Source: Aromatoleum petrolei
GTDB lineage: Bacteria; Pseudomonadota; Gammaproteobacteria; Burkholderiales; Rhodocyclaceae
Assembly (NCBI RefSeq): GCF_017894385.1
Contig: NZ_CP059560.1
Coordinates: 5,278,501-5,342,500 of the forward strand
Direction: 5' to 3'
DNA length: 64,000 nucleotides
Shown: positions 1 to 64,000 of the stretch, in pieces
Position numbering within the stretch: the stretch's first letter is position 1
Layout: every line of letters begins with the position of its first letter
The notes under the pieces: generated by a model
The model's database searches: none
What the model was told of the DNA's origin: nothing
The model's input: the letters and a program-made list of their open reading frames with translations, nothing else
Program-made: the position numbers and the translations under genes

Positions 1-35
1 TTGCTCTCGATGCGATCCAGGCGGTCTTCCGTCAT
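1..35 (-). CDS. slyX: SlyX-like protein, N-terminal fragment
   Basis: Only the first 11 complete codons are inside the window. The reverse strand opens with ATG at 35 and reads MTEDRLDRIES before leaving the window. Short coiled-coil SlyX proteins typically begin this way (acidic start, then a heptad-like DRLxRIE). The ATG overlaps the TGA of the upstream FAD-dehydrogenase gene by 4 bases (ATGA), so the two are probably translationally coupled. The identification rests on 11 residues and is tentative. The function of SlyX is poorly known. Confidence 0.45.
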   Translation of the reverse strand, partial: MTEDRLDRIES

Positions 36-1657
36 GCCTCCTCCTCCACGACGGTCACGTCGCCCAAGACGGACTTGGCGACCGCTTCGGCAACGCGAAT
101 GCCATCGACGCCGGCCGAAAGAATGCCCCCAGCGTAGCCTGCTCCCTCGCCCGCGGGATAAAGTCCCTTCACGTTCAGGCTCTGGCAATCCACGTCACGC
201 GTAATACGCAGCGGCGACGAGGTGCGTGTCTCGACCCCCGTTAGCACCGCATCGCGCATGGAGAAGCCCTTGATCTGGCGCTCGAAGGCGGGCAGCGCCT
301 CGCGCACCGCGGCGATCGCGTAGTCCGGCAGACTCGTCGACAGGTCGCCGAGCTTCACGCCCGGCTTGTACGAGGGCTCAACCGAGCCGAGCACGCTGGA
401 CGGCTGACCCTTGATGAAGTCGCCGACGAGCTGGCCCGGCGCGATGTAGTCGCCGCCGCCCAGCTCGTAGGCGCGCGATTCCCAGTGGCGCTGGAACGCG
501 ATGCCGGCAAGCGGCCCACCCGGGTAATCGCCGGGCGTGATGCCGACGACGATGCCGGCGTTGGCATTGCGCTCGTTGCGCGAATACTGGCTCATGCCGT
601 TCGTGACCACGCGGTTCGGCTCGGAGGTCGCCGCGACCACCGTCCCGCCCGGGCACATGCAGAAGCTGTAGACCGAGCGGCCGTTCTTCGCATGATGGAC
701 CAGCTTGTAGTCCGCGGCGCCCAGCACGGGATGCCCTGCATTGGGGCCGAAGCGCGCCTTGTCGATGAGCGATTGCGGATGCTCGACGCGGAACCCCACC
801 GAGAACGGCTTGGCCTCCATAAACACGCCGCGCTCGTGCAGCATCTCGAAAGTGTCGCGCGCGCTGTGACCCAGCGCGAGGATGACGTGGTCCGAGCGGA
901 TCTCTTCTCCGTTCGCGAGCACGACGCCGCGCAAGTGCCCGTCCTCGATGCGCACGTCGGCCACGCGCTGCTGAAAGCGGATTTCGCCGCCCAGCGCGAT
1001 GATCTCGGCGCGCATGGTCTCCACCATGCCGACGAGGCGGAAGGTGCCGATGTGCGGCTTGCTCACATACAGGATCTCTTCGGGAGCGCCCGCCTTCACG
1101 AACTCGGTGAGCACCTTCCTGCCGTAGTGCTTCGGGTCCTTGATCTGGCTGTAAAGCTTGCCGTCGGAAAAGGTGCCCGCCCCGCCCTCGCCGAACTGCA
1201 CGTTCGACTCCGGATTCAGCACGCTCTTGCGCCACAGCCCCCAGGTATCCTTGGTGCGCTCGCGCACGGCCTTGCCGCGCTCCAGCACGAGGGGGCGGAA
1301 GCCCATCTGCGCCAGGATCAGGGCCGCGAAGATGCCGCAAGGGCCGAAGCCGACGACGACCGGCCGATGGGCGAGCTGCTCGGGAGCCTTGCCGACAAAG
1401 CGGTAATTCGTGTCGGGCGTGGGCCCGATGTGCCGGTCGCCCGCGAATCTGGCCAGCACTGCCGCCTCGTCCGCGAGCACCAGGTCGATCGTGTAGCTCA
1501 GCGTGATCGAGCTCGGCTTGCGTGCATCGTAGCTGCGCTTGAACACGGTGAACGCGCCCAGGTCGGCGGACGTGATGCCAAGACGGGCGACGATGGCGTC
1601 CCTCAGTGCGTCCTCGGGGTGGTCGAGGGGCAGCCTGAGTTCGTTGATTCGCAGCAT
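32..1657 (-). CDS. FAD-dependent dehydrogenase (COG2509-type)
   Basis: A 541-residue flavoprotein. An N-terminal domain of about 90 residues (MLRINELRLPLDHPEDAL...) precedes a Rossmann dinucleotide fold with VVVGFGPCGIFAA near residue 95. A GxGGAGTFSDGKLYS segment follows, and the C-terminus has the AGEGAGYAGGILSAGVDGI signature of uncharacterised FAD-dependent dehydrogenases. An upstream in-frame start exists, but ATG at 1657 gives the family's usual MLRI start and is preferred. The redox substrate is unknown. The stop overlaps the start of the slyX-like gene, and an MFS gene lies just upstream on the same strand. Confidence 0.85.
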   Translation of the reverse strand: MLRINELRLPLDHPEDALRDAIVARLGITSADLGAFTVFKRSYDARKPSSITLSYTIDLVLADEAAVLARFAGDRHIGPTPDTNYRFVGKAPEQLAHRPVVVGFGPCGIFAALILAQMGFRPLVLERGKAVRERTKDTWGLWRKSVLNPESNVQFGEGGAGTFSDGKLYSQIKDPKHYGRKVLTEFVKAGAPEEILYVSKPHIGTFRLVGMVETMRAEIIALGGEIRFQQRVADVRIEDGHLRGVVLANGEEIRSDHVILALGHSARDTFEMLHERGVFMEAKPFSVGFRVEHPQSLIDKARFGPNAGHPVLGAADYKLVHHAKNGRSVYSFCMCPGGTVVAATSEPNRVVTNGMSQYSRNERNANAGIVVGITPGDYPGGPLAGIAFQRHWESRAYELGGGDYIAPGQLVGDFIKGQPSSVLGSVEPSYKPGVKLGDLSTSLPDYAIAAVREALPAFERQIKGFSMRDAVLTGVETRTSSPLRITRDVDCQSLNVKGLYPAGEGAGYAGGILSAGVDGIRVAEAVAKSVLGDVTVVEEEA

Positions 1658-1712
1658 GGTGATTCCGTTACAAGTTCGCGGGGACGTGCCGCGCACGTCG
1701 AAGGCCGCGATT

Positions 1713-2912
1713 TTAAACGGGATTGCCCGCCGTCACCGTGTTTTCGCGCCCGCGCGCGGCCATCACCCTGAGCACCAGGACGAGCACCGTCCCGACCGCC
1801 ATCACGCCCGCGGCCATGTAGAGCCCGTCGGCGTAGCTGCCACCATGCGCGGCAATCGTGCCGGTGACCGCCGGCCCGGCAATCTGCGCGACCCCGTAGG
1901 CGATGGTCATCTTGCCCATCATCTTCGCCGGACGGGTCGGGTAGTAGCGGCCGGCCATCGTCAGGACGAGGCTCACCGCGCCGATGAAATTGCCGCCGAA
2001 CAGGATCGCGCCGGCAAACGCCGGGATCAGCCCGCCCGCCAGCGGCAGCAGCATGCCGGCGATCTGCAGCACGAAGGACAGCAGCACCGAGTTCAGGTAG
2101 CCGACGCGGCGCGCGATGAAGTCCCACACGATGCAGGCCGGCGCCGCCGAGAGCCCGAGCACGAGGAACACGAGCGCCCCTCGGCCGCCCAGGCCGGGCA
2201 GCTTGTCGATGATTGCAACGATGAAGGTCGCGCTGACCACGTAGCCGATACCGGCGCAGAAGTAGGCCGCCATGAAGACGCGCAGAAAAGCGGCCCCGGG
2301 CGGGTGGTCCTCCATCTTCTGTCCGCCGACCGTGAGCGGCGTGGTGTCGGGCCGCGGCAGCCAGCGCCACGCGGGAATCAGCAGCAGCCCCCCCAGCGCG
2401 CTGAACACGAACCACTGCGTGCGCCAGTCCAGCCACTGCGTCATGAGCGCGACCGCGGCCGCGCAGCCCGCGATGCCGAGGCCGATGCCGGTGAAGTGGA
2501 TGCCCAGTTCGGAGCGGTGCTGGTGGCGGATGAGCCAGTTGAGGATCAGCCCCGTGCCCAGCAGCATCCCGGAGGCGGTGCTCAGGCCCGCAAGGAAGCG
2601 CGACACCGACCACCAGAAGACGCTGGTCGTGAAGCCCATCATCACTGTGGTAAGCACCGCGACGACCAGCCCGATGCGGTACAGGCGGTCCTTCAGCACG
2701 AGATCGCTGATCATCGACGCGATCAGCGCGCCACTGAGGTATCCCGCGTAATTCCACGCCGCCAGCCAGCCGGCGTCGGCCACACCCAGACCGGCCTGCT
2801 GCTGCATCAGCGGCAGGAGCGGCGTGTAGGCGAAGCGCGCGACGCCCATCACCAGAATCAGGCTCAGGATGCCCGCCCCGAGGACCTTCATCCGCTGCAT
2901 CTGCTCTCTCAT
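1713..2912 (-). CDS. MFS transporter, YbfB/YjiJ family
   Basis: A 399-residue inner-membrane carrier with about twelve hydrophobic segments. The N-terminus MKVLGAGILSLILVMGVARF followed by AYTPLLPLMQQQAGL is characteristic of the YbfB/YjiJ branch of the major facilitator superfamily. The region upstream of ATG 2912 is in frame but looks non-coding (Cys/Arg-rich), so 2912 is chosen as the start. The substrate is unknown. It lies 55 bases upstream of the FAD-dehydrogenase gene on the same strand and may be co-transcribed with it. Confidence 0.82.
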   Translation of the reverse strand: MREQMQRMKVLGAGILSLILVMGVARFAYTPLLPLMQQQAGLGVADAGWLAAWNYAGYLSGALIASMISDLVLKDRLYRIGLVVAVLTTVMMGFTTSVFWWSVSRFLAGLSTASGMLLGTGLILNWLIRHQHRSELGIHFTGIGLGIAGCAAAVALMTQWLDWRTQWFVFSALGGLLLIPAWRWLPRPDTTPLTVGGQKMEDHPPGAAFLRVFMAAYFCAGIGYVVSATFIVAIIDKLPGLGGRGALVFLVLGLSAAPACIVWDFIARRVGYLNSVLLSFVLQIAGMLLPLAGGLIPAFAGAILFGGNFIGAVSLVLTMAGRYYPTRPAKMMGKMTIAYGVAQIAGPAVTGTIAAHGGSYADGLYMAAGVMAVGTVLVLVLRVMAARGRENTVTAGNPV

Positions 2913-3151
2913 CGCGGTTGTCCTTGTCGTTGGTCTCGATACGGTATGGTATGGACAGCGGCAGCGCAAGCTATCCTGATTCCGACATAAACACCCTTGA
3001 TACGACACGAGCACGCACCGGACGGAATACGACTGCCGCGGTGTGACGCACGCCACGCGCTGCACGGATCGTCACACATCGGCGAGCGGGCAAGGCCGGA
3101 AGGCTTCTCTATACTGGGAGCGCTGCCCGTTCAATCCTCGAGGAGAACGCG

Positions 3152-3361
3152 ATGTCCGCCCACACCTACAAGCTCGTCGAAATCGTCGGTTCGTCCCCGG
3201 ACAGCGTCGATGCGGCGATCCGCAACGCGATCGAGACGGCAAGCAAGACGATCCGTCATCTCGACTGGTTCGAGGCGACCGAGATCCGCGGCCACATCGC
3301 CGACGGCAAGGTCGCGCACTTCCAGGTCAAGCTGAAGGTGGGGTTCCGGCTGGAGGAGTGA
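3152..3361 (+). CDS. Dodecin family flavin-binding protein
   Basis: A 69-residue protein matching dodecin in length and layout: a beta strand (TYKLVEIVGSSPDS), a single helix (VDAAIRNAIETASKTI), then HLDWFEATEIRG and a C-terminal strand ending VGFRLEE. The Trp in LDWFE is the residue that stacks on bound flavin in dodecins. Dodecins form hollow 12-mers that store or buffer flavins. A good Shine-Dalgarno (GAGGAGAA) lies 7 bases before the ATG. The 3' end overlaps the convergent ylqF gene by 35 bases. Confidence 0.93.
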   Translation: MSAHTYKLVEIVGSSPDSVDAAIRNAIETASKTIRHLDWFEATEIRGHIADGKVAHFQVKLKVGFRLEE

Positions 3362-4235
3362 GGCCGCGGTCGGCCTCCAGCATCGCGCGGCGCGTTTCGG
3401 GCGTCTCGAGGCTGACGCGCCCGAGGACGCCGCTGCGGTAATCGGTGAGAAAGATCTGCGCGGCCTTTTCGAGGTCGAGAGCGCCCCCCTTGAGGCGGCA
3501 GCCGCGCCGCGCTGCGACGATCTCGACCACGCCGACGCCGTCGAGCGCCTCCATGCGCTCGGGCGCGATGCCGTAGCGCTTCGCGACGAGATCCGGATAG
3601 CGTTCCACCAGCACGTCGCCGAGAAAGGCCGCAACCTCCTCGTCGATCACCGCATTGCGGCCGATCGCGTGGCTCGCCGCGAGCATGAGGCCGTCCGAGT
3701 CGTGGTCGATCTTCGGCCACATCAGGCCCGGCGTATCGGTGATTGTCATGTGCGAGCCGAGATCGAAGGTCTGCTGCGATTTCGTGACCGCCGGCTCGTC
3801 GCCCACGGCCGCGACGCGGCGCTTGAGCAGCGCATTCATCAAGGTCGATTTGCCGACGTTGGGAATGCCCATGATCATGATGCGCAGCGGCTTCGTGCCG
3901 TCGGTGCGGTGCGGCGCAAGCGCCTGGCACAGCCCAGGGACGCGCGCGACGTCACCGGGCTTCTTGCACGACAGGGCCACCGCCTTCACGCCTGCCTGCG
4001 CGTTGAAGAAATCCAGCCAGGCGCGCGTCGCGACGGGATCCGCGAGGTCGGCCTTGTTGAGCAGCTTGAGGCACGGACGCTGCCGGAACAGGCGCAACTC
4101 GCGGATCATCGGGTTGCTGCTCGCCTCGGGGATGCGGGCGTCGAGCACCTCGATCACGACGTCGGTCATGGCCATGGTCTCGGCGGCCTTCTTGCGCGCC
4201 GAGGTCATGTGACCGGGAAACCACTGGATGGACAT
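3327..4235 (-). CDS. ylqF: Circularly permuted ribosome-biogenesis GTPase YlqF/RbgA
   Basis: A 302-residue GTPase with the permuted motif order of the YlqF/RbgA family: G4 NKAD at 60-63 comes first, then G1 GIPNVGKST at 123-131 and G3 DTPG at 167-170. The N-terminus MSIQWFPGHMTSARKKA is diagnostic. RbgA-type proteins act late in assembly of the large ribosomal subunit. The start is ATG 4235. The gene converges on dodecin with a 35-base coding overlap and is divergent from the DUF1415 gene. Confidence 0.92.
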   Translation of the reverse strand: MSIQWFPGHMTSARKKAAETMAMTDVVIEVLDARIPEASSNPMIRELRLFRQRPCLKLLNKADLADPVATRAWLDFFNAQAGVKAVALSCKKPGDVARVPGLCQALAPHRTDGTKPLRIMIMGIPNVGKSTLMNALLKRRVAAVGDEPAVTKSQQTFDLGSHMTITDTPGLMWPKIDHDSDGLMLAASHAIGRNAVIDEEVAAFLGDVLVERYPDLVAKRYGIAPERMEALDGVGVVEIVAARRGCRLKGGALDLEKAAQIFLTDYRSGVLGRVSLETPETRRAMLEADRGLTPPAGTPPSA

Positions 4236-4323
4236 CTGGAGAGTAAGTATTGGACAAGGCGCGCATTATCGCCTCCTTCGTCCCGCGATTGGGGCAAAAT
4301 GGCGGCCTTTCGAGGGGTGGTGC

Positions 4324-4884
4324 ATGAATCGTGACGAAGTGATCGCAGCGACGCGGCAGTGGATCGAGAAGGCGGTGATCGGGCTCAACCTGTGCCCGTT
4401 CGCGAAGTCGGTGCATGTGAAGAACCAGGTGCGCATTGTCGTCAGCGAGGCGAAACATGTGGACGGCTTCCTCGAGGATCTCGATCGTGAGCTGGAATTC
4501 CTCGCCGCCGCCGATCCGCAGGACGTCGACACCACCCTGCTCGTGCATCCGACCCTGTTCCCCGATTTCCTCGACTTCAACGAAGTCGCCGGCATCGCCG
4601 AGGAGGCGGTCGAAGAGCACGAGCTCGAAGGCATCCTGCAGGTCGCCAGCTTCCACCCGCACTTCCAGTTCGAGGACACGCCCGAGGACGACATCACGAA
4701 CTTCACCAATCGCTCGCCCTTCCCCACGCTGCACCTGCTGCGCGAGGACAGCATCGAGCGCGCGGTGGCAGCCTACCCGGAGGCCGACTCGATCTACGAG
4801 CGCAACATCGAGACGATGAAGAGGCTCGGCCTGGACGGTTGGAAGGCGCTCGGCATTCCGGGGACGGAGGTCGACAAAAAGTGA
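4324..4884 (+). CDS. DUF1415 family protein
   Basis: A soluble 186-residue protein with the DUF1415 hallmarks: an N-terminal RQWIEKAVIGLNLCPFAKSV, a central LVHPTLFPDFLDFNE, and ASFHPHFQFEDT followed by NRSPFPTLHLLREDS. The function is unknown. The conserved Cys and the His/Asp/Glu-rich patch could bind metal, but nothing in the window tests this. The start is ATG 4324, with a GAGGGGTGG-type ribosome site upstream. Its TGA overlaps the GTG start of the downstream methyltransferase, implying coupling. Confidence 0.88.
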   Translation: MNRDEVIAATRQWIEKAVIGLNLCPFAKSVHVKNQVRIVVSEAKHVDGFLEDLDRELEFLAAADPQDVDTTLLVHPTLFPDFLDFNEVAGIAEEAVEEHELEGILQVASFHPHFQFEDTPEDDITNFTNRSPFPTLHLLREDSIERAVAAYPEADSIYERNIETMKRLGLDGWKALGIPGTEVDKK

Positions 4885-5750
4885 ACCGCACGCGTAACAA
4901 GCCTGCAACGCCCGCGGCTCCCGCCGCCCCGGGCGGGATCCCTGACGTGCGGCCGGGGCAGTCGATCGAGCTCCTCAAGGAGCTGCACATCCTGACGCGC
5001 GACGGCAAGCTCAACCAGGACAGCCGCCGCAAGCTGAAGCAGGTGTATCACCTGTACAACTTCATCGAGCCGCTGCTCGAGGAAGTGATGGCGGCACGGG
5101 GCGACCTCACACTGGCGGACCACGGCGCGGGCAAGTCCTACCTCGGCTTCATTCTGTATGACCTGTTCCTGAAGGCGCGCGAGAGCGGCCACATCTACGG
5201 CATCGAAACCCGCGAGGAGCTGGTCACCCGTTCGCGCGAACTCGCCGGCCGGCTGGGTTTCGGGCGCATGAGCTTCCTGAACCTGTCGGTCGAGGAATCG
5301 ACGCGCTCGACCGAGCTGCCCGAACACATCGATATTGTCACGGCCTTGCACGCCTGCAACACCGCGACCGACGACGCGATCCGCTTTGCGCTGGAAAAAC
5401 ACGCGCGCTTCATCGTGCTGGTGCCCTGCTGCCAGGCCGAAGTCGCAGCCACGCTGCGCAAGCACAAGAACGAATCTTTCGGCCGCACCCCGCTCTCCGA
5501 GCTGTGGCGCCACCCCATCCACACGCGCGAATTCGGCAGCCAGATCACCAACGTGCTGCGCTGCCTGCTGCTCGAGTCGCATGGCTACCAACTCACCGTC
5601 ACGGAGCTCGTCGGCTGGGAGCATTCGATGAAGAACGAACTCATCATTGCGCGCGCCACCGGGCAGCGCCGCGGCAACGCGCGCGAGCGGCTGGAGAGCA
5701 TCCTGGCCGAGCTGAACCTCCAAGACCTGCACGATCGCTTCGTTTACTGA
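4881..5750 (+). CDS. Class I SAM-dependent methyltransferase-like protein
   Basis: A 289-residue protein starting at GTG 4881, which overlaps the DUF1415 stop (GTGA). A low-complexity Ala/Pro N-terminus is followed by a helical region and a Rossmann SAM-binding core: ADHGAGKSYLGFILYD as motif I and YGIETREEL as the acidic motif II. LHACNTATDDAI and VPCCQAEVA follow, the last resembling the methyltransferase domain of METTL25-like proteins. The substrate is unknown. The ATG at 4839 in the same frame lies inside the previous gene and is less likely. Confidence 0.75.
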   Translation: MNRTRNKPATPAAPAAPGGIPDVRPGQSIELLKELHILTRDGKLNQDSRRKLKQVYHLYNFIEPLLEEVMAARGDLTLADHGAGKSYLGFILYDLFLKARESGHIYGIETREELVTRSRELAGRLGFGRMSFLNLSVEESTRSTELPEHIDIVTALHACNTATDDAIRFALEKHARFIVLVPCCQAEVAATLRKHKNESFGRTPLSELWRHPIHTREFGSQITNVLRCLLLESHGYQLTVTELVGWEHSMKNELIIARATGQRRGNARERLESILAELNLQDLHDRFVY

Positions 5751-5845
5751 ACCGCACACGGGGCGTCAAACTTGATCCCGGTGAAGTACGCACCGGTTGT
5801 GCGCTGGTAGGCTGTGGGTTCACACACTGACCGCGGGAGCCCCCC

Positions 5846-6133
5846 ATGTCCGATGTCCCGTTCCCCGTCCTGGTCGCCGCCGTCTTCCTGTTCGGCACCC
5901 TCGCCATCCTCCACATGTTCATGCGGCAGCAGGAGGCACAGCGCAGGCTGCCCGAACGCGATCAATACTTCGCCGCTCATGGCCTGGATTCGGTCGCGTG
6001 CGCGCACTGCCGCTCGATAGACACGCGCGAATTCGGCCTCAACGATTCGGGCGACGACCGTCGCGTCGTCGCCTGCGCGCAGTGCGACAAGCTTTTGTTC
6101 CGCTACACACGAGGAACGTCCGGCCCGCTCTAG
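5846..6133 (+). CDS. Small membrane-anchored zinc-ribbon-like protein
   Basis: A 95-residue hypothetical protein. Residues 6-28 form one hydrophobic segment (FPVLVAAVFLFGTLAILHMF). A cytoplasmic-type tail follows with two CxxC knuckles, CAHC and CAQC, about 26 residues apart, suggesting a zinc ribbon. I do not recognise a named family. A GGGAGCC ribosome site precedes the ATG. It stands alone between the methyltransferase gene and the aldehyde dehydrogenase gene. Confidence 0.6.
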   Translation: MSDVPFPVLVAAVFLFGTLAILHMFMRQQEAQRRLPERDQYFAAHGLDSVACAHCRSIDTREFGLNDSGDDRRVVACAQCDKLLFRYTRGTSGPL

Positions 6134-6187
6134 AACGATTCCGCATCGGTGCGGGTCAACGCGGCATCATGGTCCCGGAGGCCGTTC

Positions 6188-7708
6188 ATGGAACTCGCAT
6201 CCCTGACATCCTCGCTGCTCGCCACGCTAGGCGTCGAGAAGGAACGTTTCGATGGCGGCGAGCTCGCCGTCCGTAGCCCGATCGACGGCAGCCTGATCGG
6301 CCGCGTCGGCGCCACGAAGCGCGTCGCAACCGACGCCGCAATTGCCCGAGCACATGATGCATTCCTCGCCTGGCGCAGCGTTCCTGCCCCTCGCCGTGGG
6401 GAGCTCGTACGGCGCTTCGGTAATCTGCTGCGCGATCACAAGACCGATCTCGGCACGCTCGTCACGATCGAAACGGGAAAGATCCGCCAGGAAGGGCTGG
6501 GCGAAGTGCAGGAGATGATCGACATCTGCGACTTCGCCTGCGGCCTCTCGCGGCAGCTGTACGGACTCACGATCGCCAGCGAGCGGCCGGGCCACCGCAT
6601 GATGGAACAGTGGCATCCGGCCGGAGTGGTCGGCGTCGTCTCGGCCTTCAACTTCCCGGTCGCTGTATGGGCATGGAACGCGATGCTCGCATGGGTGTGC
6701 GGCGACAGCGTGGTATGGAAGCCCTCGGAACGCACGCCCCTCACCGCGCTCGCCTGCAGGGCGCTGTTCGAGCGCGCGTGCCGTGGCATGTCCGAGGCCC
6801 CGGCGGGCTTGCTCGAAGTCGTGACCGGCGGCCGTGAACATGCGGCAACGCTCGCGGACGACGAGCGCATCGCAGTCTTCTCGGCGACCGGCTCCTGCAG
6901 CATGGGACGCGCACTGGCGCCGCGCGTCGCGGCGCGGCTGGCACGCTCCATCCTCGAGCTGGGCGGGAACAACGCCGCCATCGTGTGCCCCAGCGCCGAT
7001 CTCGCGCTCGCCGAGCGCGCCATCCTCTTTGCCGCGGCGGGCACGGCCGGACAGCGCTGCACGACGCTGCGTCGTCTCATCGTGCATGAATCGATCGCCG
7101 ATACGCTGCTCGAACGGCTGCGCGCGGCCTGGCGACGCATTCCCGTAGGCAGCCCGCTCGACGCTTCGTCGCTGGTCGGCCCGCTCATCGATCCGACCGC
7201 CGGAGCGGCAATGGATGCCGCGCTCGCCGAAGCGAAGGCTGCGGGCGGCAAGGTATTCGGCGGCCAGGCGGTGATCGTGCGCGGCTGCGAGGACGCTTGC
7301 TACCGGCGCCCGGCGCTGGTTGAAATGCCCGCGCAGAGCGACATTGTCCGCCGCGAGACTTTTGCCCCGATTCTCTACGCGATGCGCTATGCCAGTCTCG
7401 ACGAGGCGATCGCGCTGCACAACGACGTACCGCAGGGGTTGGCATCGTCGATCTTCACGCGCGACCTTGCCGAGGCGGAGCACTTCCTGTCCGCCTCCGG
7501 GAGCGATTGCGGGATCGCCAACGTGAATATCGGCCCCTCGGGTGCCGAAATCGGCGGGGCGTTCGGCGGTGAGAAGGATACCGGCGGCGGGCGCGAATCT
7601 GGCTCGGATGCGTGGAAAGGCTACATGCGCCGAGCGACCTGCACGATCAACTATTCCGGCACGCTGCCGCTCGCGCAGGGGATACGCTTCGGGCTCGATG
7701 AAAGCTGA
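6188..7708 (+). CDS. amaB: Aldehyde dehydrogenase, antiquitin/ALDH7 type (probable aminoadipate-semialdehyde dehydrogenase)
   Basis: A 506-residue NAD-dependent aldehyde dehydrogenase. The catalytic Cys is at 291 in GTAGQRCTTLRR, the exact ALDH7 context. The general base is Glu257 in LELGG, and the oxyanion Asn155 lies in SAFNFPVAVW. Bacterial relatives (AmaB/Pcd) oxidise piperideine-6-carboxylate/aminoadipate semialdehyde in lysine catabolism. No lysine-catabolic neighbours are present, so the substrate is inferred from sequence type only. ATG 6188 is chosen over a GTG 39 bases upstream because of the GGAGGCC ribosome site. It is convergent with paeA. Confidence 0.8.
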   Translation: MELASLTSSLLATLGVEKERFDGGELAVRSPIDGSLIGRVGATKRVATDAAIARAHDAFLAWRSVPAPRRGELVRRFGNLLRDHKTDLGTLVTIETGKIRQEGLGEVQEMIDICDFACGLSRQLYGLTIASERPGHRMMEQWHPAGVVGVVSAFNFPVAVWAWNAMLAWVCGDSVVWKPSERTPLTALACRALFERACRGMSEAPAGLLEVVTGGREHAATLADDERIAVFSATGSCSMGRALAPRVAARLARSILELGGNNAAIVCPSADLALAERAILFAAAGTAGQRCTTLRRLIVHESIADTLLERLRAAWRRIPVGSPLDASSLVGPLIDPTAGAAMDAALAEAKAAGGKVFGGQAVIVRGCEDACYRRPALVEMPAQSDIVRRETFAPILYAMRYASLDEAIALHNDVPQGLASSIFTRDLAEAEHFLSASGSDCGIANVNIGPSGAEIGGAFGGEKDTGGGRESGSDAWKGYMRRATCTINYSGTLPLAQGIRFGLDES

Positions 7709-7723
7709 GCCGGCAGGCCGCCC

Positions 7724-9028
7724 CTAGCCGTCGGCGCCCACGGCGGATTCGCGCGTCACCAGCAGTTGGTCGATGCGGTAATTGTCGATGTCGACCACCT
7801 CGAACTTGTAGCCGCCGTAGCTCACCGCATCGGTGCGCTTGGGCACCTTGCGCAACATGTACATCATGAAGCCGGCGAGCGTCTCGTAGTTCTCGCTGCC
7901 TTCGAAGCTGTCGATCTCCAGCGCGTGCATCACGTCCTCGATCGGCGCAATGCCGTCGATGAGCCACGAATCGGCGTCGCGCTTGACGATGAGTTCCTCC
8001 TGCAGCGTGCTGCCGAGCTCGCCCATCACGGTGTTCATGACGTCCTGCAGGCTCAGCAGGCCGACGATCAGGGCGTATTCGTTGACGATCAGCGCGAAGT
8101 CCTCGCGCGCCGCGCGGAAGCGGTCCAGCGCTTCGAAGAGCGTGAGCGTATCGGGAATGACGAGCACGCTGCGCACCATCGGGTCCGCGCGCAGCGAGAG
8201 TTTCTGCCCGGAAAGGATGCGCGCGAAGATGTCCTTGAGGTCCACGTAACCGACCACGCTGTCGATCGCGTTCTCGCACACCGGGAACTTGCCGTGCGGC
8301 TGCTCGGTGAGCTTCGTGCGGATGCTCTCTTCGGATTCGTTCAGCGTGAAGAAGACGATGTTCTCGCGGTTCGTCATCGCCGAGCCGACGGTCCGCGTAT
8401 CGAGTTCGAACACGTTCGCGATCAGCTCGCGCTCCTGGTTCAGCAGCGTGCCGGTTTGCGCGCCGGCCTCGGCCATCGCGACGATGTCCTCCGACGTGAT
8501 GTCCTCGGCGCGCACGTTGGGCAGCTTGAACAGCGCGAATAGGCGGTTCGCGAGCCCGTCGAAGAACCACACGGCCGGCGCGAACGCGACCAGGAACAGC
8601 TGGATCGGCTTCACCACTGCCACCGCGACCCGCTCCGGCGCGACCATCCCCAAGCGCCGCGGAATCAGGTCGGCGAAAAGGATGAACAATGAGGTGACGA
8701 CGACGAAGGACAGTACGAAGCTCAGGGTGTCGAGCATCGGTCCGTCATAGGCAAGCGCGATCACGCCGGAAATCGCCGGCGAGAGCGCCGATTCGCCGAC
8801 GATCCCGCCCAGGATGGCGATGGCGTTCAGACCGACCTGCACCACCGTGAAGAAATGCCCCGGATTTTCCTGCAGCGCCAACACCCGCGCTGCCGCAAGG
8901 TCTCCGCTGTCGGCCATCAGTCGCAGCTTGATCTTGCGCGCCGCGGCGAGGGAAATTTCGGAAATCGAAAAGAACGCGCTCAAGGCAATGAGCGCCGCAA
9001 TGACCAGCAACTGATTCGACAGACTCAC
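7724..9028 (-). CDS. paeA: CNNM/CBS-domain membrane protein PaeA (YtfL), polyamine-exporter type
   Basis: A 434-residue protein with an N-terminal DUF21 membrane domain of four hydrophobic segments. It contains SAFFSISEISLAAARKIKL and FFTVVQVGLNAIAILGGIVG, both very close to E. coli YtfL/PaeA. A CBS pair (about residues 200-330) and a C-terminal CorC_HlyC domain follow. PaeA in enterobacteria promotes export of cadaverine and putrescine; transfer of that role here is inference. The start is taken as GTG 9028, which gives the family N-terminus, rather than a longer Arg/Cys-rich extension. Confidence 0.85.
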   Translation of the reverse strand: MSLSNQLLVIAALIALSAFFSISEISLAAARKIKLRLMADSGDLAAARVLALQENPGHFFTVVQVGLNAIAILGGIVGESALSPAISGVIALAYDGPMLDTLSFVLSFVVVTSLFILFADLIPRRLGMVAPERVAVAVVKPIQLFLVAFAPAVWFFDGLANRLFALFKLPNVRAEDITSEDIVAMAEAGAQTGTLLNQERELIANVFELDTRTVGSAMTNRENIVFFTLNESEESIRTKLTEQPHGKFPVCENAIDSVVGYVDLKDIFARILSGQKLSLRADPMVRSVLVIPDTLTLFEALDRFRAAREDFALIVNEYALIVGLLSLQDVMNTVMGELGSTLQEELIVKRDADSWLIDGIAPIEDVMHALEIDSFEGSENYETLAGFMMYMLRKVPKRTDAVSYGGYKFEVVDIDNYRIDQLLVTRESAVGADG

Positions 9029-9210
9029 GATAAAACCCCGAACTCCTCCGCAGCGGACTGCCCTGCGCCGCACAAACCCAGCAACGGACCATTATTCCGG
9101 CACTCGACACCCTTCGGGCTGAAGCCAAGGTAGTTGGGCAAGCCGTTACTGAACGAAGCCGAGGGACCTTGGACGAACGCCGATATGCGATTGCCGCCTT
9201 GATCGCAGAC
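9029..9210. other. Intergenic, no gene recognised
   Basis: This 182-base gap lies between paeA and the outer-membrane protein gene, both on the minus strand. It contains no convincing ORF or hairpin-plus-T terminator that I can see. It should hold the paeA promoter. Confidence 0.4.
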
Positions 9211-10149
9211 TCAGAAAAGGATCTCGAAACCGACCCCCAGAGCCCAACCGCGCCGGTTCTCGTCCTTCGCGTCGCCCTGCGGCCAGAAATGCCCCAAGCT
9301 GACCTCGACGAGGGTCCAGTCGCGATACACCGGCTGCCTCCAAATCGTGCGCACTCCGGTTTCGGAGACATTGTCCGAACCCGCAGTCGTCCCGCCGATC
9401 AGGGCCTCCAACGACAGGCTGCGCTGGTCACCGAAGGTCTTGAAGATACCCATACTGTTCGACCATGCCAAGCCGTCGGTCTCGTCGGAGATGGTACCCG
9501 CGAGGCTCCAGCGGAACGCAAGGGAGCGCGAGAAGCCGTGGCCGAAGCTCAGCAAGGTCGTCGATCCGACGCCATCCTTGCGGTTCCAGAAAAGCGTCTC
9601 GCGGAAGTCGACGCGGTTGCGCTCGCCCAGCACCCAGCCCTTCCTGTAGCGCGCCTGGGCATAGGGTTTGATGCCGCTGCGCAGGCCTGCGCGGAAGTCT
9701 ATGTTGTCACGGAGCGCGTAGCCGATGCCGGCGAAGAGGGTCTGGTCCTCCCTGCGGTCCTCTGGGAGCAGCAGTTCGCGCCGGGTGAAGGGCTCGGGCT
9801 GATCAGTGAGGAGTTCGCGCTCATTCTCCTGGCCGAAGAAGAGATAGGTCTTTTCCTTTACGTTCGGCATGTCGAGCTTCGCGCCGAAACGGAAGCTCGC
9901 ATCGGGGCTTTCGTGTTGCCGGCCGAGAAACTTGAAGCCGATGGAGCCCGACACCATCCCCCCCTGCTCGAACGGTTTGTCACCGAACCAGCCGTCGACA
10001 TGCCGCGCAACGCCTTCGGTGAAGTCATGCACCATCGCACGACTGCGATCGAGTATCGGAAATTCTGCCTCGGCCGGCGACGACGCCTCCGCTGCCCACC
10101 CGCTCGCCAGATACCCGAGAAGCATGCAACCCGCCAGACTGCGCCTCAT
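9211..10149 (-). CDS. Predicted outer-membrane beta-barrel protein
   Basis: A 312-residue protein with a Sec signal peptide (MRRSLAGCMLLGYLASGWA, cleavage near AEA). Alternating amphipathic strands follow, and the protein ends in an aromatic C-terminus (GVGFEILF), the usual Bam recognition signal. Segments such as RFGAKLDMPNVKEKTYLFFG and YAQARYRKGWVLGERNRV suggest a porin-like or OMP_b-brl fold. The function is unknown. ATG 10149 is preceded by a strong GGAGGG ribosome site; the 21 upstream in-frame residues are not needed. Confidence 0.7.
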   Translation of the reverse strand: MRRSLAGCMLLGYLASGWAAEASSPAEAEFPILDRSRAMVHDFTEGVARHVDGWFGDKPFEQGGMVSGSIGFKFLGRQHESPDASFRFGAKLDMPNVKEKTYLFFGQENERELLTDQPEPFTRRELLLPEDRREDQTLFAGIGYALRDNIDFRAGLRSGIKPYAQARYRKGWVLGERNRVDFRETLFWNRKDGVGSTTLLSFGHGFSRSLAFRWSLAGTISDETDGLAWSNSMGIFKTFGDQRSLSLEALIGGTTAGSDNVSETGVRTIWRQPVYRDWTLVEVSLGHFWPQGDAKDENRRGWALGVGFEILF

Positions 10150-10284
10150 GGCCAACCCTCCTGCAGCAATCGGAAAGCAGACACCTCTCTGTAATCTACG
10201 GCGTGCGAGCAAAAAAGGCGATCACGCAACGACGGACTGCGGGAATCCGGTCACGAATGCCGCATGGTTCCCTGCCGCCAGCGA

Positions 10285-10830
10285 TCAGTCGCGCGGTCCC
10301 ATCATGCGCTGCGGCTCGACGGACACGGTTTCGGTCCCGTCCGTGATCCACACCTGCCCATCCTGGATCGTGCATTGCAGACGCATGCTGCGCGCGGTCA
10401 GCGCAGCCAGCGCGGGGGCAACGTCCTCCGGGAGATTGAGCACTGTCAGATTCGTCAGGCGCGTGAGCTTGTCGCGGATACCGCTCCACCAGATGTCCGC
10501 AGCGCGCCCGTAGCTCATGACGACCACTTCGCGGGCGCGGCCGCAAGCCTTCCGGATCCACTTCTCGTCCGGCTGGCCCACGTCGATCCAGCGCTCGACG
10601 AGCCCGGTCAGGTCCTTCTGCCACAGATCCGGCTCGTCGTCGACACACAGTCCCTTGGCGAATGCGAGCGCGGGATCGGCATACAAGGCGTAAGCGAGGA
10701 TGCGCACCATCATGCGTTCGTCGGTCTCCGACGGATGGCGTGCAATCGTCAGGTTGTGGTCGCCGTAGTAGTTGCGGTCCATGTCGGCGACCACGACCTC
10801 GGCCTTGAAGATGGTTGCCTTGAGGGCCAT
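10285..10830 (-). CDS. yaeQ: YaeQ family protein
   Basis: A 181-residue protein beginning MALKATIFKAEVVVADMDRN, the standard YaeQ opening. It has the conserved HPSETDERMMVRILAYAL and DEPDLWQKDLTG segments, which in the YaeQ structure build a PD-(D/E)xK nuclease-like core. The cellular role is unclear. The first of two close in-frame starts (10839) is less likely because the family begins at MALK. It is followed on the same strand by the outer-membrane protein gene. Confidence 0.93.
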   Translation of the reverse strand: MALKATIFKAEVVVADMDRNYYGDHNLTIARHPSETDERMMVRILAYALYADPALAFAKGLCVDDEPDLWQKDLTGLVERWIDVGQPDEKWIRKACGRAREVVVMSYGRAADIWWSGIRDKLTRLTNLTVLNLPEDVAPALAALTARSMRLQCTIQDGQVWITDGTETVSVEPQRMMGPRD

Positions 10831-10884
10831 TTCGTTCACTTCTCGCTGCGGCCTCGGGCCGCTGTTGATTGGTTGGGCGTCGCG

Positions 10885-11664
10885 TCAATGCGTCGAATTG
10901 CCGGCTGCGCGGCGCGCCTGCTGCCACGCGAGCACCGCCTGCGTTGCGTGCGCCATCACACGGTCGCGGAACTGCACCGGCAGTTCCTTCGACAAGGCGC
11001 CGAACAACGCCTCGTTCATCTCGCGCGCGAGTCCCTCGGCCGCGAGGCCCTCGGCCAGGCACTGGATCTGGATGTGCGCGACCGCATCGGCCACCAGGCG
11101 CCAGCCCAGCACCGGCATCAGCTCGGTCAGAGCGAACATCATCCCTCCGAGCCGCGTCAGGATCGCCGTCGCCTGCTCGCGATCGTCGCTCGCGATCATG
11201 GCGTGCCACAGGGCGAGATGGATGCCGCGCCTGAGGTCGATCTTGAAGTCGATCGCGTTGCCCTCGCCGTCGGCGATCGCAGCAAACTGGCGCTGGAAGC
11301 GCGCATCCTGCTCGGGATCCAGCGCGGTGCGCAGGGCTCCGAGGAGTTCCGACAGGCCGGGAATGGCGACCAGCCCGAAAGCCTGGCTGTAGGCGAGCCC
11401 CCATTGATCCAGCCCGGATACGAGCATCGCCAGGCGCAGCGCACGAGCGTCGTGGTCGGCAGCTGCCCGACTCCAGTTCCCGATGGCCTCTGCCAGCCTT
11501 TCGACCCCGCGGGCACGACCGGCATCGTCTTCGTCCAGCGTCAGGCGGAACACCTGCGCAAATCCGTCCTGCGCCATGCGCGCAGCGAGCTTCTGCACAT
11601 CAACCGCTGCCAGGGCGGCGAGCGAGTCGACCGGAATCGTTTCGGCGGATACGTCTTGCGTCAT
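10885..11664 (-). CDS. Hypothetical helical protein upstream of yaeQ
   Basis: A soluble 259-residue, predominantly alpha-helical protein with no signal peptide, membrane segment or recognised motif. The start at ATG 11664 is favoured because the upstream in-frame sequence is Arg/Cys-rich and would run into the srkA promoter region. It contains a Trp-bearing region QWGLAYSQAFGLVAIPGLSE and ends AWQQARRAAGNSTH. It lies 54 bases upstream of yaeQ on the same strand, so the two may share a transcript. Confidence 0.6.
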   Translation of the reverse strand: MTQDVSAETIPVDSLAALAAVDVQKLAARMAQDGFAQVFRLTLDEDDAGRARGVERLAEAIGNWSRAAADHDARALRLAMLVSGLDQWGLAYSQAFGLVAIPGLSELLGALRTALDPEQDARFQRQFAAIADGEGNAIDFKIDLRRGIHLALWHAMIASDDREQATAILTRLGGMMFALTELMPVLGWRLVADAVAHIQIQCLAEGLAAEGLAREMNEALFGALSKELPVQFRDRVMAHATQAVLAWQQARRAAGNSTH

Positions 11665-11813
11665 GTTGCGGTCCGGAAAAGAGGCACTGGAAAGGGGGCG
11701 TATTCTGAGCCCGGCGCGGGCGAACGGCAAATGTCGCAAGACGCCGTTGCAGCCAACCTTGTGCATTACGCCATTCCTGACAGAATGTGCCCCCCACCCG
11801 AACGCCGACAACC

Positions 11814-12806
11814 ATGTCCGACCTCCCTTTCGAGTCCCTGACTCCCGACCTCATACTCGACGCGCTCGAGAGTGTCGGACTGCACCCCGACGGCCGCATG
11901 CTGGCGCTGAACAGCTATGAGAATCGCGTTTATCAGGTTGGCGTGGAGGACGCAGCGCCGCTGGTCGTGAAGTTCTATCGCCCCGCACGCTGGAGCGACG
12001 ACGCCATCGCCGAGGAACATGCCTTCGTGACCGAGCTGGCCGCGCGCGAGATTCCCGTCATCGCGCCCCTCATGCTGGCGGGCGCCACGCTGCACCACTT
12101 TGCCGACCAGCGCTTCGCCGTCTTTCCGCGTGCCGGCGGGCGCGCGCCGGAGTTGTCCGACCCCGCGACGCTCGAATGGATGGGCCGTTTCATCGGCCGC
12201 ATCCACGCCGTCGGCGCCCTGCAGCCCTACCGCGAACGGCCGACGCTGGATATTGCCTCCTTCGGCGTCGAACCAAGGCGCTACCTGCTCGATAACGATT
12301 TCATCCCCGTCGACCTGCTTGCGGCGTGGACGACCACCGTGGACCAGGCGCTGGACGGCGTGCGACGCTGCTTCGAGCGCGCCGGCACGGTCGCGCACCT
12401 CCGCCTGCACGGCGATTGCCACGCCGGCAACGTGCTATGGAGCGAGTCGGCCGCAGCGCCGGGCCCCCAGTTCGTCGACTTCGACGACAGCCGCATGGGG
12501 CCCGCGGTCCAGGATCTGTGGATGCTGCTCTCCGGCTCGCGCCAGGAAATGAGCCGTCAGCTCGGCGACGTGCTAGCCGGTTACGAAGATTTCCACGAGT
12601 TCGCGCCGCGTGAGCTGCATCTCCTGGAGGCGCTACGCACGCTGCGCCTGATCCACTACTCCGCTTGGATCGCCCGACGCTGGAACGACCCGGCCTTCCC
12701 ACGCGCGTTCCCGTGGTTCAACACGCAGCGCTACTGGCAGGACCGCGTGCTGGAGTTGCGCGAACAGGTCGCTGCGATGGACGAACCGCCGCTCTGGTCA
12801 ATCTAA
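11814..12806 (+). CDS. srkA: Stress-response kinase A (YihE/RdoA-type Ser/Thr kinase)
   Basis: A 330-residue kinase of the APH-like family. It has MLALNSYENRVYQVGVED around the nucleotide-binding strand, VVKFYRP with the ATP-binding Lys, the catalytic loop LHGDCHAGNVLW and the metal-binding FVDFDDSRMGP. SrkA phosphorylates protein Ser/Thr residues and counters stress-induced cell death in E. coli; the role here is inferred from orthology. The start ATG 11814 gives MSDLPFESLTPDLI. It is divergent from the hypothetical gene at 10885-11664. Confidence 0.92.
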   Translation: MSDLPFESLTPDLILDALESVGLHPDGRMLALNSYENRVYQVGVEDAAPLVVKFYRPARWSDDAIAEEHAFVTELAAREIPVIAPLMLAGATLHHFADQRFAVFPRAGGRAPELSDPATLEWMGRFIGRIHAVGALQPYRERPTLDIASFGVEPRRYLLDNDFIPVDLLAAWTTTVDQALDGVRRCFERAGTVAHLRLHGDCHAGNVLWSESAAAPGPQFVDFDDSRMGPAVQDLWMLLSGSRQEMSRQLGDVLAGYEDFHEFAPRELHLLEALRTLRLIHYSAWIARRWNDPAFPRAFPWFNTQRYWQDRVLELREQVAAMDEPPLWSI

Positions 12807-12815
12807 GGGCGCCTT

Positions 12816-13319
12816 TCAGGCGCGCCGCAGGAACGAGGGCTCGCGCGACTTCGGCGGCAATGCGGAGCCGGAGCGGAAGCTGTCGAGCATGCGTCGCAAT
12901 GCGGCCGCATCTTCTTCGCCGAAGCCGCGTTTGAAGTCGGTGAGGACGAGGCGCGAGCGCGTCATCCAGTTGCCCGGCGCGTCGTCCACCGCACACCACG
13001 ACGCCGTCGCTATGTCCGGCACGTGCTGCCCGAGCCACAGCATGGCCTCGCGTTCGCGCAAACCGTGCAGTTCGGCGCCGTTCTTGGGAATCACATGCGG
13101 GGTTGCGCCGCACACCCGCGGGCGGATGTCCTCGGCAAAGCGCCCGACCAGCTTGGAGAGCGAAAACAGCATCCGCCAGTCGGAGGTGATGACGATGCGC
13201 GCCTCTTCATAGTCGCGCACGACCGCCTCGACGTGCGGCAGGCAGCGAAAATCCTCGACCTCGCCCCAAGGGTGGGTGACGCCGTCGAAATCCATGAAAA
13301 TGTAGCTATGCCGAGTCAT
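12816..13319 (-). CDS. HAD-domain protein (Swiss-Army-knife RNA-repair HAD type)
   Basis: A 167-residue protein with the HAD nucleophile motif FMDFDGVTHP at residues 8-17, a central VITSDWR (motif II Ser/Thr region) and an acidic CAVDDAPGNW. This arrangement matches the small HAD domains annotated as HAD_SAK, linked to RNA repair in other contexts. Here it is a stand-alone protein, so the substrate is unknown. It is convergent with srkA and divergent from fabI. Confidence 0.75.
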   Translation of the reverse strand: MTRHSYIFMDFDGVTHPWGEVEDFRCLPHVEAVVRDYEEARIVITSDWRMLFSLSKLVGRFAEDIRPRVCGATPHVIPKNGAELHGLREREAMLWLGQHVPDIATASWCAVDDAPGNWMTRSRLVLTDFKRGFGEEDAAALRRMLDSFRSGSALPPKSREPSFLRRA

Positions 13320-13501
13320 TGATTGATTGCCGATAGTAACGGCGCGAAGGCACGCCAGATGCTAGAATGCTGCATTGCGCAAAATCTCGCAAGTAGCCCG
13401 TATAAACAGCTAATTGCGGTTATCCCGTACTTTCAAAGATATATCCGCGGCATTTAAATGCTGCGCAGCATCATTTTTCAAGCATTCCCGAGGAAATTCC
13501 C

Positions 13502-14281
13502 ATGAAGCCGCTCGTCAATCTCGAAGGCAAAGTCGGTCTGATCACCGGCATCGCCAACGAAAAGTCCATCTCCACCGGCGTCGCCGAGGCGTGCGCGGAG
13601 GCGGGCGCGAAGCTCATCATCACCTACCAGAACGACAAGACGCGCGCCTTCATCGAACCCGTCGTCAATCGCCTCGGCGTCGAGGACGTGTATCTGCTGG
13701 ACGTGACGCGCCCCGAGACCCTTGCCGACGTGCAGGAGAAGATCGCAGCGCGCCACGGCAAGCTCGACTTCGCGATCCATAGCATGGCCTTCGCCAAGCG
13801 CGACGACCTGCACGGGCGTGTGGTCGACACCTCGCCGGACGGCTTCGCGATGGCAATGGACGTTTCCACGCACTCCTTCGTGCGCCTCGCCAAGATGGTC
13901 GAACCGCTGCTGGAGCGCGCCGGCGGCGGTTCGCTGGTGACGATGACCTACCTCGGCAGCGAGAAGGTGATCCCCAACTACGGCGTGATGGGCCTGTGCA
14001 AGGCCGCGCTGGAAGCCGCGACCCGCTACATGGCGTTCGAACTCGGCGGCAAGAACATCCGCGTCAATGCGGTCTCCCCCGGTCCGCTGATGACGCGCGC
14101 TGCCTCGGGCATCGCCGGCTTCGACGGCCTGATGGCGACCGCGGTCGAGCGCTCGCCGATGCACGCCCTTGTAACCCCCGAGGACATCGGCGCGCTGACG
14201 GCCTTCCTGGTCTCCGACGCGGGACGGCTGGTCACCGGCGGGGTCCATTTCGTGGACGCCGGTTACAACATCATGGCCTGA
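13502..14281 (+). CDS. fabI: Enoyl-[acyl-carrier-protein] reductase (NADH) FabI
   Basis: A 259-residue short-chain dehydrogenase of the FabI type, performing the last reduction of each fatty-acid elongation cycle. The nucleotide-binding N-terminus is GLITGIANEKSIS, and TYQNDKTRAF follows the second strand. The catalytic Tyr160 and Lys167 sit in PNYGVMGLCKAALEA, with the second active-site Tyr150 in TMTYLGSEK. The C-terminal GGVHFVDAGYNIMA is typical. The AT-richer leader (13320-13501) and a GAGGAAAT ribosome site precede ATG 13502. Confidence 0.9.
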   Translation: MKPLVNLEGKVGLITGIANEKSISTGVAEACAEAGAKLIITYQNDKTRAFIEPVVNRLGVEDVYLLDVTRPETLADVQEKIAARHGKLDFAIHSMAFAKRDDLHGRVVDTSPDGFAMAMDVSTHSFVRLAKMVEPLLERAGGGSLVTMTYLGSEKVIPNYGVMGLCKAALEAATRYMAFELGGKNIRVNAVSPGPLMTRAASGIAGFDGLMATAVERSPMHALVTPEDIGALTAFLVSDAGRLVTGGVHFVDAGYNIMA

Positions 14282-14295
14282 CACGCGAGGCGGCG

Positions 14296-14892
14296 GTGAT
14301 CGATCTCGCCGAAGCGCGCGCCCGACTCGGTCGTATCGGCCTCCGCCTGCCCGACCCGGTCCCCGCACACGCCCTGCTCGCGGGCCTGCGGGAGATCGGG
14401 CGGGGCGAATACAGCATCGTGCTGGAACATCCCGACCCCGAGCGCGTCTATAAAGTCGTCAGTTCGCCGGCCGACCTGTTCCTTTACACAGCAGACGACC
14501 GTCCGCGCGGTCCGCACTTCCCGGTGGTGTACGCACACCACGGCGTGATCGGGCGCGCGGCCTCAGGCTATCCCTTCCATCTGCTGGAGATGGAGCGGCT
14601 CTACCCGTTGCAGGATGGAACACCCGCCGCCGATCAGGCAGCCCTGCTGATCGACGCCTACTGGTCGGCCTGCGTCCAGCGCGCGCAACTGGGTGGGGAC
14701 ATGGGCCGGATCGCGCTATACCATGTGAGCCTGGCGCCCCCGGCGATCGGCGAATCGCTCAAGCTCGCGCTGAGGGCGCTGTCGGACTTCGTCGAGGAAT
14801 ACCAGGTGCTGCCGGACATCCTCAACGCGGACAACATCATGGTGCGCAGGGACGGCACGCTGGTATTCTCCGACCCGGTATTCATCGCCTGA
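14296..14892 (+). CDS. Small protein-kinase-like hypothetical protein
   Basis: A 198-residue soluble protein starting at GTG 14296, 14 bases after the fabI stop. The order of motifs is kinase-like: RGEYSIVLEHPDPERVYKVV (a possible nucleotide-binding strand with Lys), then HLLEMERLYPL as a hinge. ILNADNIMVRRDGTLVFSD follows where APH/kinase folds have the catalytic loop and the metal-binding Asp. The usual catalytic His/Asp spacing is not clean, so it may be a pseudokinase. It is followed by folE after 29 bases and is probably in the same operon as fabI. Confidence 0.5.
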   Translation: MIDLAEARARLGRIGLRLPDPVPAHALLAGLREIGRGEYSIVLEHPDPERVYKVVSSPADLFLYTADDRPRGPHFPVVYAHHGVIGRAASGYPFHLLEMERLYPLQDGTPAADQAALLIDAYWSACVQRAQLGGDMGRIALYHVSLAPPAIGESLKLALRALSDFVEEYQVLPDILNADNIMVRRDGTLVFSDPVFIA

Positions 14893-14921
14893 GCGTTTTT
14901 CCCAAGGTACAAAGGGCCACG

Positions 14922-15563
14922 ATGAGCGATTTCGACGAGCACCACCCGCCCCACGGCCCCTGCACCGGCGCCGGCATCCCGCGCCAGGGACAGTTTGACC
15001 CGGCCGCGTTCGAGCGCGCAGTCAACGATCTCGTGGCCGCCTGCGGCATCGCCCCCGACACCACACACATGGGTCGCACCGCGATGCGCGTGCGCGAACT
15101 GTGGCAGAAGCGCCTGCTCGGCGGATACGAGCTCGACCCCGCCGAAGCCCTGGGCGACGGCTTTCCCGACGAGCGCTCGGACATGGTCGTGATCCGCGGC
15201 ATCGCGGTGCATGGCGTGTGCCCGCACCATCTCGTACCCTTCCGCGGCGTCGCCCACGTGGCCTACCTCCCCGGCGGGCGCTTGCACGGTTTCGGGCGGA
15301 TCGCCCGCCTCGTCGATGCCATCGGGCACCGATTCACCTATCAGGAATGGATGACCCGCGACATCGCCGACGCGCTGCTCACGCACGGTCGTGCCCGGGG
15401 TGCCGCATGCATCATCGAAGCGGAACAACTGTGCCTGCTGCTGGGCGAGGATCGCCGCGGCGACGAGCGCGTCGTGACCCAGGCCTTTGCCGGCGAATTC
15501 GAGACGCGCGAGCATCTGCGCAGCGAGTTCCTGCACGCCGTCGGAGGGCGGGGCCCACGCTGA
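14922..15563 (+). CDS. folE: GTP cyclohydrolase I family protein
   Basis: A 213-residue member of the FolE family, which converts GTP to dihydroneopterin triphosphate for folate synthesis. The three zinc ligands are in place: Cys100 and His103 in VHGVCPHHLVPF and Cys171 in EAEQLCLLL. The substrate-binding segment GGRLHGFGRIARLVDAIGHR is present in modified form. The sequence is divergent from classic FolE (CPHHL instead of CEHHL). The start ATG 14922 follows the kinase-like gene. pabB and folB occur 25 kb away. Confidence 0.8.
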   Translation: MSDFDEHHPPHGPCTGAGIPRQGQFDPAAFERAVNDLVAACGIAPDTTHMGRTAMRVRELWQKRLLGGYELDPAEALGDGFPDERSDMVVIRGIAVHGVCPHHLVPFRGVAHVAYLPGGRLHGFGRIARLVDAIGHRFTYQEWMTRDIADALLTHGRARGAACIIEAEQLCLLLGEDRRGDERVVTQAFAGEFETREHLRSEFLHAVGGRGPR

Positions 15564-15579
15564 GGCCGACTCCCTGCGA

Positions 15580-15909
15580 TCAGTGGACGGTGAAGGTCGG
15601 TGCCCCGCGGGGGCCGATCTCCAGCATCACGACATCCTTGCCGCGCAGCGTCACCGAACCGTGCACACGATCGTTGCCCGAAACCGAATACTCGAACTCG
15701 TAAACGCGCTGGGGACAGAGCCGGCCGTCCTCATCGCGGACGAAGCGCAACGAACGGCCGGACACGGTTTCGTCGAGGAACTGCACGCCTTCGCGACGGC
15801 ATGCCGCCCTCGCCGCCTGCACGCCGATTTCCCGCGTCCGGGCGCTGTCCAGCCAGAACCAGCCGCACAGGCACAGCAGCATCAGGGCGAGCAACTCGGC
15901 GAATGTCAT
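15580..15909 (-). CDS. DUF3301 family membrane-anchored protein
   Basis: A 109-residue protein with one N-terminal membrane helix (AELLALMLLCLCGWFWLDS), then the conserved RTREIGVQAARAACRREGVQ and LDETVSGRSLRFVRDEDGR of DUF3301. The function is unknown. A TTG at 15948 would add 13 residues and overlap the phosphate-transporter stop by 8 bases, but the ATG at 15909 gives the normal family length and is preferred. It is the last gene of a unit with pitA. Confidence 0.8.
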   Translation of the reverse strand: MTFAELLALMLLCLCGWFWLDSARTREIGVQAARAACRREGVQFLDETVSGRSLRFVRDEDGRLCPQRVYEFEYSVSGNDRVHGSVTLRGKDVVMLEIGPRGAPTFTVH

Positions 15910-15940
15910 TGGCGGGAATTCCGCAAAACCGGATGCGCCG

Positions 15941-17524
15941 TCATTCAAGCTCCATGCCGCGCATCACGAAGAAAAACAAACCGCCGAGCAGCGCGGACAA
16001 CGGCACCGTCAGCAGCCACGCCGCGAAGATGCGTTGCAGTTGCGTGCGCGTGACCAGTTCCTTCCGATAAACCTCGCGCAGCACCCTGCGCTCCCGCTTG
16101 GAGAAATTCGCGGGGTCTGTCTTCTGCTTCGAGCGCGCTTTCAGATCCGCGAGCATCGCCTTTTTCTCGGGCACGGCGGCGCGCTCGAAGCGGCCGAGAA
16201 ACTGATCGATCGCCCCCTGCTCACCGGCCGGATGGTGCGCCTTCATCTCCGCCACCATGCGCGCGTAGTTGCCCTTGAGGTACTCGCGCAGGAAACCGAC
16301 GCCGATCACCGCGCCGACCGCGATGTGCGTCGAACTGACCGGAAGCCCCAGCACGCTGGCGGCGATCACCGTCACGGTCGCCGACAGGGCCACGCTGAAC
16401 GCGCGCATCTGGTCCAGTTCGGTGATCTCCTCGCCCAGCGTCCGGATCACCCGCGGCCCGAACAGCGCGAGCCCCAGCACCAGCCCCATCGCCCCGGTCA
16501 GCAGCACCCAGAACGGCACCGGGGTCAGGCGGGCGATCGGCCCGTCGAGGTGTGCGAGCGACTCCACGATCGACGCCAAGGGCCCCACCGCGTTCGCCAC
16601 GTCATTCGAGCCGTGCGCGAAACACAGCAGCGCGGCGGCGAAGATCAGCGGCGAATTGAACAGGCGATTCACGCCCGACTTGGTATTCGCAATGATGTAG
16701 TTCGGGTTCGACAGCGCGCGCCGCACATACAGGTACGCGGCGACCGCGGGGACAAAGCCGCTGACCGCCGCCACGGTGAAATCGGCCGCCCACAAGCTCC
16801 CGAAGCCCTTCATCAGCAGGAAGGTCCAGAACGACCACGCCATGAACGCCACAAGCCCGGGGAGTGTGCGCCGCGCCGCCGCGACCATGTCGACCTGATA
16901 GGTGATGAGGCGCTTGATCAGGTAAAGAAACAGCGCGGCGAACAACCCCGCCAGCACCGGCGAGATCACCCAGCTCGCGGCGATCGCGCCGACGACCTTC
17001 CAGTTCACGATGTCCAGCCCCACCGCGGCGACGCCGGCGCCGAGCACCGCGCCGACGATCGAATGCGTCGTCGACACCGGCATGCCGAAAGCCGTCGCCA
17101 CGTTGATCCAGAGGCCGCCGGCAAGAAGCGCCGCCATCATGACCCACACCATCGTCCACGCGTCGCCGATATTCGCGGGATCGATGATCCCGCTGCGTAT
17201 CGTGCGGATGACGTCGCCCCCCGCGATCAGGGCGCCCGACGCCTCGAACACCACCGCGAGACCGAGCGCGCCGGTGAGCGTCAACGCCTGTGCGCCCACG
17301 GCAGGCCCGACGTTGTTCGCAACGTCGTTGGCGCCGATGTTCATCGCCATGTACGCACCGAGCACGGCGGCGACCACCACCAGGACCCCGCCCTCGGTAC
17401 CGCCCTTCAGTGCCGCATACAGCATCACACCCACGACGAAGAGCATGGTCGCCCCCAGGCGCAGCAGCTCGCCGTGCCCCTGGCGCGTGGCCTTGTCGAT
17501 TTCGTCGATATGCTTGAGTTCCAA
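15941..17524 (-). CDS. pitA: Inorganic phosphate transporter, PiT family
   Basis: A 527-residue permease with the duplicated PiT signature. The first copy is MNIGANDVANNVGPAVGAQA and the second is FAHGSNDVANAVGPLASIVE; each is paired with a PVSTTHS/PVSSTHIAVGA motif. About ten hydrophobic segments surround a hydrophilic loop near residues 430-490. PiT carriers import metal-phosphate with protons or Na+. The start is ATG 17524. The DUF3301 gene follows on the same strand. Confidence 0.92.
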   Translation of the reverse strand: MELKHIDEIDKATRQGHGELLRLGATMLFVVGVMLYAALKGGTEGGVLVVVAAVLGAYMAMNIGANDVANNVGPAVGAQALTLTGALGLAVVFEASGALIAGGDVIRTIRSGIIDPANIGDAWTMVWVMMAALLAGGLWINVATAFGMPVSTTHSIVGAVLGAGVAAVGLDIVNWKVVGAIAASWVISPVLAGLFAALFLYLIKRLITYQVDMVAAARRTLPGLVAFMAWSFWTFLLMKGFGSLWAADFTVAAVSGFVPAVAAYLYVRRALSNPNYIIANTKSGVNRLFNSPLIFAAALLCFAHGSNDVANAVGPLASIVESLAHLDGPIARLTPVPFWVLLTGAMGLVLGLALFGPRVIRTLGEEITELDQMRAFSVALSATVTVIAASVLGLPVSSTHIAVGAVIGVGFLREYLKGNYARMVAEMKAHHPAGEQGAIDQFLGRFERAAVPEKKAMLADLKARSKQKTDPANFSKRERRVLREVYRKELVTRTQLQRIFAAWLLTVPLSALLGGLFFFVMRGMELE

Positions 17525-17584
17525 CTTTCAGCCGACCACTATGCGAACGCGGAATTGTTCATTCTCGCAGAATCCGGTGGCGCC

Positions 17585-17941
17585 TCAGAGGCGGTCGTAT
17601 TTGTCCGACCGCCCGCGGGACTTGTCGACCGGATAGCGCTCGGCGTTGATGCGCATCTTCGTCCGCGCGGCGTCGGCCAGATCGACCCCGAGCACGTCAG
17701 CCAGACGCACAAGGTAGAGCAGTACGTCGGCCAGTTCGAGCGCCACTTCGGCGCGCGCAGCCTCGGGCAGCGCGACCGACTCTTCGCCGCTCAGCCACTG
17801 GAAATGCTCGATCACCTCGCCGGCCTCGCCGGACAGGGCCATTGCCAGGTTCTTGGGAGTATGGAAGCGCTCCCAGTCGCGCTCGGCGGCAAATGAGCGC
17901 AGCGCGTCGCGCAGCGCGTCAAGGCTGTCCTGCCCGTTCAT
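17585..17941 (-). CDS. MazG-like nucleotide pyrophosphohydrolase (RS21-C6/dCTPase type)
   Basis: A 118-residue all-helical protein with the all-alpha NTP pyrophosphohydrolase signature. KNLAMALSGEAGEVIEHFQW supplies the first ExxE metal site and ELADVLLYLVRLADVLGVDL the second E/D site. The protein ends KSRGRSDKYDRL, common in this subfamily. It probably hydrolyses non-canonical or excess (d)NTPs. ATG 17941 overlaps the stop of rlmJ (ATGA), so translation is coupled. Confidence 0.85.
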   Translation of the reverse strand: MNGQDSLDALRDALRSFAAERDWERFHTPKNLAMALSGEAGEVIEHFQWLSGEESVALPEAARAEVALELADVLLYLVRLADVLGVDLADAARTKMRINAERYPVDKSRGRSDKYDRL

Positions 17942-18783
17942 TCGATGTGGTGCTCCAGGTCGAAACCCGCATCCTCGTCCTCGCCGAGCGCGCGTACCAG
18001 CCACGGCATCACCGATTCGAGGGTCTGTGGCAGCACCCACGGCGGATTGATGATGTAGAGCCCGCTGCCGAACATCCCGAAGCCGTCGCGCGCGGGCTTG
18101 TTCACCGCAAGCCGCACGTCGAGCCAGCTCTCCGCCCCCAGGCCGGCCAGACGCTCCGGAAGCTGCCGCGCCTCGGGACGCGCGAGCATCGGATACCACA
18201 CCGCGTAAGTGCCGCCCGGAAAGCGTTTCATTGCGTCAGCAACGGTATCGACCACGCGCCGGTAGTCCTCCTTCACCTCGTACGGCGGGTCGATCAACAC
18301 CACCGCACGGCGCGCGGCCGGCGGCAGGAGTCCGCGCAATCCGGCAAAACCGTCGGCCTTGCGGATCAGTACCCGGTCCGTGTCGCGTGCAAAGGTCTGT
18401 TCGAGCAGCGAGACGTCGGCCGGATGCAGCTCGAACAGGCGCATGCGGTCCTGTTCGCGCAATTGCGTCATCGCCAGCGCGGGCGAACCCGGATAGAAGG
18501 TCAGCCTGCCGTGCGGATTGAACTGGGCGACGGCGTCGATGTAGGCACGCAAGGCCTCGGGAAGGTCATCACGCCCCCACAGGCGTCCGATCCCGCCCGC
18601 AAACTCGGCGTTCTTGCCCGCCTGCTCGCTGTCGAGCGCGTAGCAGCCGGCACCGGCGTGCGTATCGATGTACCACCACGGCTTGTCCTTGCGGTTGAAG
18701 TACCGCAGGAGCTCGATCAGGACGAAGTGCTTGAGGACGTCGGCGTGGTTGCCGGCGTGGAAGGCATGGCGGTAGCTGAGCAT
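17938..18783 (-). CDS. rlmJ: 23S rRNA (adenine-2030-N6)-methyltransferase RlmJ
   Basis: A 281-residue methyltransferase beginning MLSYRHAFHAGNHADVLKHF, the RlmJ signature. It has YIDTHAGAGCYAL as the SAM-binding loop and the catalytic DPPYE motif in VVLIDPPYEVKEDYRR. RlmJ methylates A2030 of 23S rRNA. The start is ATG 18783. It forms an overlapping pair with the MazG-like gene and is divergent from the gamma carbonic anhydrase gene. Confidence 0.93.
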   Translation of the reverse strand: MLSYRHAFHAGNHADVLKHFVLIELLRYFNRKDKPWWYIDTHAGAGCYALDSEQAGKNAEFAGGIGRLWGRDDLPEALRAYIDAVAQFNPHGRLTFYPGSPALAMTQLREQDRMRLFELHPADVSLLEQTFARDTDRVLIRKADGFAGLRGLLPPAARRAVVLIDPPYEVKEDYRRVVDTVADAMKRFPGGTYAVWYPMLARPEARQLPERLAGLGAESWLDVRLAVNKPARDGFGMFGSGLYIINPPWVLPQTLESVMPWLVRALGEDEDAGFDLEHHIE

Positions 18784-18881
18784 GGAGGATGCGGAACGGA
18801 GTCAGGCGCCGAATGCTAACACTGCCTGCTATGATTGCGGGCTGCCGGCGCGCACCGCCGGCTCCAACGGAGACAGGAAAT

Positions 18882-19430
18882 ATGGCGATTTACGCCCTGG
18901 GCGAACATACCCCGAGCTTTGGCGACGGGTGCTGGGTTGCGGACAACGCCACGGTGATCGGGCGCGTGGAAGCCGGGTCCAACGTGAGCGTCTGGTACAA
19001 CGTCGTGATCCGCGGCGACAATGACCCGATCACGATCGGCGACAACACCAACATCCAGGACGGCTCCGTCCTGCACAACGACGACGGCGTGCCGCTCAAG
19101 ATCGGCTCCGGCGTCACCGTCGGCCACATGGTCATGCTTCATGGCTGCACGGTCGGCGACGACACGCTCATCGGCATCAACGCGGTCGTCCTCAACCACG
19201 CCGTGATCGGCAAGAACTGCATCATCGGCGCCAACGCCCTCATTCCCGAAGGCAAGGTCATCCCCGACCGTTCGCTGGTGGTCGGATCGCCGGGCCGCAT
19301 CATCCGCGAACTCACCGACGAGGACATCGCCGACCTGCGCCAGAATGCCAAGAACTACGTGCAGAACGCGCGCATGTATGCGGCCGACCTGCGCCACATC
19401 ACGCCCGACCTGCCGAAGCGCCACGACTGA
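18882..19430 (+). CDS. Gamma carbonic anhydrase family protein (YrdA/PaaY type)
   Basis: A 182-residue left-handed beta-helix protein built from hexapeptide repeats. It has the metal-binding His residues in SVLHNDD, GHMVMLHGC and the surrounding coils, and a C-terminal helix (LRQNAKNYVQNARMYAADLR). These proteins bind Zn or Fe and act as carbonic anhydrases or related hydrolases; many YrdA-type members have unproven activity. ATG 18882 has an AGACAGGAAAT ribosome site; upstream in-frame starts lie in the promoter region. Confidence 0.88.
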   Translation: MAIYALGEHTPSFGDGCWVADNATVIGRVEAGSNVSVWYNVVIRGDNDPITIGDNTNIQDGSVLHNDDGVPLKIGSGVTVGHMVMLHGCTVGDDTLIGINAVVLNHAVIGKNCIIGANALIPEGKVIPDRSLVVGSPGRIIRELTDEDIADLRQNAKNYVQNARMYAADLRHITPDLPKRHD

Positions 19431-19468
19431 ACCGGGGCTGAAGCCGCCGGCCAGGCGCAGGGGGAACG

Positions 19469-20353
19469 TCATCCGCGCGCCCCTGCCACCGCCGCCGGCG
19501 GGTGACGCGCAAGCCAGATCACCGCGGCGAGGATCACTGCACCGCCGATCACCTGATTGAACTCGATCGCCTCGCCAAGGAAGATTGCCGCAAGCACGAA
19601 GGTTACGACCGGCTCCAGTGTTGACAGGCTCGCGGCATCCGCCGCGCCCAGTTTCTGCAGCCCGATGAAGAAGCTGACCATCGCAATGACTGTGGACACG
19701 ATTGCGATCAGCAGCACCGCCACCCAGCCTGTCACCCCCTGCGGCCAGGTGGCGCCGGCAACCCCGACCAGCCCGCCATACACCGCTGCTGCCGCCATCA
19801 TGACCACGGTCGCACTCGCCAGTGGCGCCTCCCGGGCCATGACACGATTGCCGACAAGAATGTAGATGGAATAGATCAGGGCTGCGGCCACCCCAAGGAT
19901 GATCCCCAGCGGCCGTCCGCTCAATTCCCCTCCGATCGTCAGCGCCGTACCCGCCAGGGCAGTCAGCACTGCGACCACGCGCCCTCGCGTGAGACGTTGC
20001 CGCAGGAATACCGCGCCCAGGAGCGTCACGAGAATCGGGTAAAGGTATAGCAAGAGGGCAACCAGGCCTGCCGAGGCGAAATTCAAGGCCTCAAAAAAGG
20101 CGTACGACTGCGCCACATAGCCGATTCCCCCCATCGCGACGAGAACCGCCGCATTACCTGCGGAAGGCCAGCGGCGCCGGGTCGCCAGCATCACCGCTGA
20201 CATGAGCACGGCCGAAATGAGGAAGCGCAGGAACAACACCGTCACGACGTCAGCACCGCTGCCGCTCGCAAATCGGGCAAAGATCGCCATCGCACCGAAG
20301 GCCGCTGCGGACACGGCCACGTATGCCGCGCCGACCAAGCGCTCGTTCTGCAT
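19469..20353 (-). CDS. EamA/DMT superfamily transporter
   Basis: A 294-residue protein with ten hydrophobic segments arranged as two EamA repeats. The second repeat includes GLQKLGAADAASLSTLEPVV followed by FLGEAIEFNQVIGGAVI, a standard DMT signature. The substrate is unknown; relatives export amino acids or nucleobases. The start ATG 20353 gives MQNERLVGAAYVAVSAAAFG. It is convergent with the gamma carbonic anhydrase gene. Confidence 0.85.
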   Translation of the reverse strand: MQNERLVGAAYVAVSAAAFGAMAIFARFASGSGADVVTVLFLRFLISAVLMSAVMLATRRRWPSAGNAAVLVAMGGIGYVAQSYAFFEALNFASAGLVALLLYLYPILVTLLGAVFLRQRLTRGRVVAVLTALAGTALTIGGELSGRPLGIILGVAAALIYSIYILVGNRVMAREAPLASATVVMMAAAAVYGGLVGVAGATWPQGVTGWVAVLLIAIVSTVIAMVSFFIGLQKLGAADAASLSTLEPVVTFVLAAIFLGEAIEFNQVIGGAVILAAVIWLARHPPAAVAGARG

Positions 20354-20608
20354 TCACCCGCTCCGGAAAACCGCGAAGCTTGCCGAAGCCGCGCGACGCG
20401 GTCAATCCAGTCGGCCCATGCGCGTATCCGCGACGCTCGCGATGGTCGACGGATCTGTCCGCGCGCGTTATCGGGCTACCCGCTTCGCGCGTGAGAAGCG
20501 GCCCATCGCATTCGACTTGCTCTCCGCTCTTCGCCGAACCAGCGTGCGAAACCGCGAAAAACGTAAATCCCCCGCGGTTTTCTCCATGGGCAAATGTAAT
20601 AATCGGCC

Positions 20609-22735
20609 ATGACGATCCCCGCAATCCGGTCCGACATGACTGACAATGAGGCCTCCCCACTCGCCAGCCTCGTGGCGGGTTGCCGTACCCAGCTGGAACA
20701 CGACCTGTGCGAATTGTTCGAGGAAATGGGGCCCTCGCTGATCCAGGCGGCGACCGAGAGCGGTAACGCCGGCCGCGACCGCGCCCGGAGCATCGCCGTC
20801 GCGTCGCTCATGCAAGACGTTCCAAAGCGTTGGGACAAGGTGACCGCTTCCCTGAAAGCCAATCTCACTTCGCGCGCCGTGCGTGTGGCGCGGTCTGAAT
20901 TCGATTCGGTCGACCAGGCGAACCTGCGCCTCGTGAGTGCGGCGGAAGAATCTGTCCAGTTTGCAATGCGCGAGGTCCTCGACCGGGTGACCCTCGCCTG
21001 CCGCGACGAGACCAAGCCACTCGATCGACGAATCAACTACCTGGTGCTGCGCAGGGTGATTGAACCGGGCGACAAGACGTTCAATGTCGCGGCGCTGTGG
21101 TCCTGCATCGAAGCCGCCTGCGCCGAGCTGACGAGCGATACGGGCGCCCTTATCCTGCTGCTGCAACTGGTCGGCGAACAGATGGCCACGGAGATGCCGC
21201 AACTCTACCGGGTGGTCAATGAAACCATGATCGAGGCGAACATCCTGCCGTCGCTCAAACGCAGCTATCGCGACACAACCCCGGTCGATGCCAATGAGGT
21301 TGCGGAGGAATCGTCGAAATTGGCGAGCACCCTCGAGCGCCTCGTTCAGGCGCGCACAAAGGAAACCGCCACCAGAGACACGCCCAGGCCGGGAACCATC
21401 AGCCAGGAATTGTTCAGTTCCCTGAAGACCCTGCAGGCCGGCGCCACGCCGCAAACCCCCGGTACGCACACCAACGTCGTGCGCATGGTGCGCGACAGCG
21501 GTGCCGCGCGCAACGTCATGCCGCTCGAGGCCGTGACCCTCGACATCGTCGTCAAGCTGTTCGACCTCATCTTCAGCGACCCGAACGTCGCCGAGGGGAT
21601 CAAGGCACTGGTCGCCCGCCTGCAGACGCCGGTGCTCCGCGCGGCCATGTTGAACCAGCGCTTCTTCGCCGACCGCGGCCACCCGGCACGGCGCTTTCTC
21701 GACAGCATCTCGATCGTCGCCGTGCGCTGGGGAAAGGTCATCAACGCCGAGGATCCGTTCTATCTCAAGCTGTCGGAACTCGTCGACAAGGTGCAAAGCA
21801 CGTATGACGGCGATATGGCGGTGTTCGATGCCGCCAACGCAGAGCTCGACGCGTTCCTCACCGAGCGCGAGGAACGCGACGAGGAGCAGAACCGCGCCCT
21901 CGCCGACGCGGTGCTCGCTCGTGAGGAGGACATGCGCCTCAAGCGCGAAGCCCAGATCCGTGCGCAGCAGCTGGCCGACGCCTGCATCGCCCGCGTGCTG
22001 CAGCCGGAGACGCCACCCGAGATCGAGGAGTTCCTCCGCAGCTACTGGCGCGACGTTGTCCAGAACCGGATCTCGCAATCCGGTGAGGAGGGAGCCCCCA
22101 CTGCCGAGGCCATGCAGGTCGCAACCGATCTGCTGTGGTCGGTCACCCCGAAGCACCTTGCGGAAGAACAGCAGCGGCAGGCCGCCGGGGTGCCGACACT
22201 GCTGAGCAGGATCAACGCCGGCTTCGACGAATTCGGAGCCGCAGCAACCGAGCGCAAGGCCTTCTTCGACAGCCTGCTCGACCTGCAACTTGCCGCCATG
22301 CGCGCGAAAAAACCCGGGGTGCGCAAGAGTTCCTCGCCCTCACGCACGCGCGGCGGCGGGCCGACCCTTCAGGTCAGCCACGCAACGGACCTCGGCATTC
22401 GCGTCCAGGACATCTCGCTACCGAAGAGCGAGGGGCTCGACCGGGAAAACACGCCCGACCGCGCTGACCTTCGCCGGGTACGGCAATTGGTGCGAGGCGA
22501 CTGGGTGGACTTCACAACCGCGCGGCAAACCCGCCGTGAGCGCCTGACCTGGATCAACCGCAGCCGCACGCTCTTCCTGTTCAGCAACAGCGCCTCGCCC
22601 TGTGCGATCTCGATCACCCCGGAAGCGCTCGCGGTGCGCCTCAAGAACGGTACGGCGCAGATCGTGAAGATCGACCGGCCGATCTTCGAGCGTGCCATCC
22701 ACGGCGCGATCAGGTCGCTCGACCAACGCGCCTGA
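20609..22735 (+). CDS. DUF1631 family protein
   Basis: A 708-residue cytosolic protein characteristic of beta- and gammaproteobacteria. The central domain carries LFDLIFSDPNVAEGIKALVA and a long helical region with coiled-coil potential around residues 410-470 (ELDAFLTEREERDEEQNRAL). The C-terminal domain, with LVRGDWVDFTTARQTRRERLT and a FLFSNSASPCAISIT strand, resembles a small beta-barrel. The function is unknown. ATG 20609 and ATG 20636 are both possible starts, and neither has a strong ribosome site. Confidence 0.8.
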   Translation: MTIPAIRSDMTDNEASPLASLVAGCRTQLEHDLCELFEEMGPSLIQAATESGNAGRDRARSIAVASLMQDVPKRWDKVTASLKANLTSRAVRVARSEFDSVDQANLRLVSAAEESVQFAMREVLDRVTLACRDETKPLDRRINYLVLRRVIEPGDKTFNVAALWSCIEAACAELTSDTGALILLLQLVGEQMATEMPQLYRVVNETMIEANILPSLKRSYRDTTPVDANEVAEESSKLASTLERLVQARTKETATRDTPRPGTISQELFSSLKTLQAGATPQTPGTHTNVVRMVRDSGAARNVMPLEAVTLDIVVKLFDLIFSDPNVAEGIKALVARLQTPVLRAAMLNQRFFADRGHPARRFLDSISIVAVRWGKVINAEDPFYLKLSELVDKVQSTYDGDMAVFDAANAELDAFLTEREERDEEQNRALADAVLAREEDMRLKREAQIRAQQLADACIARVLQPETPPEIEEFLRSYWRDVVQNRISQSGEEGAPTAEAMQVATDLLWSVTPKHLAEEQQRQAAGVPTLLSRINAGFDEFGAAATERKAFFDSLLDLQLAAMRAKKPGVRKSSSPSRTRGGGPTLQVSHATDLGIRVQDISLPKSEGLDRENTPDRADLRRVRQLVRGDWVDFTTARQTRRERLTWINRSRTLFLFSNSASPCAISITPEALAVRLKNGTAQIVKIDRPIFERAIHGAIRSLDQRA

Positions 22736-22815
22736 GCGGGATCGGTTCCACCTTGGCGGAACTCTCGTCGCCATCTCCCGTCCATCTGCAAGCCACTCCA
22801 CTAGCAGGAACCTGC

Positions 22816-23157
22816 ATGCAACGCGATCCGAGACTCGATGCCCTCTTCAACAACCTGAAGCAAAACCCGCCCAAGCCTGTCGGTCCGCTGCAAAAGGTCG
22901 CGGCGATAGCCGCTGCCGTACTCGTGTTCGGCCTGGCATTGACCTTCTCCATCCTGTTCTTTGCCGTCGTCGTCGCAGCAGGAGGGCTGATCTGGGGATA
23001 TGTTTGGTGGAAGACCCGCAATCTGCGCAAGGCAATGCAGAAAGCGCAGGCGGAAGGTTCGGCCCGGCGCGGCCCGCCGCCGGCCGACAATCTGGTGATT
23101 GAAGGGGAAGTGCTGCGCGAAATCCGCGAAGAGGATCGCGACGCCCCACGCCAATGA
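22816..23157 (+). CDS. Small inner-membrane hypothetical protein
   Basis: A 113-residue protein with one or two closely spaced hydrophobic segments (residues about 27-62, AAIAAAVLVFGLALTFSILF and on), followed by a basic, then acidic cytoplasmic tail containing NLVIEGEVLREIREEDRD. That tail is a common ending of small proteobacterial membrane proteins with no assigned role. ATG 22816 has an AGCAGGAA ribosome site and is preferred to an upstream TTG at 22753. It may be co-transcribed with the DUF1631 gene. Confidence 0.65.
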   Translation: MQRDPRLDALFNNLKQNPPKPVGPLQKVAAIAAAVLVFGLALTFSILFFAVVVAAGGLIWGYVWWKTRNLRKAMQKAQAEGSARRGPPPADNLVIEGEVLREIREEDRDAPRQ

Positions 23158-23336
23158 CCTTGGCAGCACCATCTGCCGCTTTGCCTGCTCTGGCGTTCCG
23201 CCTCGTGAATCAAGGGCCTGGACGAAAGCGGCAGATTGCAGCCTGTGGCAAGGCGCGAGCCGCAACAATATGGGTGGCGGTTGCGAGGATCCGCAGCGCC
23301 GCCACGGATCGCAGGACGCGCTTGCGTGTCCCGAAG

Positions 23337-23358
23337 AAGGCCGGCATGGGCCGGCCTT
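23337..23358 (-). terminator. Hairpin downstream of the radical SAM gene
   Basis: A perfect 9-bp stem, AAGGCCGGC against GCCGGCCTT, with a 4-base loop lies 28 bases beyond the cbpB stop. On the minus strand it is followed by TTCTTC, a weak T tract. It could also stop plus-strand transcription from the small membrane-protein gene. Confidence 0.5.
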
Positions 23359-23386
23359 TGCTGCATCTGCGCGACCCTGCAAAAGC

Positions 23387-24766
23387 TCACAGAGAGAGAT
23401 TGAACACCGTCTCGGTGCCCTCGTCCCAGCCGTCCCACAGATAGTCGTCGGCCTTGCCGTCGGCGATCAGGCGCAGGGAGTAATTGACCTGCTCCTTGTA
23501 GAACTCGCAGAAGGCGCCGATCTTCTCCATCCCGCCGTTCATCTCATGCGCCTCGGCCGGGCACGGCGAGCCGCAGAAATGGCGGATCGCGCAGTCGCCA
23601 CAGGGACTGAACTTGTCCACGTCACGCCCCGTCACCGTCCTGAAGGCGTCGGACGCCAGCGCCGCCTCCACGCCGCCATCGACCAGCAGCGAACCGCCGT
23701 TGAAGCGCGGCAGGCCGATGAACTCGCTGCAGGGGTAGAGGCTGCCGTCGGCCGCCAGGGCGAAGAATGCGCGACCACCGCCGCAGGGCGAAATGTCGCA
23801 CATCAGCCGTCGCGCCGTCGGCGCCAGGATGCCGATCAGGATATTGGCGAAATTGGCCACCACCAGCTTGCGCCCCGTCTCGCGATACAACTCATGGCTG
23901 CGGTCGAGCGCGGCAAAGAACGCCTTGGCCATCTCCCCGTCCGCCGGCTTCACCCCCCGCGCCCCGGGCAGCGTGCAGCGCAAGGTGTTGAGCATGCAGG
24001 TCGGCACCTCGTTCGCATGGAACAGCTCGACCATCGACGTCAGATAAGGCAGGTTCTCGGTGGTGCAGGTCGTGATGACGCTCCACGAGCCATACCCCTT
24101 CAACTTCGCCATCGCGGCCAGCACCTTCTCGTGCACGCTCTTGCCGCCCCAGGTGCGGCGGGTGGCATCGGTAATGTCTGCCACCGGGCCGTCCAGGGAA
24201 AGGCCGATGCTCACATTGCGACGGGTCAGGAATTCGACCGCGGCATCGTCGAGCAGGGTGCCGTTGGTCTGTACCCCGAAGGCGAAATCGTCGGCGAATT
24301 CGCTGATGGCAGCGAACACGGCAGCCTGGTTCATCAGCGGCTCGGCGCCGTGGAAGATCGCGCGCGGCTTCCTGCCCTCGGGCATGACCGAGCGGAAATA
24401 CTCCCGCAGCCGCCCCAGGGATGCGACCAGGGTTTCGACCGGCATGTGCTGCCCCGACTTGCGCTGGCTGCCCGGGAGATAGCAATAAGTGCAATTGAGA
24501 TTGCAGCGCTCGGTCGGATTGAGATAGACGCCGGAAGGCTTCAATTCGAAGCGCAGCGCATGCAGTTCCCGCCCGAAGGCTTCCGCCTGTCCACGATAGG
24601 CCTCCAGCAACGGACCATCGGCCAGCGACTCGGCCAGGCGGCTCTTGTCCACCAAAGCCCAGAAGGCGGTCTGGGGGTCGGTCACCGCCGCATAGACTGC
24701 GTGGCCGATGTCCACCGGGATCAAGGCGGGGCCCGCCAGGGCCCGGCTCGGGAGGGCGGCCGTCAC
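23387..24766 (-). CDS. cbpB: Peptide-modifying radical SAM/SPASM enzyme (CbpB-like RiPP maturase)
   Basis: A 459-residue radical SAM protein starting at GTG 24766, whose GTGA overlaps the stop of the precursor gene. The SAM cluster motif is Cys88-x3-Cys92-x2-Cys95 (TERCNLNCTYCYLPG). The C-terminal SPASM domain has the full Cys set: CGGGRAFFALAADGSLYPC, then CGDCAIRHFCGSPC and a last Cys in GAFCEFY. These ligate two auxiliary 4Fe-4S clusters, as in anSME and RiPP maturases. No cobalamin-binding domain is visible. An N-terminal region of about 80 residues may recognise the leader. From memory it fits the family named CbpB; that assignment should be checked by HMM. Confidence 0.85.
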   Translation of the reverse strand: MTAALPSRALAGPALIPVDIGHAVYAAVTDPQTAFWALVDKSRLAESLADGPLLEAYRGQAEAFGRELHALRFELKPSGVYLNPTERCNLNCTYCYLPGSQRKSGQHMPVETLVASLGRLREYFRSVMPEGRKPRAIFHGAEPLMNQAAVFAAISEFADDFAFGVQTNGTLLDDAAVEFLTRRNVSIGLSLDGPVADITDATRRTWGGKSVHEKVLAAMAKLKGYGSWSVITTCTTENLPYLTSMVELFHANEVPTCMLNTLRCTLPGARGVKPADGEMAKAFFAALDRSHELYRETGRKLVVANFANILIGILAPTARRLMCDISPCGGGRAFFALAADGSLYPCSEFIGLPRFNGGSLLVDGGVEAALASDAFRTVTGRDVDKFSPCGDCAIRHFCGSPCPAEAHEMNGGMEKIGAFCEFYKEQVNYSLRLIADGKADDYLWDGWDEGTETVFNLSL

Positions 24767-24912
24767 TTGGCGGCCTTCCTGTCCATCAGCACATAGTGCG
24801 ACAGGCCGATGCCCTCCGGGTTGCAGCTCTTGCGGACGGCGATGGTCGGAGCGGCGTTCTGCGCCGGGGCTGCCTGTTGGCTTTGGGCTTGCGTTTGAAC
24901 ATTTTGGGTCAT
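24763..24912 (-). CDS. cbpA: RiPP precursor peptide (CbpA-like), substrate of the adjacent radical SAM enzyme
   Basis: A 49-residue peptide with a GAGGAATGG ribosome site before ATG 24912. The N-terminal half is a Gln/Ala-rich leader (MTQNVQTQAQSQQAAPAQ). The C-terminal half is conserved-looking, PTIAVRKSCNPEGIGLSHY and then VLMDRKAAK. It contains the only Cys (residue 30) and Asn/Tyr residues that could be modified. It is the first gene after the riboswitch and is coupled to cbpB by a 4-base overlap. The product and its bioactivity are unknown. From memory it corresponds to the family called modified peptide precursor CbpA. Confidence 0.75.
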   Translation of the reverse strand: MTQNVQTQAQSQQAAPAQNAAPTIAVRKSCNPEGIGLSHYVLMDRKAAK

Positions 24913-24931
24913 GATCCATTCCTCGAGATAG

Positions 24932-24989
24932 AAAAACAAAAAGGGCTCCGGCTCACGGCACGCTTTGAGCATGCAGTCAGCCGGAGCCC
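24932..24989 (-). terminator. Intrinsic terminator between the cobalamin riboswitch and cbpA
   Basis: On the minus strand an 11-bp perfect stem, GGGCTCCGGCT (24989-24979) against AGCCGGAGCCC (24953-24943), encloses a 25-base loop and is followed at once by TTTTTGTTTTT (24942-24932). It lies 17 bases after the aptamer P1 stem and 19 bases before the cbpA ATG. This is the layout of a transcription-terminating expression platform. Confidence 0.88.
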
Positions 24990-25006
24990 TTGCCTTGGCT
25001 CCAGAT

Positions 25007-25168
25007 CGGTTCGACACGTCTTCTGGCTACCGGATCAGCCGGATCGCTGCGCCTTCCCGCCGGGGTTGTCCCCGTCAGTGGCTGGTTTCTTCAACCTGGC
25101 AGCGGCCGTCCCCGGATACAGCGGCGGGCCCGCCACGGATTCGCACCGTGTTCCGTTTCGTCGAACCG
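25007..25168 (-). promoter_or_regulatory. Cobalamin riboswitch aptamer
   Basis: Read on the minus strand, the classic B12-aptamer elements occur in order. The P1 5' strand CGGTTCGAC is at 25168-25160. GGTGCGAATCC (25147-25137) and CCCGCCGCTGTATCCGGGGA follow. GCCACTG is at 25082-25076, then GGGAAGGCG, and the B12 box AGCCAGAAGAC is at 25028-25018. The P1 3' strand GTCGAACCG at 25015-25007 closes a 9-bp helix. Known members bind adenosyl- or other cobalamins and usually repress the downstream gene. Here the first gene is a RiPP precursor, not a B12 gene. Confidence 0.93.
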
Positions 25169-25279
25169 AAAGGAAGCCGAATTTTTGCCTAGTCGGGCTG
25201 CACCGGTCAACAGTCTTCGCGGATGCGATCGAAAGCCCCGATACGCACTGGCCGCGACGGCGGGCCTATTCCATCGAGA

Positions 25280-26803
25280 TCAAGCCTGCCCGATGCCGTA
25301 GCGCTTGAGGCGCGCGGCGATCGCCGTGTGCGAGGTGCCCAGGCGTTTCGCGAGCCTGCGCGTCGAGGGAAACTCCAGGTACAGGCGCTGCAACAGCCTG
25401 CGCTCGAAATCGGCGACGGCCGACTCGAGCGTGTCCACGCCGATTTCAACGGGCATGTCCGGCGTGCGATCGGACTGCGCGAGCTCCAGGTCGTCGGCGG
25501 TGATGATGCTACGTTCCGCCATGGTCACGGCGCGGAAGATGACGTTCTGCAATTGCCGGATGTTGCCCGCCCACGCGTTGGCGAGGAGCGCCGCACAGGC
25601 GTCCTGCGCGAGTCGCATCGAAGGGCGACCGGCCTGGGCGCAGGCGCGGGCGAGAAAGAGTTGCGCGAGGGGCAGGATGTCGCCCGGGCGTTCGCGTAGC
25701 GCCGGCATGTGGAGGTTCAGGACGTTGAGACGGAAGAGCAGGTCCTGGCGGAAGTGGCCTGCGGCGACCATGTCTTCGAGCGGCCGATGGGTCGCGCTGA
25801 TGACGCGCACGTCCACTTTCAGCTCGCGGTCGCCGCCCACGCGGCGGAAGCTGCCGTCGTTGAGGAAGCGCAGCAGCTTGGCCTGCAGGTAGGACGACAT
25901 CTCGCCCACCTCGTCGAGAAACACGGTGCCGCCGTCGGCCAGTTCGAGCAGGCCGGGCTTGCCGCCGCGCAGGGCACCCGTGAACGCCCCCGGGGCGTAG
26001 CCGAACAGTTCACTCTCGGCGAGGCTCTCCGGCAGGGCTGCGCAGTTGAGCGCAAAGAAGGGCTGGGTGCTGCGATTGCTGCCCGCGTGGCAGGCATGTG
26101 CCAGCAACTCCTTGCCGGTGCCGGTTTCGCCGGTGATCAGCAGGGGCGCGTCGACCAGCGCCATGCGGGCGGCACGTTGCTTGAGCTGCTCGATCTCGGA
26201 CGAGGTGCCGACGATGGTATCGAAGCCGCCGGCCCCGTAGTTCTGCAGGGCGCTCAGCCGTTCGCCCATGCGGCTCGGCGCGTGCAGCGTCAGCATCGCG
26301 CCGGCGGCCCGGCCGCTGCTCTCGTGCAGAGGGAGGGTTTCGAGCATGAAGGACTCGCCGTTCAGCTCGATCTCGCGCACCGGCAGGTGGTAGCCCTCGA
26401 CGACGAGGCGCTTCCCGAAGTCCGCGTCGCCGAGCAGTTCGGCCATCGACGTCCCGAGCAGGGCCGATTCGCTGAGGCCGCTGGCGGCGACCGCCGCCCC
26501 GTTGGCGATGACGACTACCCCGACCGCGTCGATGGCGAAGACGGGATCGGCCTGGGACGCGAGCAAGGCTTCCAGGTAGAGGCGCCGCTGGACGCCGGGG
26601 AGCATGTCGACGACCTCGACCGACCTCACCCCCTGCACGCGACGCAGGCGCGAGAACGCCGCCTCGTCGAGCGTCGGTGCCTCGATGTAGATGTGCGGCG
26701 GTTCGACTTCCACGGCCGTGACGTTGACGTCGCGGCTCGACAGCACCGCGAGGAGTTCCTGTGCGATGCCGACCCGGTCATCGAAGAAAACGACGATACG
26801 CAT
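25280..26803 (-). CDS. tyrR: TyrR/PhhR-like sigma-54-type transcriptional regulator
   Basis: A 507-residue regulator with an N-terminal ACT-like domain ([20 protein letters not shown]), a PAS domain (about 75-115) and an AAA+ domain. The last has Walker A GETGTGKE at 225-232, GAFTGA at 272-277 and Walker [11 protein letters not shown] near 293-302. A C-terminal Fis-type helix-turn-helix ([20 protein letters not shown]) follows. It aligns with TyrR/PhhR along its length, and GAFTGA, needed to contact sigma-54, is intact. TyrR/PhhR proteins respond to aromatic amino acids. It is divergent from an AGCS symporter, a likely target. Confidence 0.88.
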
Positions 26804-26861
26804 GCGGAGTGTCACGAATAAGAAACGGCGTAACGTTAACGCTACACTCGCGGATACGCCT

Positions 26862-26879
26862 TGTAAATCAAGCTTCAAG
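26862..26879. promoter_or_regulatory. Possible weak TyrR-type box
   Basis: The intergenic sequence has TGTAAA (26862-26867), then 6 bases, then TTCAAG (26874-26879). The TyrR box consensus is TGTAAA-N6-TTTACA, so the left half is perfect and the right half matches 3 of 6. It lies between the tyrR-like gene and the symporter gene. This is a suggestion only. Confidence 0.3.
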
Positions 26880-27074
26880 GCGATTTCTTAAAGTGCGCGA
26901 GCCGTGCAGTGGAACGTAATCGTAACACCAACACATCCAGTCAGACGGAGAATCCGTATAACCAATTGTTTCATCGATACTTTTTTTGCTGGCATTACCT
27001 TTGCTATCTGGCGGTGGCCGGCCCGGTTCGCAGCGGCGACCGATCGGCGTTCCACTCGCGAGGAGACCAAAACA

Positions 27075-28598
27075 ATGACTGAAATCATCAACACGCTTAA
27101 CGGCTACATCTGGAGCCCGGCGCTGATCTATCTGTGCCTGGGTGTCGGCCTTTATTTCTCCATCCGCACACGTTTCATGCAGGTACGCGGCTTCAAGGAG
27201 ATGATCCGCCTGATGTTCGAGAGCAAGGGCTCCGACGCTGGCGTTTCGTCCTTTCAGGCCCTGACGATGTCGCTCTCGGGCCGCGTCGGCACCGGCAACA
27301 TCGCGGGAGTCGCCACCGCAATCACCTTCGGCGGCCCCGGCGCGGTGTTCTGGATGTGGATGGTCGCTTTCCTCGGCGCCTCCACCGCATACGTGGAATC
27401 GACCCTGGGCCAGATCTACAAGGAAAAGGATGACCAGGGCCTCTATCGCGGCGGCCCGGCCTATTACATCGAGAAGGCGATGGGGCAGAAGTGGTACGCG
27501 TGGATCTTCGCCGTTTCCACCATCATCGCGACCGGCCTGCTGCTGCCCGGCGTCCAGGCCAACAGCATCGCCGCGGGCCTGAACAACGCCTGGGGCATCG
27601 ACACCGCGGTCAGCGCCGCCGGCATCGCGATCCTGCTGGGCTTCATCATCTTCGGCGGCGTCAAGCGCATCGCGCAGTTCGCCGAGATCGTGGTCCCCTT
27701 CATGGCGCTCGCCTATATCCTGGTTGCGATGGTCATCGTCTTCCTGAACATCGACCAGTTGCCCTCGATGATCGCGCTGATCTTCAAGAGCGCCTTCGGT
27801 TTCGAGGCCGGCTTCGGCGCGGTACTCGGCATGGCAGTGCAATGGGGCGTGAAGCGCGGCGTGTATTCGAACGAAGCCGGCCAGGGCACGGGGCCGCATC
27901 CGGCCGCCGCGGCCGAAGTCTCGCACCCGGCCAAGCAGGGCTACGTGCAGGCGTTCTCGGTGTATATCGACACCCTGTTCGTGTGCTCGGCGACCGCCTT
28001 CATGCTGCTGTCGACGGGCATGTACAACGTCAAGGCGCCTGACGGCACGATGATCGTGAATGGACTGCCGGGTGTCGAAACCGGCCCCGCCTACACGCAG
28101 GCGGCCGTCGAGACCGTGATGCCGGGCTTCGGTTCGAGCTTCGTCGCACTGGCGCTGTTCTTCTTCGCCTTCACGACCATCGTGGCCTACTACTACATGG
28201 CCGAAACCAACATCGCCTACATCAACCGCAAGGTCCATCGTCCCTGGCTGTCATTCGTCCTCAAGCTGGGCATCATCGCGACCGTCACCTACGGCTGCGT
28301 GAATGGCGCGGGCGCGGCGTGGGACCTCGGCGACGTCGGCGTGGGCCTGATGGCGTGGCTGAACATCGTTGCGATCCTAATCGTGCAGAAACCGGCTCTC
28401 GTCGCGCTGAAGGATTATGAGACGCAAAAGGCCGCCGGCCTGGAACCGGTCTTCGATCCGGAAAAGCTCGGAATCCGCAATGCGGACCACTGGAAGCGCC
28501 CCGCCGGCAACGTCGCCGATGCGCGCCGGCCGCATGCGCAACCCGCGAACCATGTGCCTGTGGGTCTCGAAGTGAGTCCCGCCGCGGCGCGCGACTGA
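27075..28598 (+). CDS. Sodium:alanine symporter family (AGCS) amino-acid carrier
   Basis: A 507-residue integral membrane protein with the AGCS fold. The N-terminus is followed by GVSSFQALTMSLSGRVGTGN, the conserved AGCS substrate/Na+ motif, and by GGPGAVFWMWMVAFLGAST. The central VKRGVYSNEAGQGTGPHPAA is the family signature. It imports alanine, glycine or related amino acids with Na+. ATG 27075 has a strong GAGGAGACC ribosome site. The C-terminal tail (about 60 residues) is hydrophilic and atypically long. Its divergent neighbour suggests control by the TyrR-like regulator. Confidence 0.9.
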   Translation: MTEIINTLNGYIWSPALIYLCLGVGLYFSIRTRFMQVRGFKEMIRLMFESKGSDAGVSSFQALTMSLSGRVGTGNIAGVATAITFGGPGAVFWMWMVAFLGASTAYVESTLGQIYKEKDDQGLYRGGPAYYIEKAMGQKWYAWIFAVSTIIATGLLLPGVQANSIAAGLNNAWGIDTAVSAAGIAILLGFIIFGGVKRIAQFAEIVVPFMALAYILVAMVIVFLNIDQLPSMIALIFKSAFGFEAGFGAVLGMAVQWGVKRGVYSNEAGQGTGPHPAAAAEVSHPAKQGYVQAFSVYIDTLFVCSATAFMLLSTGMYNVKAPDGTMIVNGLPGVETGPAYTQAAVETVMPGFGSSFVALALFFFAFTTIVAYYYMAETNIAYINRKVHRPWLSFVLKLGIIATVTYGCVNGAGAAWDLGDVGVGLMAWLNIVAILIVQKPALVALKDYETQKAAGLEPVFDPEKLGIRNADHWKRPAGNVADARRPHAQPANHVPVGLEVSPAAARD

Positions 28599-28649
28599 GC
28601 GCCCCACCCTCTCGTTCTCTCAACCCGTCGCAAAAGCGGGTACTTCCCC

Positions 28650-28678
28650 GGGGCCGCCGTCTGCGGCCCCGTTTTTTT
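28650..28678 (+). terminator. Intrinsic terminator of the AGCS symporter gene
   Basis: A perfect 8-bp GC stem, GGGGCCGC (28650-28657) against GCGGCCCC (28663-28670), with a 5-base loop is followed by GTTTTTTT. It lies 51 bases after the symporter stop and separates it from the CoA-transferase gene. Confidence 0.92.
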
Positions 28679-28790
28679 GGCCATGCCGGCGCGGCGCCGA
28701 TCATGTAACCGCCTCGCCAGGACAAGAATGGCGTTACCCTTCGGGCTCCCTGCCGCACGCACCGCGCCAACGAACGAGGAACACCCTGCA

Positions 28791-29990
28791 ATGAGCTCCA
28801 CCGCCAAACCCCTCGCCGGAATCAAGGTCGTCGAACTTGGTACGCTGATCGCCGGGCCCTTTGCGGCACGGATCCTCGGTGAATTCGGGGCGGAGGTGAT
28901 CAAGATCGAATCGCCCGACGGCGGCGATCCGCTGCGCAAGTGGCGCAAGCTTTATGAAGGCACCTCGCTGTGGTGGTACCTGCAGTCGCGCAACAAGCAG
29001 TCGGTGACGGTGAACCTCAAGCAACCGGATGGCGTCGAGGTGGTTCGCAGGCTCGTCGCCGAGGCCGACATCGTGATCGAGAACTTCCGTCCGGGGGTGC
29101 TGGAAAAGCTGGGCTTGGGGTGGGAGTCGCTGTCGGCGATCAACCCCGGCCTCGTGATGCTGCGCCTGTCCGGCTTCGGGCAGACGGGCCCTCTGGCGCA
29201 ACAGCCTGGCTTCGGCGCGATCGGCGAGTCCATGGGCGGGCTGCGCTACGTGACCGGCTTCCCGGACCGACCGCCGGTGAAGACCGGCATCTCGATCGGT
29301 GATTCGATCGCGGCACTGTGGGGGGCACTCGGCGCGCTGATGGCGCTACGCCACAAGGAGGTGAATGGCGGTCGCGGGCAGGTCGTGGACGTGGCGTTGT
29401 ACGAAGCGGTGTTCGCGATGATGGAGTCGCTGGTACCGGAATTCGACGTGTTCGGTTTCGTGCGCGAACGCACCGGGAACATCATGCCGGGCATCACGCC
29501 GTCGAACACGCACACGACGCGCGACGGCAAGCACGTGGCGATCGGCGCCAACGGCGACGCGATCTTCCGCAGGCTGATGCTGGCGATGGACCGCGCCGAT
29601 CTGGCCGACGATCGGACGCTGGCAGACAACGCCGGGCGCGACGCACGGCGGGACGAGATCTACGCACTGATCGACGCCTGGGTCGCGGAACACGACGAAG
29701 CCACCGTGCTGGCCGCACTCGCCGCCGCGGAGGTTCCCGCGTCGCGCATTTACTCGGTCGCCGATATGTTCGCTGACCCGCAATTCCTTGCGCGGGACAT
29801 GCTGCAGTTGGTGACCCTGCCCGGCGGGCGCGATTGCCGCATGCCGGGCGTGGTGCCCAAGCTCTCGCTCACGCCCGGCGGCGCTGAAACGATCGGACCG
29901 GCGCTGGGCGAGCACACCGACAGCGTGCTTGGCGAGCTCGGTTACGACGCAACGGCCATCGCCGCACTACGCGCAGCCGGGGCGATCTGA
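28791..29990 (+). CDS. CaiB/BaiF (family III) CoA-transferase
   Basis: A 399-residue family III CoA-transferase. It opens LAGIKVVELGTLIAGPFAAR, has FGAEVIKIESPDGGDP and VIENFRPGVLEKLGLG, and carries the segment GISIGDSIAALWGALGAL with the candidate catalytic Asp. Such enzymes move CoA between carboxylic acids (for example succinyl-CoA to an organic acid). The substrate cannot be told from this locus because no dehydrogenase or regulator is beside it. ATG 28791 is preferred to an upstream TTG-type start inside the terminator region. Confidence 0.88.
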   Translation: MSSTAKPLAGIKVVELGTLIAGPFAARILGEFGAEVIKIESPDGGDPLRKWRKLYEGTSLWWYLQSRNKQSVTVNLKQPDGVEVVRRLVAEADIVIENFRPGVLEKLGLGWESLSAINPGLVMLRLSGFGQTGPLAQQPGFGAIGESMGGLRYVTGFPDRPPVKTGISIGDSIAALWGALGALMALRHKEVNGGRGQVVDVALYEAVFAMMESLVPEFDVFGFVRERTGNIMPGITPSNTHTTRDGKHVAIGANGDAIFRRLMLAMDRADLADDRTLADNAGRDARRDEIYALIDAWVAEHDEATVLAALAAAEVPASRIYSVADMFADPQFLARDMLQLVTLPGGRDCRMPGVVPKLSLTPGGAETIGPALGEHTDSVLGELGYDATAIAALRAAGAI

Positions 29991-30447
29991 GGCGCCCCGG
30001 CATTTGCGAAGCAGGCCACCGAGGGCGTACCGAAGAAGGCGAAAGATGAAGCCCTGAAAATCAGGGCTTTATCAGGTGCTCTAGCGGAGAGATCGGGACT
30101 CTCCGCAAAACTCCGCAAGCAACTGTTTTACAACCATTTTTCCGCAAGAAGCCCCACTTAACATGCCCATAAGTGGAACAGTTGATTGGTACAGCATTTC
30201 TATCGAAACACCTTACCCGTCAGCGAGGAAGGATCTCACGGCGTGCCGCCGTGCCAATTCGGGGCGAATTCGCGTGAGGACCTCCGGTCGGCATCGTGCA
30301 GGATGCGCCGGAGGAAGCCGGCTTCGACCGGATCGTGAGTATCGTGGGCTATCCGGACTTCGTGATCGTGCCGAAATTTGCGCGCTTGCCGAAGAGTTCG
30401 CGCGGGCGGTGGGCGAAGCGCTCAACAATCCTGGCGACTGAATTCCT
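29991..30447. other. Decayed intergenic region with gene fragments and hairpins
   Basis: 457 bases without an intact gene. A 9-bp hairpin AAGCCCTGA/TCAGGGCTT lies at 30049-30069, and an 8-bp hairpin GCGGAGAG/CTCTCCGC at 30084-30106. The stretch 30296-30441 (plus) holds a piece reading DAPEEAGFDRIVSIVGYPDF that shifts frame to AEICALAEEFARAVGEALNN and stops. On the minus strand around 30219-30290, EVLTRIRPELARRHAVRS resembles the start of a small nucleotidyltransferase. These look like remnants left by past insertions or deletions. Confidence 0.45.
30296..30441 (+). pseudogene. Frameshifted gene remnant of unknown family
   Basis: One frame reads QDAPEEAGFDRIVSIVGYPD followed by FV, then the next frame continues as EICALAEEFARAVGEALNNP and GD before a TGA at 30439-30441. 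Together they look like the C-terminal 50 residues of a small soluble protein broken by a frameshift. No start region is found and I cannot name the family. Confidence 0.35.
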
Positions 30448-31059
30448 CTACTGCACAGTGCTTCCCGTTGGGCAACCCTGAGTCGTTTCGGACGCGTCGC
30501 CTGCGAGCACTCCCCGCTTTGCGAGAAGCGCGATGAATGCGGTCGGCAGGGCGATCGCCAGGACGACGAGTCCCTGTCCGGCGATGATCTGCTGGTCTAG
30601 CAGATAGCCGTTGCACAGGCGCGTGCTCATGTCCTGATAGAGGAGTCCGACCACCGCGGTCATCCAGGCCCAGTTTCCGATGAAGAAGATCTGGACGACG
30701 ATGCCGGCCGGGCGCCACGATAGTTGCAGCGCGCCGCCGGCCGCGAGTAGCGTCGCAATCTTGGCGATTTCCATCGGGGGCGACAACAGGGCCTGATCAA
30801 GAGCGCGCGGGATCATCCAGAAGGCCGATACCAGCAGGCACAACAGCAGGCCTGCGAGACCGTGCGCGTTGATGGTCGCGACCGCGGCGCGCACACGTGG
30901 TGGCAACGTCGAAGCGAATGCGGCGCCGGCGACGATCAGCAGCGGAAACTGCACGAGCATGTGACGCGCCATGTCGGCTTCGAGCCAGAGGCGCAGCGAC
31001 GGCGCAGTGCCTGTTGCCAGGAGCGTCGCGCCGAGGAATGCATATCGGGGCGGCCTCAT
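30448..31059 (-). CDS. Hypothetical membrane protein of the oxidase operon
   Basis: A 203-residue protein with five to six hydrophobic segments (LLIVAGAAFAST, GLAGLLLCLLVSAFWMIPRA, IVVQIFFIGNWAWMTAVVGL, LVVLAIALPTAFIALL). It has several His/Trp/Met residues near membrane edges and resembles small CtaG-like or oxidase-accessory membrane proteins only in general character. Its start overlaps the stop of the SCO gene (ATGA at 31056-31059), so it is the last gene of the oxidase operon and may help assemble or couple the oxidase. Confidence 0.6.
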   Translation of the reverse strand: MRPPRYAFLGATLLATGTAPSLRLWLEADMARHMLVQFPLLIVAGAAFASTLPPRVRAAVATINAHGLAGLLLCLLVSAFWMIPRALDQALLSPPMEIAKIATLLAAGGALQLSWRPAGIVVQIFFIGNWAWMTAVVGLLYQDMSTRLCNGYLLDQQIIAGQGLVVLAIALPTAFIALLAKRGVLAGDASETTQGCPTGSTVQ

Positions 31060-31673
31060 CGTGGTGCGACCTGCGCGCGGGCCAGCGCCGAGCGCAACGC
31101 GATGCGGGCCTCGCCGACGTCGTCGATGCGGATCAGTCGGCCGTCGGGCGCCAGCGTGTGGATCGCGGCGTTATGCACGAAGCCGCCCATACCGTCCGGC
31201 ACGACGACGATGCCGAAGGCGTCGAGCAGCCGGCGCAGGGCCTGAGGGTCGGCGACCCTTTCGAAGCGCCAGACCAAGGCATCGGCGTGCACGCGGCTTG
31301 CGTAGCGCGCCAAGGCGTTCGCGTCGTCCGCGGGATCGAAGCTGATGCTGATGAGGCGTACGCGGTCCTGCAGGCCCCGCCTTTTGAGCTCCTGCTGCAG
31401 TTGCTGGAATTCCGTGCCGAGCACGCTGCACACCGTTTCGCAGCGCGTGTAGATGAAGTCGACGAGCGCAATGCGGCCGTCCCGCGCGAGATCGTCGTGC
31501 AGCGAGTGGGCGGTCGCGCCGGCAAGCATCGCATCCGGGATCTGTGGCGCGTGTTCGCGCACGGCGAGGCGGCGCGCGGCCTCGCTCGTGACGACCCGGA
31601 AGCCGGCGCTGACTTCCGAGAACGCCGCGAGGCCCGACAGCACGATCAGCGCGCAGGTGACGGCAGTACGCAT
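31056..31673 (-). CDS. SCO1/SenC family copper chaperone
   Basis: A 205-residue protein with an N-terminal signal or anchor (TAVTCALIVLSGLAAFSEVS) and a thioredoxin-like domain. The copper-binding pair is Cys78-x3-Cys82 in YTRCETVCSVLG, with candidate third-ligand His168 or His173 in FVHNAAIHTLAPDG. SCO proteins deliver copper to, or reduce cysteines at, haem-copper oxidase sites. It sits between the cytochrome c gene and the operon's last membrane protein, consistent with assembly of the oxidase encoded upstream. Confidence 0.85.
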   Translation of the reverse strand: MRTAVTCALIVLSGLAAFSEVSAGFRVVTSEAARRLAVREHAPQIPDAMLAGATAHSLHDDLARDGRIALVDFIYTRCETVCSVLGTEFQQLQQELKRRGLQDRVRLISISFDPADDANALARYASRVHADALVWRFERVADPQALRRLLDAFGIVVVPDGMGGFVHNAAIHTLAPDGRLIRIDDVGEARIALRSALARAQVAPR

Positions 31674-31683
31674 GGCTCGTGCG

Positions 31684-31693
31684 CCCCCCCCCC
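31684..31693 (-). other. Ten-G homopolymer between cytochrome c and SCO genes
   Basis: The minus-strand mRNA has ten consecutive G residues here, the first being the last base of the cytochrome c TAG stop, and the SCO ATG follows 10 bases later. It may serve as the SCO ribosome-binding region or be prone to slippage in length. Confidence 0.6.
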
Positions 31694-32304
31694 TACTTCA
31701 GCGTCGCGAGTTCGGCGCCGCCGTTCCACGGGGCGCTGCGGTCGGCGGTGCGCTTGCGCTGCTCCGCGACCGATTCCGGCGTCACCGGCGCGCCCTGGTT
31801 GCCCCATTGGCTGCGGATGTGGCTCGCGACCGCCGCAATCTCCGCATCGTCCAGCTTGTCGCCGAAGGCCGGCATCACGCCGTCGTAGGTGTTGCCAGCG
31901 ACTTCGATGCTGCCGTTGATCCCATGCAGCAGGATCTGGATCAGGACCTGTTCGCCGCCATTGACCCAGGCCGACCCCGCCAGCGGCGGGAAGACCTGGG
32001 GAATGCCGGTGCCTGTCGCCTGATGGCAAGCGGCGCAACTGGCGCCGAAGATCTGGCCGCCATCCACGGCCTTGGAAGGCACGGCCGCGAGCACTTCCAC
32101 GTTGCGACGGTCGCCAAGGGCGGGACGGGTGGTGGGATGCGCCGTGTAGATGTAGTAGACGGCCCAAATCAGCAACAGGCCGATCAGGCCCAGCATCAGG
32201 CGAGGCACAGGGTTGAAGGATTCATGCGGATCGAGGTTTTCGCGCCGCTGGGGTTCGTCGTTGCGGGTCTTGGCGTGCATATCGGGTACGTGGCTGCGGA
32301 TCAT
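31693..32304 (-). CDS. Membrane-anchored monohaem cytochrome c of the oxidase
   Basis: A 203-residue protein with a hydrophilic N-terminus, one membrane anchor (RLMLGLIGLLLIWAVYYIY, about 35-53) and a periplasmic class I cytochrome c domain. The haem site is Cys90-Ala-Ala-Cys93-His94, and the likely axial Met144 is in DGVMPAFGDK. It takes the place normally held by the dihaem CcoP in cbb3 oxidases. ATG 32304 overlaps the ccoO TGA (ATGA). Confidence 0.82.
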   Translation of the reverse strand: MIRSHVPDMHAKTRNDEPQRRENLDPHESFNPVPRLMLGLIGLLLIWAVYYIYTAHPTTRPALGDRRNVEVLAAVPSKAVDGGQIFGASCAACHQATGTGIPQVFPPLAGSAWVNGGEQVLIQILLHGINGSIEVAGNTYDGVMPAFGDKLDDAEIAAVASHIRSQWGNQGAPVTPESVAEQRKRTADRSAPWNGGAELATLK

Positions 32305-32906
32305 TTGGAGGCCGGGCCTGCGTCGGCGAGCGGCGCCAGCGCGGGGAAGGTCCGGTCGAGCGAGAGGAGATAGGCCACGAGGTCCTGCGCCTCCTGGGTG
32401 GCGACGACGACCCCGCCGGCCGGGGCGAACTGCGGCGGCAGTGCGACGACCTTGTCACCCGGCGCGGCCTCCTTCTTGATCTCGAACAGGAAGGGATAGG
32501 CCGGCATGATGCTGCCCGGCGTGTAGGCACGCGGCTGATAGAGGTGGCCGAGCTGCCAGTCCGCGCTCGGCTGGCGTGCCCCGATGTTGAGGAGATCCGG
32601 GCCGGTGCGCATCGTGCCGAGCAGATGCGGGCTGTCGTAGTAGTAGTCGCCCGCGACCGAGGGCCGACCCCAGCCGCGCTTGTCGTCCGGCGCCTGCGAG
32701 GGATCGCGCGGCTGCTGCGAATGGCAGTAGACGCAGCCTTGGCGGATGTACTCCTGGCGTCCGCGCAACTGCACCTCGGTATAGGGCTTCAGGCCCGGCG
32801 TCGGAGGTTCGTGCCGCAATTGCAGGTAGGGCAGCACCACCAGCGAGGCGGTGGCGATGGCGAGCGTCACCATCGCGCCCGAAATCAGTTTGACGTGGTT
32901 TTCCAT
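32301..32906 (-). CDS. ccoO: Cytochrome c oxidase subunit II, cbb3-type (CcoO-like)
   Basis: A 201-residue monohaem protein with one N-terminal membrane anchor. The haem motif is Cys58-Val-Tyr-Cys61-His62 in the typical CcoO context GCVYCHSQQPRDPSQ, and the axial Met134 is in TPGSIMPAYPFL. The segments RPSVAGDYYYDSPHLLGTMR and TGPDLLNIGAR are also CcoO hallmarks. It passes electrons from cytochrome c to subunit I. It starts 3 bases after the ccoN stop and overlaps the next cytochrome gene. Confidence 0.88.
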   Translation of the reverse strand: MENHVKLISGAMVTLAIATASLVVLPYLQLRHEPPTPGLKPYTEVQLRGRQEYIRQGCVYCHSQQPRDPSQAPDDKRGWGRPSVAGDYYYDSPHLLGTMRTGPDLLNIGARQPSADWQLGHLYQPRAYTPGSIMPAYPFLFEIKKEAAPGDKVVALPPQFAPAGGVVVATQEAQDLVAYLLSLDRTFPALAPLADAGPASK

Positions 32907-32909
32907 GGT

Positions 32910-34535
32910 TCAGGCGGTCGGGGCAAGAGGACGGAGAATGGCGGCACCGCTGCGCTGCGGCCCGCGGGCCAGCGCCATCAGCAGGAAGTGGGCGGCGAAG
33001 GCAAGATGACCGAGCGTCATCAACGCGCCGCCGATCGAGCGCCCCTGCAGCCAGGGCAGCGTCACGCGCACCGATTCCATGAAGGGCTTGCTTGCATCGA
33101 CCATCGCGAAGCCTTGCAGCAGCCCGGCGGTCGTCAGCGACACGAAATAGATCGCAAAGCCGATCGCTACAAGCCAGAAATGCACGGCGATGAGCTTCGG
33201 ATACGGCCATTCGCGCGACAGGATGCGCGGCATCGCGAAGTAGATCGCGCCGAACATCACCAGCGTGACGAAACCGTACAGCCCGAGGTGCGCGTGCGCG
33301 ACGGTGAAGTGCGTGAAGTGGGTGACGGTGTTGACGCTGCGCAGCGCTTCGAACGAACCCTGGATCGAGCTCACCGTGTACATCATCCCGCCCAGCACGA
33401 CGAAGCGCAGCGTCGGCGAGTGCTTCAGGGCGGCGAAGTGCCCGCGCATCGTCAGGTGCTGGTTCAGCGAGAACGCGACGACGGGCACGATCATCATGAT
33501 GCTCTGCACGATCGACAGCGTGACCAGCCATTCCGGAACGGGGCCGCCGACGAGATGGTGACCGCCGACCTGGCCATAGAAGAAGGCGAGACACCAGAAA
33601 CCGATCAGCGACAGGTTGTAGGACTGGATCGGCCGGCCGATGACCTTGGGCAGGAAGTAATAGACGGCGGCGAGCGACAGCGGCGTGTAGAAAAGCCCGA
33701 GCACGTTGTGGCCGAACCACCAGTTCATCGTCGCCTGCTCGACGCCGAAATGCAGGTTGGGCAGTTTCGCAACAATGTAGAGCACGGGGAACCAGAAGAG
33801 CGCCGCGCCCATGTACCAGACGGACACGTAGAGGTGTTCGACCTTGCGCCGGCGCAGCGTGAACACCAGCGGCAGGCCGATCATCGCGCCGCCGACCGCG
33901 AACAGGATGCCCACCTGCCCCGGGATCTCCAGCCACTCCATGCCGTCGTTGAGGCCAACCGCGATGCAGCCGATGCCGATCGCGAGGCCGATGTTCCACA
34001 GAACTGCGCCCCATACCGCGAAGCGCGCGCCTTCCAGCCGGGTCTTTAGCAACCGCGGCATCATCCACAGTGCAACGCCGAGCGCTGCCATTGGCGCCCA
34101 TCCGTAGGCGACCGCGTTCAGGTGGATCGTGCGGATGCGCCCGAAGCTGAGCCAGGCGTATTGCGTCAACCAGTCGGGCTCATGGAGCTTGATCGAGCTC
34201 GTCAGGCCAGCGAGCGAGGCCACCAGCAGCCAGAAGACCGCGAAACCCAGCAGCACGAAGGCCGGGCGCGCCGACGAGGCATCCGCCGCGAGGCGCGCCT
34301 GCAGCTCAGTGGCATCCGGTTCGCAGTGCGAAGCCGTCATCGCCCGCTGAAGGTCCCGTTGCTTCGCCGCTGTTGCGGCCGGCTCCTCGACCCGGCCGAT
34401 CTCGCCAGATGAAAAGATGACCTTCGCCGCGGCGGCATGCGGGTCGAGAAGCCCCTTCCGCAGGGACCAGATGAAAAAGAACAAGCCTGTGACGGCAATG
34501 ATGAACGACGAAAGCAACAGCAACGGGATGTCCAT
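32910..34535 (-). CDS. ccoN: cbb3-type (C-family) haem-copper oxidase subunit I with CcoS-like N-terminal extension
   Basis: A 541-residue oxidase core with twelve or more membrane segments. Candidate ligands are His138 (low-spin haem, TIHLNAVAYGW), His276 (Cu-B, WWFGHNVLG), His326/His327 (Cu-B, GGHHLVGG) and His414/His416 (VAHAHLG). The C-family Tyr is in VYYFLPKVIGRP. Residues 1-52 form an extra membrane helix followed by RKGLLDPHAAAAKVIFSSGE, resembling the small maturation protein CcoS fused to the subunit. It reduces O2 to water and pumps protons. The first gene of the operon; no CcoP or CcoQ is encoded here. Confidence 0.87.
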   Translation of the reverse strand: MDIPLLLLSSFIIAVTGLFFFIWSLRKGLLDPHAAAAKVIFSSGEIGRVEEPAATAAKQRDLQRAMTASHCEPDATELQARLAADASSARPAFVLLGFAVFWLLVASLAGLTSSIKLHEPDWLTQYAWLSFGRIRTIHLNAVAYGWAPMAALGVALWMMPRLLKTRLEGARFAVWGAVLWNIGLAIGIGCIAVGLNDGMEWLEIPGQVGILFAVGGAMIGLPLVFTLRRRKVEHLYVSVWYMGAALFWFPVLYIVAKLPNLHFGVEQATMNWWFGHNVLGLFYTPLSLAAVYYFLPKVIGRPIQSYNLSLIGFWCLAFFYGQVGGHHLVGGPVPEWLVTLSIVQSIMMIVPVVAFSLNQHLTMRGHFAALKHSPTLRFVVLGGMMYTVSSIQGSFEALRSVNTVTHFTHFTVAHAHLGLYGFVTLVMFGAIYFAMPRILSREWPYPKLIAVHFWLVAIGFAIYFVSLTTAGLLQGFAMVDASKPFMESVRVTLPWLQGRSIGGALMTLGHLAFAAHFLLMALARGPQRSGAAILRPLAPTA

Positions 34536-34614
34536 GACGAACAGTCACCTCTGTGGGGTCAGAATATTTTTTGAGAATTATGTTTGTGCAAAGATATGTT
34601 ATTGCCCCGCCCCG

Positions 34615-35456
34615 TCAAAAGCAATATTTTTGATTCATCTTATGGACAAACCGCTCGCTCGTCCGGCCGATCGCCGACGCGGCGTGCTGCCCTCGGGGCA
34701 CTTGGACCGTCAGGCCAGGGTCGAAGCGGGCGTTTTCGGCGACGCCCTCGAGCACATAACTACGCCGGTTGGCGAGCATGCGCGTGGCACCGACGCGATA
34801 GTCGAAGCTGTCGTGGGTGTGGCCGTGCATCCACGGCGCTGCACCGCTGCCCGTGACGAGGGCCTCGAGGTCGGAAACGAATCAGGCATTAAGGGGGGAA
34901 CCGGCGAAGCGTTCGGCGATGCTGCTGCGAGCCGGCGCAAAACGGTTAACGACCACGGTGACGCCAGCGAACCGATCCGCAAGCCGGGCCTTCAGCGAGC
35001 TTGCATGGCGCTCGAACGGCGCCGCGCAATGCGACGGTCTGAAGACCTCTTTCGGGTCTTCATCGATCGCGATGCGGCTGAAGTCGCGGCTGAAGCGCAC
35101 AGCTTCGTCCATGGCCTGCTCGCGCGACGCGCCTTCTCCCGCAAGACGCAAGTCCGTCCACTGCGTCACACTGAGGATGAGTACAGCGCCGAGGTGCTAG
35201 TCCTCACAGTCGAGCACGGTCACCTGGGTCTCGCGCGACAGTTCGTGCAGCAAGCGATTCGTCGTGCGGATGCTGGACCCGTAATACGCCTGATTGCCCG
35301 CCCCATTGATCGCCGGCTGCTTCAGCGCGGACGCCCACTCGATCGCTTCCCGCGGACGGGGATGTCTCCGGTCAAGATCGACAGGTCTGCGCCGCTGTCG
35401 GGAATCTCGCACGACGTCAACTCGAGATGAATGCCCGATACGATTTGCAGATTCAC
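34615..35456 (-). pseudogene. Metallophosphoesterase pseudogene (calcineurin-like)
   Basis: Pieces in different frames rebuild one calcineurin-like phosphoesterase. GTG 35456 gives MNLQIVSGIHLELTSCEIPD. Then come GNQAYYGSSIRTTNRLLHEL (family GNHEYYG, with the metal-binding His lost), TQWTDLRLAGEGASREQAMD, VNRFAPARSSIAERFAGSPL and finally MHGHTHDSFDYRVGATRMLA with the GHTH metal motif. At least two interruptions occur: a stop after LDCED at 35197-35199, and another break near 34882 after SPLNA. The gene is dead or dying and is flanked by other remnants. Confidence 0.82.
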
Positions 35457-35575
35457 GCGCAACTCCTCGTTCTCCAACGTTCACGTCGATTGGAATGTCA
35501 GTCCAGGGAGACGGTAACGATCGCGCCGGTTGCTGCGTAAACTGACAGCAGGCTGGACTCGGCGACGGAGACCCC

Positions 35576-35713
35576 ATGGAGCAATGGTTCGCGGCAATTC
35601 TGGGCGACGCGATCCTGGCCGGCGAAGCGCTGGATCGCGCGTGCGCGATGCCCTGTTTCGGTAACCAACTGGGCCCGAAGTACTATGCTGCTACTGGGAG
35701 GAGCGAGAAATGA
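35576..35713 (+). other. 45-residue ORF, possible IstB fragment
   Basis: ATG 35576 opens a 45-residue frame (MEQWFAAILGDAILAGEALD and on) that ends in a TGA overlapping the ATG of the next gene. The spacing W-x5-GD-x2-LA-x3-LDR faintly recalls the C-terminal region of IS21-type IstB ATPases. It may instead be chance or a leader peptide of the lipoprotein operon. Confidence 0.3.
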
Positions 35714-36435
35714 AGTGCCCGAAGCAGTGGGGAAGTTTAAGTGTGCTGAATATTCAGCTTCTTCTGGGTGCCTTGTTGTTCTGCGTGGCTGGATGTGCGA
35801 GTTTGTCCGGCATTGAGGTTTCATCTTCGCCCACTGTCGCTGTCCTGATCAACCGGACATGGCTGGAGGATGACCCGCGCGGGTTCGCGTGGGAAGTGCG
35901 CAAAGAGGAGCGCGACACCGAGGAGCAGTTCGCTGCCTGCTTAAGGACTGCAGCCTCTTCGCAGGGTGTTTCTGTAAGGGTAATTACCGGTACCGAGTTT
36001 CGCGCGGCAGTTTTCCCTGATCTTGATCCTCGATCGGCACCCCGCAAGCTTGAGACGCTGCACGCACTGATTCCTGAACCAAGATTCCGGGAGCGCATCG
36101 AGGCTGCAAAAATCGACTACCTGGCAATAGTTGGAGGTGAAACCCGCACATCCGAAACGAAAGGAGGAGTCGGATGCGTGGGGGGCGGACCAGCTGCTCT
36201 GTGTCTTGGGCTCTTGTGGTGGGATCACGAATCACGCCTTTCTGCCTTGATTCTGGACCTAAGAAGAGGTGACGAGCAGCAAACCCAAGCATTCGATGCG
36301 GCTGGGCGGTCATGGTTCGCTCTATTTCAAGTGCTTCCTCTCGCGGCCCAATCATTGCATGAGGGAAGAGGTTGTGAGCGGTTCGGCCTCGCTGCCGCTA
36401 ACGCGTTAGCGGAAATGCATCGAAAAGGGGACTAG
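35710..36435 (+). CDS. Hypothetical lipoprotein heading a four-lipoprotein cassette
   Basis: A 241-residue protein with a type II signal peptide: a hydrophobic LLLGALLFCVAGCASLSG with the lipobox VAGC and Cys at about residue 29. The mature part has a VAVLINRTW strand, a DYLAIVGGETRTSE segment and a Gly/Cys-rich VGCVGGGPAALCLGLLWWDH. The family is not recognised. A GGGAGGAGCGAG ribosome site precedes ATG 35710. Base composition is visibly lower in GC than the flanking chromosome, suggesting acquisition by transfer. The next gene follows after 3 bases. Confidence 0.65.
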   Translation: MKCPKQWGSLSVLNIQLLLGALLFCVAGCASLSGIEVSSSPTVAVLINRTWLEDDPRGFAWEVRKEERDTEEQFAACLRTAASSQGVSVRVITGTEFRAAVFPDLDPRSAPRKLETLHALIPEPRFRERIEAAKIDYLAIVGGETRTSETKGGVGCVGGGPAALCLGLLWWDHESRLSALILDLRRGDEQQTQAFDAAGRSWFALFQVLPLAAQSLHEGRGCERFGLAAANALAEMHRKGD

Positions 36436-36438
36436 ACG

Positions 36439-36924
36439 TTGGAAGAATTCCAGAAGGAAGCGTGTGATATCGGCATTCGGCATCGAGGGGCCAATTCTAT
36501 TCGCGGATGGAAGTTCAGATCATTGCTGATACTCGCGATAGCACTCGTCGTTCCAGCTTGTGGAAGCGATCAAAAAAAATTCGCGACGGTTGAAGCATTC
36601 CGTGATACGAAACGCCTTGAGACCGAACTCAACAAAGGACGTTCTACCAAGGAGGACGTAAAGCGAATCTTGGGCGAGCCGACGGGAACCGGAGCGGTCT
36701 TCATGGCTAGTGTGCAGGAAAGCCCACAGGAGATGTGGTTTTACCAGGATATCGAGCTGACGGACATTAAGGGATCTAAAGGGCAATTGGATCTAAAGGT
36801 ACGACAGCAAGTTCTGCTAGTAATACTTCGTGATGGGTTTTTTGATGGGTTCATGTGGTTCTCGAATGACGAGACGGCAACAGGGTGGGTCAAGGACAGC
36901 TTACAAGGAAAGGTAGGGCGATGA
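36439..36924 (+). CDS. BamE/SmpA-like lipoprotein, paralogue 1
   Basis: The frame opens at TTG 36439, giving 161 residues; an internal start is possible. A signal segment LLILAIALVVPACGSD carries the lipobox VPAC. The mature domain has the BamE/SmpA-fold signature GRSTKEDVKRILGEPTGTG, a WFYQD strand and the shared C-terminal motif DGFFDGFMWF. BamE-type domains are small periplasmic beta-alpha modules anchored in the outer membrane. Its TGA overlaps the ATG of paralogue 2. Low GC compared with the chromosome. Confidence 0.7.
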   Translation: MEEFQKEACDIGIRHRGANSIRGWKFRSLLILAIALVVPACGSDQKKFATVEAFRDTKRLETELNKGRSTKEDVKRILGEPTGTGAVFMASVQESPQEMWFYQDIELTDIKGSKGQLDLKVRQQVLLVILRDGFFDGFMWFSNDETATGWVKDSLQGKVGR

Positions 36925-37292
36925 AATCGAGCTCGATTTGTTCTGTGTTCTTGACCGCGTGCTTGATGGTAACAGGGCTTCAGGGCTGTGCCTCGCGGTT
37001 AGAAATTGGTGCACCGCCCCGGGTGGACCGCCTAGCTCAGCTTACACCGCGAATTTCGACAAAGAATGATGTGCTGCTCACGCTTGGCGAGCCTCGCGGT
37101 TATGGTGCTGCCCGCCTTGACCCCACTTTCAATCCACAGAGCGTTTGGCTTTATGAACACACCGTGGCCGAAGGCAAGGACATCAAGTTGACAATGCTCT
37201 TGATCTTTTTCGCTAACGACATCTATGACGGACATATGTGGTTCGCTGATTCAAGCAACCTGAAAGAGTATTCAGGGGGTAAGGCAGAATGA
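36921..37292 (+). CDS. BamE/SmpA-like lipoprotein, paralogue 2
   Basis: A 123-residue lipoprotein with signal peptide SICSVFLTACLMVTGLQGCA (lipobox LQGC). The mature domain repeats the pattern of paralogue 1: RISTKNDVLLTLGEPRGYG, then SVWLYEHTV and NDIYDGHMWF. Both ends overlap neighbours by 4 bases (ATGA), so translation of the three BamE-like genes is coupled. No function is assigned. Confidence 0.7.
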   Translation: MKSSSICSVFLTACLMVTGLQGCASRLEIGAPPRVDRLAQLTPRISTKNDVLLTLGEPRGYGAARLDPTFNPQSVWLYEHTVAEGKDIKLTMLLIFFANDIYDGHMWFADSSNLKEYSGGKAE

Positions 37293-37681
37293 AGATGCGC
37301 AGTTCCTTCAGAGCAGGTCTGCTTGCCCTATCCCTAACGACTATGCTGCTTTCGGGTTGCGGAGAGATCAAGGTTCGCGCTGGAGCTCCAGTCGCCCCGT
37401 CATTGCTCGAGTCCAGCTTAGTCTTGGGACGCTCAACCGAGAAAGATGTCCGTGAGGTAATGGGCGAACCACTTGGCGTAGGACGGGAGTGGCTGCCATT
37501 TCATGCCCGGGCTCGGACCGTGTGGTCATACTATCTTGAAGAAAGCCAGGCATCTTTATCGGGCGTAGGAGATGCTCATCGTATTTTTCTCTGGGTATTT
37601 CTAGTCGATGGGCGCTACGACGGATTCCTGTGGGTTTCCAGTTTTCCATCAGATCACACGCCACCCACGGGGCATCAGTAG
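37289..37681 (+). CDS. BamE/SmpA-like lipoprotein, paralogue 3
   Basis: A 130-residue lipoprotein with signal peptide LLALSLTTMLLSGCGE (lipobox LSGC). The domain again shows GRSTEKDVREVMGEPLGVG, a TVWSYYLEES strand and DGRYDGFLWV. It is the last gene of the cassette; an IS110-type remnant begins 46 bases after its stop. The three paralogues share the spacing STxxDV-x4-GEP-x-GxG but are otherwise well diverged, so the duplication is not recent. Confidence 0.7.
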   Translation: MKMRSSFRAGLLALSLTTMLLSGCGEIKVRAGAPVAPSLLESSLVLGRSTEKDVREVMGEPLGVGREWLPFHARARTVWSYYLEESQASLSGVGDAHRIFLWVFLVDGRYDGFLWVSSFPSDHTPPTGHQ

Positions 37682-37726
37682 CGTACCTTTCACCCGATCC
37701 CCAACGGCATCAATTGAATCAATGGA

Positions 37727-38032
37727 ATGGACGCCCCCACCCGAGTAGGCATCGATGTGCCAGAGTGGAAGCGCTGATCAACCACTCGAAACGAAGGAGG
37801 CGTCCAGCATGGAGATTACGACGATCGGAGTTGACCTGGCCAAGAGCGTATTCCAGGTGCACGGGGTCGATCGGTACGGCAAGACGGTCCTGCGCAAACA
37901 GCTCAAGCGCGACCAAGTCGCTAATTTCATGGCCAGACAGCGGCTTTGCCGCAGCGAAAGTCCGAATGTACGGCTGCAAGCTTGCCCTCTAACCATCATC
38001 ACGTGAATGCTGGGCAAATCGGGGGCGTCCAT
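37727..38032 (+). mobile_element. IS110/IS1111-type insertion-sequence remnant with 12-bp inverted repeats
   Basis: A 306-base segment is bounded by the perfect inverted repeats ATGGACGCCCCC (37727-37738) and GGGGGCGTCCAT (38021-38032). It contains the 5' end of an IS110-family transposase gene, cut off after about 45 codons. Subterminal inverted repeats of this size are known for the IS1111 branch of IS110. The element has lost most of its interior and cannot move by itself. Confidence 0.65.
37809..38006 (+). pseudogene. Truncated IS110-family transposase
   Basis: ATG 37809, with an AAGGAGG ribosome site, begins MEITTIGVDLAKSVFQVHGV, the standard start of IS110 DEDD transposases including the first catalytic Asp. 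The similarity continues through GKTVLRKQLKRDQVANFMA to about 37945. After that the frame runs into unrelated sequence and stops at 38006. Full-length enzymes are about 340 residues, so this is a fragment. Confidence 0.8.
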
Positions 38033-38128
38033 GTACGCCCCGATGGCTTCACGGCACGCCCTCATGCGCGCCCCTCGCCGATGAGCACTTCGAGATCAGT
38101 TCTAGCCGTTCGCGAATGAGGCCACTGC

Positions 38129-39166
38129 TCAAATCACGTGATGCTGCGCCGAGGCGAGTACCGTCTCAAGCCTGCCCCATGAATCCTCGGAGGCAGGCAA
38201 CCCGAAACGTATCAAGGCGCCATCGTCGAAATACCGGGTCAGGATGCCGGCTCGGGCGAGAAAATCATGAATCATGCTCGCTCGTGCAGGAGCGACCGTC
38301 GTGAACATAGGCGTCGCGCCTACCACGCCCATCGGCTCAAGCAATCGCGTCAGGCGCAACCCGGCGCTGCGCAAGCATGGGCGCATGTCGCGCTGCCACG
38401 CCAAATCCGACAATGCCATTTGAGCGACCTCGCGCGAGGGTCCTGCAATCCCCCACGGGCCGAGGCGTGATGCAATGCGGTGGCGCAACTCGGTTGAAGC
38501 AAAGAGAAACCCGACCCGCGCGCCCGCCAGACCGAAAAATTTGCCAAGGGAACGCAGGACGATAAGGTTCGGTGCAGCCTCAGACCCTGCAATCGGGGCA
38601 AGGCTCACTTCAGGGCTCACGTCGATGAAGGCCTCGTCGACAACGAGAACGCCATTCCGCGCCCGGAGCGATGCGGCCGTCTCGAGCAATTCGCCCCCTC
38701 CATAGCGATGACCGGTCGGATTGTTCGGATTGCACAGGACGATGTGTTGCGATCCGAAGGCCAACGCACCGCGCAGGTCGCCGGACGGGTGCAGACGGAC
38801 AGCGTGTCCGTGTGCCCTCCATGCATGCGGGTGTTCATTGTAGAGGGGGGACAGGCAGACCACCGAACTACGCGGAAAGAAGGCGGGAAGCGTCTGTATC
38901 GCGGCTTGCGAGCCGGCCACCGCAAGCCCGTTCGAACTTCCGTAGTAGGCTGCGACCGCATCTTCAAGGCCGTCGTCCTCTTCCGGCAATCGTGCCCATG
39001 CGCGTGCGGAGAGCATGGGCACCGGCCAGCCGAAGGGACTTACCCCGGTTGACAAGTCGAGCCATTCTGAAAGTGGAATGCCATAGCGGACAGCCGCGGC
39101 CCGCAGCCTGCCTCCATGCTCCGGGGCTTTGTGACTCGGGCTCGGAATCATCTCTTCGATCTGCAT
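38129..39166 (-). CDS. cobD: Threonine-phosphate decarboxylase CobD/CobC
   Basis: A 345-residue PLP-dependent class I/II aminotransferase-fold enzyme. The opening HGGRLRAAAVRYGIPLSEWL and LDLSTGVSPFG are typical of CobD. The PLP-binding Lys is in VLRSLGKFFGLAGARVGF, with CNPNNPTGHRYGG upstream. It makes the aminopropanol-phosphate precursor of the cobalamin nucleotide loop from L-threonine phosphate. ATG 39166 is preferred to an upstream GTG-type start. It stands apart from other cob genes, beside an IS remnant. No riboswitch is seen before it. Confidence 0.87.
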   Translation of the reverse strand: MQIEEMIPSPSHKAPEHGGRLRAAAVRYGIPLSEWLDLSTGVSPFGWPVPMLSARAWARLPEEDDGLEDAVAAYYGSSNGLAVAGSQAAIQTLPAFFPRSSVVCLSPLYNEHPHAWRAHGHAVRLHPSGDLRGALAFGSQHIVLCNPNNPTGHRYGGGELLETAASLRARNGVLVVDEAFIDVSPEVSLAPIAGSEAAPNLIVLRSLGKFFGLAGARVGFLFASTELRHRIASRLGPWGIAGPSREVAQMALSDLAWQRDMRPCLRSAGLRLTRLLEPMGVVGATPMFTTVAPARASMIHDFLARAGILTRYFDDGALIRFGLPASEDSWGRLETVLASAQHHVI

Positions 39167-39182
39167 GAGCGAATTGCCTTGC

Positions 39183-39473
39183 TCACAACGACGAGAAACA
39201 ACGCGCGCCGTCAAGCTGACGGCTCAGCAGCGCCAGTCGAGCATGAATGCGCGGATCACTGATCCCCAGCGCAAGATCTGCACAGCGGTGCAGGTCCTCC
39301 GCGTCGAGCACGGCCCCGAAACTGACCGCGGCCTCCAGGCGCTTCAACGATAGCCGGCGGTGCCCCAAATCGAGACTGTGCCTCAGCAATGCCAGGACCG
39401 CGGCATTGCGTTGCGCCTCGTCCTGCGCGGCGCTGAAAGCCTGCTTCAGTTTCTTGGCTACATCCCTGGGCAC
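39183..39473 (-). CDS. Small helical hypothetical protein upstream of cobD
   Basis: A 96-residue soluble, mostly helical protein starting at GTG 39473 with a well-placed AGGAGA. It contains KKLKQAFSAAQDEAQRNAAV and LRHSLDLGHRRLSLKRLEAA, with no recognised domain. It lies 16 bases upstream of cobD on the same strand and directly after the pabB terminator, so it probably shares the cobD transcript. Confidence 0.55.
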   Translation of the reverse strand: MPRDVAKKLKQAFSAAQDEAQRNAAVLALLRHSLDLGHRRLSLKRLEAAVSFGAVLDAEDLHRCADLALGISDPRIHARLALLSRQLDGARCFSSL

Positions 39474-39502
39474 AGTGTTCTCCTGGGGCTATTGCTGTCG
39501 TG

Positions 39503-39584
39503 AATAAAAAGGAAAGACGCCACACGCGAGGGAGCATAGGGGGGAGAGGGAGAACTGCCTTCGTGTGCTCGTCGGCGTCTTTCC
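39503..39584 (-). terminator. Long-loop intrinsic terminator after pabB
   Basis: On the minus strand GGAAAGACGCC (39584-39574) pairs perfectly with GGCGTCTTTCC (39521-39511), with an additional ACACG/CGTGT helix inside. TTTTTATT follows (39510-39503). It begins 17 bases after the pabB stop and separates pabB from the 96-residue gene. Confidence 0.8.
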
Positions 39585-39600
39585 ATAAACCGGATTTACC

Positions 39601-40767
39601 TCATGTGCTGGAAACGAAGTCCTGCACCACCAGACATTTGGCGAGGACTTCGTCGTATTCGTTGCAGGCGATCGAATCGGCGGTGATGCCGCTGCCGACA
39701 CCGTATTGGCCGGTGCCGGAAACGACATCCACGGCGAGCGTACGGATCGCGACGTTGAAAACCGCATCGCCGCCCGGGCGCAACATTCCGATTGCGCCGC
39801 AATAGATTCCGCGTGGCCCCGTTTCGAGTTCCGCGATGATCTTCATCGCTTCGATTTTCGGCGCGCCGGTGATCGATCCGCAGGGAAAGGTCGCCGCGAA
39901 GATCTCTTCCAGGCCGGTATCGGGCGCAATGTCGGCCGTCACGGTCGAGGTCATCTGCCATACCGTCGGATATTCCTCGACGGAGAACATCGATGGCACC
40001 GACACGGAATACGGCTGCGCGATTCGTGACAGGTCGTTGCGGATGAGATCGACGATCATCAGGTTCTCGGCCCGCTCCTTTTCCGCGGTCACGAGCGAAT
40101 CCCGCAGCGCGCGGTCCAGCTCCTCCGACGCGCCGCGGCGGGCCGTGCCTTTCATCGGTTTGAAGGTCAGGCGCTGCTTCTCGCGGGAGAAGAACAATTC
40201 GGGCGAAACGCTCAGGATGCGGTGCCGACCCAGCTCGATACAGGCGCAATACCCTGTCGCCTGTCTCTCTCGCAGCCCCTCGTAAAGGCACTGCCAATCG
40301 CCGACGTAGTGTCCAGCCAGGCGCAGCGTGTGGTTGACCTGATACACATCGCCCGCGCGGATGTGCTCGAGGATCGTCGCGATATCCTGCTCGTATCGTG
40401 GGCGCCCGGCCGACAAGTCCCAGTCGAAGGCTGGCGTCGACGCCTGCGTTCGGGCATGCGCGCCGACCGGCGTGTCGAAGACGCCGAACCACACGAGCGG
40501 CAGTTCGGCCCGGCCCCGGAAACGAAACGCCGGGTCGAAGGCCGCACCGGCCTCATAGCAGACGAAACCCGCGACCCACTTCCCTTCTCGGGCAGCACGA
40601 TCCGCACGGGCAACCGCCTCGCGGACCTGCGACACCTCGCAGGCTTCGATGGTCTCGGACGGCTGCTCGAAGACCAGCGGCCCTTCGTGCCCATCCAGGT
40701 TCGGAAAGTCGAAACGCACGCGCGTCACGGCTTCGTCACTCGGCACGGCATCTTCCCGGCGTCCCAT
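39601..40767 (-). CDS. pabB: Aminodeoxychorismate synthase component I
   Basis: A 388-residue chorismate-binding enzyme. It contains SPELFFSREKQRLTFKPMKG followed by TARRG, LRDSLVTAEKERAENLMIVD with LIRNDLSRI, and FPCGSITGAPKIEAMKII, all core PabB/TrpE motifs; the PIKGT-type Lys favours PabB. With PabA it makes 4-amino-4-deoxychorismate for folate. The N-terminal domain is short, as in PabB proteins of 350-400 residues. The fused lyase (PabC) found in some relatives is absent. folB lies 53 bases upstream on the same strand. Confidence 0.9.
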   Translation of the reverse strand: MGRREDAVPSDEAVTRVRFDFPNLDGHEGPLVFEQPSETIEACEVSQVREAVARADRAAREGKWVAGFVCYEAGAAFDPAFRFRGRAELPLVWFGVFDTPVGAHARTQASTPAFDWDLSAGRPRYEQDIATILEHIRAGDVYQVNHTLRLAGHYVGDWQCLYEGLRERQATGYCACIELGRHRILSVSPELFFSREKQRLTFKPMKGTARRGASEELDRALRDSLVTAEKERAENLMIVDLIRNDLSRIAQPYSVSVPSMFSVEEYPTVWQMTSTVTADIAPDTGLEEIFAATFPCGSITGAPKIEAMKIIAELETGPRGIYCGAIGMLRPGGDAVFNVAIRTLAVDVVSGTGQYGVGSGITADSIACNEYDEVLAKCLVVQDFVSST

Positions 40768-40820
40768 GGTCGTTCTCAGGCGAACTCGATCAGGAGGTCT
40801 TTGGCATTTCGAAATGCGGA

Positions 40821-41213
40821 TCAGGCCGCCTGCTGCAGCGGGATAGGAACCTGCGCCACGTATTCGTCGTACCTGCGTTCGATCATGACGCCGACGCGGC
40901 CGACGCCTTCGAGCACCCGGGGCTTATGCACGGACAGGCTTATCGAGCTCGGACGGAACTCGTCGAAGATCACACCGGCCAGCGAATCGGCGAGGTGTTC
41001 GAGCAACGCAAAACGGCGCTCGGCGAGGTACTTGCGCAGGCGCGCGACCAGCTCCGCATAGTCGATCGTGTCCTCGATTCGGTCGCTGCGCGCCGCGCGG
41101 CCACCGATGCCGAGGCGCAGGGTGATCGACACCGGCTGCGAACCGACCAGCTCATGCGGGTAGATACCGACCTGCGCGTCTGCGCAGATGTCGTCGATGA
41201 AGATCTGGTTCAT
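40821..41213 (-). CDS. folB: Dihydroneopterin aldolase FolB
   Basis: A 130-residue protein opening MNQIFIDDICADAQVGIYPH, with ALLEHLADSLAGVIFDEF and VSLSVHKPRVLEGVGRVGV, the FolB tunnelling fold. It converts dihydroneopterin to 6-hydroxymethyl-dihydropterin in folate synthesis. ATG 41213 is chosen; the upstream in-frame residues are Arg-rich and overlap the terminator region of the sox operon. It precedes pabB, forming a small folate unit. Confidence 0.88.
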   Translation of the reverse strand: MNQIFIDDICADAQVGIYPHELVGSQPVSITLRLGIGGRAARSDRIEDTIDYAELVARLRKYLAERRFALLEHLADSLAGVIFDEFRPSSISLSVHKPRVLEGVGRVGVMIERRYDEYVAQVPIPLQQAA

Positions 41214-41332
41214 GTTCGTTCCCGTTTGATGTTGCGAAAACCCAAGATAAATCAGCGACCGGACCTTGACATGCCGTCTTGCGACAGCCGCGAGCAATCC
41301 CGCGACGAGGCGTTTCGGCAGGCTTCACGTGA

Positions 41333-41365
41333 AAACGGAGTCGGTGGTGCTCACCGACTCCGTTT
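41333..41365 (-). terminator. Terminator of the sarcosine oxidase operon
   Basis: A perfect 14-bp stem, AAACGGAGTCGGTG against CACCGACTCCGTTT, with a 5-base loop begins 25 bases after the soxG stop. On the minus strand the stem ends in TTTT. It isolates the sox operon from folB. Confidence 0.85.
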
Positions 41366-41389
41366 CCGCGTGCGCGCCGAGACGGACGT

Positions 41390-42085
41390 TCAGCCGTGCA
41401 GCACTGCCGCGCGCACCGGGCTACGCTCGCTGGTGCCGACGGGTTCGCCCGGCGCGACGCAGACCCCGAACTCCTCGGCCGCATCGAGGATCCAGGCGTA
41501 CAGGTAGTCCGCGAAGCTGCGCCGGATCACCAGTTCCCAGCGCTCGTCGCCGACACGCCGGATCACCGCCGAAGCCTTCGCCAAGACGCTCGTGACACCC
41601 TTCCCCACCGGGAAGGCGCGCGGATGCACGTCGTAGGGCGTGCACTTCATCAAGAGCTCGCGCACGCCGGGACCGGCCAGTTCCAGCACCGTCTGCCCGC
41701 CGCTCGTGTTCATCACCGCGTAGTGGCCGGTGAGCTCGCGGCGCAGGGCGGCTTCCGCCTCGAACTCCAGACCGGCCGGCACGATCACCAGCCACTCGTC
41801 GGGCGACATCCACTGCAGGCTCACGCCGCGCGCCTCGTCGAGCGAGATCGGCCCCAGCTCGAGCGGCAGCGCGAGCCCCAGCGCACGCTCGACACCGCTG
41901 CGGAACGCCTCGTCGCCGGCGTTGCCGCGCAGCACGAGGTGGCCGAGGAAGGCCTTCTCCGACACGACCACGCGGGCGTCCTGCGGCGAGGCCGCCTGCA
42001 CCACCGCGGGACGCACCCTCGCCAGCGGCGACTCCGACTTCACCGCGCCGCGCGGATTGAGTTCCATTTGTGCGTAATCAGACAT
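41390..42085 (-). CDS. soxG: Sarcosine oxidase gamma subunit
   Basis: A 231-residue subunit of heterotetrameric sarcosine oxidase. It has the GcvT-related fold, with SLQWMSPDEWLVIVPAGLEF, HYAVMNTSGGQTVLELAGPG and KCTPYDVHPRAFPVGKGVTS, typical of SoxG. ATG 42085 overlaps the soxA stop by 8 bases. SoxG helps form the tetrahydrofolate site with SoxA. It is the last gene of the operon. Confidence 0.92.
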   Translation of the reverse strand: MSDYAQMELNPRGAVKSESPLARVRPAVVQAASPQDARVVVSEKAFLGHLVLRGNAGDEAFRSGVERALGLALPLELGPISLDEARGVSLQWMSPDEWLVIVPAGLEFEAEAALRRELTGHYAVMNTSGGQTVLELAGPGVRELLMKCTPYDVHPRAFPVGKGVTSVLAKASAVIRRVGDERWELVIRRSFADYLYAWILDAAEEFGVCVAPGEPVGTSERSPVRAAVLHG

Positions 42086-45000
42086 GATGACGTGCTCCTT
42101 CTGCGTCATAGAAGACCGGGCTCACGACCTCGGCCGCATGCACCCGGCCGTCGGCCATCGGCAGATAAACGGTTTGACCCAGGCGCTGGCTGCCGCCCTT
42201 GACGACCGCGAGCGCGAACGAGTGGCCCAGCGTGGGACTGAAGTAACTGGAGGTGACGTGCCCGACCATCGGCATCGGGATCCTGATCTCCTTCTCCAGC
42301 ACGATCTGCGCGCCTTCATCCAGCACGAGCTGCGGGTCGAGCGGCTTGAGGCCGACGAGCTGCTTGCGATCCTCGCGTTTCGTGTCCGGGCGCGTGAGCG
42401 CGCGCCGCCCGATCCATGAGAAGGGCTTCTTGTAGCCCACGCACCACTGCATCCCGAGGTCCTCCGGCGTCATCGAGCCGTCGGTCTCCTGGCCGACGAT
42501 GATGAAGCCCTTCTCCGCGCGCAGCACGTGCATGGTCTCGGTGCCGTAGGGGGTCAGACCGTACTTCGCGCCCTTGTCGAAGAGCGCCTTCCACACGTGC
42601 ACCGCGTGGTTGGCCTGCACGTTGATCTCGAACGACAGCTCGCCGGTGAAGGAGATGCGGAAGACGCGCGCCGGCACCCCTGCCACCGTACCGGCACGCC
42701 AGTCCATGAACTTGAAGTTGTCCTTGGAGAGGTCGATGTCGTCGGTGAGCTCGGCCAGCAGCTTGCGCGCGTTGGGGCCGTTGATCGCCATCGCCGCCCA
42801 GTGGTCGGTCACCGAGTTGAAGTACACCTCCAGCTCCGGCCACTCGGTCTGGTGCCACAGCTCCATCCAGTCGAGCACCGCGGCGGCGCCGCCGGTGGTG
42901 GTGGTCATGTGGAAGTGGTTCTCGGCGATGCAGGCGGTGACGCCGTCGTCCATCACCATGCCGTCGTCCTTGCACATGAGGCCGTAGCGGCACTTGCCGA
43001 CGTCGAGCTTGGTCCACGCGTTAGTGTAGATGCGGTTGAGGAACTCGCGCGCGTCCTTGCCCTGGATCTCGATCTTGCCCAGCGTCGAGGCGTCGAGGAT
43101 GCCGACGCCTTCGCGCACGGCGCGGCACTCGCGCTGCACCGCCTGGTGCATGGTCTCGTTGCCCTGCGGGAAGTACCACGGGCGCATCCACTGGCCCACT
43201 TCCTCGAACTTCGCACCATGCTCGACGTGCCAGGCGTGCAGCGCGGTGAACCGGCGCGGGTCGAAGAACTCGCGGCAGTGGCGGCCGGCGATGGCGCCGA
43301 AGGTGATCGGCGTGTAGTTCGGGCGGAACACCGTGGTGCCGGTCTGCGGGATGGTCTGCTTGAGGCAGCGCGCCGCGATGGCCATGCCGTTGATGTTGCC
43401 GAGCTTGCCCTGGTCGGTGCCGAAGCCCATGCCGGTGTAGCGCTTGACGTGCTCGATCGACTCGAAACCCTCACGCGTGGCGAGTTCGATGCCGGCCGCG
43501 GTGACGTCGTTCTGCGGATCGACGAACTGCTTCGGGGCGCGCATCGCGGGTTTCACGTGCGGCACCTGGTAGAGCGCCGCGGCCTTGCCTTCGCGCACCT
43601 TGGCGACCTTGGGCAGTGCGGGGGTTTCGATCTGGAAGCCGGTGCGCTGGGCGGCAGCCGTGCCGGCCGCGGCGCCGTCGGCGAGCGCGTCGCCGAGCGC
43701 ACCCTTGCCGTGCACGCCGCCCACCGGGGTCATGCCGGGCACCTTGCCGGGCACGAAGCCGAGGAGATCGTCGCGCCACTCGGGGCGGGCGCCGGTGTGC
43801 GCCGCCAGATGCACGACCGGGCTGTAGCCGCCGGAACTGGCGAGGGTGTCGCACGACAGCGTCTCGACGCGGCCCGTGACGCGGAATGAACCGATGTCGA
43901 TGCGGGCGACGAGCGCGCCGGAGACGCGCTTCTTGCCCTGCGCCTCGATCACCGCGCTGCCGGGGATGATGCGGATGTTGCGCGACCGCGCCTCGGTGAC
44001 GAGGTCGCCGTCCGGGTGCTCGCGCGCATCGACGATCGCGACCACTTCGCGGCCGGCATCAATCCAGTCGAGCGCGGCGCGGTAGGCGTGGTCGTTCGCG
44101 GTCGACAGCACCAGACGGCGGCCCGGCGCGACGGCGTAGCGGCGGATGTAGGTCGACACGGCGCCCGCCACCATGCAGCCCGGCACGTCGTTGTTGGCGA
44201 AGACGAGCGGACGCTCGTGGGTCCCGGTGGCGAGGATCACTTCACCGGCGCGCACGCGGTGCATGCGCGCGCGCACCTGGCGGCGGCCGTTCACGCTCGG
44301 CGCGAGGTCGGCGAGGTGTTCGGTGCGGCGCTCGTGCAGGGTCACGAAGTTGTGATCGTGGTAGCCGTTGGCGGTGGTGCGCGGCAGGATCAGCACGTCG
44401 GGCAGGGTCGCCAGTTCCGCGAGCACGGAGGCGACCCAGGCGGAAGCCGGACGGCCGTCGATGAGCTCGCGCGAATCGAGGAGCGAGCCGCCCATCTCTT
44501 CCTGCTCGTCGCACAGGATCACGCGCGCGCCGGAACGGCCGGCTGCCAGCGCGGCCGCCAGACCCGCGGGACCGGCGCCGATCACCAGCACGTCGCAGTG
44601 ACGGTTGATGTGGTCGTAGATGTCCGGATCCTTCTCCTTGGGCACGCGTCCGAGGCCCGCGGCCTTGCGGATGTACTTCTCGTACTTCGGCCACATCGAG
44701 GCGGGCGCCATGAAGGTCTTGTAGTAGAAGCCCGGCGGCATGAACTTGCCGCCCACGCTGCCGATCACGCCCATGAGATCGCGCTCGACGTTCGGCCAGC
44801 CGTTGGTGCTCGCGGCGACCAGCCCGCCGTAGAGCGCCTGTTGCGTGGCGCGCACGTTGGGCACCTGGCCGGCTTCGGTCGCGCCCAGTTGCATGATCGC
44901 ATTCGGCTCCTCGGCGCCGGCGGCGACGATGCCGCGCGGGCGGGAGTACTTGAAACTGCGGCCCACGACATCGACGCCGTTGGCGAGCAGGGCCGAGGCG

Positions 45001-45107
45001 AGCGTGTCGCCGGCGAAGCCCTGGTAGTCGACGCCGTTGAAGGTGAAGCGCAGCGGGCGGCTGCGGTCGATGCGCCCGCCGGTGCCGAGACGATTCTGCT
45101 GGCTCAT
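42078..45107 (-). CDS. soxA: Sarcosine oxidase alpha subunit
   Basis: A 1009-residue subunit. An N-terminal ferredoxin-like domain (LRFTFNGVDYQGFAGDTLAS) precedes an NAD/FAD-binding Rossmann region (VLVIGAGPAGLAAALAAGRS near 174). A C-terminal GcvT/aminomethyltransferase-like domain from about residue 620 binds tetrahydrofolate. The complex demethylates sarcosine to glycine, giving H2O2 and formaldehyde or 5,10-methylene-THF. The start ATG 45107 overlaps the soxD stop by 4 bases. Confidence 0.95.
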   Translation of the reverse strand: MSQQNRLGTGGRIDRSRPLRFTFNGVDYQGFAGDTLASALLANGVDVVGRSFKYSRPRGIVAAGAEEPNAIMQLGATEAGQVPNVRATQQALYGGLVAASTNGWPNVERDLMGVIGSVGGKFMPPGFYYKTFMAPASMWPKYEKYIRKAAGLGRVPKEKDPDIYDHINRHCDVLVIGAGPAGLAAALAAGRSGARVILCDEQEEMGGSLLDSRELIDGRPASAWVASVLAELATLPDVLILPRTTANGYHDHNFVTLHERRTEHLADLAPSVNGRRQVRARMHRVRAGEVILATGTHERPLVFANNDVPGCMVAGAVSTYIRRYAVAPGRRLVLSTANDHAYRAALDWIDAGREVVAIVDAREHPDGDLVTEARSRNIRIIPGSAVIEAQGKKRVSGALVARIDIGSFRVTGRVETLSCDTLASSGGYSPVVHLAAHTGARPEWRDDLLGFVPGKVPGMTPVGGVHGKGALGDALADGAAAGTAAAQRTGFQIETPALPKVAKVREGKAAALYQVPHVKPAMRAPKQFVDPQNDVTAAGIELATREGFESIEHVKRYTGMGFGTDQGKLGNINGMAIAARCLKQTIPQTGTTVFRPNYTPITFGAIAGRHCREFFDPRRFTALHAWHVEHGAKFEEVGQWMRPWYFPQGNETMHQAVQRECRAVREGVGILDASTLGKIEIQGKDAREFLNRIYTNAWTKLDVGKCRYGLMCKDDGMVMDDGVTACIAENHFHMTTTTGGAAAVLDWMELWHQTEWPELEVYFNSVTDHWAAMAINGPNARKLLAELTDDIDLSKDNFKFMDWRAGTVAGVPARVFRISFTGELSFEINVQANHAVHVWKALFDKGAKYGLTPYGTETMHVLRAEKGFIIVGQETDGSMTPEDLGMQWCVGYKKPFSWIGRRALTRPDTKREDRKQLVGLKPLDPQLVLDEGAQIVLEKEIRIPMPMVGHVTSSYFSPTLGHSFALAVVKGGSQRLGQTVYLPMADGRVHAAEVVSPVFYDAEGARHHV

Positions 45108-45403
45108 TTGGCCGCTCCTTTGTCAGCGGTGACCGAGGGCTTCTGGCCGACCTTGTAGGTTTCGAGGATCTGGTAGCTCACGGTGTCGCGCGTGACGTTG
45201 AAGAACTTGCGGCAACCGGCGGCGTGGTACCACAGCTCGTGGTGCAGGCCGCGCGGGTTCTTGCGGAAGAAGAGGTAGTTGCCCCAGTCCTCGTCGCTCG
45301 TCGCTTCCGGTTCCACCGGGCGGGCGATGTGGGCCTCGCCCTTGGGGCGGAATTCTTCTTCCTCGCGGGTTTCCGCGCAGTGCGGGCAGTAGATGTGCAG
45401 CAT
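45104..45403 (-). CDS. soxD: Sarcosine oxidase delta subunit
   Basis: A 99-residue zinc-binding subunit beginning MLHIYCPHCAETREEEEFRP. The CPHC knuckle is completed by YHAAGCRKFFNVTRDT. Length and motifs match SoxD. ATG 45403 has a GGAGGAGCAGGA ribosome site. The stop overlaps soxA (ATGA), and soxB lies 16 bases upstream. Confidence 0.93.
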   Translation of the reverse strand: MLHIYCPHCAETREEEEFRPKGEAHIARPVEPEATSDEDWGNYLFFRKNPRGLHHELWYHAAGCRKFFNVTRDTVSYQILETYKVGQKPSVTADKGAAK

Positions 45404-45419
45404 GGTGTCCTGCTCCTCC

Positions 45420-46670
45420 TCAGTGCGCGACGCCCGCGGCGCCGTGTTCGTCGATGAGTTTGCCGCTGATGAAGCGGTCGATGGAGAACGGCGCGGCGAG
45501 CGGATGCGCCTTGCCCGCGGCGAGCGTCGCCGCAAAGACGTTCCCGGAACCGGGGGTGGCCTTGAAGCCGCCCGTGCCCCAGCCGCAGTTGAAGAACAGG
45601 CCGCCGACGGGCGTGGCCGAGATGATCGGACAGGCGTCCGGGCAGGTATCGACGATGCCGCCCCACTGGCGGTTCATGCGCACGCGCGAGAACATCGGGA
45701 ACATCTCGACGATGGCCTGCAGCGTGTGCTCGATGGTCGCGTAGCTGCCGCGCTGGCCGTAGCCGTTGTAGCCGTCGATGCCGGCGCCGATGACGAGGTC
45801 GCCCTTGTCCGACTGGCTGACGTAGCCGTGCACCTTGTTCGACATCACGACGGTGTCGAGGATGGGCTTCATCGGCTCGGACACCAGCGCCTGCAGCGGG
45901 TGCGATTCGATCGGCAGCTGGAAACCCGCCATCTTGGCGAGCACGCCGGAGTTGCCGGCAGTCACGACCCCCACCGTGTCGGCGGCGATGAAGCCGCGGG
46001 TCGTCTCGACGCCCAGCACCTTGTTGCCGTTCTTGCGGATGCCGGTGACTTCGGTCTGCTGCAGGAGATCCACGCCCAGCGCATCGGCGCCGCGCGCAAA
46101 GCCCCAGGCCACCGCGTCATGGCGGGCGACGCCGCCGCGCGGCTGCCACGAGGCGCCCATGATCGGGTAACGCGTGTTCTTCGAGCAGTCCATGATCGGC
46201 ACGATCTCCTGGATCTGCTTCACGTCCAGCACCTCACCGTCGATGCCGTTGAGGCGGTTGGCGTTCACGCGCCGGTGGATGTCGCGCATGTCCTGCAGCG
46301 TGTGGCCGAGGTTCATCACGCCGCGCTGGGAGTACATGACGTTGTAGTTGAGATCCTGCGACAGGCCTTCCCACAGCTTCATCGCGTGCTCGTACAGCCA
46401 CGCGGCCTCGTCCCACAGGTAGTTCGAGCGCACGATGGTGGTGTTGCGCGCGGTGTTGCCGCCGCCGAGCCAGCCCTTCTCGACCACCGCGACGTTGGTG
46501 ATGCCGTGTTCCTTGGCGAGGTAGTAGGCGGTCGCGAGCCCATGGCCGCCGCCGCCGACGACGATCACGTCGTACTTCTTCTTCGGCGTCGGATTGCGCC
46601 AGGCGCGCTGCCAGTTCTCATGGTAGCTGAGCGCGTGCTTGACGAGCCCGAATCCTGAGTAATGCTGCAT
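45420..46670 (-). CDS. soxB: Sarcosine oxidase beta subunit
   Basis: A 416-residue flavoprotein of the DAO family with the dinucleotide fold [20 protein letters not shown] at 33-52. The segment [18 protein letters not shown] contains the His that in SoxB carries covalent FMN. The C-terminus is [20 protein letters not shown]. It oxidises sarcosine at the non-covalent FAD and passes electrons to FMN. ATG 46670 has a GGAGATAAC ribosome site. It follows sdaA by 18 bases. Confidence 0.95.
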
Positions 46671-46688
46671 GATGTTATCTCCTCGTCT

Positions 46689-48068
46689 TCAGCATTCGAT
46701 GACGTTCACGGCGAGTCCCCCGCGCGACGTCTCCTTGTATTTGTCCTTCATGTCGCGCCCGGTCTCGCGCATGGTCTTGATCACCTTGTCGAGCGACACG
46801 AAGTGCTTGCCGTCACCGCGCAGCGCCATGCGCGCAGCGTTGATCGCCTTGATCGAGCCCATCGCGTTGCGCTCGATGCACGGCACCTGCACCAGTCCCC
46901 CGACCGGATCGCAGGTGAGCCCGAGGTTGTGCTCCATGCCGATCTCGGCGGCGTTCTCGACCTGCTCGGGGGTGCCGCCCATCACTTCGGCCAAGGCGCC
47001 CGCCGCCATCGAGCACGCCACCCCGACCTCGCCCTGGCAGCCGACCTCGGCGCCGGAGATGGAGGCGTTCTCCTTGAAGAGGATGCCGATCGCGGCGGCG
47101 GTCGCAAGAAAGCGCACGACGCCGTCCTCGGTCGCGCCGGGGATGAAGCGGTAGTAGTAGTGCAGCACCGCCGGGATGATGCCGGCCGCGCCGTTGGTGG
47201 GCGCGGTGACGATGCGCCCGCCCGCGGCGTTCTCTTCATTGACGGCGAGCGCGTAGAGGTTCACCCAGTCCATCGTCGTGAGCGGATCGCGCAGGCTCGC
47301 CTCGGGCGTGCCGGAGAGCTTGCGGTGCATCTCCGCCGCACGGCGCTTGACCTTCATGCCACCGGGGAGCGTCCCTTCGACCTCGCAGCCGCGGCGCACG
47401 CAGGCCTGCATCACCTTCCAGATGTGCAGCAGGCCGTTCCTCGTCTCGGCTTCGCTCCTCCACGCCTTCTCGTTCTCCAGCATCAGCTGGCTGATGGAGA
47501 GTTCATTGACCGCGCACTGGGTCAGGAGCTGGTCGGCGCTGTGAAAGGGGTACGGCAGCTCGGTCGCGTCCTCGACGATGCGGTCCGCACCCGCGGCCTC
47601 CTCGTTGACGACGAAGCCGCCGCCCACCGAGTAGTACACCTTGCTCGCGAGCTCCGCCTCGCCCTCGCCGAAGGCCATCAGGCGCAGGCCGTTGGGGTGG
47701 TAGGGGAGCGTCTGGCGGCGCAGGAAGACGAGATCGGTCTTCTCGCAGTAGTCCACCGGGTGGAGGCCCAGCACCGTCAGGCGCTTGCCCTCGCGGATGC
47801 GCGCGAGCCGGGCATCGATGGTGTCGGGGTCGACCAGATCGGGCGCCTCCCCTTCCAGGCCCAGCAGCACCGCCTTGTCGCTGCCGTGGCCCTTGCCGGT
47901 CGCCCCCAGCGAGCCGTAGAGCTCGGCGCGGATGCGGCGCACGCGCGGCAGCAGCCCCTCGTCCTTGAGGCCGGACGCAAAGGTCAGAGCGGCACGCATG
48001 GGCCCCACGGTGTGGGAACTGGACGGGCCGATCCCGACCTTGAACATCTCGAATACGCTGATCGCCAT
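46689..48068 (-). CDS. sdaA: L-serine ammonia-lyase (4Fe-4S type)
   Basis: A 459-residue L-serine dehydratase that deaminates serine to pyruvate. It has the beta domain opening [20 protein letters not shown] with VGPMRAA and the alpha domain Cys ligands in [40 protein letters not shown] and elsewhere. ATG 48068 gives the family N-terminus. It lies between glyA and soxB, so glycine from sarcosine can be converted to serine and then pyruvate. Confidence 0.94.
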
Positions 48069-48090
48069 GGCGTGTCGCTCCGGGGGCCGA

Positions 48091-49353
48091 TCAGCGGGTG
48101 GCCGGATAGACCGGGAAGCGCGCACACAAGGCCTTCGCCTTCTCGCGCACGGCGGCGATCACGGACTGGTCGTCAATGTGGTCGAGCACGTCGCAGATCC
48201 AGTGCGTGAGTTCCTTGGCCTCGGCTTCCTGCAGGCCGCGCGTGGTGATCGCCGGCGTGCCGATGCGGATGCCGCTGGTGACGAAGGGCGATTGCGGGTC
48301 GTTGGGCACGGCGTTCTTGTTCACGGTGATGTGCGCCGCACCGAGGGCCGCGTCGGCCTGCTTGCCGGTGAGGCCCTTGTCGACGAGATCGACGAGGAAG
48401 AGGTGGTCGTCGGTGCCGCCCGAGACGATCTTGTAGCCGCGCTCCATGAAGACGCCCGCCATCGTCCGCGCGTTCTTCAGCACCTGCTGCTGGTAGGCGC
48501 GAAACTCGGGCTGCAGCGCTTCCTTGAGCGCGACCGCCTTCCCCGCGATGACGTGCATCAGCGGGCCGCCCTGGATGCCGGGGAAGACGACCGCGTTGAG
48601 CTTCTTCTCGAGATCCGGGTTGGACCGCGCGAGGATCAGGCCGCCGCGCGGGCCGCGCAGGGTCTTGTGGGTGGTGGTGGTGACGACGTCGGCGAAGGGG
48701 ATGGGGTTGGGATACAGGCCGGCGGCGACGAGGCCCGCGACGTGGGCCATGTCGACGAAGAGGTACGCACCGACCTGGTCGGCGATCTCGCGGAAGCGCT
48801 GCCAGTCGACCACGCGCGAGTACGCGGAGAAGCCTGCGACGATCATCTTCGGCTTGTGCTCCTTCGCCAGCGCCTCGACCTGGGCGTAGTCGATCTCGCC
48901 GGTTGCCTCATCGAGGCCATACTGGATGGCGTTGTAGAGCTTGCCGGAGAAGTTCACCTTGGCGCCGTGCGTGAGGTGCCCGCCGTGCGCGAGGCTCATG
49001 CCGAGCACGGTGTCGTGCGGCTCCAGGAGCGCCATGTACACCGCGGCGTTGGCCTGCGAGCCCGAGTGCGGCTGCACATTGGCGTAGTCCGCACCGAAGA
49101 GGAGCTTGGCGCGGTCGATCGCCAGCTGCTCGACCACATCGACGTGCTCGCAGCCGCCGTAGTAGCGCTTGGCCGGATAGCCCTCGGCGTACTTGTTGGT
49201 GAGCACGCTGCCCTGCGCTTCCAGCACGCGCGGGCTGGTGTAGTTCTCGGAAGCGATCAGCTCGATGTGCGATTCCTGGCGCTCGAACTCGCCCTCCATC
49301 GCCGCCTGCAGCTCGTCGTCGAAATCGGCAATGCGGTCGGTCAGTGCAAACAT
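48091..49353 (-). CDS. glyA: Serine hydroxymethyltransferase
   Basis: A 420-residue PLP enzyme. The PLP-binding Lys is in [20 protein letters not shown], and [20 protein letters not shown] and [15 protein letters not shown] are standard SHMT motifs. It interconverts glycine plus methylene-THF with serine plus THF. As head of the sox operon it is probably a catabolic copy that uses the methylene-THF made by SoxABDG. ATG 49353 has a GAGGAGACAGG ribosome site. No regulator of sarcosine catabolism is adjacent. Confidence 0.95.
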
Positions 49354-49548
49354 GGGTCCTGTCTCCTCGGGTATGTCGCCACCGTTTCCGGTGGCAGCCG
49401 CAACGGATGGCGGCTTCATGGGAGGAGATGTTAGGAATTCCGTCGATGGGACTTTTGCCTGTATCCGTCACGCGTTTGCTTGTTACGGACCGACACGACT
49501 AAACGCCTGCATGCGCCAGGCAATAGCACTTGCGAAGTGCGCCGCGGC

Positions 49549-52443
49549 TTACGATCCTGTCGGGGCGATCAGACGTGCGGTGTTACGCGCGAGGAATTCG
49601 GCGAACTCGTCGGGCGGCACTGGCCTCCCGAAAAAATAGCCTTGAGCCTCCTCGCAACCAAGGGCGACGAGTTGCTCGACGAGAAGAGCGCGCTCTACAC
49701 CTTCCGCAATCGTGCGCAGGCCGAGCCCATGGGCCATCTGCACGATCGCACGCACCAGCGCGCAGCTGTCGGCATTCGAGTCCATGTCGCGCACGAAGGA
49801 TTGGTCGATCTTGAGTTTATCGAACGCAAAACGCTTCAAATAGGCGAGATTGGAATAGCCGGTTCCGAAATCGTCGATCGACAGCTTCAATCCCAGTGAC
49901 TTGAGCTGGGTCACCGTGCGCGATACGGTTTCGGCATCGCCGATCAGGATGGACTCGGTCACTTCCAATTCGAGAAAGCGCGCATCGAGGCCGCTCTCGC
50001 GCAGCGCATCCGTCACCGTTTCGACGAGATCACCGTGTCGGAACTGCACCACCGACAGATTCACCGCAACCACGATGGGCGGGAGCCCATCTCGCTGCCA
50101 CGCGGCGGCCTGGCGGCAGGCTTCGCGCAATACCCATGTGCCGATCGGCACGATGAGACCGCTATCCTCGGCAAGCGGGATGAAGCGCGCAGGCAAGACG
50201 AGACCAAGCTCAGGATGCTCCCAGCGGACAAGGGCCTCTGCTCCGATCACCGCGCCGGTCAGCAGGTCGAGTTGCGGCTGGAAATGGAGCCGGAGTTCCC
50301 CGCGTCCGATCGCCGTGCGCAGCCTGGCGAGTAGGCGCATGCGCTCGAGCGCATCGGCCTGCATGCTGGATTCGAAGAAACGGTAGGTATTGCGGCCGGC
50401 GGCCTTCGCGACGTAGGTCGCCGTGTCCGCATTCTTGAACAATGTGTCGAAATCCGCCCCATCACGCGGAAACATCGACACGCCGATCGACACGGTACTC
50501 ACGAGCTCGTGCATCTCGACCACCACCGGTCGAGCGAACTCGACGAGCACCTGCTGCACGAACTGCGCGGGTGCTGAATCGTCGGCAACGTCTTCGACGA
50601 GGATCAGGAATTCGTCGCCGCCGAATCGGCAGGAGCAACATTCGTCCATGCCCAGTTTCCGGACCCGCGCGCCGATCTCCCGCAGCAGGCCGTCTCCGAC
50701 GACGTGCCCGAGTGTGTCGTTGATGACCTTGAAATTGTCCAGATCCAGATGCACGAGCGCACACGCACGCTGCGCCTGTTGCGCACGCTGCAGCGCGGCG
50801 CGGGCGTACTCTTCGAACAGCAGCCTGTTGGGCAGGCCGGTGAGTTGGTCGTAGTGGGCGAGATGCTCGATCCGCGCGACGGCGGCCTTGCGTTCCGTGA
50901 TGTCACGCACGAAGCTGAAGTAGCACGGCGCAACCGGGTGGTTCACATAGTTGACACTGACCTCGATATCCCGCACCGAGCCATCGGCGCGGCGCCAGCG
51001 GCTGTCGAAACGCGCCGAGCCGGCACGCGCGATCCGCTCCAGTTCCACGCGTAGCGCCCGCTCGTCGTAGACCGCCTCCACGTCCGCCAGACGCATCGCA
51101 AGCAGTTGCTCGCGCGTGTAACCGCTCAGTGCGCAGGTCGCATCGTTCACCTCGATGAAGCGCCCCTCGGGGTCGAGCACGACGAGCGCATCCATCGAGG
51201 TTCGCAGCATCATGGCGTGACGCGCCTCCGCGAGGCGCAGTTCGGTTACATCGGTGAGGATGGCCCCTGTGCCATTGAGGTGCCCGTCGTCGTCGAAGAC
51301 CGGAAAGCGCACGGTCTCGAAGATCCGGTCGACCTGACCGGCAACAATCGACTCGACCATCACGAGCGGCTCGACACGGTCGCGGACCTGCGCATCATGG
51401 TTGTCGAGCTTTCGGGCAACCGCCTCCGGAAGCAGTTCGTAGACGGTACGGCCAATCATCTCGTCGCGCGACCGCCCGGCGAAACGTTCGAAGGCACGAT
51501 TGACGAGGGTGTAACGCCCCGAGGCATCCTTCAACACCGAGATCGCCGGCGAGTTCTCGAGAAATGCGCGATTGAGCGCCTGACTCGCGCGCAGGCTCGC
51601 CGTGCGTTCGGCGACCTCGGATTCGAGATTCAATTCGCGCTGCCGCAGTTCGCGGAACAGCAGGTCAAAAGGCCGGATCAGCCCCGTGACGAGGACCGCG
51701 CGGTACAGGATCCACGCCGAAATGCCCAACAGGTAATGACCGATTTCGTTGGCGAAGCCGAATACGCTCACATAGCGCGTGAAGGCGAATTCCGTGATCC
51801 CGCCCGTCATCAGGGCACACAGCAGCAGGCGCATAACTCCGCGATCGAAATCCCTGCGCCGCCGATACATTGCGACTGCGGCGGCAGCGAAAACCCCCAC
51901 GATGATGAACTCGCTCACGACCTTGAACCGGGTCAGCCCCTGCCCCTCGATGAAACTGTCGGGGAAATGGCCCGTGAAGATCACCCCGCTCAGCGCCAGG
52001 CCGATCGCTCCGTAGCCGGTGAGCAGCAGGGACGACGGAATCGGTGCGCGCATCGCCAGAACGGCGAATAGAAAGGAGACGCTCTCGATGTAGCGGAAGG
52101 CGATCCAGAGCTGAGTCGGGAGGTTCGCGTCGTAGCCGGGGAACAAGGCCAGCCCGCGATAGCTCAGGGCGTGCAGGAGCTCCAGGCCGGCGACCGCGAG
52201 CGACGAGATCCCGATCACGCGCAGGAAGGTATTCCTGCTCCAGAACCGGCTGTGCCAGGCGAGGATAAAGATCCCGCCGAGAACCACGACACGCAGGATC
52301 TCGATCGCGGTGTGGAACAACACATAGTCGTAACGCGCGACCGCGTGAAACAGGAATAATGCGACCGCCACGCCGAGCAGATGCGCCGGGCTGGGCATGC
52401 CGGTCCGTTCGTGCGAATAGGAAGCGTCCTGCGTGTGGGCCAT
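49549..52443 (-). CDS. MASE3-like/PAS/PAS/GGDEF/EAL cyclic-di-GMP signalling protein
   Basis: A 964-residue membrane protein. Residues about 20-255 form seven or more hydrophobic segments like a MASE3 sensor. A short coiled coil (RELRQRELNLESEVAERTAS) follows, then two PAS domains (about 295-400 and 415-530). The GGDEF domain has GGDEF at 608-612 in FGGDEFLIL. The EAL domain has EAL at 736-738 in GAEALVRWEHP, plus DDFGTGYSNLAYLKRF and KIDQSFVRDM. Both catalytic motifs are intact, so it could make or degrade c-di-GMP. It lies divergent from the P450 gene. Confidence 0.9.
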   Translation of the reverse strand: MAHTQDASYSHERTGMPSPAHLLGVAVALFLFHAVARYDYVLFHTAIEILRVVVLGGIFILAWHSRFWSRNTFLRVIGISSLAVAGLELLHALSYRGLALFPGYDANLPTQLWIAFRYIESVSFLFAVLAMRAPIPSSLLLTGYGAIGLALSGVIFTGHFPDSFIEGQGLTRFKVVSEFIIVGVFAAAAVAMYRRRRDFDRGVMRLLLCALMTGGITEFAFTRYVSVFGFANEIGHYLLGISAWILYRAVLVTGLIRPFDLLFRELRQRELNLESEVAERTASLRASQALNRAFLENSPAISVLKDASGRYTLVNRAFERFAGRSRDEMIGRTVYELLPEAVARKLDNHDAQVRDRVEPLVMVESIVAGQVDRIFETVRFPVFDDDGHLNGTGAILTDVTELRLAEARHAMMLRTSMDALVVLDPEGRFIEVNDATCALSGYTREQLLAMRLADVEAVYDERALRVELERIARAGSARFDSRWRRADGSVRDIEVSVNYVNHPVAPCYFSFVRDITERKAAVARIEHLAHYDQLTGLPNRLLFEEYARAALQRAQQAQRACALVHLDLDNFKVINDTLGHVVGDGLLREIGARVRKLGMDECCSCRFGGDEFLILVEDVADDSAPAQFVQQVLVEFARPVVVEMHELVSTVSIGVSMFPRDGADFDTLFKNADTATYVAKAAGRNTYRFFESSMQADALERMRLLARLRTAIGRGELRLHFQPQLDLLTGAVIGAEALVRWEHPELGLVLPARFIPLAEDSGLIVPIGTWVLREACRQAAAWQRDGLPPIVVAVNLSVVQFRHGDLVETVTDALRESGLDARFLELEVTESILIGDAETVSRTVTQLKSLGLKLSIDDFGTGYSNLAYLKRFAFDKLKIDQSFVRDMDSNADSCALVRAIVQMAHGLGLRTIAEGVERALLVEQLVALGCEEAQGYFFGRPVPPDEFAEFLARNTARLIAPTGS

Positions 52444-52750
52444 CGCCGACCTACTCTCGCCGTTTTAGATGCGGTATATCGGATGCCAGTGAGATAGTGC
52501 CATCTTACCAGCCTGATGCCCCACGGCGGCCGAGTTCGACGATCGTCGTCGCCAAGATGCACCCGCTCGACGCCGTCACAATTGACAGACAATCACTCGC
52601 TCTCGGCCGGACGCCGGCGGGCGGACGTTAGAATGTATCGGCAAGCTGTTCGCGAATCGCCCTTTGGCGATGCGATCCGGATGGCACCGGCGGTTTTGTT
52701 TTAACGACCCGGGCATCGACCGACGTCGGCCAGGGGCGCAATGAGAGGGG
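52444..52750. other. Intergenic region before the P450 gene
   Basis: 307 bases between the divergent signalling gene and the P450 gene. A small 6-bp hairpin ATCGCC/GGCGAT with a CTTT loop lies at 52656-52671. No intact gene, repeat or clear promoter was recognised, though both divergent promoters should be here. Confidence 0.4.
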
Positions 52751-53905
52751 ATGAGGATGACCGATCACATGCCTGACGACCTGTCAGCCGTGGGCAGGGA
52801 CATGAGGGCCTACACCGACGAATTGCGTCCCCGGCACGGTGTGGTGCGCAATGTGCAAGGCGAGTGGGTGCTGCTGAGGCACGAGCTGGTCGTGGAGGCG
52901 GCGCTGAGCGATGATCGGTTTTCCAACGCAGTATCGAGCCATCTCCAGATTCCGAACGGCATGGACTCGGACGAGCACACGGCATACCGGGACGCTTTGG
53001 ATCGCTTCCTCACGCCCGATGCGCTCGCCCCCTTCCATGAGCGCTTCCGTCGGGTGGCGGCCGACTTGGTCGCATCGCTGCCCAGGGACGTCGCCGTCGA
53101 CGCGGTGTCCCAGGTGGGCGTCCGGTTCGCCGTTCGGGCGCAAAGCGCATGGCTGGGCTGGCCGGCTGATCTCGAAGATCGCCTCGTGGCCTGGGTGGCC
53201 GAAAACCACGCCGCGACACGCTCGGGCGACAAGGCTTGGACACAGAAAGTGGCGGAGTCATTCGACGACCTGATCCTCTCGGTGCTCGAGCCGCGCCGCG
53301 CGGCGCGCGGGGATGACACTGACGATCTTACCGCGCGGCTCATGCAGACCGAAGTGAGCGGCCGCCGCCTGACCGATGCGGAGATCGTGTCGGTTCTTCG
53401 GAACTGGACGGGTGGAGACCTGGGCTCCATCGCGCAGTGTGTCGGCGTGCTGATTCATTATCTGGCGACACATCCCGCAGTGCAGGATCACCTACGCGCC
53501 GGCGTACCCGACGCCGAGATCGATGCCATCATCGACGAGATCCTGCGGATCGACGACCCGTTCCTGTCCAATCGCCGTGTGACGACGTGTCCTGTTGCGA
53601 TCGGGGGCGTGCAACTGCCGCAAGGGGCACGTGTGAAGTTGAACTGGACCTCCGCAAACCGGGACGAGGCGACCTTCGGCAACCCGGATTCCATGGATCC
53701 GGAACGCAACGCCGATCGAAATTTGGTGTACGGCATCGGAAAGCACGCATGCCCCGGGCGATGGCTCGCGACGCTGGAAATGCGCATCGCATTGCAGGAA
53801 CTCCTCGCCGCAACGTCGTCGATCGCTCTTGATCCACAGCAATCCACCGAACGGGCGGCATCCCCGGTCGGCGGATGGGCCAAGGTGGCGGTCGTGCTGG
53901 CCTAG
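52751..53905 (+). CDS. Cytochrome P450
   Basis: A 384-residue soluble bacterial P450. The haem Cys334 is in the loop YGIGKHACPGRW, and the ExxR pair Glu263-Arg266 is in DEILRIDDPF. The I-helix reads NWTGGDLGSIAQC (about 218-230), lacking the usual acid-Thr pair for oxygen activation: Asp223 is followed by Leu, then Gly-Ser. ATG 52751 or ATG 52757 are both possible; GAGAGGGG precedes them. No ferredoxin or reductase gene is adjacent, so the redox partners and substrate are unknown. It is convergent with the MFS gene. Confidence 0.88.
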   Translation: MRMTDHMPDDLSAVGRDMRAYTDELRPRHGVVRNVQGEWVLLRHELVVEAALSDDRFSNAVSSHLQIPNGMDSDEHTAYRDALDRFLTPDALAPFHERFRRVAADLVASLPRDVAVDAVSQVGVRFAVRAQSAWLGWPADLEDRLVAWVAENHAATRSGDKAWTQKVAESFDDLILSVLEPRRAARGDDTDDLTARLMQTEVSGRRLTDAEIVSVLRNWTGGDLGSIAQCVGVLIHYLATHPAVQDHLRAGVPDAEIDAIIDEILRIDDPFLSNRRVTTCPVAIGGVQLPQGARVKLNWTSANRDEATFGNPDSMDPERNADRNLVYGIGKHACPGRWLATLEMRIALQELLAATSSIALDPQQSTERAASPVGGWAKVAVVLA

Positions 53906-53919
53906 CCTCGCCGCGAAGA

Positions 53920-55260
53920 TCACCTGCCGGGCGCCCCCTGCTCCCGTAAGCCCGCCGCAATCACCGCCCCCATCGTCAGGAGTGCGGCGATCAGGTAGAG
54001 GCCGCTGTTCAGGCTCCCCGTCGTGCTCTTCACCCAGCCGAGCATGGTCGGGCTGGCGAAACCGCCGATCAGGCCCAGGCTGTTGATGAAGGCGATGGTG
54101 CCCGCCGCCGCCTTCGTGCCGCCGAGGAAATCCGTCGCGATGGCCCAGAAGAGCGGTTGCAGCGTGAAGATGCCGGCCGTGGCGATGCTCATCACCAGCA
54201 GCGACAGCGGCAGGTTTCCGGCGGTCTGCGAGATGGTCGCGAGCGCGGCGGCGCCGATCAGCGCGCAGGCGACGGTGTGGCGACGGCGCTCGCCACTGCG
54301 GTCGGAGTGACGGCACACAAGGATCATCGTCAGCACCGCGATGCCGTAGGGGATCGCCGAGTACAGGCCGATCGAGAGCACGTCGGTGACGCCTGCGCCC
54401 TTGATCAGGGTCGGCAACCAGAAGCTGATCGCATACACGCCGCAGATGAAGGTGAACCACGCGAGCGCCATCGCATACACGCGCTGCGACTTTACGGCGT
54501 CGCCGAAGGAGTGGTTGTGGAAGAAGGGGCGCGCGGCGTGGTCGCGCTTCAGTTCGGCGACGACGACGGCCTTCTCGTCGGCGCTGAGCCACTTCGCTTG
54601 CTGCGGCCGATCGTCGAGGTAGAAGTACGCGATCACGCCGAGTAGGCAGGACGGCAGCCCCTCGATGAGGAACATCCACTGCCAGCCACCCAGCCCGTTG
54701 AACCCGTCGAATGTCCGCATGACCCAGCCCGACAGCGGGCCGCCAACCACGCCCGCCGTCGCGACCGCGGTGAGGAACAGCGCCATGACGCGCGCGCGGC
54801 GGTTCGCCGGGTACCAGCAGGTGAGGTAGAAGATCATGCCGGGGAAGAAGCCGGCCTCGAACACGCCGAGCAGGAAGCGCAGCACGTAGAAGACGGTCGG
54901 CGAGGTGATGAACATCATCGCCGCGGACGTGAGCCCCCACAGCACCATGATGCGCACGAGCGTCTTGCGCGCGCCGATCTTCTCCAGGATCAGGTTGCTC
55001 GGGACCTCGAACAGGAAGTAGCCGGCGAAGAAGATGCCGGCGCCCAGGCCGTACACCGCGTCGCTGAAGCCCAGCGCGTCCTTCATCTGCAGCTGGGCGA
55101 AGCCGACGTTGATGCGGTCGAGGTAGGCGGCGACGTAGCAGATGAACAGGAAGGGCATCAGGCGCCAGGTTATCTTGCGATAGGTCGCATCCACCGTCTG
55201 CTCCAGCACGCCCTCACGAGACCCCGCGGCGCAGGGCATCTCCAGCACCGTTGTAGTCAT
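53920..55260 (-). CDS. MFS transporter, anion:cation symporter (ACS) type
   Basis: A 446-residue permease with twelve hydrophobic segments. The ACS features are PFLFICYVAAYLDRINVGFA near the N-terminus, LFEVPSNLILEKIGARKTLV and RFLLGVFEAGFFPGMIFYLT. Members import organic anions such as phthalates, tartrate or glucarate. ATG 55260 has a GAGGAGACACG ribosome site. It lies 109 bases after the ketosynthase gene on the same strand and is probably part of the same transcript, controlled by the divergent LysR. Confidence 0.88.
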   Translation of the reverse strand: MTTTVLEMPCAAGSREGVLEQTVDATYRKITWRLMPFLFICYVAAYLDRINVGFAQLQMKDALGFSDAVYGLGAGIFFAGYFLFEVPSNLILEKIGARKTLVRIMVLWGLTSAAMMFITSPTVFYVLRFLLGVFEAGFFPGMIFYLTCWYPANRRARVMALFLTAVATAGVVGGPLSGWVMRTFDGFNGLGGWQWMFLIEGLPSCLLGVIAYFYLDDRPQQAKWLSADEKAVVVAELKRDHAARPFFHNHSFGDAVKSQRVYAMALAWFTFICGVYAISFWLPTLIKGAGVTDVLSIGLYSAIPYGIAVLTMILVCRHSDRSGERRRHTVACALIGAAALATISQTAGNLPLSLLVMSIATAGIFTLQPLFWAIATDFLGGTKAAAGTIAFINSLGLIGGFASPTMLGWVKSTTGSLNSGLYLIAALLTMGAVIAAGLREQGAPGR

Positions 55261-55369
55261 TCGTGTCTCCTCGTTCGAATATTTTTTCGAATCGGTGTGG
55301 ATCGACGACGCGCCGGTGATGGCCGGCACATCCGCCCATGCTGCGGTTCAATTCAGCTCCGCCCTCCCT

Positions 55370-56683
55370 TCAGTCCTTAACGGCGCCGAAGAGCAGCGCC
55401 GCGTTGGTACCGCCGAAGCCGAAGGAGTTCGACAGCGCGGTGCGCACCGTGCGGCGCTTCGCGACGCCGGGAACGAAGTCCATGCCGTCGAACTCCGCCG
55501 GGGGTTCGGCGAGGTTGAGCGTCGGCGGCACGATCTGGTCGCGGAGCGCGAGCATGCACACGATGGCCTCGACGGCGCCCGCGGCACCGAGCAGATGCCC
55601 CATCGCCGACTTGGTCGAGGACACCGACAACCCGCCCTCCCCGCCGCGCGTGGCATGTTCGCCGAAGACCTCGCGCAGCGCGCGCAGCTCGACGAGATCG
55701 CCGAGCGGGGTCGAGGTCGCGTGGGCGTTCACGTAGTCCACTTCCTCCGGCGCAACACCCGCCCACGCGAGCGCGGCGCGCATCGCACGCAGGGCCCCGC
55801 TGCCGTCCTCGGGCGGCGCGGCGATGTGGTAGCCATCGCCCGACAGGCCGTAGCCGAGGACCTCGGCGTGGATGCGCGCGCCGCGCGCCCGTGCGTGCTC
55901 GTAGTCCTCGAGCACGACGATGCCGCTACCCTCGCCGATCACGAAGCCGTCGCGCGCGGCGTCCCACGGGCGCGAGGCGGCCTGCGGGGTGTCGTTGAAG
56001 CCGGTCGACAGCGCGCGGGCGGCGCAGAAGCCGGCGATGCCCAGGCGCGACACGGCGGCCTCCGTGCCGCCCGCGACCATCACGTCGGCATCGCCCAGCA
56101 TCACCATGCGCGCGGCGTCGCCAATCGCGTGCGCGCCGCTCGCGCAGGCGGTCGCGACGCCGTGCGTGGGCCCCTGCAGGCCGTGACGGATCCCGACCTG
56201 GCCGGCGGCGAGATTCACCAGCGCGGACGGAATGAAGAAGGGAGAGATGCGCCGCGCGCCCTGACGTTCCAGCGTCAGGGCGCCCTCGGCGAGCGCCGGC
56301 AGCCCGCCGATGCCCGAGCCGATCAGCACGCCGGTGCGCTCGCGCGCCTGCTGCGATGACGGATGCCAGCCTGCGTCCTGCAGCGCCTGCTCCGCGGCGC
56401 ACAGCGCGTACATCGCGAAGCGGTCCATCTTGCGCTGATCCTTCGGGGGCACCCATTCGTCCGCGTCGAAGCCGCCGTCCGCATAGGCGCCTTCGGGCAG
56501 CAGGCCGGCGATGCGCGACGGCAGGTCGGCGACCTCGAAACGGTCGATCGCGCGGATGCCCGACTCGCCGGCGAGGAGCCGCGCCCACGTGCGCTCCACG
56601 CCGACGCCGAGCGGGGTTGCGAGCCCCCACCCCGTCACGACCACGCGCCGCAGCGCCCTACCCCCCTCACCTGTTACCGCCAT
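55370..56683 (-). CDS. fabF: Beta-ketoacyl-ACP synthase II-like protein (FabF family)
   Basis: A 437-residue ketosynthase with the full catalytic set: Cys180 in GVATACASGAHAIG, His321 in VNAHATSTPLGD, Lys358 in SSTKSAMGHLLGAAGA and His363. It matches FabF/KS-II in length. No acyl carrier protein, FabG or other fatty-acid genes are adjacent; a MFS carrier and a LysR regulator are its neighbours, so it is probably an accessory paralogue and not the housekeeping enzyme. ATG 56683 has a strong GAGGAGGCGGG ribosome site. Confidence 0.88.
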   Translation of the reverse strand: MAVTGEGGRALRRVVVTGWGLATPLGVGVERTWARLLAGESGIRAIDRFEVADLPSRIAGLLPEGAYADGGFDADEWVPPKDQRKMDRFAMYALCAAEQALQDAGWHPSSQQARERTGVLIGSGIGGLPALAEGALTLERQGARRISPFFIPSALVNLAAGQVGIRHGLQGPTHGVATACASGAHAIGDAARMVMLGDADVMVAGGTEAAVSRLGIAGFCAARALSTGFNDTPQAASRPWDAARDGFVIGEGSGIVVLEDYEHARARGARIHAEVLGYGLSGDGYHIAAPPEDGSGALRAMRAALAWAGVAPEEVDYVNAHATSTPLGDLVELRALREVFGEHATRGGEGGLSVSSTKSAMGHLLGAAGAVEAIVCMLALRDQIVPPTLNLAEPPAEFDGMDFVPGVAKRRTVRTALSNSFGFGGTNAALLFGAVKD

Positions 56684-56740
56684 CCCGCCTCCTCGAATGA
56701 ACCTGCTGCGCGACCGCGCGTGCGACCGCCCCTGATGTGT

Positions 56741-56795
56741 GAATCCTAGTCGACACTATTTCCAATATTATTTACAGTTGATTCCAGATTATTGC
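56741..56795 (-). promoter_or_regulatory. Operator/promoter block 1, upstream of the FabF-like gene
   Basis: A 55-base block aligns without gaps to 61715-61769. Conserved boxes are GAAT-x-CTAG-x-C...ACTATT, TATTTACAGTT (56769-56779) and ATTATTGC (56788-56795), each pair of inner boxes 8 bases apart. On the minus strand TCAACT (56781-56776), 17 bases, then TAGTGT (56758-56753) fit a sigma-70 promoter 70 bases before the ketosynthase ATG. An adjacent LysR-type inverted repeat ATTGC-N5-GCAAT lies at 56791-56805. Confidence 0.72.
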
Positions 56796-56833
56796 TTCCA
56801 GCAATTACTATCCACTCACCCGAGCCCCCGCCC

Positions 56834-57745
56834 ATGCGCTTCGAAATCCGCCACATGCGCGCCTTCATCGCCGTCGCCGAGGAGCTGCAATTCCGCCCCG
56901 CCGCCGAACGCCTGCACATGACGCAATCGGCGCTCACGCGCACGATCCAGCACCTAGAGGAGGCCGTCGGCGCGGAGCTGCTGTCGCGCACGACGCGCGT
57001 GGTGCAGCTCACCGAAGCCGGGCGCACCTTCCTGTACGAATGCCGCCTCGCGCTCGGGCACATCGAGAAGGCATCGCTGCTCGCGCAGGCGGCTGCCGAC
57101 GGCAAGGTCGGCTACCTGCGCATCGCGTACATGGACTTCGCGATCAACGGCAAGCTGCCGATGATCATCGAGAAGTTCCTGCACACCCATCCGGGCATCA
57201 AGGTCGAGCTGTTTCACATCCCGAGTTCGAAGCAGAAGGACGCGCTGCTCGAATCGCGCATCGACATCGGCTTCCTGATCGGCCCGTTCGAGTCGCCCAC
57301 CGTGAGCCAGCTGCTGGTCGCGCGCGAGGAGCTGGTCGTGCTGCTGCCGGCCGCGCATCCGCTCGCCGACAAGCCGTCGATCTCAATCCGCGACTTGGCC
57401 AACGAGAAGTTCATCCTCGGCTCGAAGGATTCGTGGGAAGCCTTCCGCGCGCACTTCTTTGCGCTGTGCCACGCGGCCAATTTCTCGCCCCTCGTCGCGC
57501 AGGAAGCCTCGACCAGCGACGGCATCTTCGGGCTGGTCGCCGCGAACATCGGCGTCGCGCTGTACGCGCGCTGTGTCGAGAACATCCAGCGCAAGGGACT
57601 GGTGATCCGGCCGCTGGCGGGCCGCAATCCGCCGATGGAGACGCTCGTGTGCTGGCGCAAGGACATTCCGACTCCCACCGTGGACCGATTCGCGCAGTTC
57701 CTGAACGACAACGCCGAGGAATTCGGCATCGCGCAGGAGGGATGA
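56834..57745 (+). CDS. LysR-type transcriptional regulator
   Basis: A 303-residue LTTR. The N-terminal winged helix-turn-helix is RHMRAFIAVAEELQFRPAAE, followed by RLHMTQSALTRTIQHLEEAV. The effector-binding domain has VELFHIPSSKQKDALLESRI and ends AEEFGIAQEG. ATG 56834 is chosen; a TTG at 56792 lies inside the operator. It is divergent from the FabF-like gene and probably binds the ATTGC-N5-GCAAT palindrome (56791-56805) to control that gene, itself and the hydrolase-TRAP operon that has the matching block. Confidence 0.88.
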   Translation: MRFEIRHMRAFIAVAEELQFRPAAERLHMTQSALTRTIQHLEEAVGAELLSRTTRVVQLTEAGRTFLYECRLALGHIEKASLLAQAAADGKVGYLRIAYMDFAINGKLPMIIEKFLHTHPGIKVELFHIPSSKQKDALLESRIDIGFLIGPFESPTVSQLLVAREELVVLLPAAHPLADKPSISIRDLANEKFILGSKDSWEAFRAHFFALCHAANFSPLVAQEASTSDGIFGLVAANIGVALYARCVENIQRKGLVIRPLAGRNPPMETLVCWRKDIPTPTVDRFAQFLNDNAEEFGIAQEG

Positions 57746-57835
57746 GGATAGCGGCGCACCGCACAGCGACTGTTGCCGCTTGTGTCGCTATTGTTATTCC
57801 AGGACGCAATAGTCGTCTCGCGCCGCCCCTGCACG

Positions 57836-57874
57836 AAAAAAGCGACCCACGGGCCTGGAGAACCCGCGGATCGC
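57836..57874 (-). terminator. Terminator of the hydrolase-TRAP operon
   Basis: On the minus strand GCGATCCGCGGG and CCCGTGGGTCGC form a 12-bp stem (two G-T pairs) with a 9-base loop, followed by TTTTTT (57841-57836). It begins 26 bases after the dctM stop. The LysR gene ends 90 bases away on the other strand. Confidence 0.88.
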
Positions 57875-57899
57875 CAAGGGGGGAGAAAGATGTCCGGAC

Positions 57900-59189
57900 T
57901 CAGAAGAACCGGTTGGGCACGAAGGTGACGATCTCCGGGAAGGCCGTGAACAGCCCGATCACGCCGAGCATGATCAGCCAGTAGGGCACGGTCGCCCACG
58001 ACGCCTCGCCGAGGCTCACCTTGCGCTTGGAGATCGTCACCAGCACGAAGAGGTTGAGCCCCACCGGTGGCGTGATCATGCCGACCTCCATCAGGATTGT
58101 GACGACGATGCCGAACCAGATCGGGTCGAACTGCATCGACATCATCAGCGGGAAGGCGATCGGCAGCGTCATCAGCAGCAGCGAGATGCCGTCGAAGAAG
58201 CAGCCCAGCACCAGATACACGCACACGATCGCCAGCAGCACCTCGTAGCGGCTCAGGCCCATCTTCGCGACCCAGTCGACGAGCTCCTTCGGCAGGCCCA
58301 GGACGCTGATCGCCTGCGCGAGGATCAGCGTACCGAGCAGCACCATCGCGATCGTGCCGAACATCAGCACCGAGGTCTTGAACGACTGCCACAGTTTCGG
58401 CAGCGTCAGGTCGCCCCACAGGAAACCCAGCACCGTGGCCGCGACCACGCCGAGCCCGGCCGCCTCGGTCGTCGTCGCGAGCCCCATGTAGATCGTGCCG
58501 AGCACGAAGAAGATGAGGATGGGCAGCGGCCAGATCGCCTTCAGGCCATGCAGGATCTCGCCCCAGCCCGGACGTTCGTCGGTACGCGGCGCGAGGTCCT
58601 TGCGGAAGTAGCACAGACCCGCGATGTAGGCCGAGAACAGGCCGGCAATGAGCAGGCCCGGAACGATGCCGGCGAGGAAGAGCTTGCCGATCGACACGTC
58701 CTGCGTGGCGCCATAGATCAGCAGCGACAGGCTGGGCGGGATCAGCAGGCCGAGCGTGCCGCCGGCCGCGAGCGAGGCGATGACGGTCGCCGGGTCGTAG
58801 CCGCGCTTCACCAGCTCGGGGTAGCCGACGGAGCCGATCGCCGCCGCCGTCGACGAACTCGAACCGCTGACCGCGCCGAACACCGTGCACACCGCGATGT
58901 TGGTGTGCAGCAGCTTGCCCGAGAAGCGATGGAACAACGGCGTGAGGCCGTTGTAGATGCGCCCCGAGATGCCGCTCGCCATCAGGATGTCGCCGAGGAA
59001 AATGAACAGCGGCACGGCGCTCAGCGTGAAGTCGGTGAAGGTGTTCCACACCGCCTGCACCGCGAGCGAACTCGCGTCGCCCACCTGGAACTGCAGCAGG
59101 ATCAGGCCCGTGAGCCCGAGCGCCGCCCCCAGCACCGCGCCGGTCACCATCAGGACCAGCATGCTCGTGGAAAGGATGCCCCAGGTCAT
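57900..59189 (-). CDS. dctM: TRAP transporter large permease DctM
   Basis: A 429-residue membrane protein with the DctM signature: NIAVCTVFGAVSGSSSSTAA, GYDPATVIASLAAGGTLGLL followed by IPPSLSLLIYGA, and a C-terminal GMITPPVGLNLFVLVTISKR. It forms the Na+-coupled channel of a tripartite periplasmic transporter. ATG 59189 overlaps the dctQ stop by 4 bases. Earlier in-frame sequence belongs to dctQ in another frame. Confidence 0.93.
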   Translation of the reverse strand: MTWGILSTSMLVLMVTGAVLGAALGLTGLILLQFQVGDASSLAVQAVWNTFTDFTLSAVPLFIFLGDILMASGISGRIYNGLTPLFHRFSGKLLHTNIAVCTVFGAVSGSSSSTAAAIGSVGYPELVKRGYDPATVIASLAAGGTLGLLIPPSLSLLIYGATQDVSIGKLFLAGIVPGLLIAGLFSAYIAGLCYFRKDLAPRTDERPGWGEILHGLKAIWPLPILIFFVLGTIYMGLATTTEAAGLGVVAATVLGFLWGDLTLPKLWQSFKTSVLMFGTIAMVLLGTLILAQAISVLGLPKELVDWVAKMGLSRYEVLLAIVCVYLVLGCFFDGISLLLMTLPIAFPLMMSMQFDPIWFGIVVTILMEVGMITPPVGLNLFVLVTISKRKVSLGEASWATVPYWLIMLGVIGLFTAFPEIVTFVPNRFF

Positions 59190-59713
59190 AGCCCTTCCTC
59201 CTCGCCGGCAAGCGCGAACAGCGAGTCGTGCCCGGCAAGCTGGCGCAGGCTGTCGAACAACTGGCCGACGCTGACGAGCACCAGCACCACGGTGCACAGC
59301 GGGAGCATTGCCATCCACGGCCACAGCAGCATCGAGCCGATGTCCGAGCGCGCGTCGAGCAGGCGCGAGTAATCGGCGAAATCGTAGGAGAGCGCGAGGA
59401 ACCACACGCTGAAGGTCGTGAGGATCACGGTCGCGCCGATGTCGACGAAGTGGCGCAGCGGCCCCTGCAGCCCGCGCGTGACGATGTCGAGGATGATGTG
59501 ACGGCGCATCACAAGGCCCAGCGGCATCGAGAGAAAGGCCATCGTGGCGAACAGCAGGCCGATGAATTCATCGGAGAAGGCGAAGGGCGCGCCGACGAAG
59601 TAGCGCATTACGACGCCGAGGAACACGAACACGCTCATCAGCACGGCGGCGACGGCGGCGAGCCGGTTCATGCCGAGCGCGAGCCCTTCCAGGCAGCGGA
59701 TCAGGAAATGCAT
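59186..59713 (-). CDS. dctQ: TRAP transporter small permease DctQ
   Basis: A 175-residue protein with four hydrophobic segments and the DctQ pattern VLMSVFVFLGVVMRYFVGAP followed by FAFSDEFIGLLF. RRHIILDIVTRGLQGPLRHF and PWMAMLPLCTVVLVLVSVGQ follow. It scaffolds the large permease. Its stop overlaps the dctM start, and dctP lies 76 bases upstream. Confidence 0.9.
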   Translation of the reverse strand: MHFLIRCLEGLALGMNRLAAVAAVLMSVFVFLGVVMRYFVGAPFAFSDEFIGLLFATMAFLSMPLGLVMRRHIILDIVTRGLQGPLRHFVDIGATVILTTFSVWFLALSYDFADYSRLLDARSDIGSMLLWPWMAMLPLCTVVLVLVSVGQLFDSLRQLAGHDSLFALAGEEEGL

Positions 59714-59789
59714 CTTGGTCTCCAGCGATTGATTCCGGAACGATCCGGGCGGCCACCACGTATCGCGGCAGCCGCCCCTGCGACGCCGC

Positions 59790-60815
59790 TCAGGGCGTCA
59801 GCTTCGCGATCGCCTCCCTCATGCGCTGGTAGTACTCGATGCCCTTCGGCCCGGCGGATTTCGCCATGTCGGCCCAGGCCTTGTCGGATGCGGCGACGAA
59901 GGTGCTGACGTCACCCTGCGAGAAGGGCTGCAGCATCGTGATGCCGAGCGCCTTGCGCTCCTCGATGGCGGCGTTTTCGCGATCGGCGCTCACCGCGGCG
60001 TCACGCGTCTTCGCCCACATCGCCTCGCCCGCTTCGACCAGCACCGCCTGCAGGTCCTTGGGCAGGCGCGACCACGCCTTGTCGCTGACGCCGAACATCC
60101 ACGGCACCGCTGCCCACGGGTGCATGTAGGCCTCGTACTTCGCCACCTCCTGGATCGACACGGTCTTGGCGACCGTCGACAGGTAGTAGGCGCAGTCGAC
60201 GACGCCCGTCTGCAGCGCCATGTACATGCTGTTCTGCGGGATCACCTGCGCCGCGACGTCCAGGCCCTGGAAGGTGCCGACGAGGTGGCTGCCCCACACG
60301 CGCAGCTTCTTGCCCTTCAGTTGCGCGAGGCTGTTCACCGGCTCCTTGCAGTGCACGCCGACGTTGAACACCGGGCTCACGACGCCACCGACGGTGTGGA
60401 TGCGCCACTTCGAGTAGCCTTCCTCGTAGATCGCGCGCATCGTCGGCAGGAGTTGCAGGTGTTGCTGCGGGTTGCGGATCGCGCCCTGCACGTACACGAC
60501 GCCCAGCTCGGGCGCATCGCGCGTGAAGTATTCGCCGTACAGCATCGCCATATCGACGGCGCCCGCCTGCATGATGCGCAGGAGATCCGCATCCTTCAGG
60601 CCGAGCGAGCCGGCATGGAAGACGTTGATCTTGAGCCGGCCGTTCGACCGTGCCGCAACGTCCTCAGCGAACTGCTGCAGGTACTTCGCCTCGGGGCGGG
60701 ACTCGACGATCTGGCTGTGCATCTTCAGCTCTATCGTCTCGGTCGCCGCCGCGCTGCCGGCCACGATGCACAGCGCGCCGAGCAGCAGCTTCCTGAAAAT
60801 CGACAAACCACTCAT
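59790..60815 (-). CDS. dctP: TRAP transporter substrate-binding protein DctP
   Basis: A 341-residue periplasmic protein with a Sec signal peptide (KLLLGALCIVAGSAAA, cut near residue 24). The mature protein has ELKMHSQIVESRPEAKYLQQ, FHAGSLGLKDADLLRIMQAG followed by AVDMAM, KGKKLRVWGSHLVGTFQGLD, and an Arg-containing region that normally binds a carboxylate. The ligand is therefore probably an organic acid, but its identity is unknown. ATG 60815 is selected over an upstream GTG-type extension. It is the second gene of the hydrolase operon. Confidence 0.92.
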   Translation of the reverse strand: MSGLSIFRKLLLGALCIVAGSAAATETIELKMHSQIVESRPEAKYLQQFAEDVAARSNGRLKINVFHAGSLGLKDADLLRIMQAGAVDMAMLYGEYFTRDAPELGVVYVQGAIRNPQQHLQLLPTMRAIYEEGYSKWRIHTVGGVVSPVFNVGVHCKEPVNSLAQLKGKKLRVWGSHLVGTFQGLDVAAQVIPQNSMYMALQTGVVDCAYYLSTVAKTVSIQEVAKYEAYMHPWAAVPWMFGVSDKAWSRLPKDLQAVLVEAGEAMWAKTRDAAVSADRENAAIEERKALGITMLQPFSQGDVSTFVAASDKAWADMAKSAGPKGIEYYQRMREAIAKLTP

Positions 60816-60836
60816 GACAAACACTCCTTTGGTGAC

Positions 60837-60861
60837 AGGCGCGCGCCGATCGCGCGCGCCT
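60837..60861 (-). other. GC-rich hairpin between hydrolase and dctP genes (1)
   Basis: A 9-bp stem AGGCGCGCG/CGCGCGCCT with a 7-base loop lies 21 bases upstream of the dctP ATG. With a second hairpin at 60936-60959 it may stabilise or process the polycistronic mRNA. No T tract follows. Confidence 0.5.
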
Positions 60862-60935
60862 GCCGCCACGCGTCGGTCGTCGCTTGTTTTCGTTATTGCG
60901 GGTCCCGGCTCGCGGGCGGTGAAACACGGCGGGCC

Positions 60936-60959
60936 GGCGGGGGTTTGTGCGCCCCCGCC
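60936..60959 (-). other. GC-rich hairpin between hydrolase and dctP genes (2)
   Basis: An 8-bp stem GGCGGGGG/CCCCCGCC with an 8-base loop starts 10 bases after the hydrolase stop codon (minus strand). It lacks a T tract, so it is more likely a processing or attenuation structure than a full terminator. Confidence 0.5.
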
Positions 60960-60969
60960 GCGTACCCGA

Positions 60970-61656
60970 TCAGCCCTTCATCGAGTACAGGTAATCGACG
61001 CAGCGGTCGACCGACTCGACGTCCGCAAACTTCGCGTCGATGTCGAACAGGTTCCACTCGACCGCGCCAGGCACGCGGTCACCGATGCACTCGCGCACGG
61101 CGATCGTGCGGAAGCCTTCGGCGAGGCCGTCGCACAGCGTCGTGCGCACGCAGGCCGACGCGGTGACGCCGGTCACGAGGATGGTGTCGACGCCCGCCGC
61201 GCGCAGGAAACCCGCGAGATAGGTGCCGTGGAAGGAACTCGCGCGCTTCTTGATCAGCACCTGCTCACCGGCGATCGGCGCGATGCGCGAGTCGATCGCC
61301 CAGATGTTCTCGTCTTCCTGATTGACGACGTCGACCGGGATCTTGTTGTGCCACAGGCCCATGTCGGTATGCGGATTCTTGCGGTCGGTGACCTGGTAGC
61401 AGGTCGTCACGTGGATCACCGGATGGTTGTTCTCGCGGCAGGCTTTCAGCAGGCGCTGCACGCCGGGGATGATCTCGTCGTCGATCTTCTCGCAGGTGAA
61501 GGGGTTGCCGGGACGGGTCCAGGCGTTGGCGAGGTCGACGTTGATCAGCGCCGGCTTCTTGCCGAAGCCCACGCGGCGCTGGAAGCCGCGGTCCTGGTAC
61601 AGCTTGGTGGCTTCGGCGAAGGCTTGCTTGAGCATGTCGTTGAGTTGGCTTTCCAT
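60970..61656 (-). CDS. Isochorismatase-fold cysteine amidohydrolase (N-carbamoylsarcosine-amidase-like)
   Basis: A 228-residue cysteine hydrolase. The catalytic triad is Asp41 (LINVDLANAW), Lys136 or Lys137 (LIKKRASSFHGT) and Cys169 (VTGVTASACVRTT). The opening RVGFGKKPALINVDLANAWT recalls N-carbamoylsarcosine amidase more than true isochorismatase. Such enzymes hydrolyse ureido or amide bonds; the real substrate is unknown. It heads a hydrolase-dctP-dctQ-dctM operon, so the product or substrate is probably imported by the TRAP carrier. ATG 61656 has a CTGGAGACGAC ribosome site. Confidence 0.8.
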   Translation of the reverse strand: MESQLNDMLKQAFAEATKLYQDRGFQRRVGFGKKPALINVDLANAWTRPGNPFTCEKIDDEIIPGVQRLLKACRENNHPVIHVTTCYQVTDRKNPHTDMGLWHNKIPVDVVNQEDENIWAIDSRIAPIAGEQVLIKKRASSFHGTYLAGFLRAAGVDTILVTGVTASACVRTTLCDGLAEGFRTIAVRECIGDRVPGAVEWNLFDIDAKFADVESVDRCVDYLYSMKG

Positions 61657-61714
61657 GTGTCGTCTCCAGACAGTGTGGGTTTCGGGGTTGCGACAAAGGC
61701 GTCTTTGTCTGGAG

Positions 61715-61769
61715 GAATACTAGCCAATACTATTGCTTGATCTATTTACAGTTAAGATTCAATTATTGC
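61715..61769 (-). promoter_or_regulatory. Operator/promoter block 2, upstream of the hydrolase-TRAP operon
   Basis: This is an ungapped match to 56741-56795, about 37 of 55 identical, with TATTTACAGTT (61743-61753) and ATTATTGC (61762-61769) fully conserved at the same spacing. On the minus strand TTAACT (61755-61750), 17 bases, then TAGTAT (61732-61727) fit a sigma-70 promoter 71 bases before the hydrolase ATG. An outer ATTG-N10-CAAT (61765-61782) replaces the tighter palindrome of block 1. Confidence 0.72.
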
Positions 61770-61860
61770 CCATAACGACAATTACAATCATCGACAGGTT
61801 TGGCCAGGCTCCGACCGATGCGTGCGCTGCCGTGAATGATTCGATGCCCGGATAAAGAGG

Positions 61861-61906
61861 CGCGAGCGCGATGCCGACGACCGGGTCGTCGCGCGTCGCG
61901 CTCGCG
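61861..61906. repeat. Nested inverted repeat downstream of the Tsx-like gene
   Basis: CGCGAGCGCGA (61861-61871) and TCGCGCTCGCG (61896-61906) form a perfect 11-bp outer stem. Inside, GACGAC (61876-61881) and GTCGTC (61885-61890) form a 6-bp inner stem. A further hairpin CCGGATC/GATCCGG lies at 61911-61930. No T tract follows on either strand. It sits between the Tsx-like stop and the hydrolase promoter and may end or insulate transcription. Confidence 0.6.
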
Positions 61907-61949
61907 AGTGCCGGATCGCCAAGGATCCGGCCGTGCCGCCAAGGGCCGC

Positions 61950-62759
61950 TTAGAACTTCACGACTGCCATGATGTTGGGGAAGCTCTCATTGAGACCATC
62001 GATGCCGTACTTGTTGCGCCAGTACTGATATTCGGTACCGACGTAGAACGCATCTCGGCGACCCGACACGAGTTGACCGACATCCAGACGCAGCTGCGGC
62101 TGACATAGCAGTTGATTCACCGTCCCCTGCCCGCGCGCTCCGATGTAGTCGCAAAAGCCCTCGAAGGTCCACTGCGTGGGGCCGATGCTGAACGGCAGCC
62201 GCCATACCGGGGTCACTTGGTAGCTGTTCCGGTAATGGGGTTGCACGCCGTTGAACTGGGAACGGTCGTCATAGGCGAGCAGATCCACGTTGAAGTAGCT
62301 GAAGCCGGGCACCGCGAAGTCCAGCGTCACACCGTACAGCAGGATTCGCGTACCCGCGCCGCCGGTCGACGCGCCCGCGTTTACGCCGGCAGTCAGGCTC
62401 ACGTCCTTGAGAATGCCACCGCCGAACGTCGCACCGGTGGTCTTGCCAAGACTGAGGTAGTGGTAATACTCGCCGTAGATGTCGTTCGAGCGCGGGGCAT
62501 TCTTCGTTCCCCAATAGGAGTCGACGAAGAAGTAGTTGCGCCCGTAGGCATAGCCGCTCACGTGCTGCAGCGTGATTGTGGTTTTCGTGACGTCGTCGTG
62601 AATCCCCGGATCGCGGAAGCTCGTCCCGTTCATCATCTGCACGTCGGTCTCGCTCCAGTCCGCAGCGGTCGCCTGCCCCGCTCCAACGGCCAGTGCGAAG
62701 GCCAGCGCGGTCGCCGCAGTCAAACCGCGGGATTTACGGCCTTCCAAGAGCTGTCTCAT
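61950..62759 (-). CDS. Tsx/OmpK-like outer-membrane channel
   Basis: A 269-residue protein with a Sec signal peptide (GLTAATALAFALAVGAGQATA, cut before ADWSE) and a 12-strand-type beta-barrel. The Tsx/OmpK features are GYAYGRNYFFVDSYWG, SNDIYGEYYHYLSLGK and the aromatic C-terminus PNIMAVVKF. Tsx channels pass nucleosides and related compounds. ATG 62759 is favoured over ATG 62780 because GGAGA lies 7 bases before it. It follows the NCS1 permease gene by 39 bases, pairing outer- and inner-membrane uptake. Confidence 0.85.
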   Translation of the reverse strand: MRQLLEGRKSRGLTAATALAFALAVGAGQATAADWSETDVQMMNGTSFRDPGIHDDVTKTTITLQHVSGYAYGRNYFFVDSYWGTKNAPRSNDIYGEYYHYLSLGKTTGATFGGGILKDVSLTAGVNAGASTGGAGTRILLYGVTLDFAVPGFSYFNVDLLAYDDRSQFNGVQPHYRNSYQVTPVWRLPFSIGPTQWTFEGFCDYIGARGQGTVNQLLCQPQLRLDVGQLVSGRRDAFYVGTEYQYWRNKYGIDGLNESFPNIMAVVKF

Positions 62760-62798
62760 TTCATATTCTCCAGTTTTCATTTTTGGGCAGCCAGGGAT

Positions 62799-64000
62799 TT
62801 ACAGGTCTTCGCGGCGCGAAAGGGCGTCGCTCAGCTGATACGAGGGCACACGCGAAAAGCCGCGAGAGGGCGCATAGGTCCAGTTGTGGCCGACGCTTGT
62901 AGCCAGGAAGCGGTCGCTGTACCGGGACGTGACCTCGGCCTGTGGGTAGCGCGGCAGGACCCATACCCACATCAGCAACAGATAGAGGGCAAAGCCGAGC
63001 GCAAAGCCGACGATGAAGGCCCAGGAGCCCGAGTAGAACGCCACCGCACCACCGGCGAGCCACGTCACCACGCCGGCCGGATTGACCCCACCGAGGAAAC
63101 GGAACTGGCCATCGACTTCGTAGAGCTCCGGTACATTCAAGCGACGACGCCGGATTACGAAGTAGTCCGCGACCATGATCCCGCCGATCGTGGACAGGAA
63201 GGATCCGTACGAGAACAGGAAACTGAACAGGTTGTCGAGGATCAGCCAGGGCATCGACAGCGTGCCGATGATCCCAGCCAGCACGATGGCGGTGCGGTAC
63301 CCGAGCCGCGGCGCGCCCGCATTGACGAACGTGAGTGCAGCAGGAATCAGGTTCGCTGCATTGTTCGTCGACCACTGCGCGAGCACCACCATGATGAGCA
63401 GCACGATGAGCGAGAAACCCGTCGCGCTGCCCTGGATCACCGTGATCGGATCCCAATTGCCGGCCGCGACGAAGGAGGCCGCACCGATCACCGCCACCCA
63501 CGTCTGCGTCAACGGCAACGCGACGAGCTGGGCGAGAAAGACATGACGGTTGCGCCGCACGAAGCTCTTCGTGCCCTCCTCCACCTTCAGGAAGCGGGTA
63601 ATGTTGGGAATGTCGATCGCGAGCGTCGACCAGAACGCCATATTGGCGAGGAATAGCGTGAGGATCGTGGTGTCCTTGCCGCCGACCCAGTTCCAGATGT
63701 TGAGACCCTTGGTCTGCGCCATCACGTCGAGCGTGTAGTACATCCAGATCGAGATCGCGATGATCGCCGGCGCCGCGATATCCGCGAGCTTCTCCACCGC
63801 CTTGATGCCGCAAGCGGTGTTCCATATCTGCACGACCGCAAACACCGCATACCACAACGGCCAGCTCGAAAAGCCGGTCAGATACTCGACGATACCGTTG
63901 ATCGCGAGCGCGCCCAAGTAAGTCTGGATACCAAACCAGACCGCCGCAACCACGCCGCGAAACAGCGCCGGGAGGTGCGTGCCCGATGTCCCGAAGGGGG
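62799..64000 (-). CDS. NCS1-family nucleobase/hydantoin permease, 5' end outside window
   Basis: The visible 399 residues lack only the N-terminal part. They include PALFRGVVAAVWFGIQTYLG, WNTACGIKAVEKLADIAAPA, FWSTLAIDIPNITRFLKVEE and SYGSFLSTIGGIMVADYFVI, hallmarks of NCS1 (cytosine/purine/allantoin/hydantoin) permeases with twelve membrane segments. The substrate cannot be fixed from sequence alone; hydantoin- or allantoin-type ligands would fit the nearby carbamoyl-type hydrolase. The frame is open to base 64000. Confidence 0.88.
   Translation of the reverse strand, partial: PFGTSGTHLPALFRGVVAAVWFGIQTYLGALAINGIVEYLTGFSSWPLWYAVFAVVQIWNTACGIKAVEKLADIAAPAIIAISIWMYYTLDVMAQTKGLNIWNWVGGKDTTILTLFLANMAFWSTLAIDIPNITRFLKVEEGTKSFVRRNRHVFLAQLVALPLTQTWVAVIGAASFVAAGNWDPITVIQGSATGFSLIVLLIMVVLAQWSTNNAANLIPAALTFVNAGAPRLGYRTAIVLAGIIGTLSMPWLILDNLFSFLFSYGSFLSTIGGIMVADYFVIRRRRLNVPELYEVDGQFRFLGGVNPAGVVTWLAGGAVAFYSGSWAFIVGFALGFALYLLLMWVWVLPRYPQAEVTSRYSDRFLATSVGHNWTYAPSRGFSRVPSYQLSDALSRREDL

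Follow-up and report, generated by a model that had tools for sequence, protein, structure and literature searches.

Most known cobalamin riboswitches repress gene expression. In 2023 a natural corrinoid-activated riboswitch was described for the first time (PMC10653944); in that work, a kissing loop between L5 and L13 holds the P13 hairpin on corrinoid binding. In the repressing metE switch of P. megaterium, P13 lets the terminator form. In the activating cobT switch of A. halodurans, by contrast, one strand is common to P13 and the terminator, and P13 acts as antiterminator; L5 of this switch reads GCCCG and L13 UGGC (PMC10653944). Some cobT switches, such as that of S. ovata, repress (PMC9600662, which covers 38 experimentally repressing switches), so that the class of gene under control leaves the sign of the response unfixed. 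No second natural corrinoid-activated riboswitch was found in the open-licence papers.

The proteins of the locus considered here, a small peptide (CbpA) and a radical SAM enzyme (CbpB), belong to a pair which NCBIfam already covers as TIGR04164 and TIGR04163. The protein family is known and the window proteins are no different from it, whilst the model names give neither a product nor a role. These names were not found in open-licence papers, nor was there any literature in that set joining radical SAM or SPASM with a cobalamin riboswitch, cobalamin biosynthesis, a RiPP or a precursor peptide. Subscription literature or the NCBIfam text is likely to have mentioned the link with B12 before, and the curators seem to have been aware of it, to judge by the element 'Cobo' in the model names. 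Our reading is that cbpAB is a B12-synthesis cassette which would be switched on by corrinoid and whose modified peptide would act late in the pathway, a view to which we give a probability of roughly 0.5.

The cbpAB locus and its family

The window is a stretch of 64 kb from Aromatoleum petrolei. The features discussed lie on its minus strand in the order riboswitch, terminator, cbpA, cbpB. The aptamer matches RF00174 at 24996..25185 with 77.4 bits (cmscan, E 2.4e-17) against a gathering threshold of 31.5 and is the sole gathering-level Rfam match in the window. This Rfam scan bears out the cobalamin riboswitch of the preliminary description, which had ended the element at 25168; the inner P1 strand starts at that position, and the match reaches 25185. 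The closing 9-bp P1 helix described there is readable in the sequence, with CGGTTCGAC at 25160..25168 pairing with GTCGAACCG at 25007-25015. The intrinsic terminator is likewise present (24941..24991), although its stem comprises 13 contiguous pairs rather than the 11 first described (AAGGGCTCCGGCT / AGCCGGAGCCCTT, 24991-24979 with 24953-24941), followed by the T tract TTTTTGTTTTT at 24932..24942. Folding of the 98-nt segment 25010-24913 gives -50.8 kcal/mol (z -5.66), and none of 200 shuffles was as good.

The gene cbpA (24763..24912) encodes a 49-residue precursor with the conserved core TIAVRKSCNPEGIGLSHYVLMDRK and scores 56.7 bits against the TIGR04164 cut-off of 35. Its stop codon is overlapped, as GTGA, by the GTG start of cbpB (23387..24766), whose 459-residue product scores 734 bits against the TIGR04163 cut-off of 375 when scanned from the second codon on. 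The peptide, the overlapping maturase and the family pair named in the preliminary description are thus all borne out. Pfam places Radical_SAM alone above its cut-off in CbpB, with SPASM at 15.7 bits against 21.5. An alignment of 64 CbpB sequences shows eight further invariant cysteines, which are read as those of SPASM. A B12-binding domain, stated earlier to be missing from the maturase, was not found in the Pfam scan.

CbpB differs from the maturases to which it might be compared. It scores 111.9 bits against a cut-off of 340 for PapB, the ranthipeptide maturase (NF047865), 87.5 against 425 for CteB, the SCIFF thioether maturase (TIGR03974), and lies far below the cut-off of 349 for the anaerobic sulfatase maturases (anSME). 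Precursors of the SCIFF/CteB type differ as well, the window CbpA having one cysteine and no Cys-rich repeat. No PDB chain resembled CbpA by sequence.

Scanning 84,980 species genomes gave 261 confirmed loci, of which the best 80 were kept; with the window and one plasmid copy of the cassette, from Methylovirgula, these make a set of 82. Record titles place the best 80 of the 261 in Pseudomonadota, Planctomycetota, Verrucomicrobiota, Nitrospirota, Nitrospinota and Chloroflexota, along with individual MAGs bearing the labels Bacillota, Actinomycetes and Myxococcales. Among the named genomes of the scan, that of Aromatoleum evansii comes nearest, with a CbpB identity of 97%. Viral contigs gave 33 pattern matches, none confirmed as a virus-borne cassette.

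The order cbpA before cbpB is kept in 81 of the 82 loci, the exception being L046, where the CbpA core is present but lacks a start codon. CbpA with the core R-K-x-C-x3-G-x-G-L-S-H-Y could be read in 81/82 loci, and this core is near-invariant across phyla: in 83 aligned cores (62 distinct) the R, C, both G, L, S and H are found in all and the Y in 82, with the proviso that the collection motif preset several of these 'invariant' residues, so that the weight rests on the loci having passed it. Ahead of the core the peptide shows no conservation, its length there being 6-34 residues with start codons chosen by the analyst. Two Sedimenticola precursors (L089 and L093) carry two tandem cores each, which supports the core as the unit of product.

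A terminator arm shared with P13

R1, a covariance model derived from 15 of the leaders (these fit it by construction), places a riboswitch immediately upstream of cbpA in the window and in 69 of the best 80 of the 261 loci; with Rfam itself one is placed there in 34 of 46 loci scanned. In the other eleven of the 80, none is placed there. The sequence ends before the leader in two (L067, L096), five have none (L045, L098, L099, L105, L107) and in the remaining four (L069, L070, L073, L081) cbpAB has no switch of its own and sits 3-6 kb into an operon which a cobalamin riboswitch heads. There, the corrin operon stands under a riboswitch without the activating architecture described below, an arrangement which points to opposite control of cbpAB in some lineages. 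No riboswitch was found at the Methylovirgula plasmid copy.

On the 3' side of P1 in the window lies the P13 hairpin (CTGGAGCC-AAGGCAAG-GGCTCCGG, 24981..25004), the predicted antiterminator when corrinoid is bound. Its 3' arm (24988-24981) is a strand which also serves the terminator, being contained within the terminator 5' arm (24991-24979), and P13 and the terminator are therefore mutually exclusive. Scored by script, this shared-arm architecture occurs in 64/70 cbpA leaders (those of the window and of 69 of the best 80 of the 261 loci) and in 0/20 other cobalamin riboswitches from the same loci and the window genome, an imperfect control in that only four of the 20 have any terminator. These include the other three RF00174 sites of the window genome, which share the aptamer family of the cbpA switch and lack its platform. 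When the segment 5' of the terminator was shuffled, 158/1320 leaders still passed. The six misfits comprise four leaders in which no terminator was found (L046, L058, L072, L103) and two in which P13 is compatible with the terminator (L071, L115).

The P13 and terminator helices both covary in cbpA leaders. The three arms are readable in 63/70 leaders, in 29 distinct combinations, with compensating changes in both helices (GGAGCC/GGCTCC, GAAACC/GGTTTC, GGAACC/GGTTCC). The Watson-Crick fraction is 0.856 for P13 against a shuffled mean of 0.745, and 0.839 for the terminator against 0.766, each with 0/2000 shuffles as high, where the level of pairing is partly built in by an arm search which preset the shared arm as GG[CT]T[CT]C with at least 5/6 pairs, and the shuffles keep the relatedness of the leaders. 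All 63 leaders read have GG[C/T/A]A in the P13 loop. In the window L5, the putative partner of L13 in the kissing loop, lies at 25125..25129; it reads GCCCG in 47 of the 59 leaders in which it could be located. The window kissing interaction would be only GGC/GCC, of 3 bp, and the first letter of L5 pairs with L13 in 49/59 leaders.

The likeness to the cobT switch of A. halodurans (PMC10653944) extends from the strand shared between the P13 3' arm and the terminator 5' arm to the loops: L5 of the window has the same letters, L13 (AAGGCAAG) contains GGC, and several cbpA leaders have UGGC. The cbpA switch differs in preceding a peptide and a radical SAM enzyme, in spanning several phyla, and in that its response is predicted.

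The P13 core in the window has 6 bp and -10.4 kcal/mol against -36 kcal/mol for the terminator, so that termination is expected as the ligand-free default. Combined with the shared arm and the covariation, these energies predict activation: it is quite likely, judged from this architecture, that corrinoid raises cbpA expression. Without ligand, the terminator would form and transcription would end before cbpA. On corrinoid binding, P13 would be held by the kissing of L5 with L13 and would take up the strand of the terminator 5' arm, and cbpAB would be transcribed. The suggestion in the preliminary description that the peptide acts when B12 is scarce thus probably has the sign wrong, the expression platform having the architecture of an activating switch.

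Bases 5' of P1 offer an alternative 6/6 pairing for the P13 5' arm in the window and in L036, its nearest relative, which makes a repressing mechanism conceivable here. Across the family a SAM-I-like repression, with P1 sequestering the P13 5' arm, was rejected: at least 5/6 pairs are found in 22/64 leaders, against 18.4 with arms swapped and 15.9 with letters shuffled, and the pairing is not conserved. SAM-I-like repression in the window itself is possible on the basis of the 6/6 pairing.

Links to cobalamin synthesis and to probable lower-ligand genes

The preliminary description took control of a modified peptide by a cobalamin riboswitch to be unexpected. A detachment of this control from B12 metabolism is not supported, as the cassette goes together with de novo B12 synthesis. 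In a sample of 300 genomes from the order of the window, four have cbpB and 25 have CbiL above cut-off, with 4/4 of the cbpB genomes falling within the CbiL set (p 3.8e-5; kinship is ignored in this and all other Fisher tests). The same comparison within the window's family gives 4 of 4 against 0 of 5. More widely, CbiL is above cut-off in 42/52 distinct cbpB genomes, the 53 tested (50 of the best 80 loci and three others, 43 positive) having included one genome twice.

At least one B12 gene lies alongside cbpAB in 25/82 loci, and at least three kinds do so in 20, as judged by neighbour clustering in which one representative per cluster was named against NCBIfam models. Kinds above their cut-offs are CobB, CobO, CbiH/CobJ, CbiL, CbiET, CbiD, CobT, CobD, CobU, BluB, CbiB and CobQ, with CbiX-like, CbiC, CobC, CbiG and CbiM-like representatives below theirs. 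The cbpA switch of L076 and L080 is embedded in a B12 operon, in the order cobB-[switch]-cbpA-cbpB-bluB. The window genome has four RF00174 sites in all, and the three besides that of cbpA precede a corrin operon (CbiC, TP-methylase, CbtA), bluB, and a TonB receptor/FecCD/CobO/CobB-like group. From these associations with B12 genes, the cbpAB cassette appears to belong with cobalamin synthesis.

The company kept by the shared-arm platform elsewhere was surveyed in 70 RF00174 sites of Bacillota, among the best-scoring from a search of 61 genomes around a Bacillota MAG, with two passed over. The rule was derived from the published cobT case and applied without gene information. A terminator is present in 63/70 sites and the shared-arm platform in 16, three of these (L123, L154, L179) having a doubtful loop but being kept; dropping L120 as a duplicate of L119 leaves 15 distinct sites. 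Downstream genes, assigned by tblastn to seven self-chosen reference ORFs, are CobT in four, AIRS-like in four, ThiC-family in two, CbiM in one and others in four, so that the rule recovers cobT. CobT, AIRS-like or ThiC-family genes follow 10/15 shared-arm sites against 2/47 other terminator sites (p 1.5e-6); for CobT and AIRS-like genes only, the figures are 8/15 and 2/47 (p 6.7e-5), and for CobT alone four and none (p 0.0024). The two ThiC-family proteins exceed the ThiC cut-offs, fall short of the 700 bits of the BzaB model with scores of 617 and 561, and are named ThiC, not BzaB, by the curated models. For the AIRS-like proteins the models say just AIRS, L142 lying slightly below that cut-off; we take the alpha-ribazole kinase CblS to be AIRS-like. 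Ten non-activating Bacillota sites were sampled, and the eight with a Pfam match precede CbiM (three), periplasmic binding proteins (two), CbiD, NicO and DUF4430. The shared-arm architecture is probably tied to the lower-ligand end of the B12 pathway, and its presence before cbpAB is a hint of a late-step function.

Possible roles of the modified peptide

CbpB would modify the near-invariant C-terminal core of CbpA, with about an even chance that the invariant cysteine is the residue concerned. Within 20 recurrent neighbour clusters, for each of which one representative was scanned, no peptidase was named and no exporter was recognised apart from a generic ABC cluster; this cluster (ProV-like representative, 12 loci, scattered positions) supplies the sole transporter ATPase among the representatives scanned. 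The product is therefore placed in the cytoplasm, where the modified peptide would probably stay. It may act late in corrinoid assembly, at the lower-ligand or nucleotide-loop stage, or may handle or carry an incomplete corrinoid, and we put forward this late role tentatively, as somewhat doubtful.

A position at the lower-ligand end is suggested because the switch class is common to cobT, AIRS-like and ThiC-family genes, because bluB lies directly after cbpB in L076 and L080, and because BluB is missing from some genomes with the cassette. The genomes compared are the 42 CbpB-positive ones with CbiL above cut-off (ten tested genomes without CbiL were left out, and the duplicates G308 = G111 and G319 = G278 were counted once). 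BluB above cut-off is missing in 16/42, many of them incomplete MAGs, and 14 of the 16 have at most one ThiC-family match, so that a source of lower ligand is not evident there; amongst CbpB-negative genomes, all from one order, 20/21 have BluB. A more specific proposal, in which incomplete corrinoid switches the cassette on and modified CbpA either carries the corrinoid while the nucleotide loop is assembled or provides or replaces the lower ligand, is unlikely to be right; if true, it would to our knowledge make CbpA the first peptide encoded by a gene to take part in building the corrin, under a widespread class of corrinoid-activated riboswitches.

A different account has the switch repressing and CbpA serving as a cobalt carrier at low B12, feeding early cobalt insertion by the CbiX route. 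The invariant Cys and His of the core would suit such a carrier, CbiX-like and CbiM-like genes lie near cbpAB in L069, L070 and L081 (both below curated cut-offs), and the pairing of the window P13 5' arm 5' of P1 would allow repression. Furthermore, full CobN is above cut-off in 2/42 CbpB-positive against 11/21 CbpB-negative CbiL genomes (p 3e-5; 3/42 and p 1e-4 if the CobN of G349, split over two contigs, is counted), which would align the cassette with the early-cobalt route, but this contrast is confounded by phylogeny since the two groups differ. Against a cobalt carrier, CbiM or CbtA is already encoded in 37/42 CbpB genomes, on which ground a cobaltophore in place of cobalt import was rejected. 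CbiX-family matches, near universal at 61/63 genomes, do not separate CbpB-positive from CbpB-negative and were discarded as a discriminator. Since the arm shared by P13 and the terminator predicts activation, we regard this account as improbable.

Activation by corrinoid would also suit a function of B12-replete cells, with CbpA in corrinoid storage or sequestration or acting as a brake on cobalt insertion or uptake. The same riboswitch evidence supports this, and the core His or Cys could serve as a cobalt ligand. However, the activating architecture in Bacillota goes with probable lower-ligand genes, and no corrinoid-binding family among the NCBIfam and Pfam profiles matched CbpA or CbpB; such a function seems rather unlikely. 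That CbpA yields a B12-replacing cofactor, for which PQQ and mycofactocin offer the precedent of peptide-derived cofactors, or an antimicrobial or signal peptide, is very improbable, because CbiL accompanies cbpB in most genomes tested, corrinoid activation would be the wrong sign for a substitute, and the core is near-invariant across phyla, unlike antimicrobials.

The preferred reading, of a cassette switched on by corrinoid with its peptide acting late in B12 synthesis, probably brings two new elements: a widespread predicted corrinoid-activated switch found in several phyla, and a peptide placed by its genomic setting at the late end of the pathway. A regulatory code may be proposed in which a terminator arm shared with P13 signifies corrinoid ON, and corrinoid ON a late corrinoid step. 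The condition under which the peptide should be sought would be reversed, to the addition of corrinoid from B12 starvation. A family which has no named product would become a candidate for an unrecognised part in B12 assembly.

Copy number and doubled cores of cbpAB

Two copies of cbpAB, the precursor and radical SAM/SPASM enzyme genes, are present in the Azoarcus sp. Aa7 assembly (loci L083 and L084), and likewise in the MAGs SKS4.bin46 (L064 and L065) and BE2011_69_25 (L073 and L075). The copy on a Methylovirgula plasmid (L035) lacks a cobalamin riboswitch and is adjoined by pqqADE and a Crp/Fnr regulator. Two CbpA precursors from Sedimenticola each carry two cores in tandem (L089:2234-2464 and L093:9702-9944; coordinates are positions within the locus).

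A protein cluster adjoining cobO in most of its loci

Neighbour cluster 14, a protein of ~190-220 aa, occurs in seven loci, L044 and six others, and is adjoined by cobO in six of the seven. Its L044 representative (L044:19231-19824), the single member scanned, had no Pfam or NCBIfam match.

Riboswitches and other RNA elements

In three loci, two back-to-back, divergent cobalamin riboswitches separate cbpA from a cobC/cobU/cobT operon (L090:3279-3681, L091:9216-9640 and L092:7871-8299), and only the cbpA-facing switch of each pair has the shared-arm platform. A fluoride riboswitch lies upstream of cbpA on the opposite strand (L064:3306-3367). Group II introns adjoin B12 loci in L073 (5107-5245) and L080 (18106-18181 and 19800-19922). 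Among the Bacillota RF00174 control sites (L119-L188), a CobT, AIRS-like or ThiC-family gene lies downstream of 10 of 15 shared-arm sites, which are of the predicted activating type, versus 2 of 47 other terminator-bearing sites.
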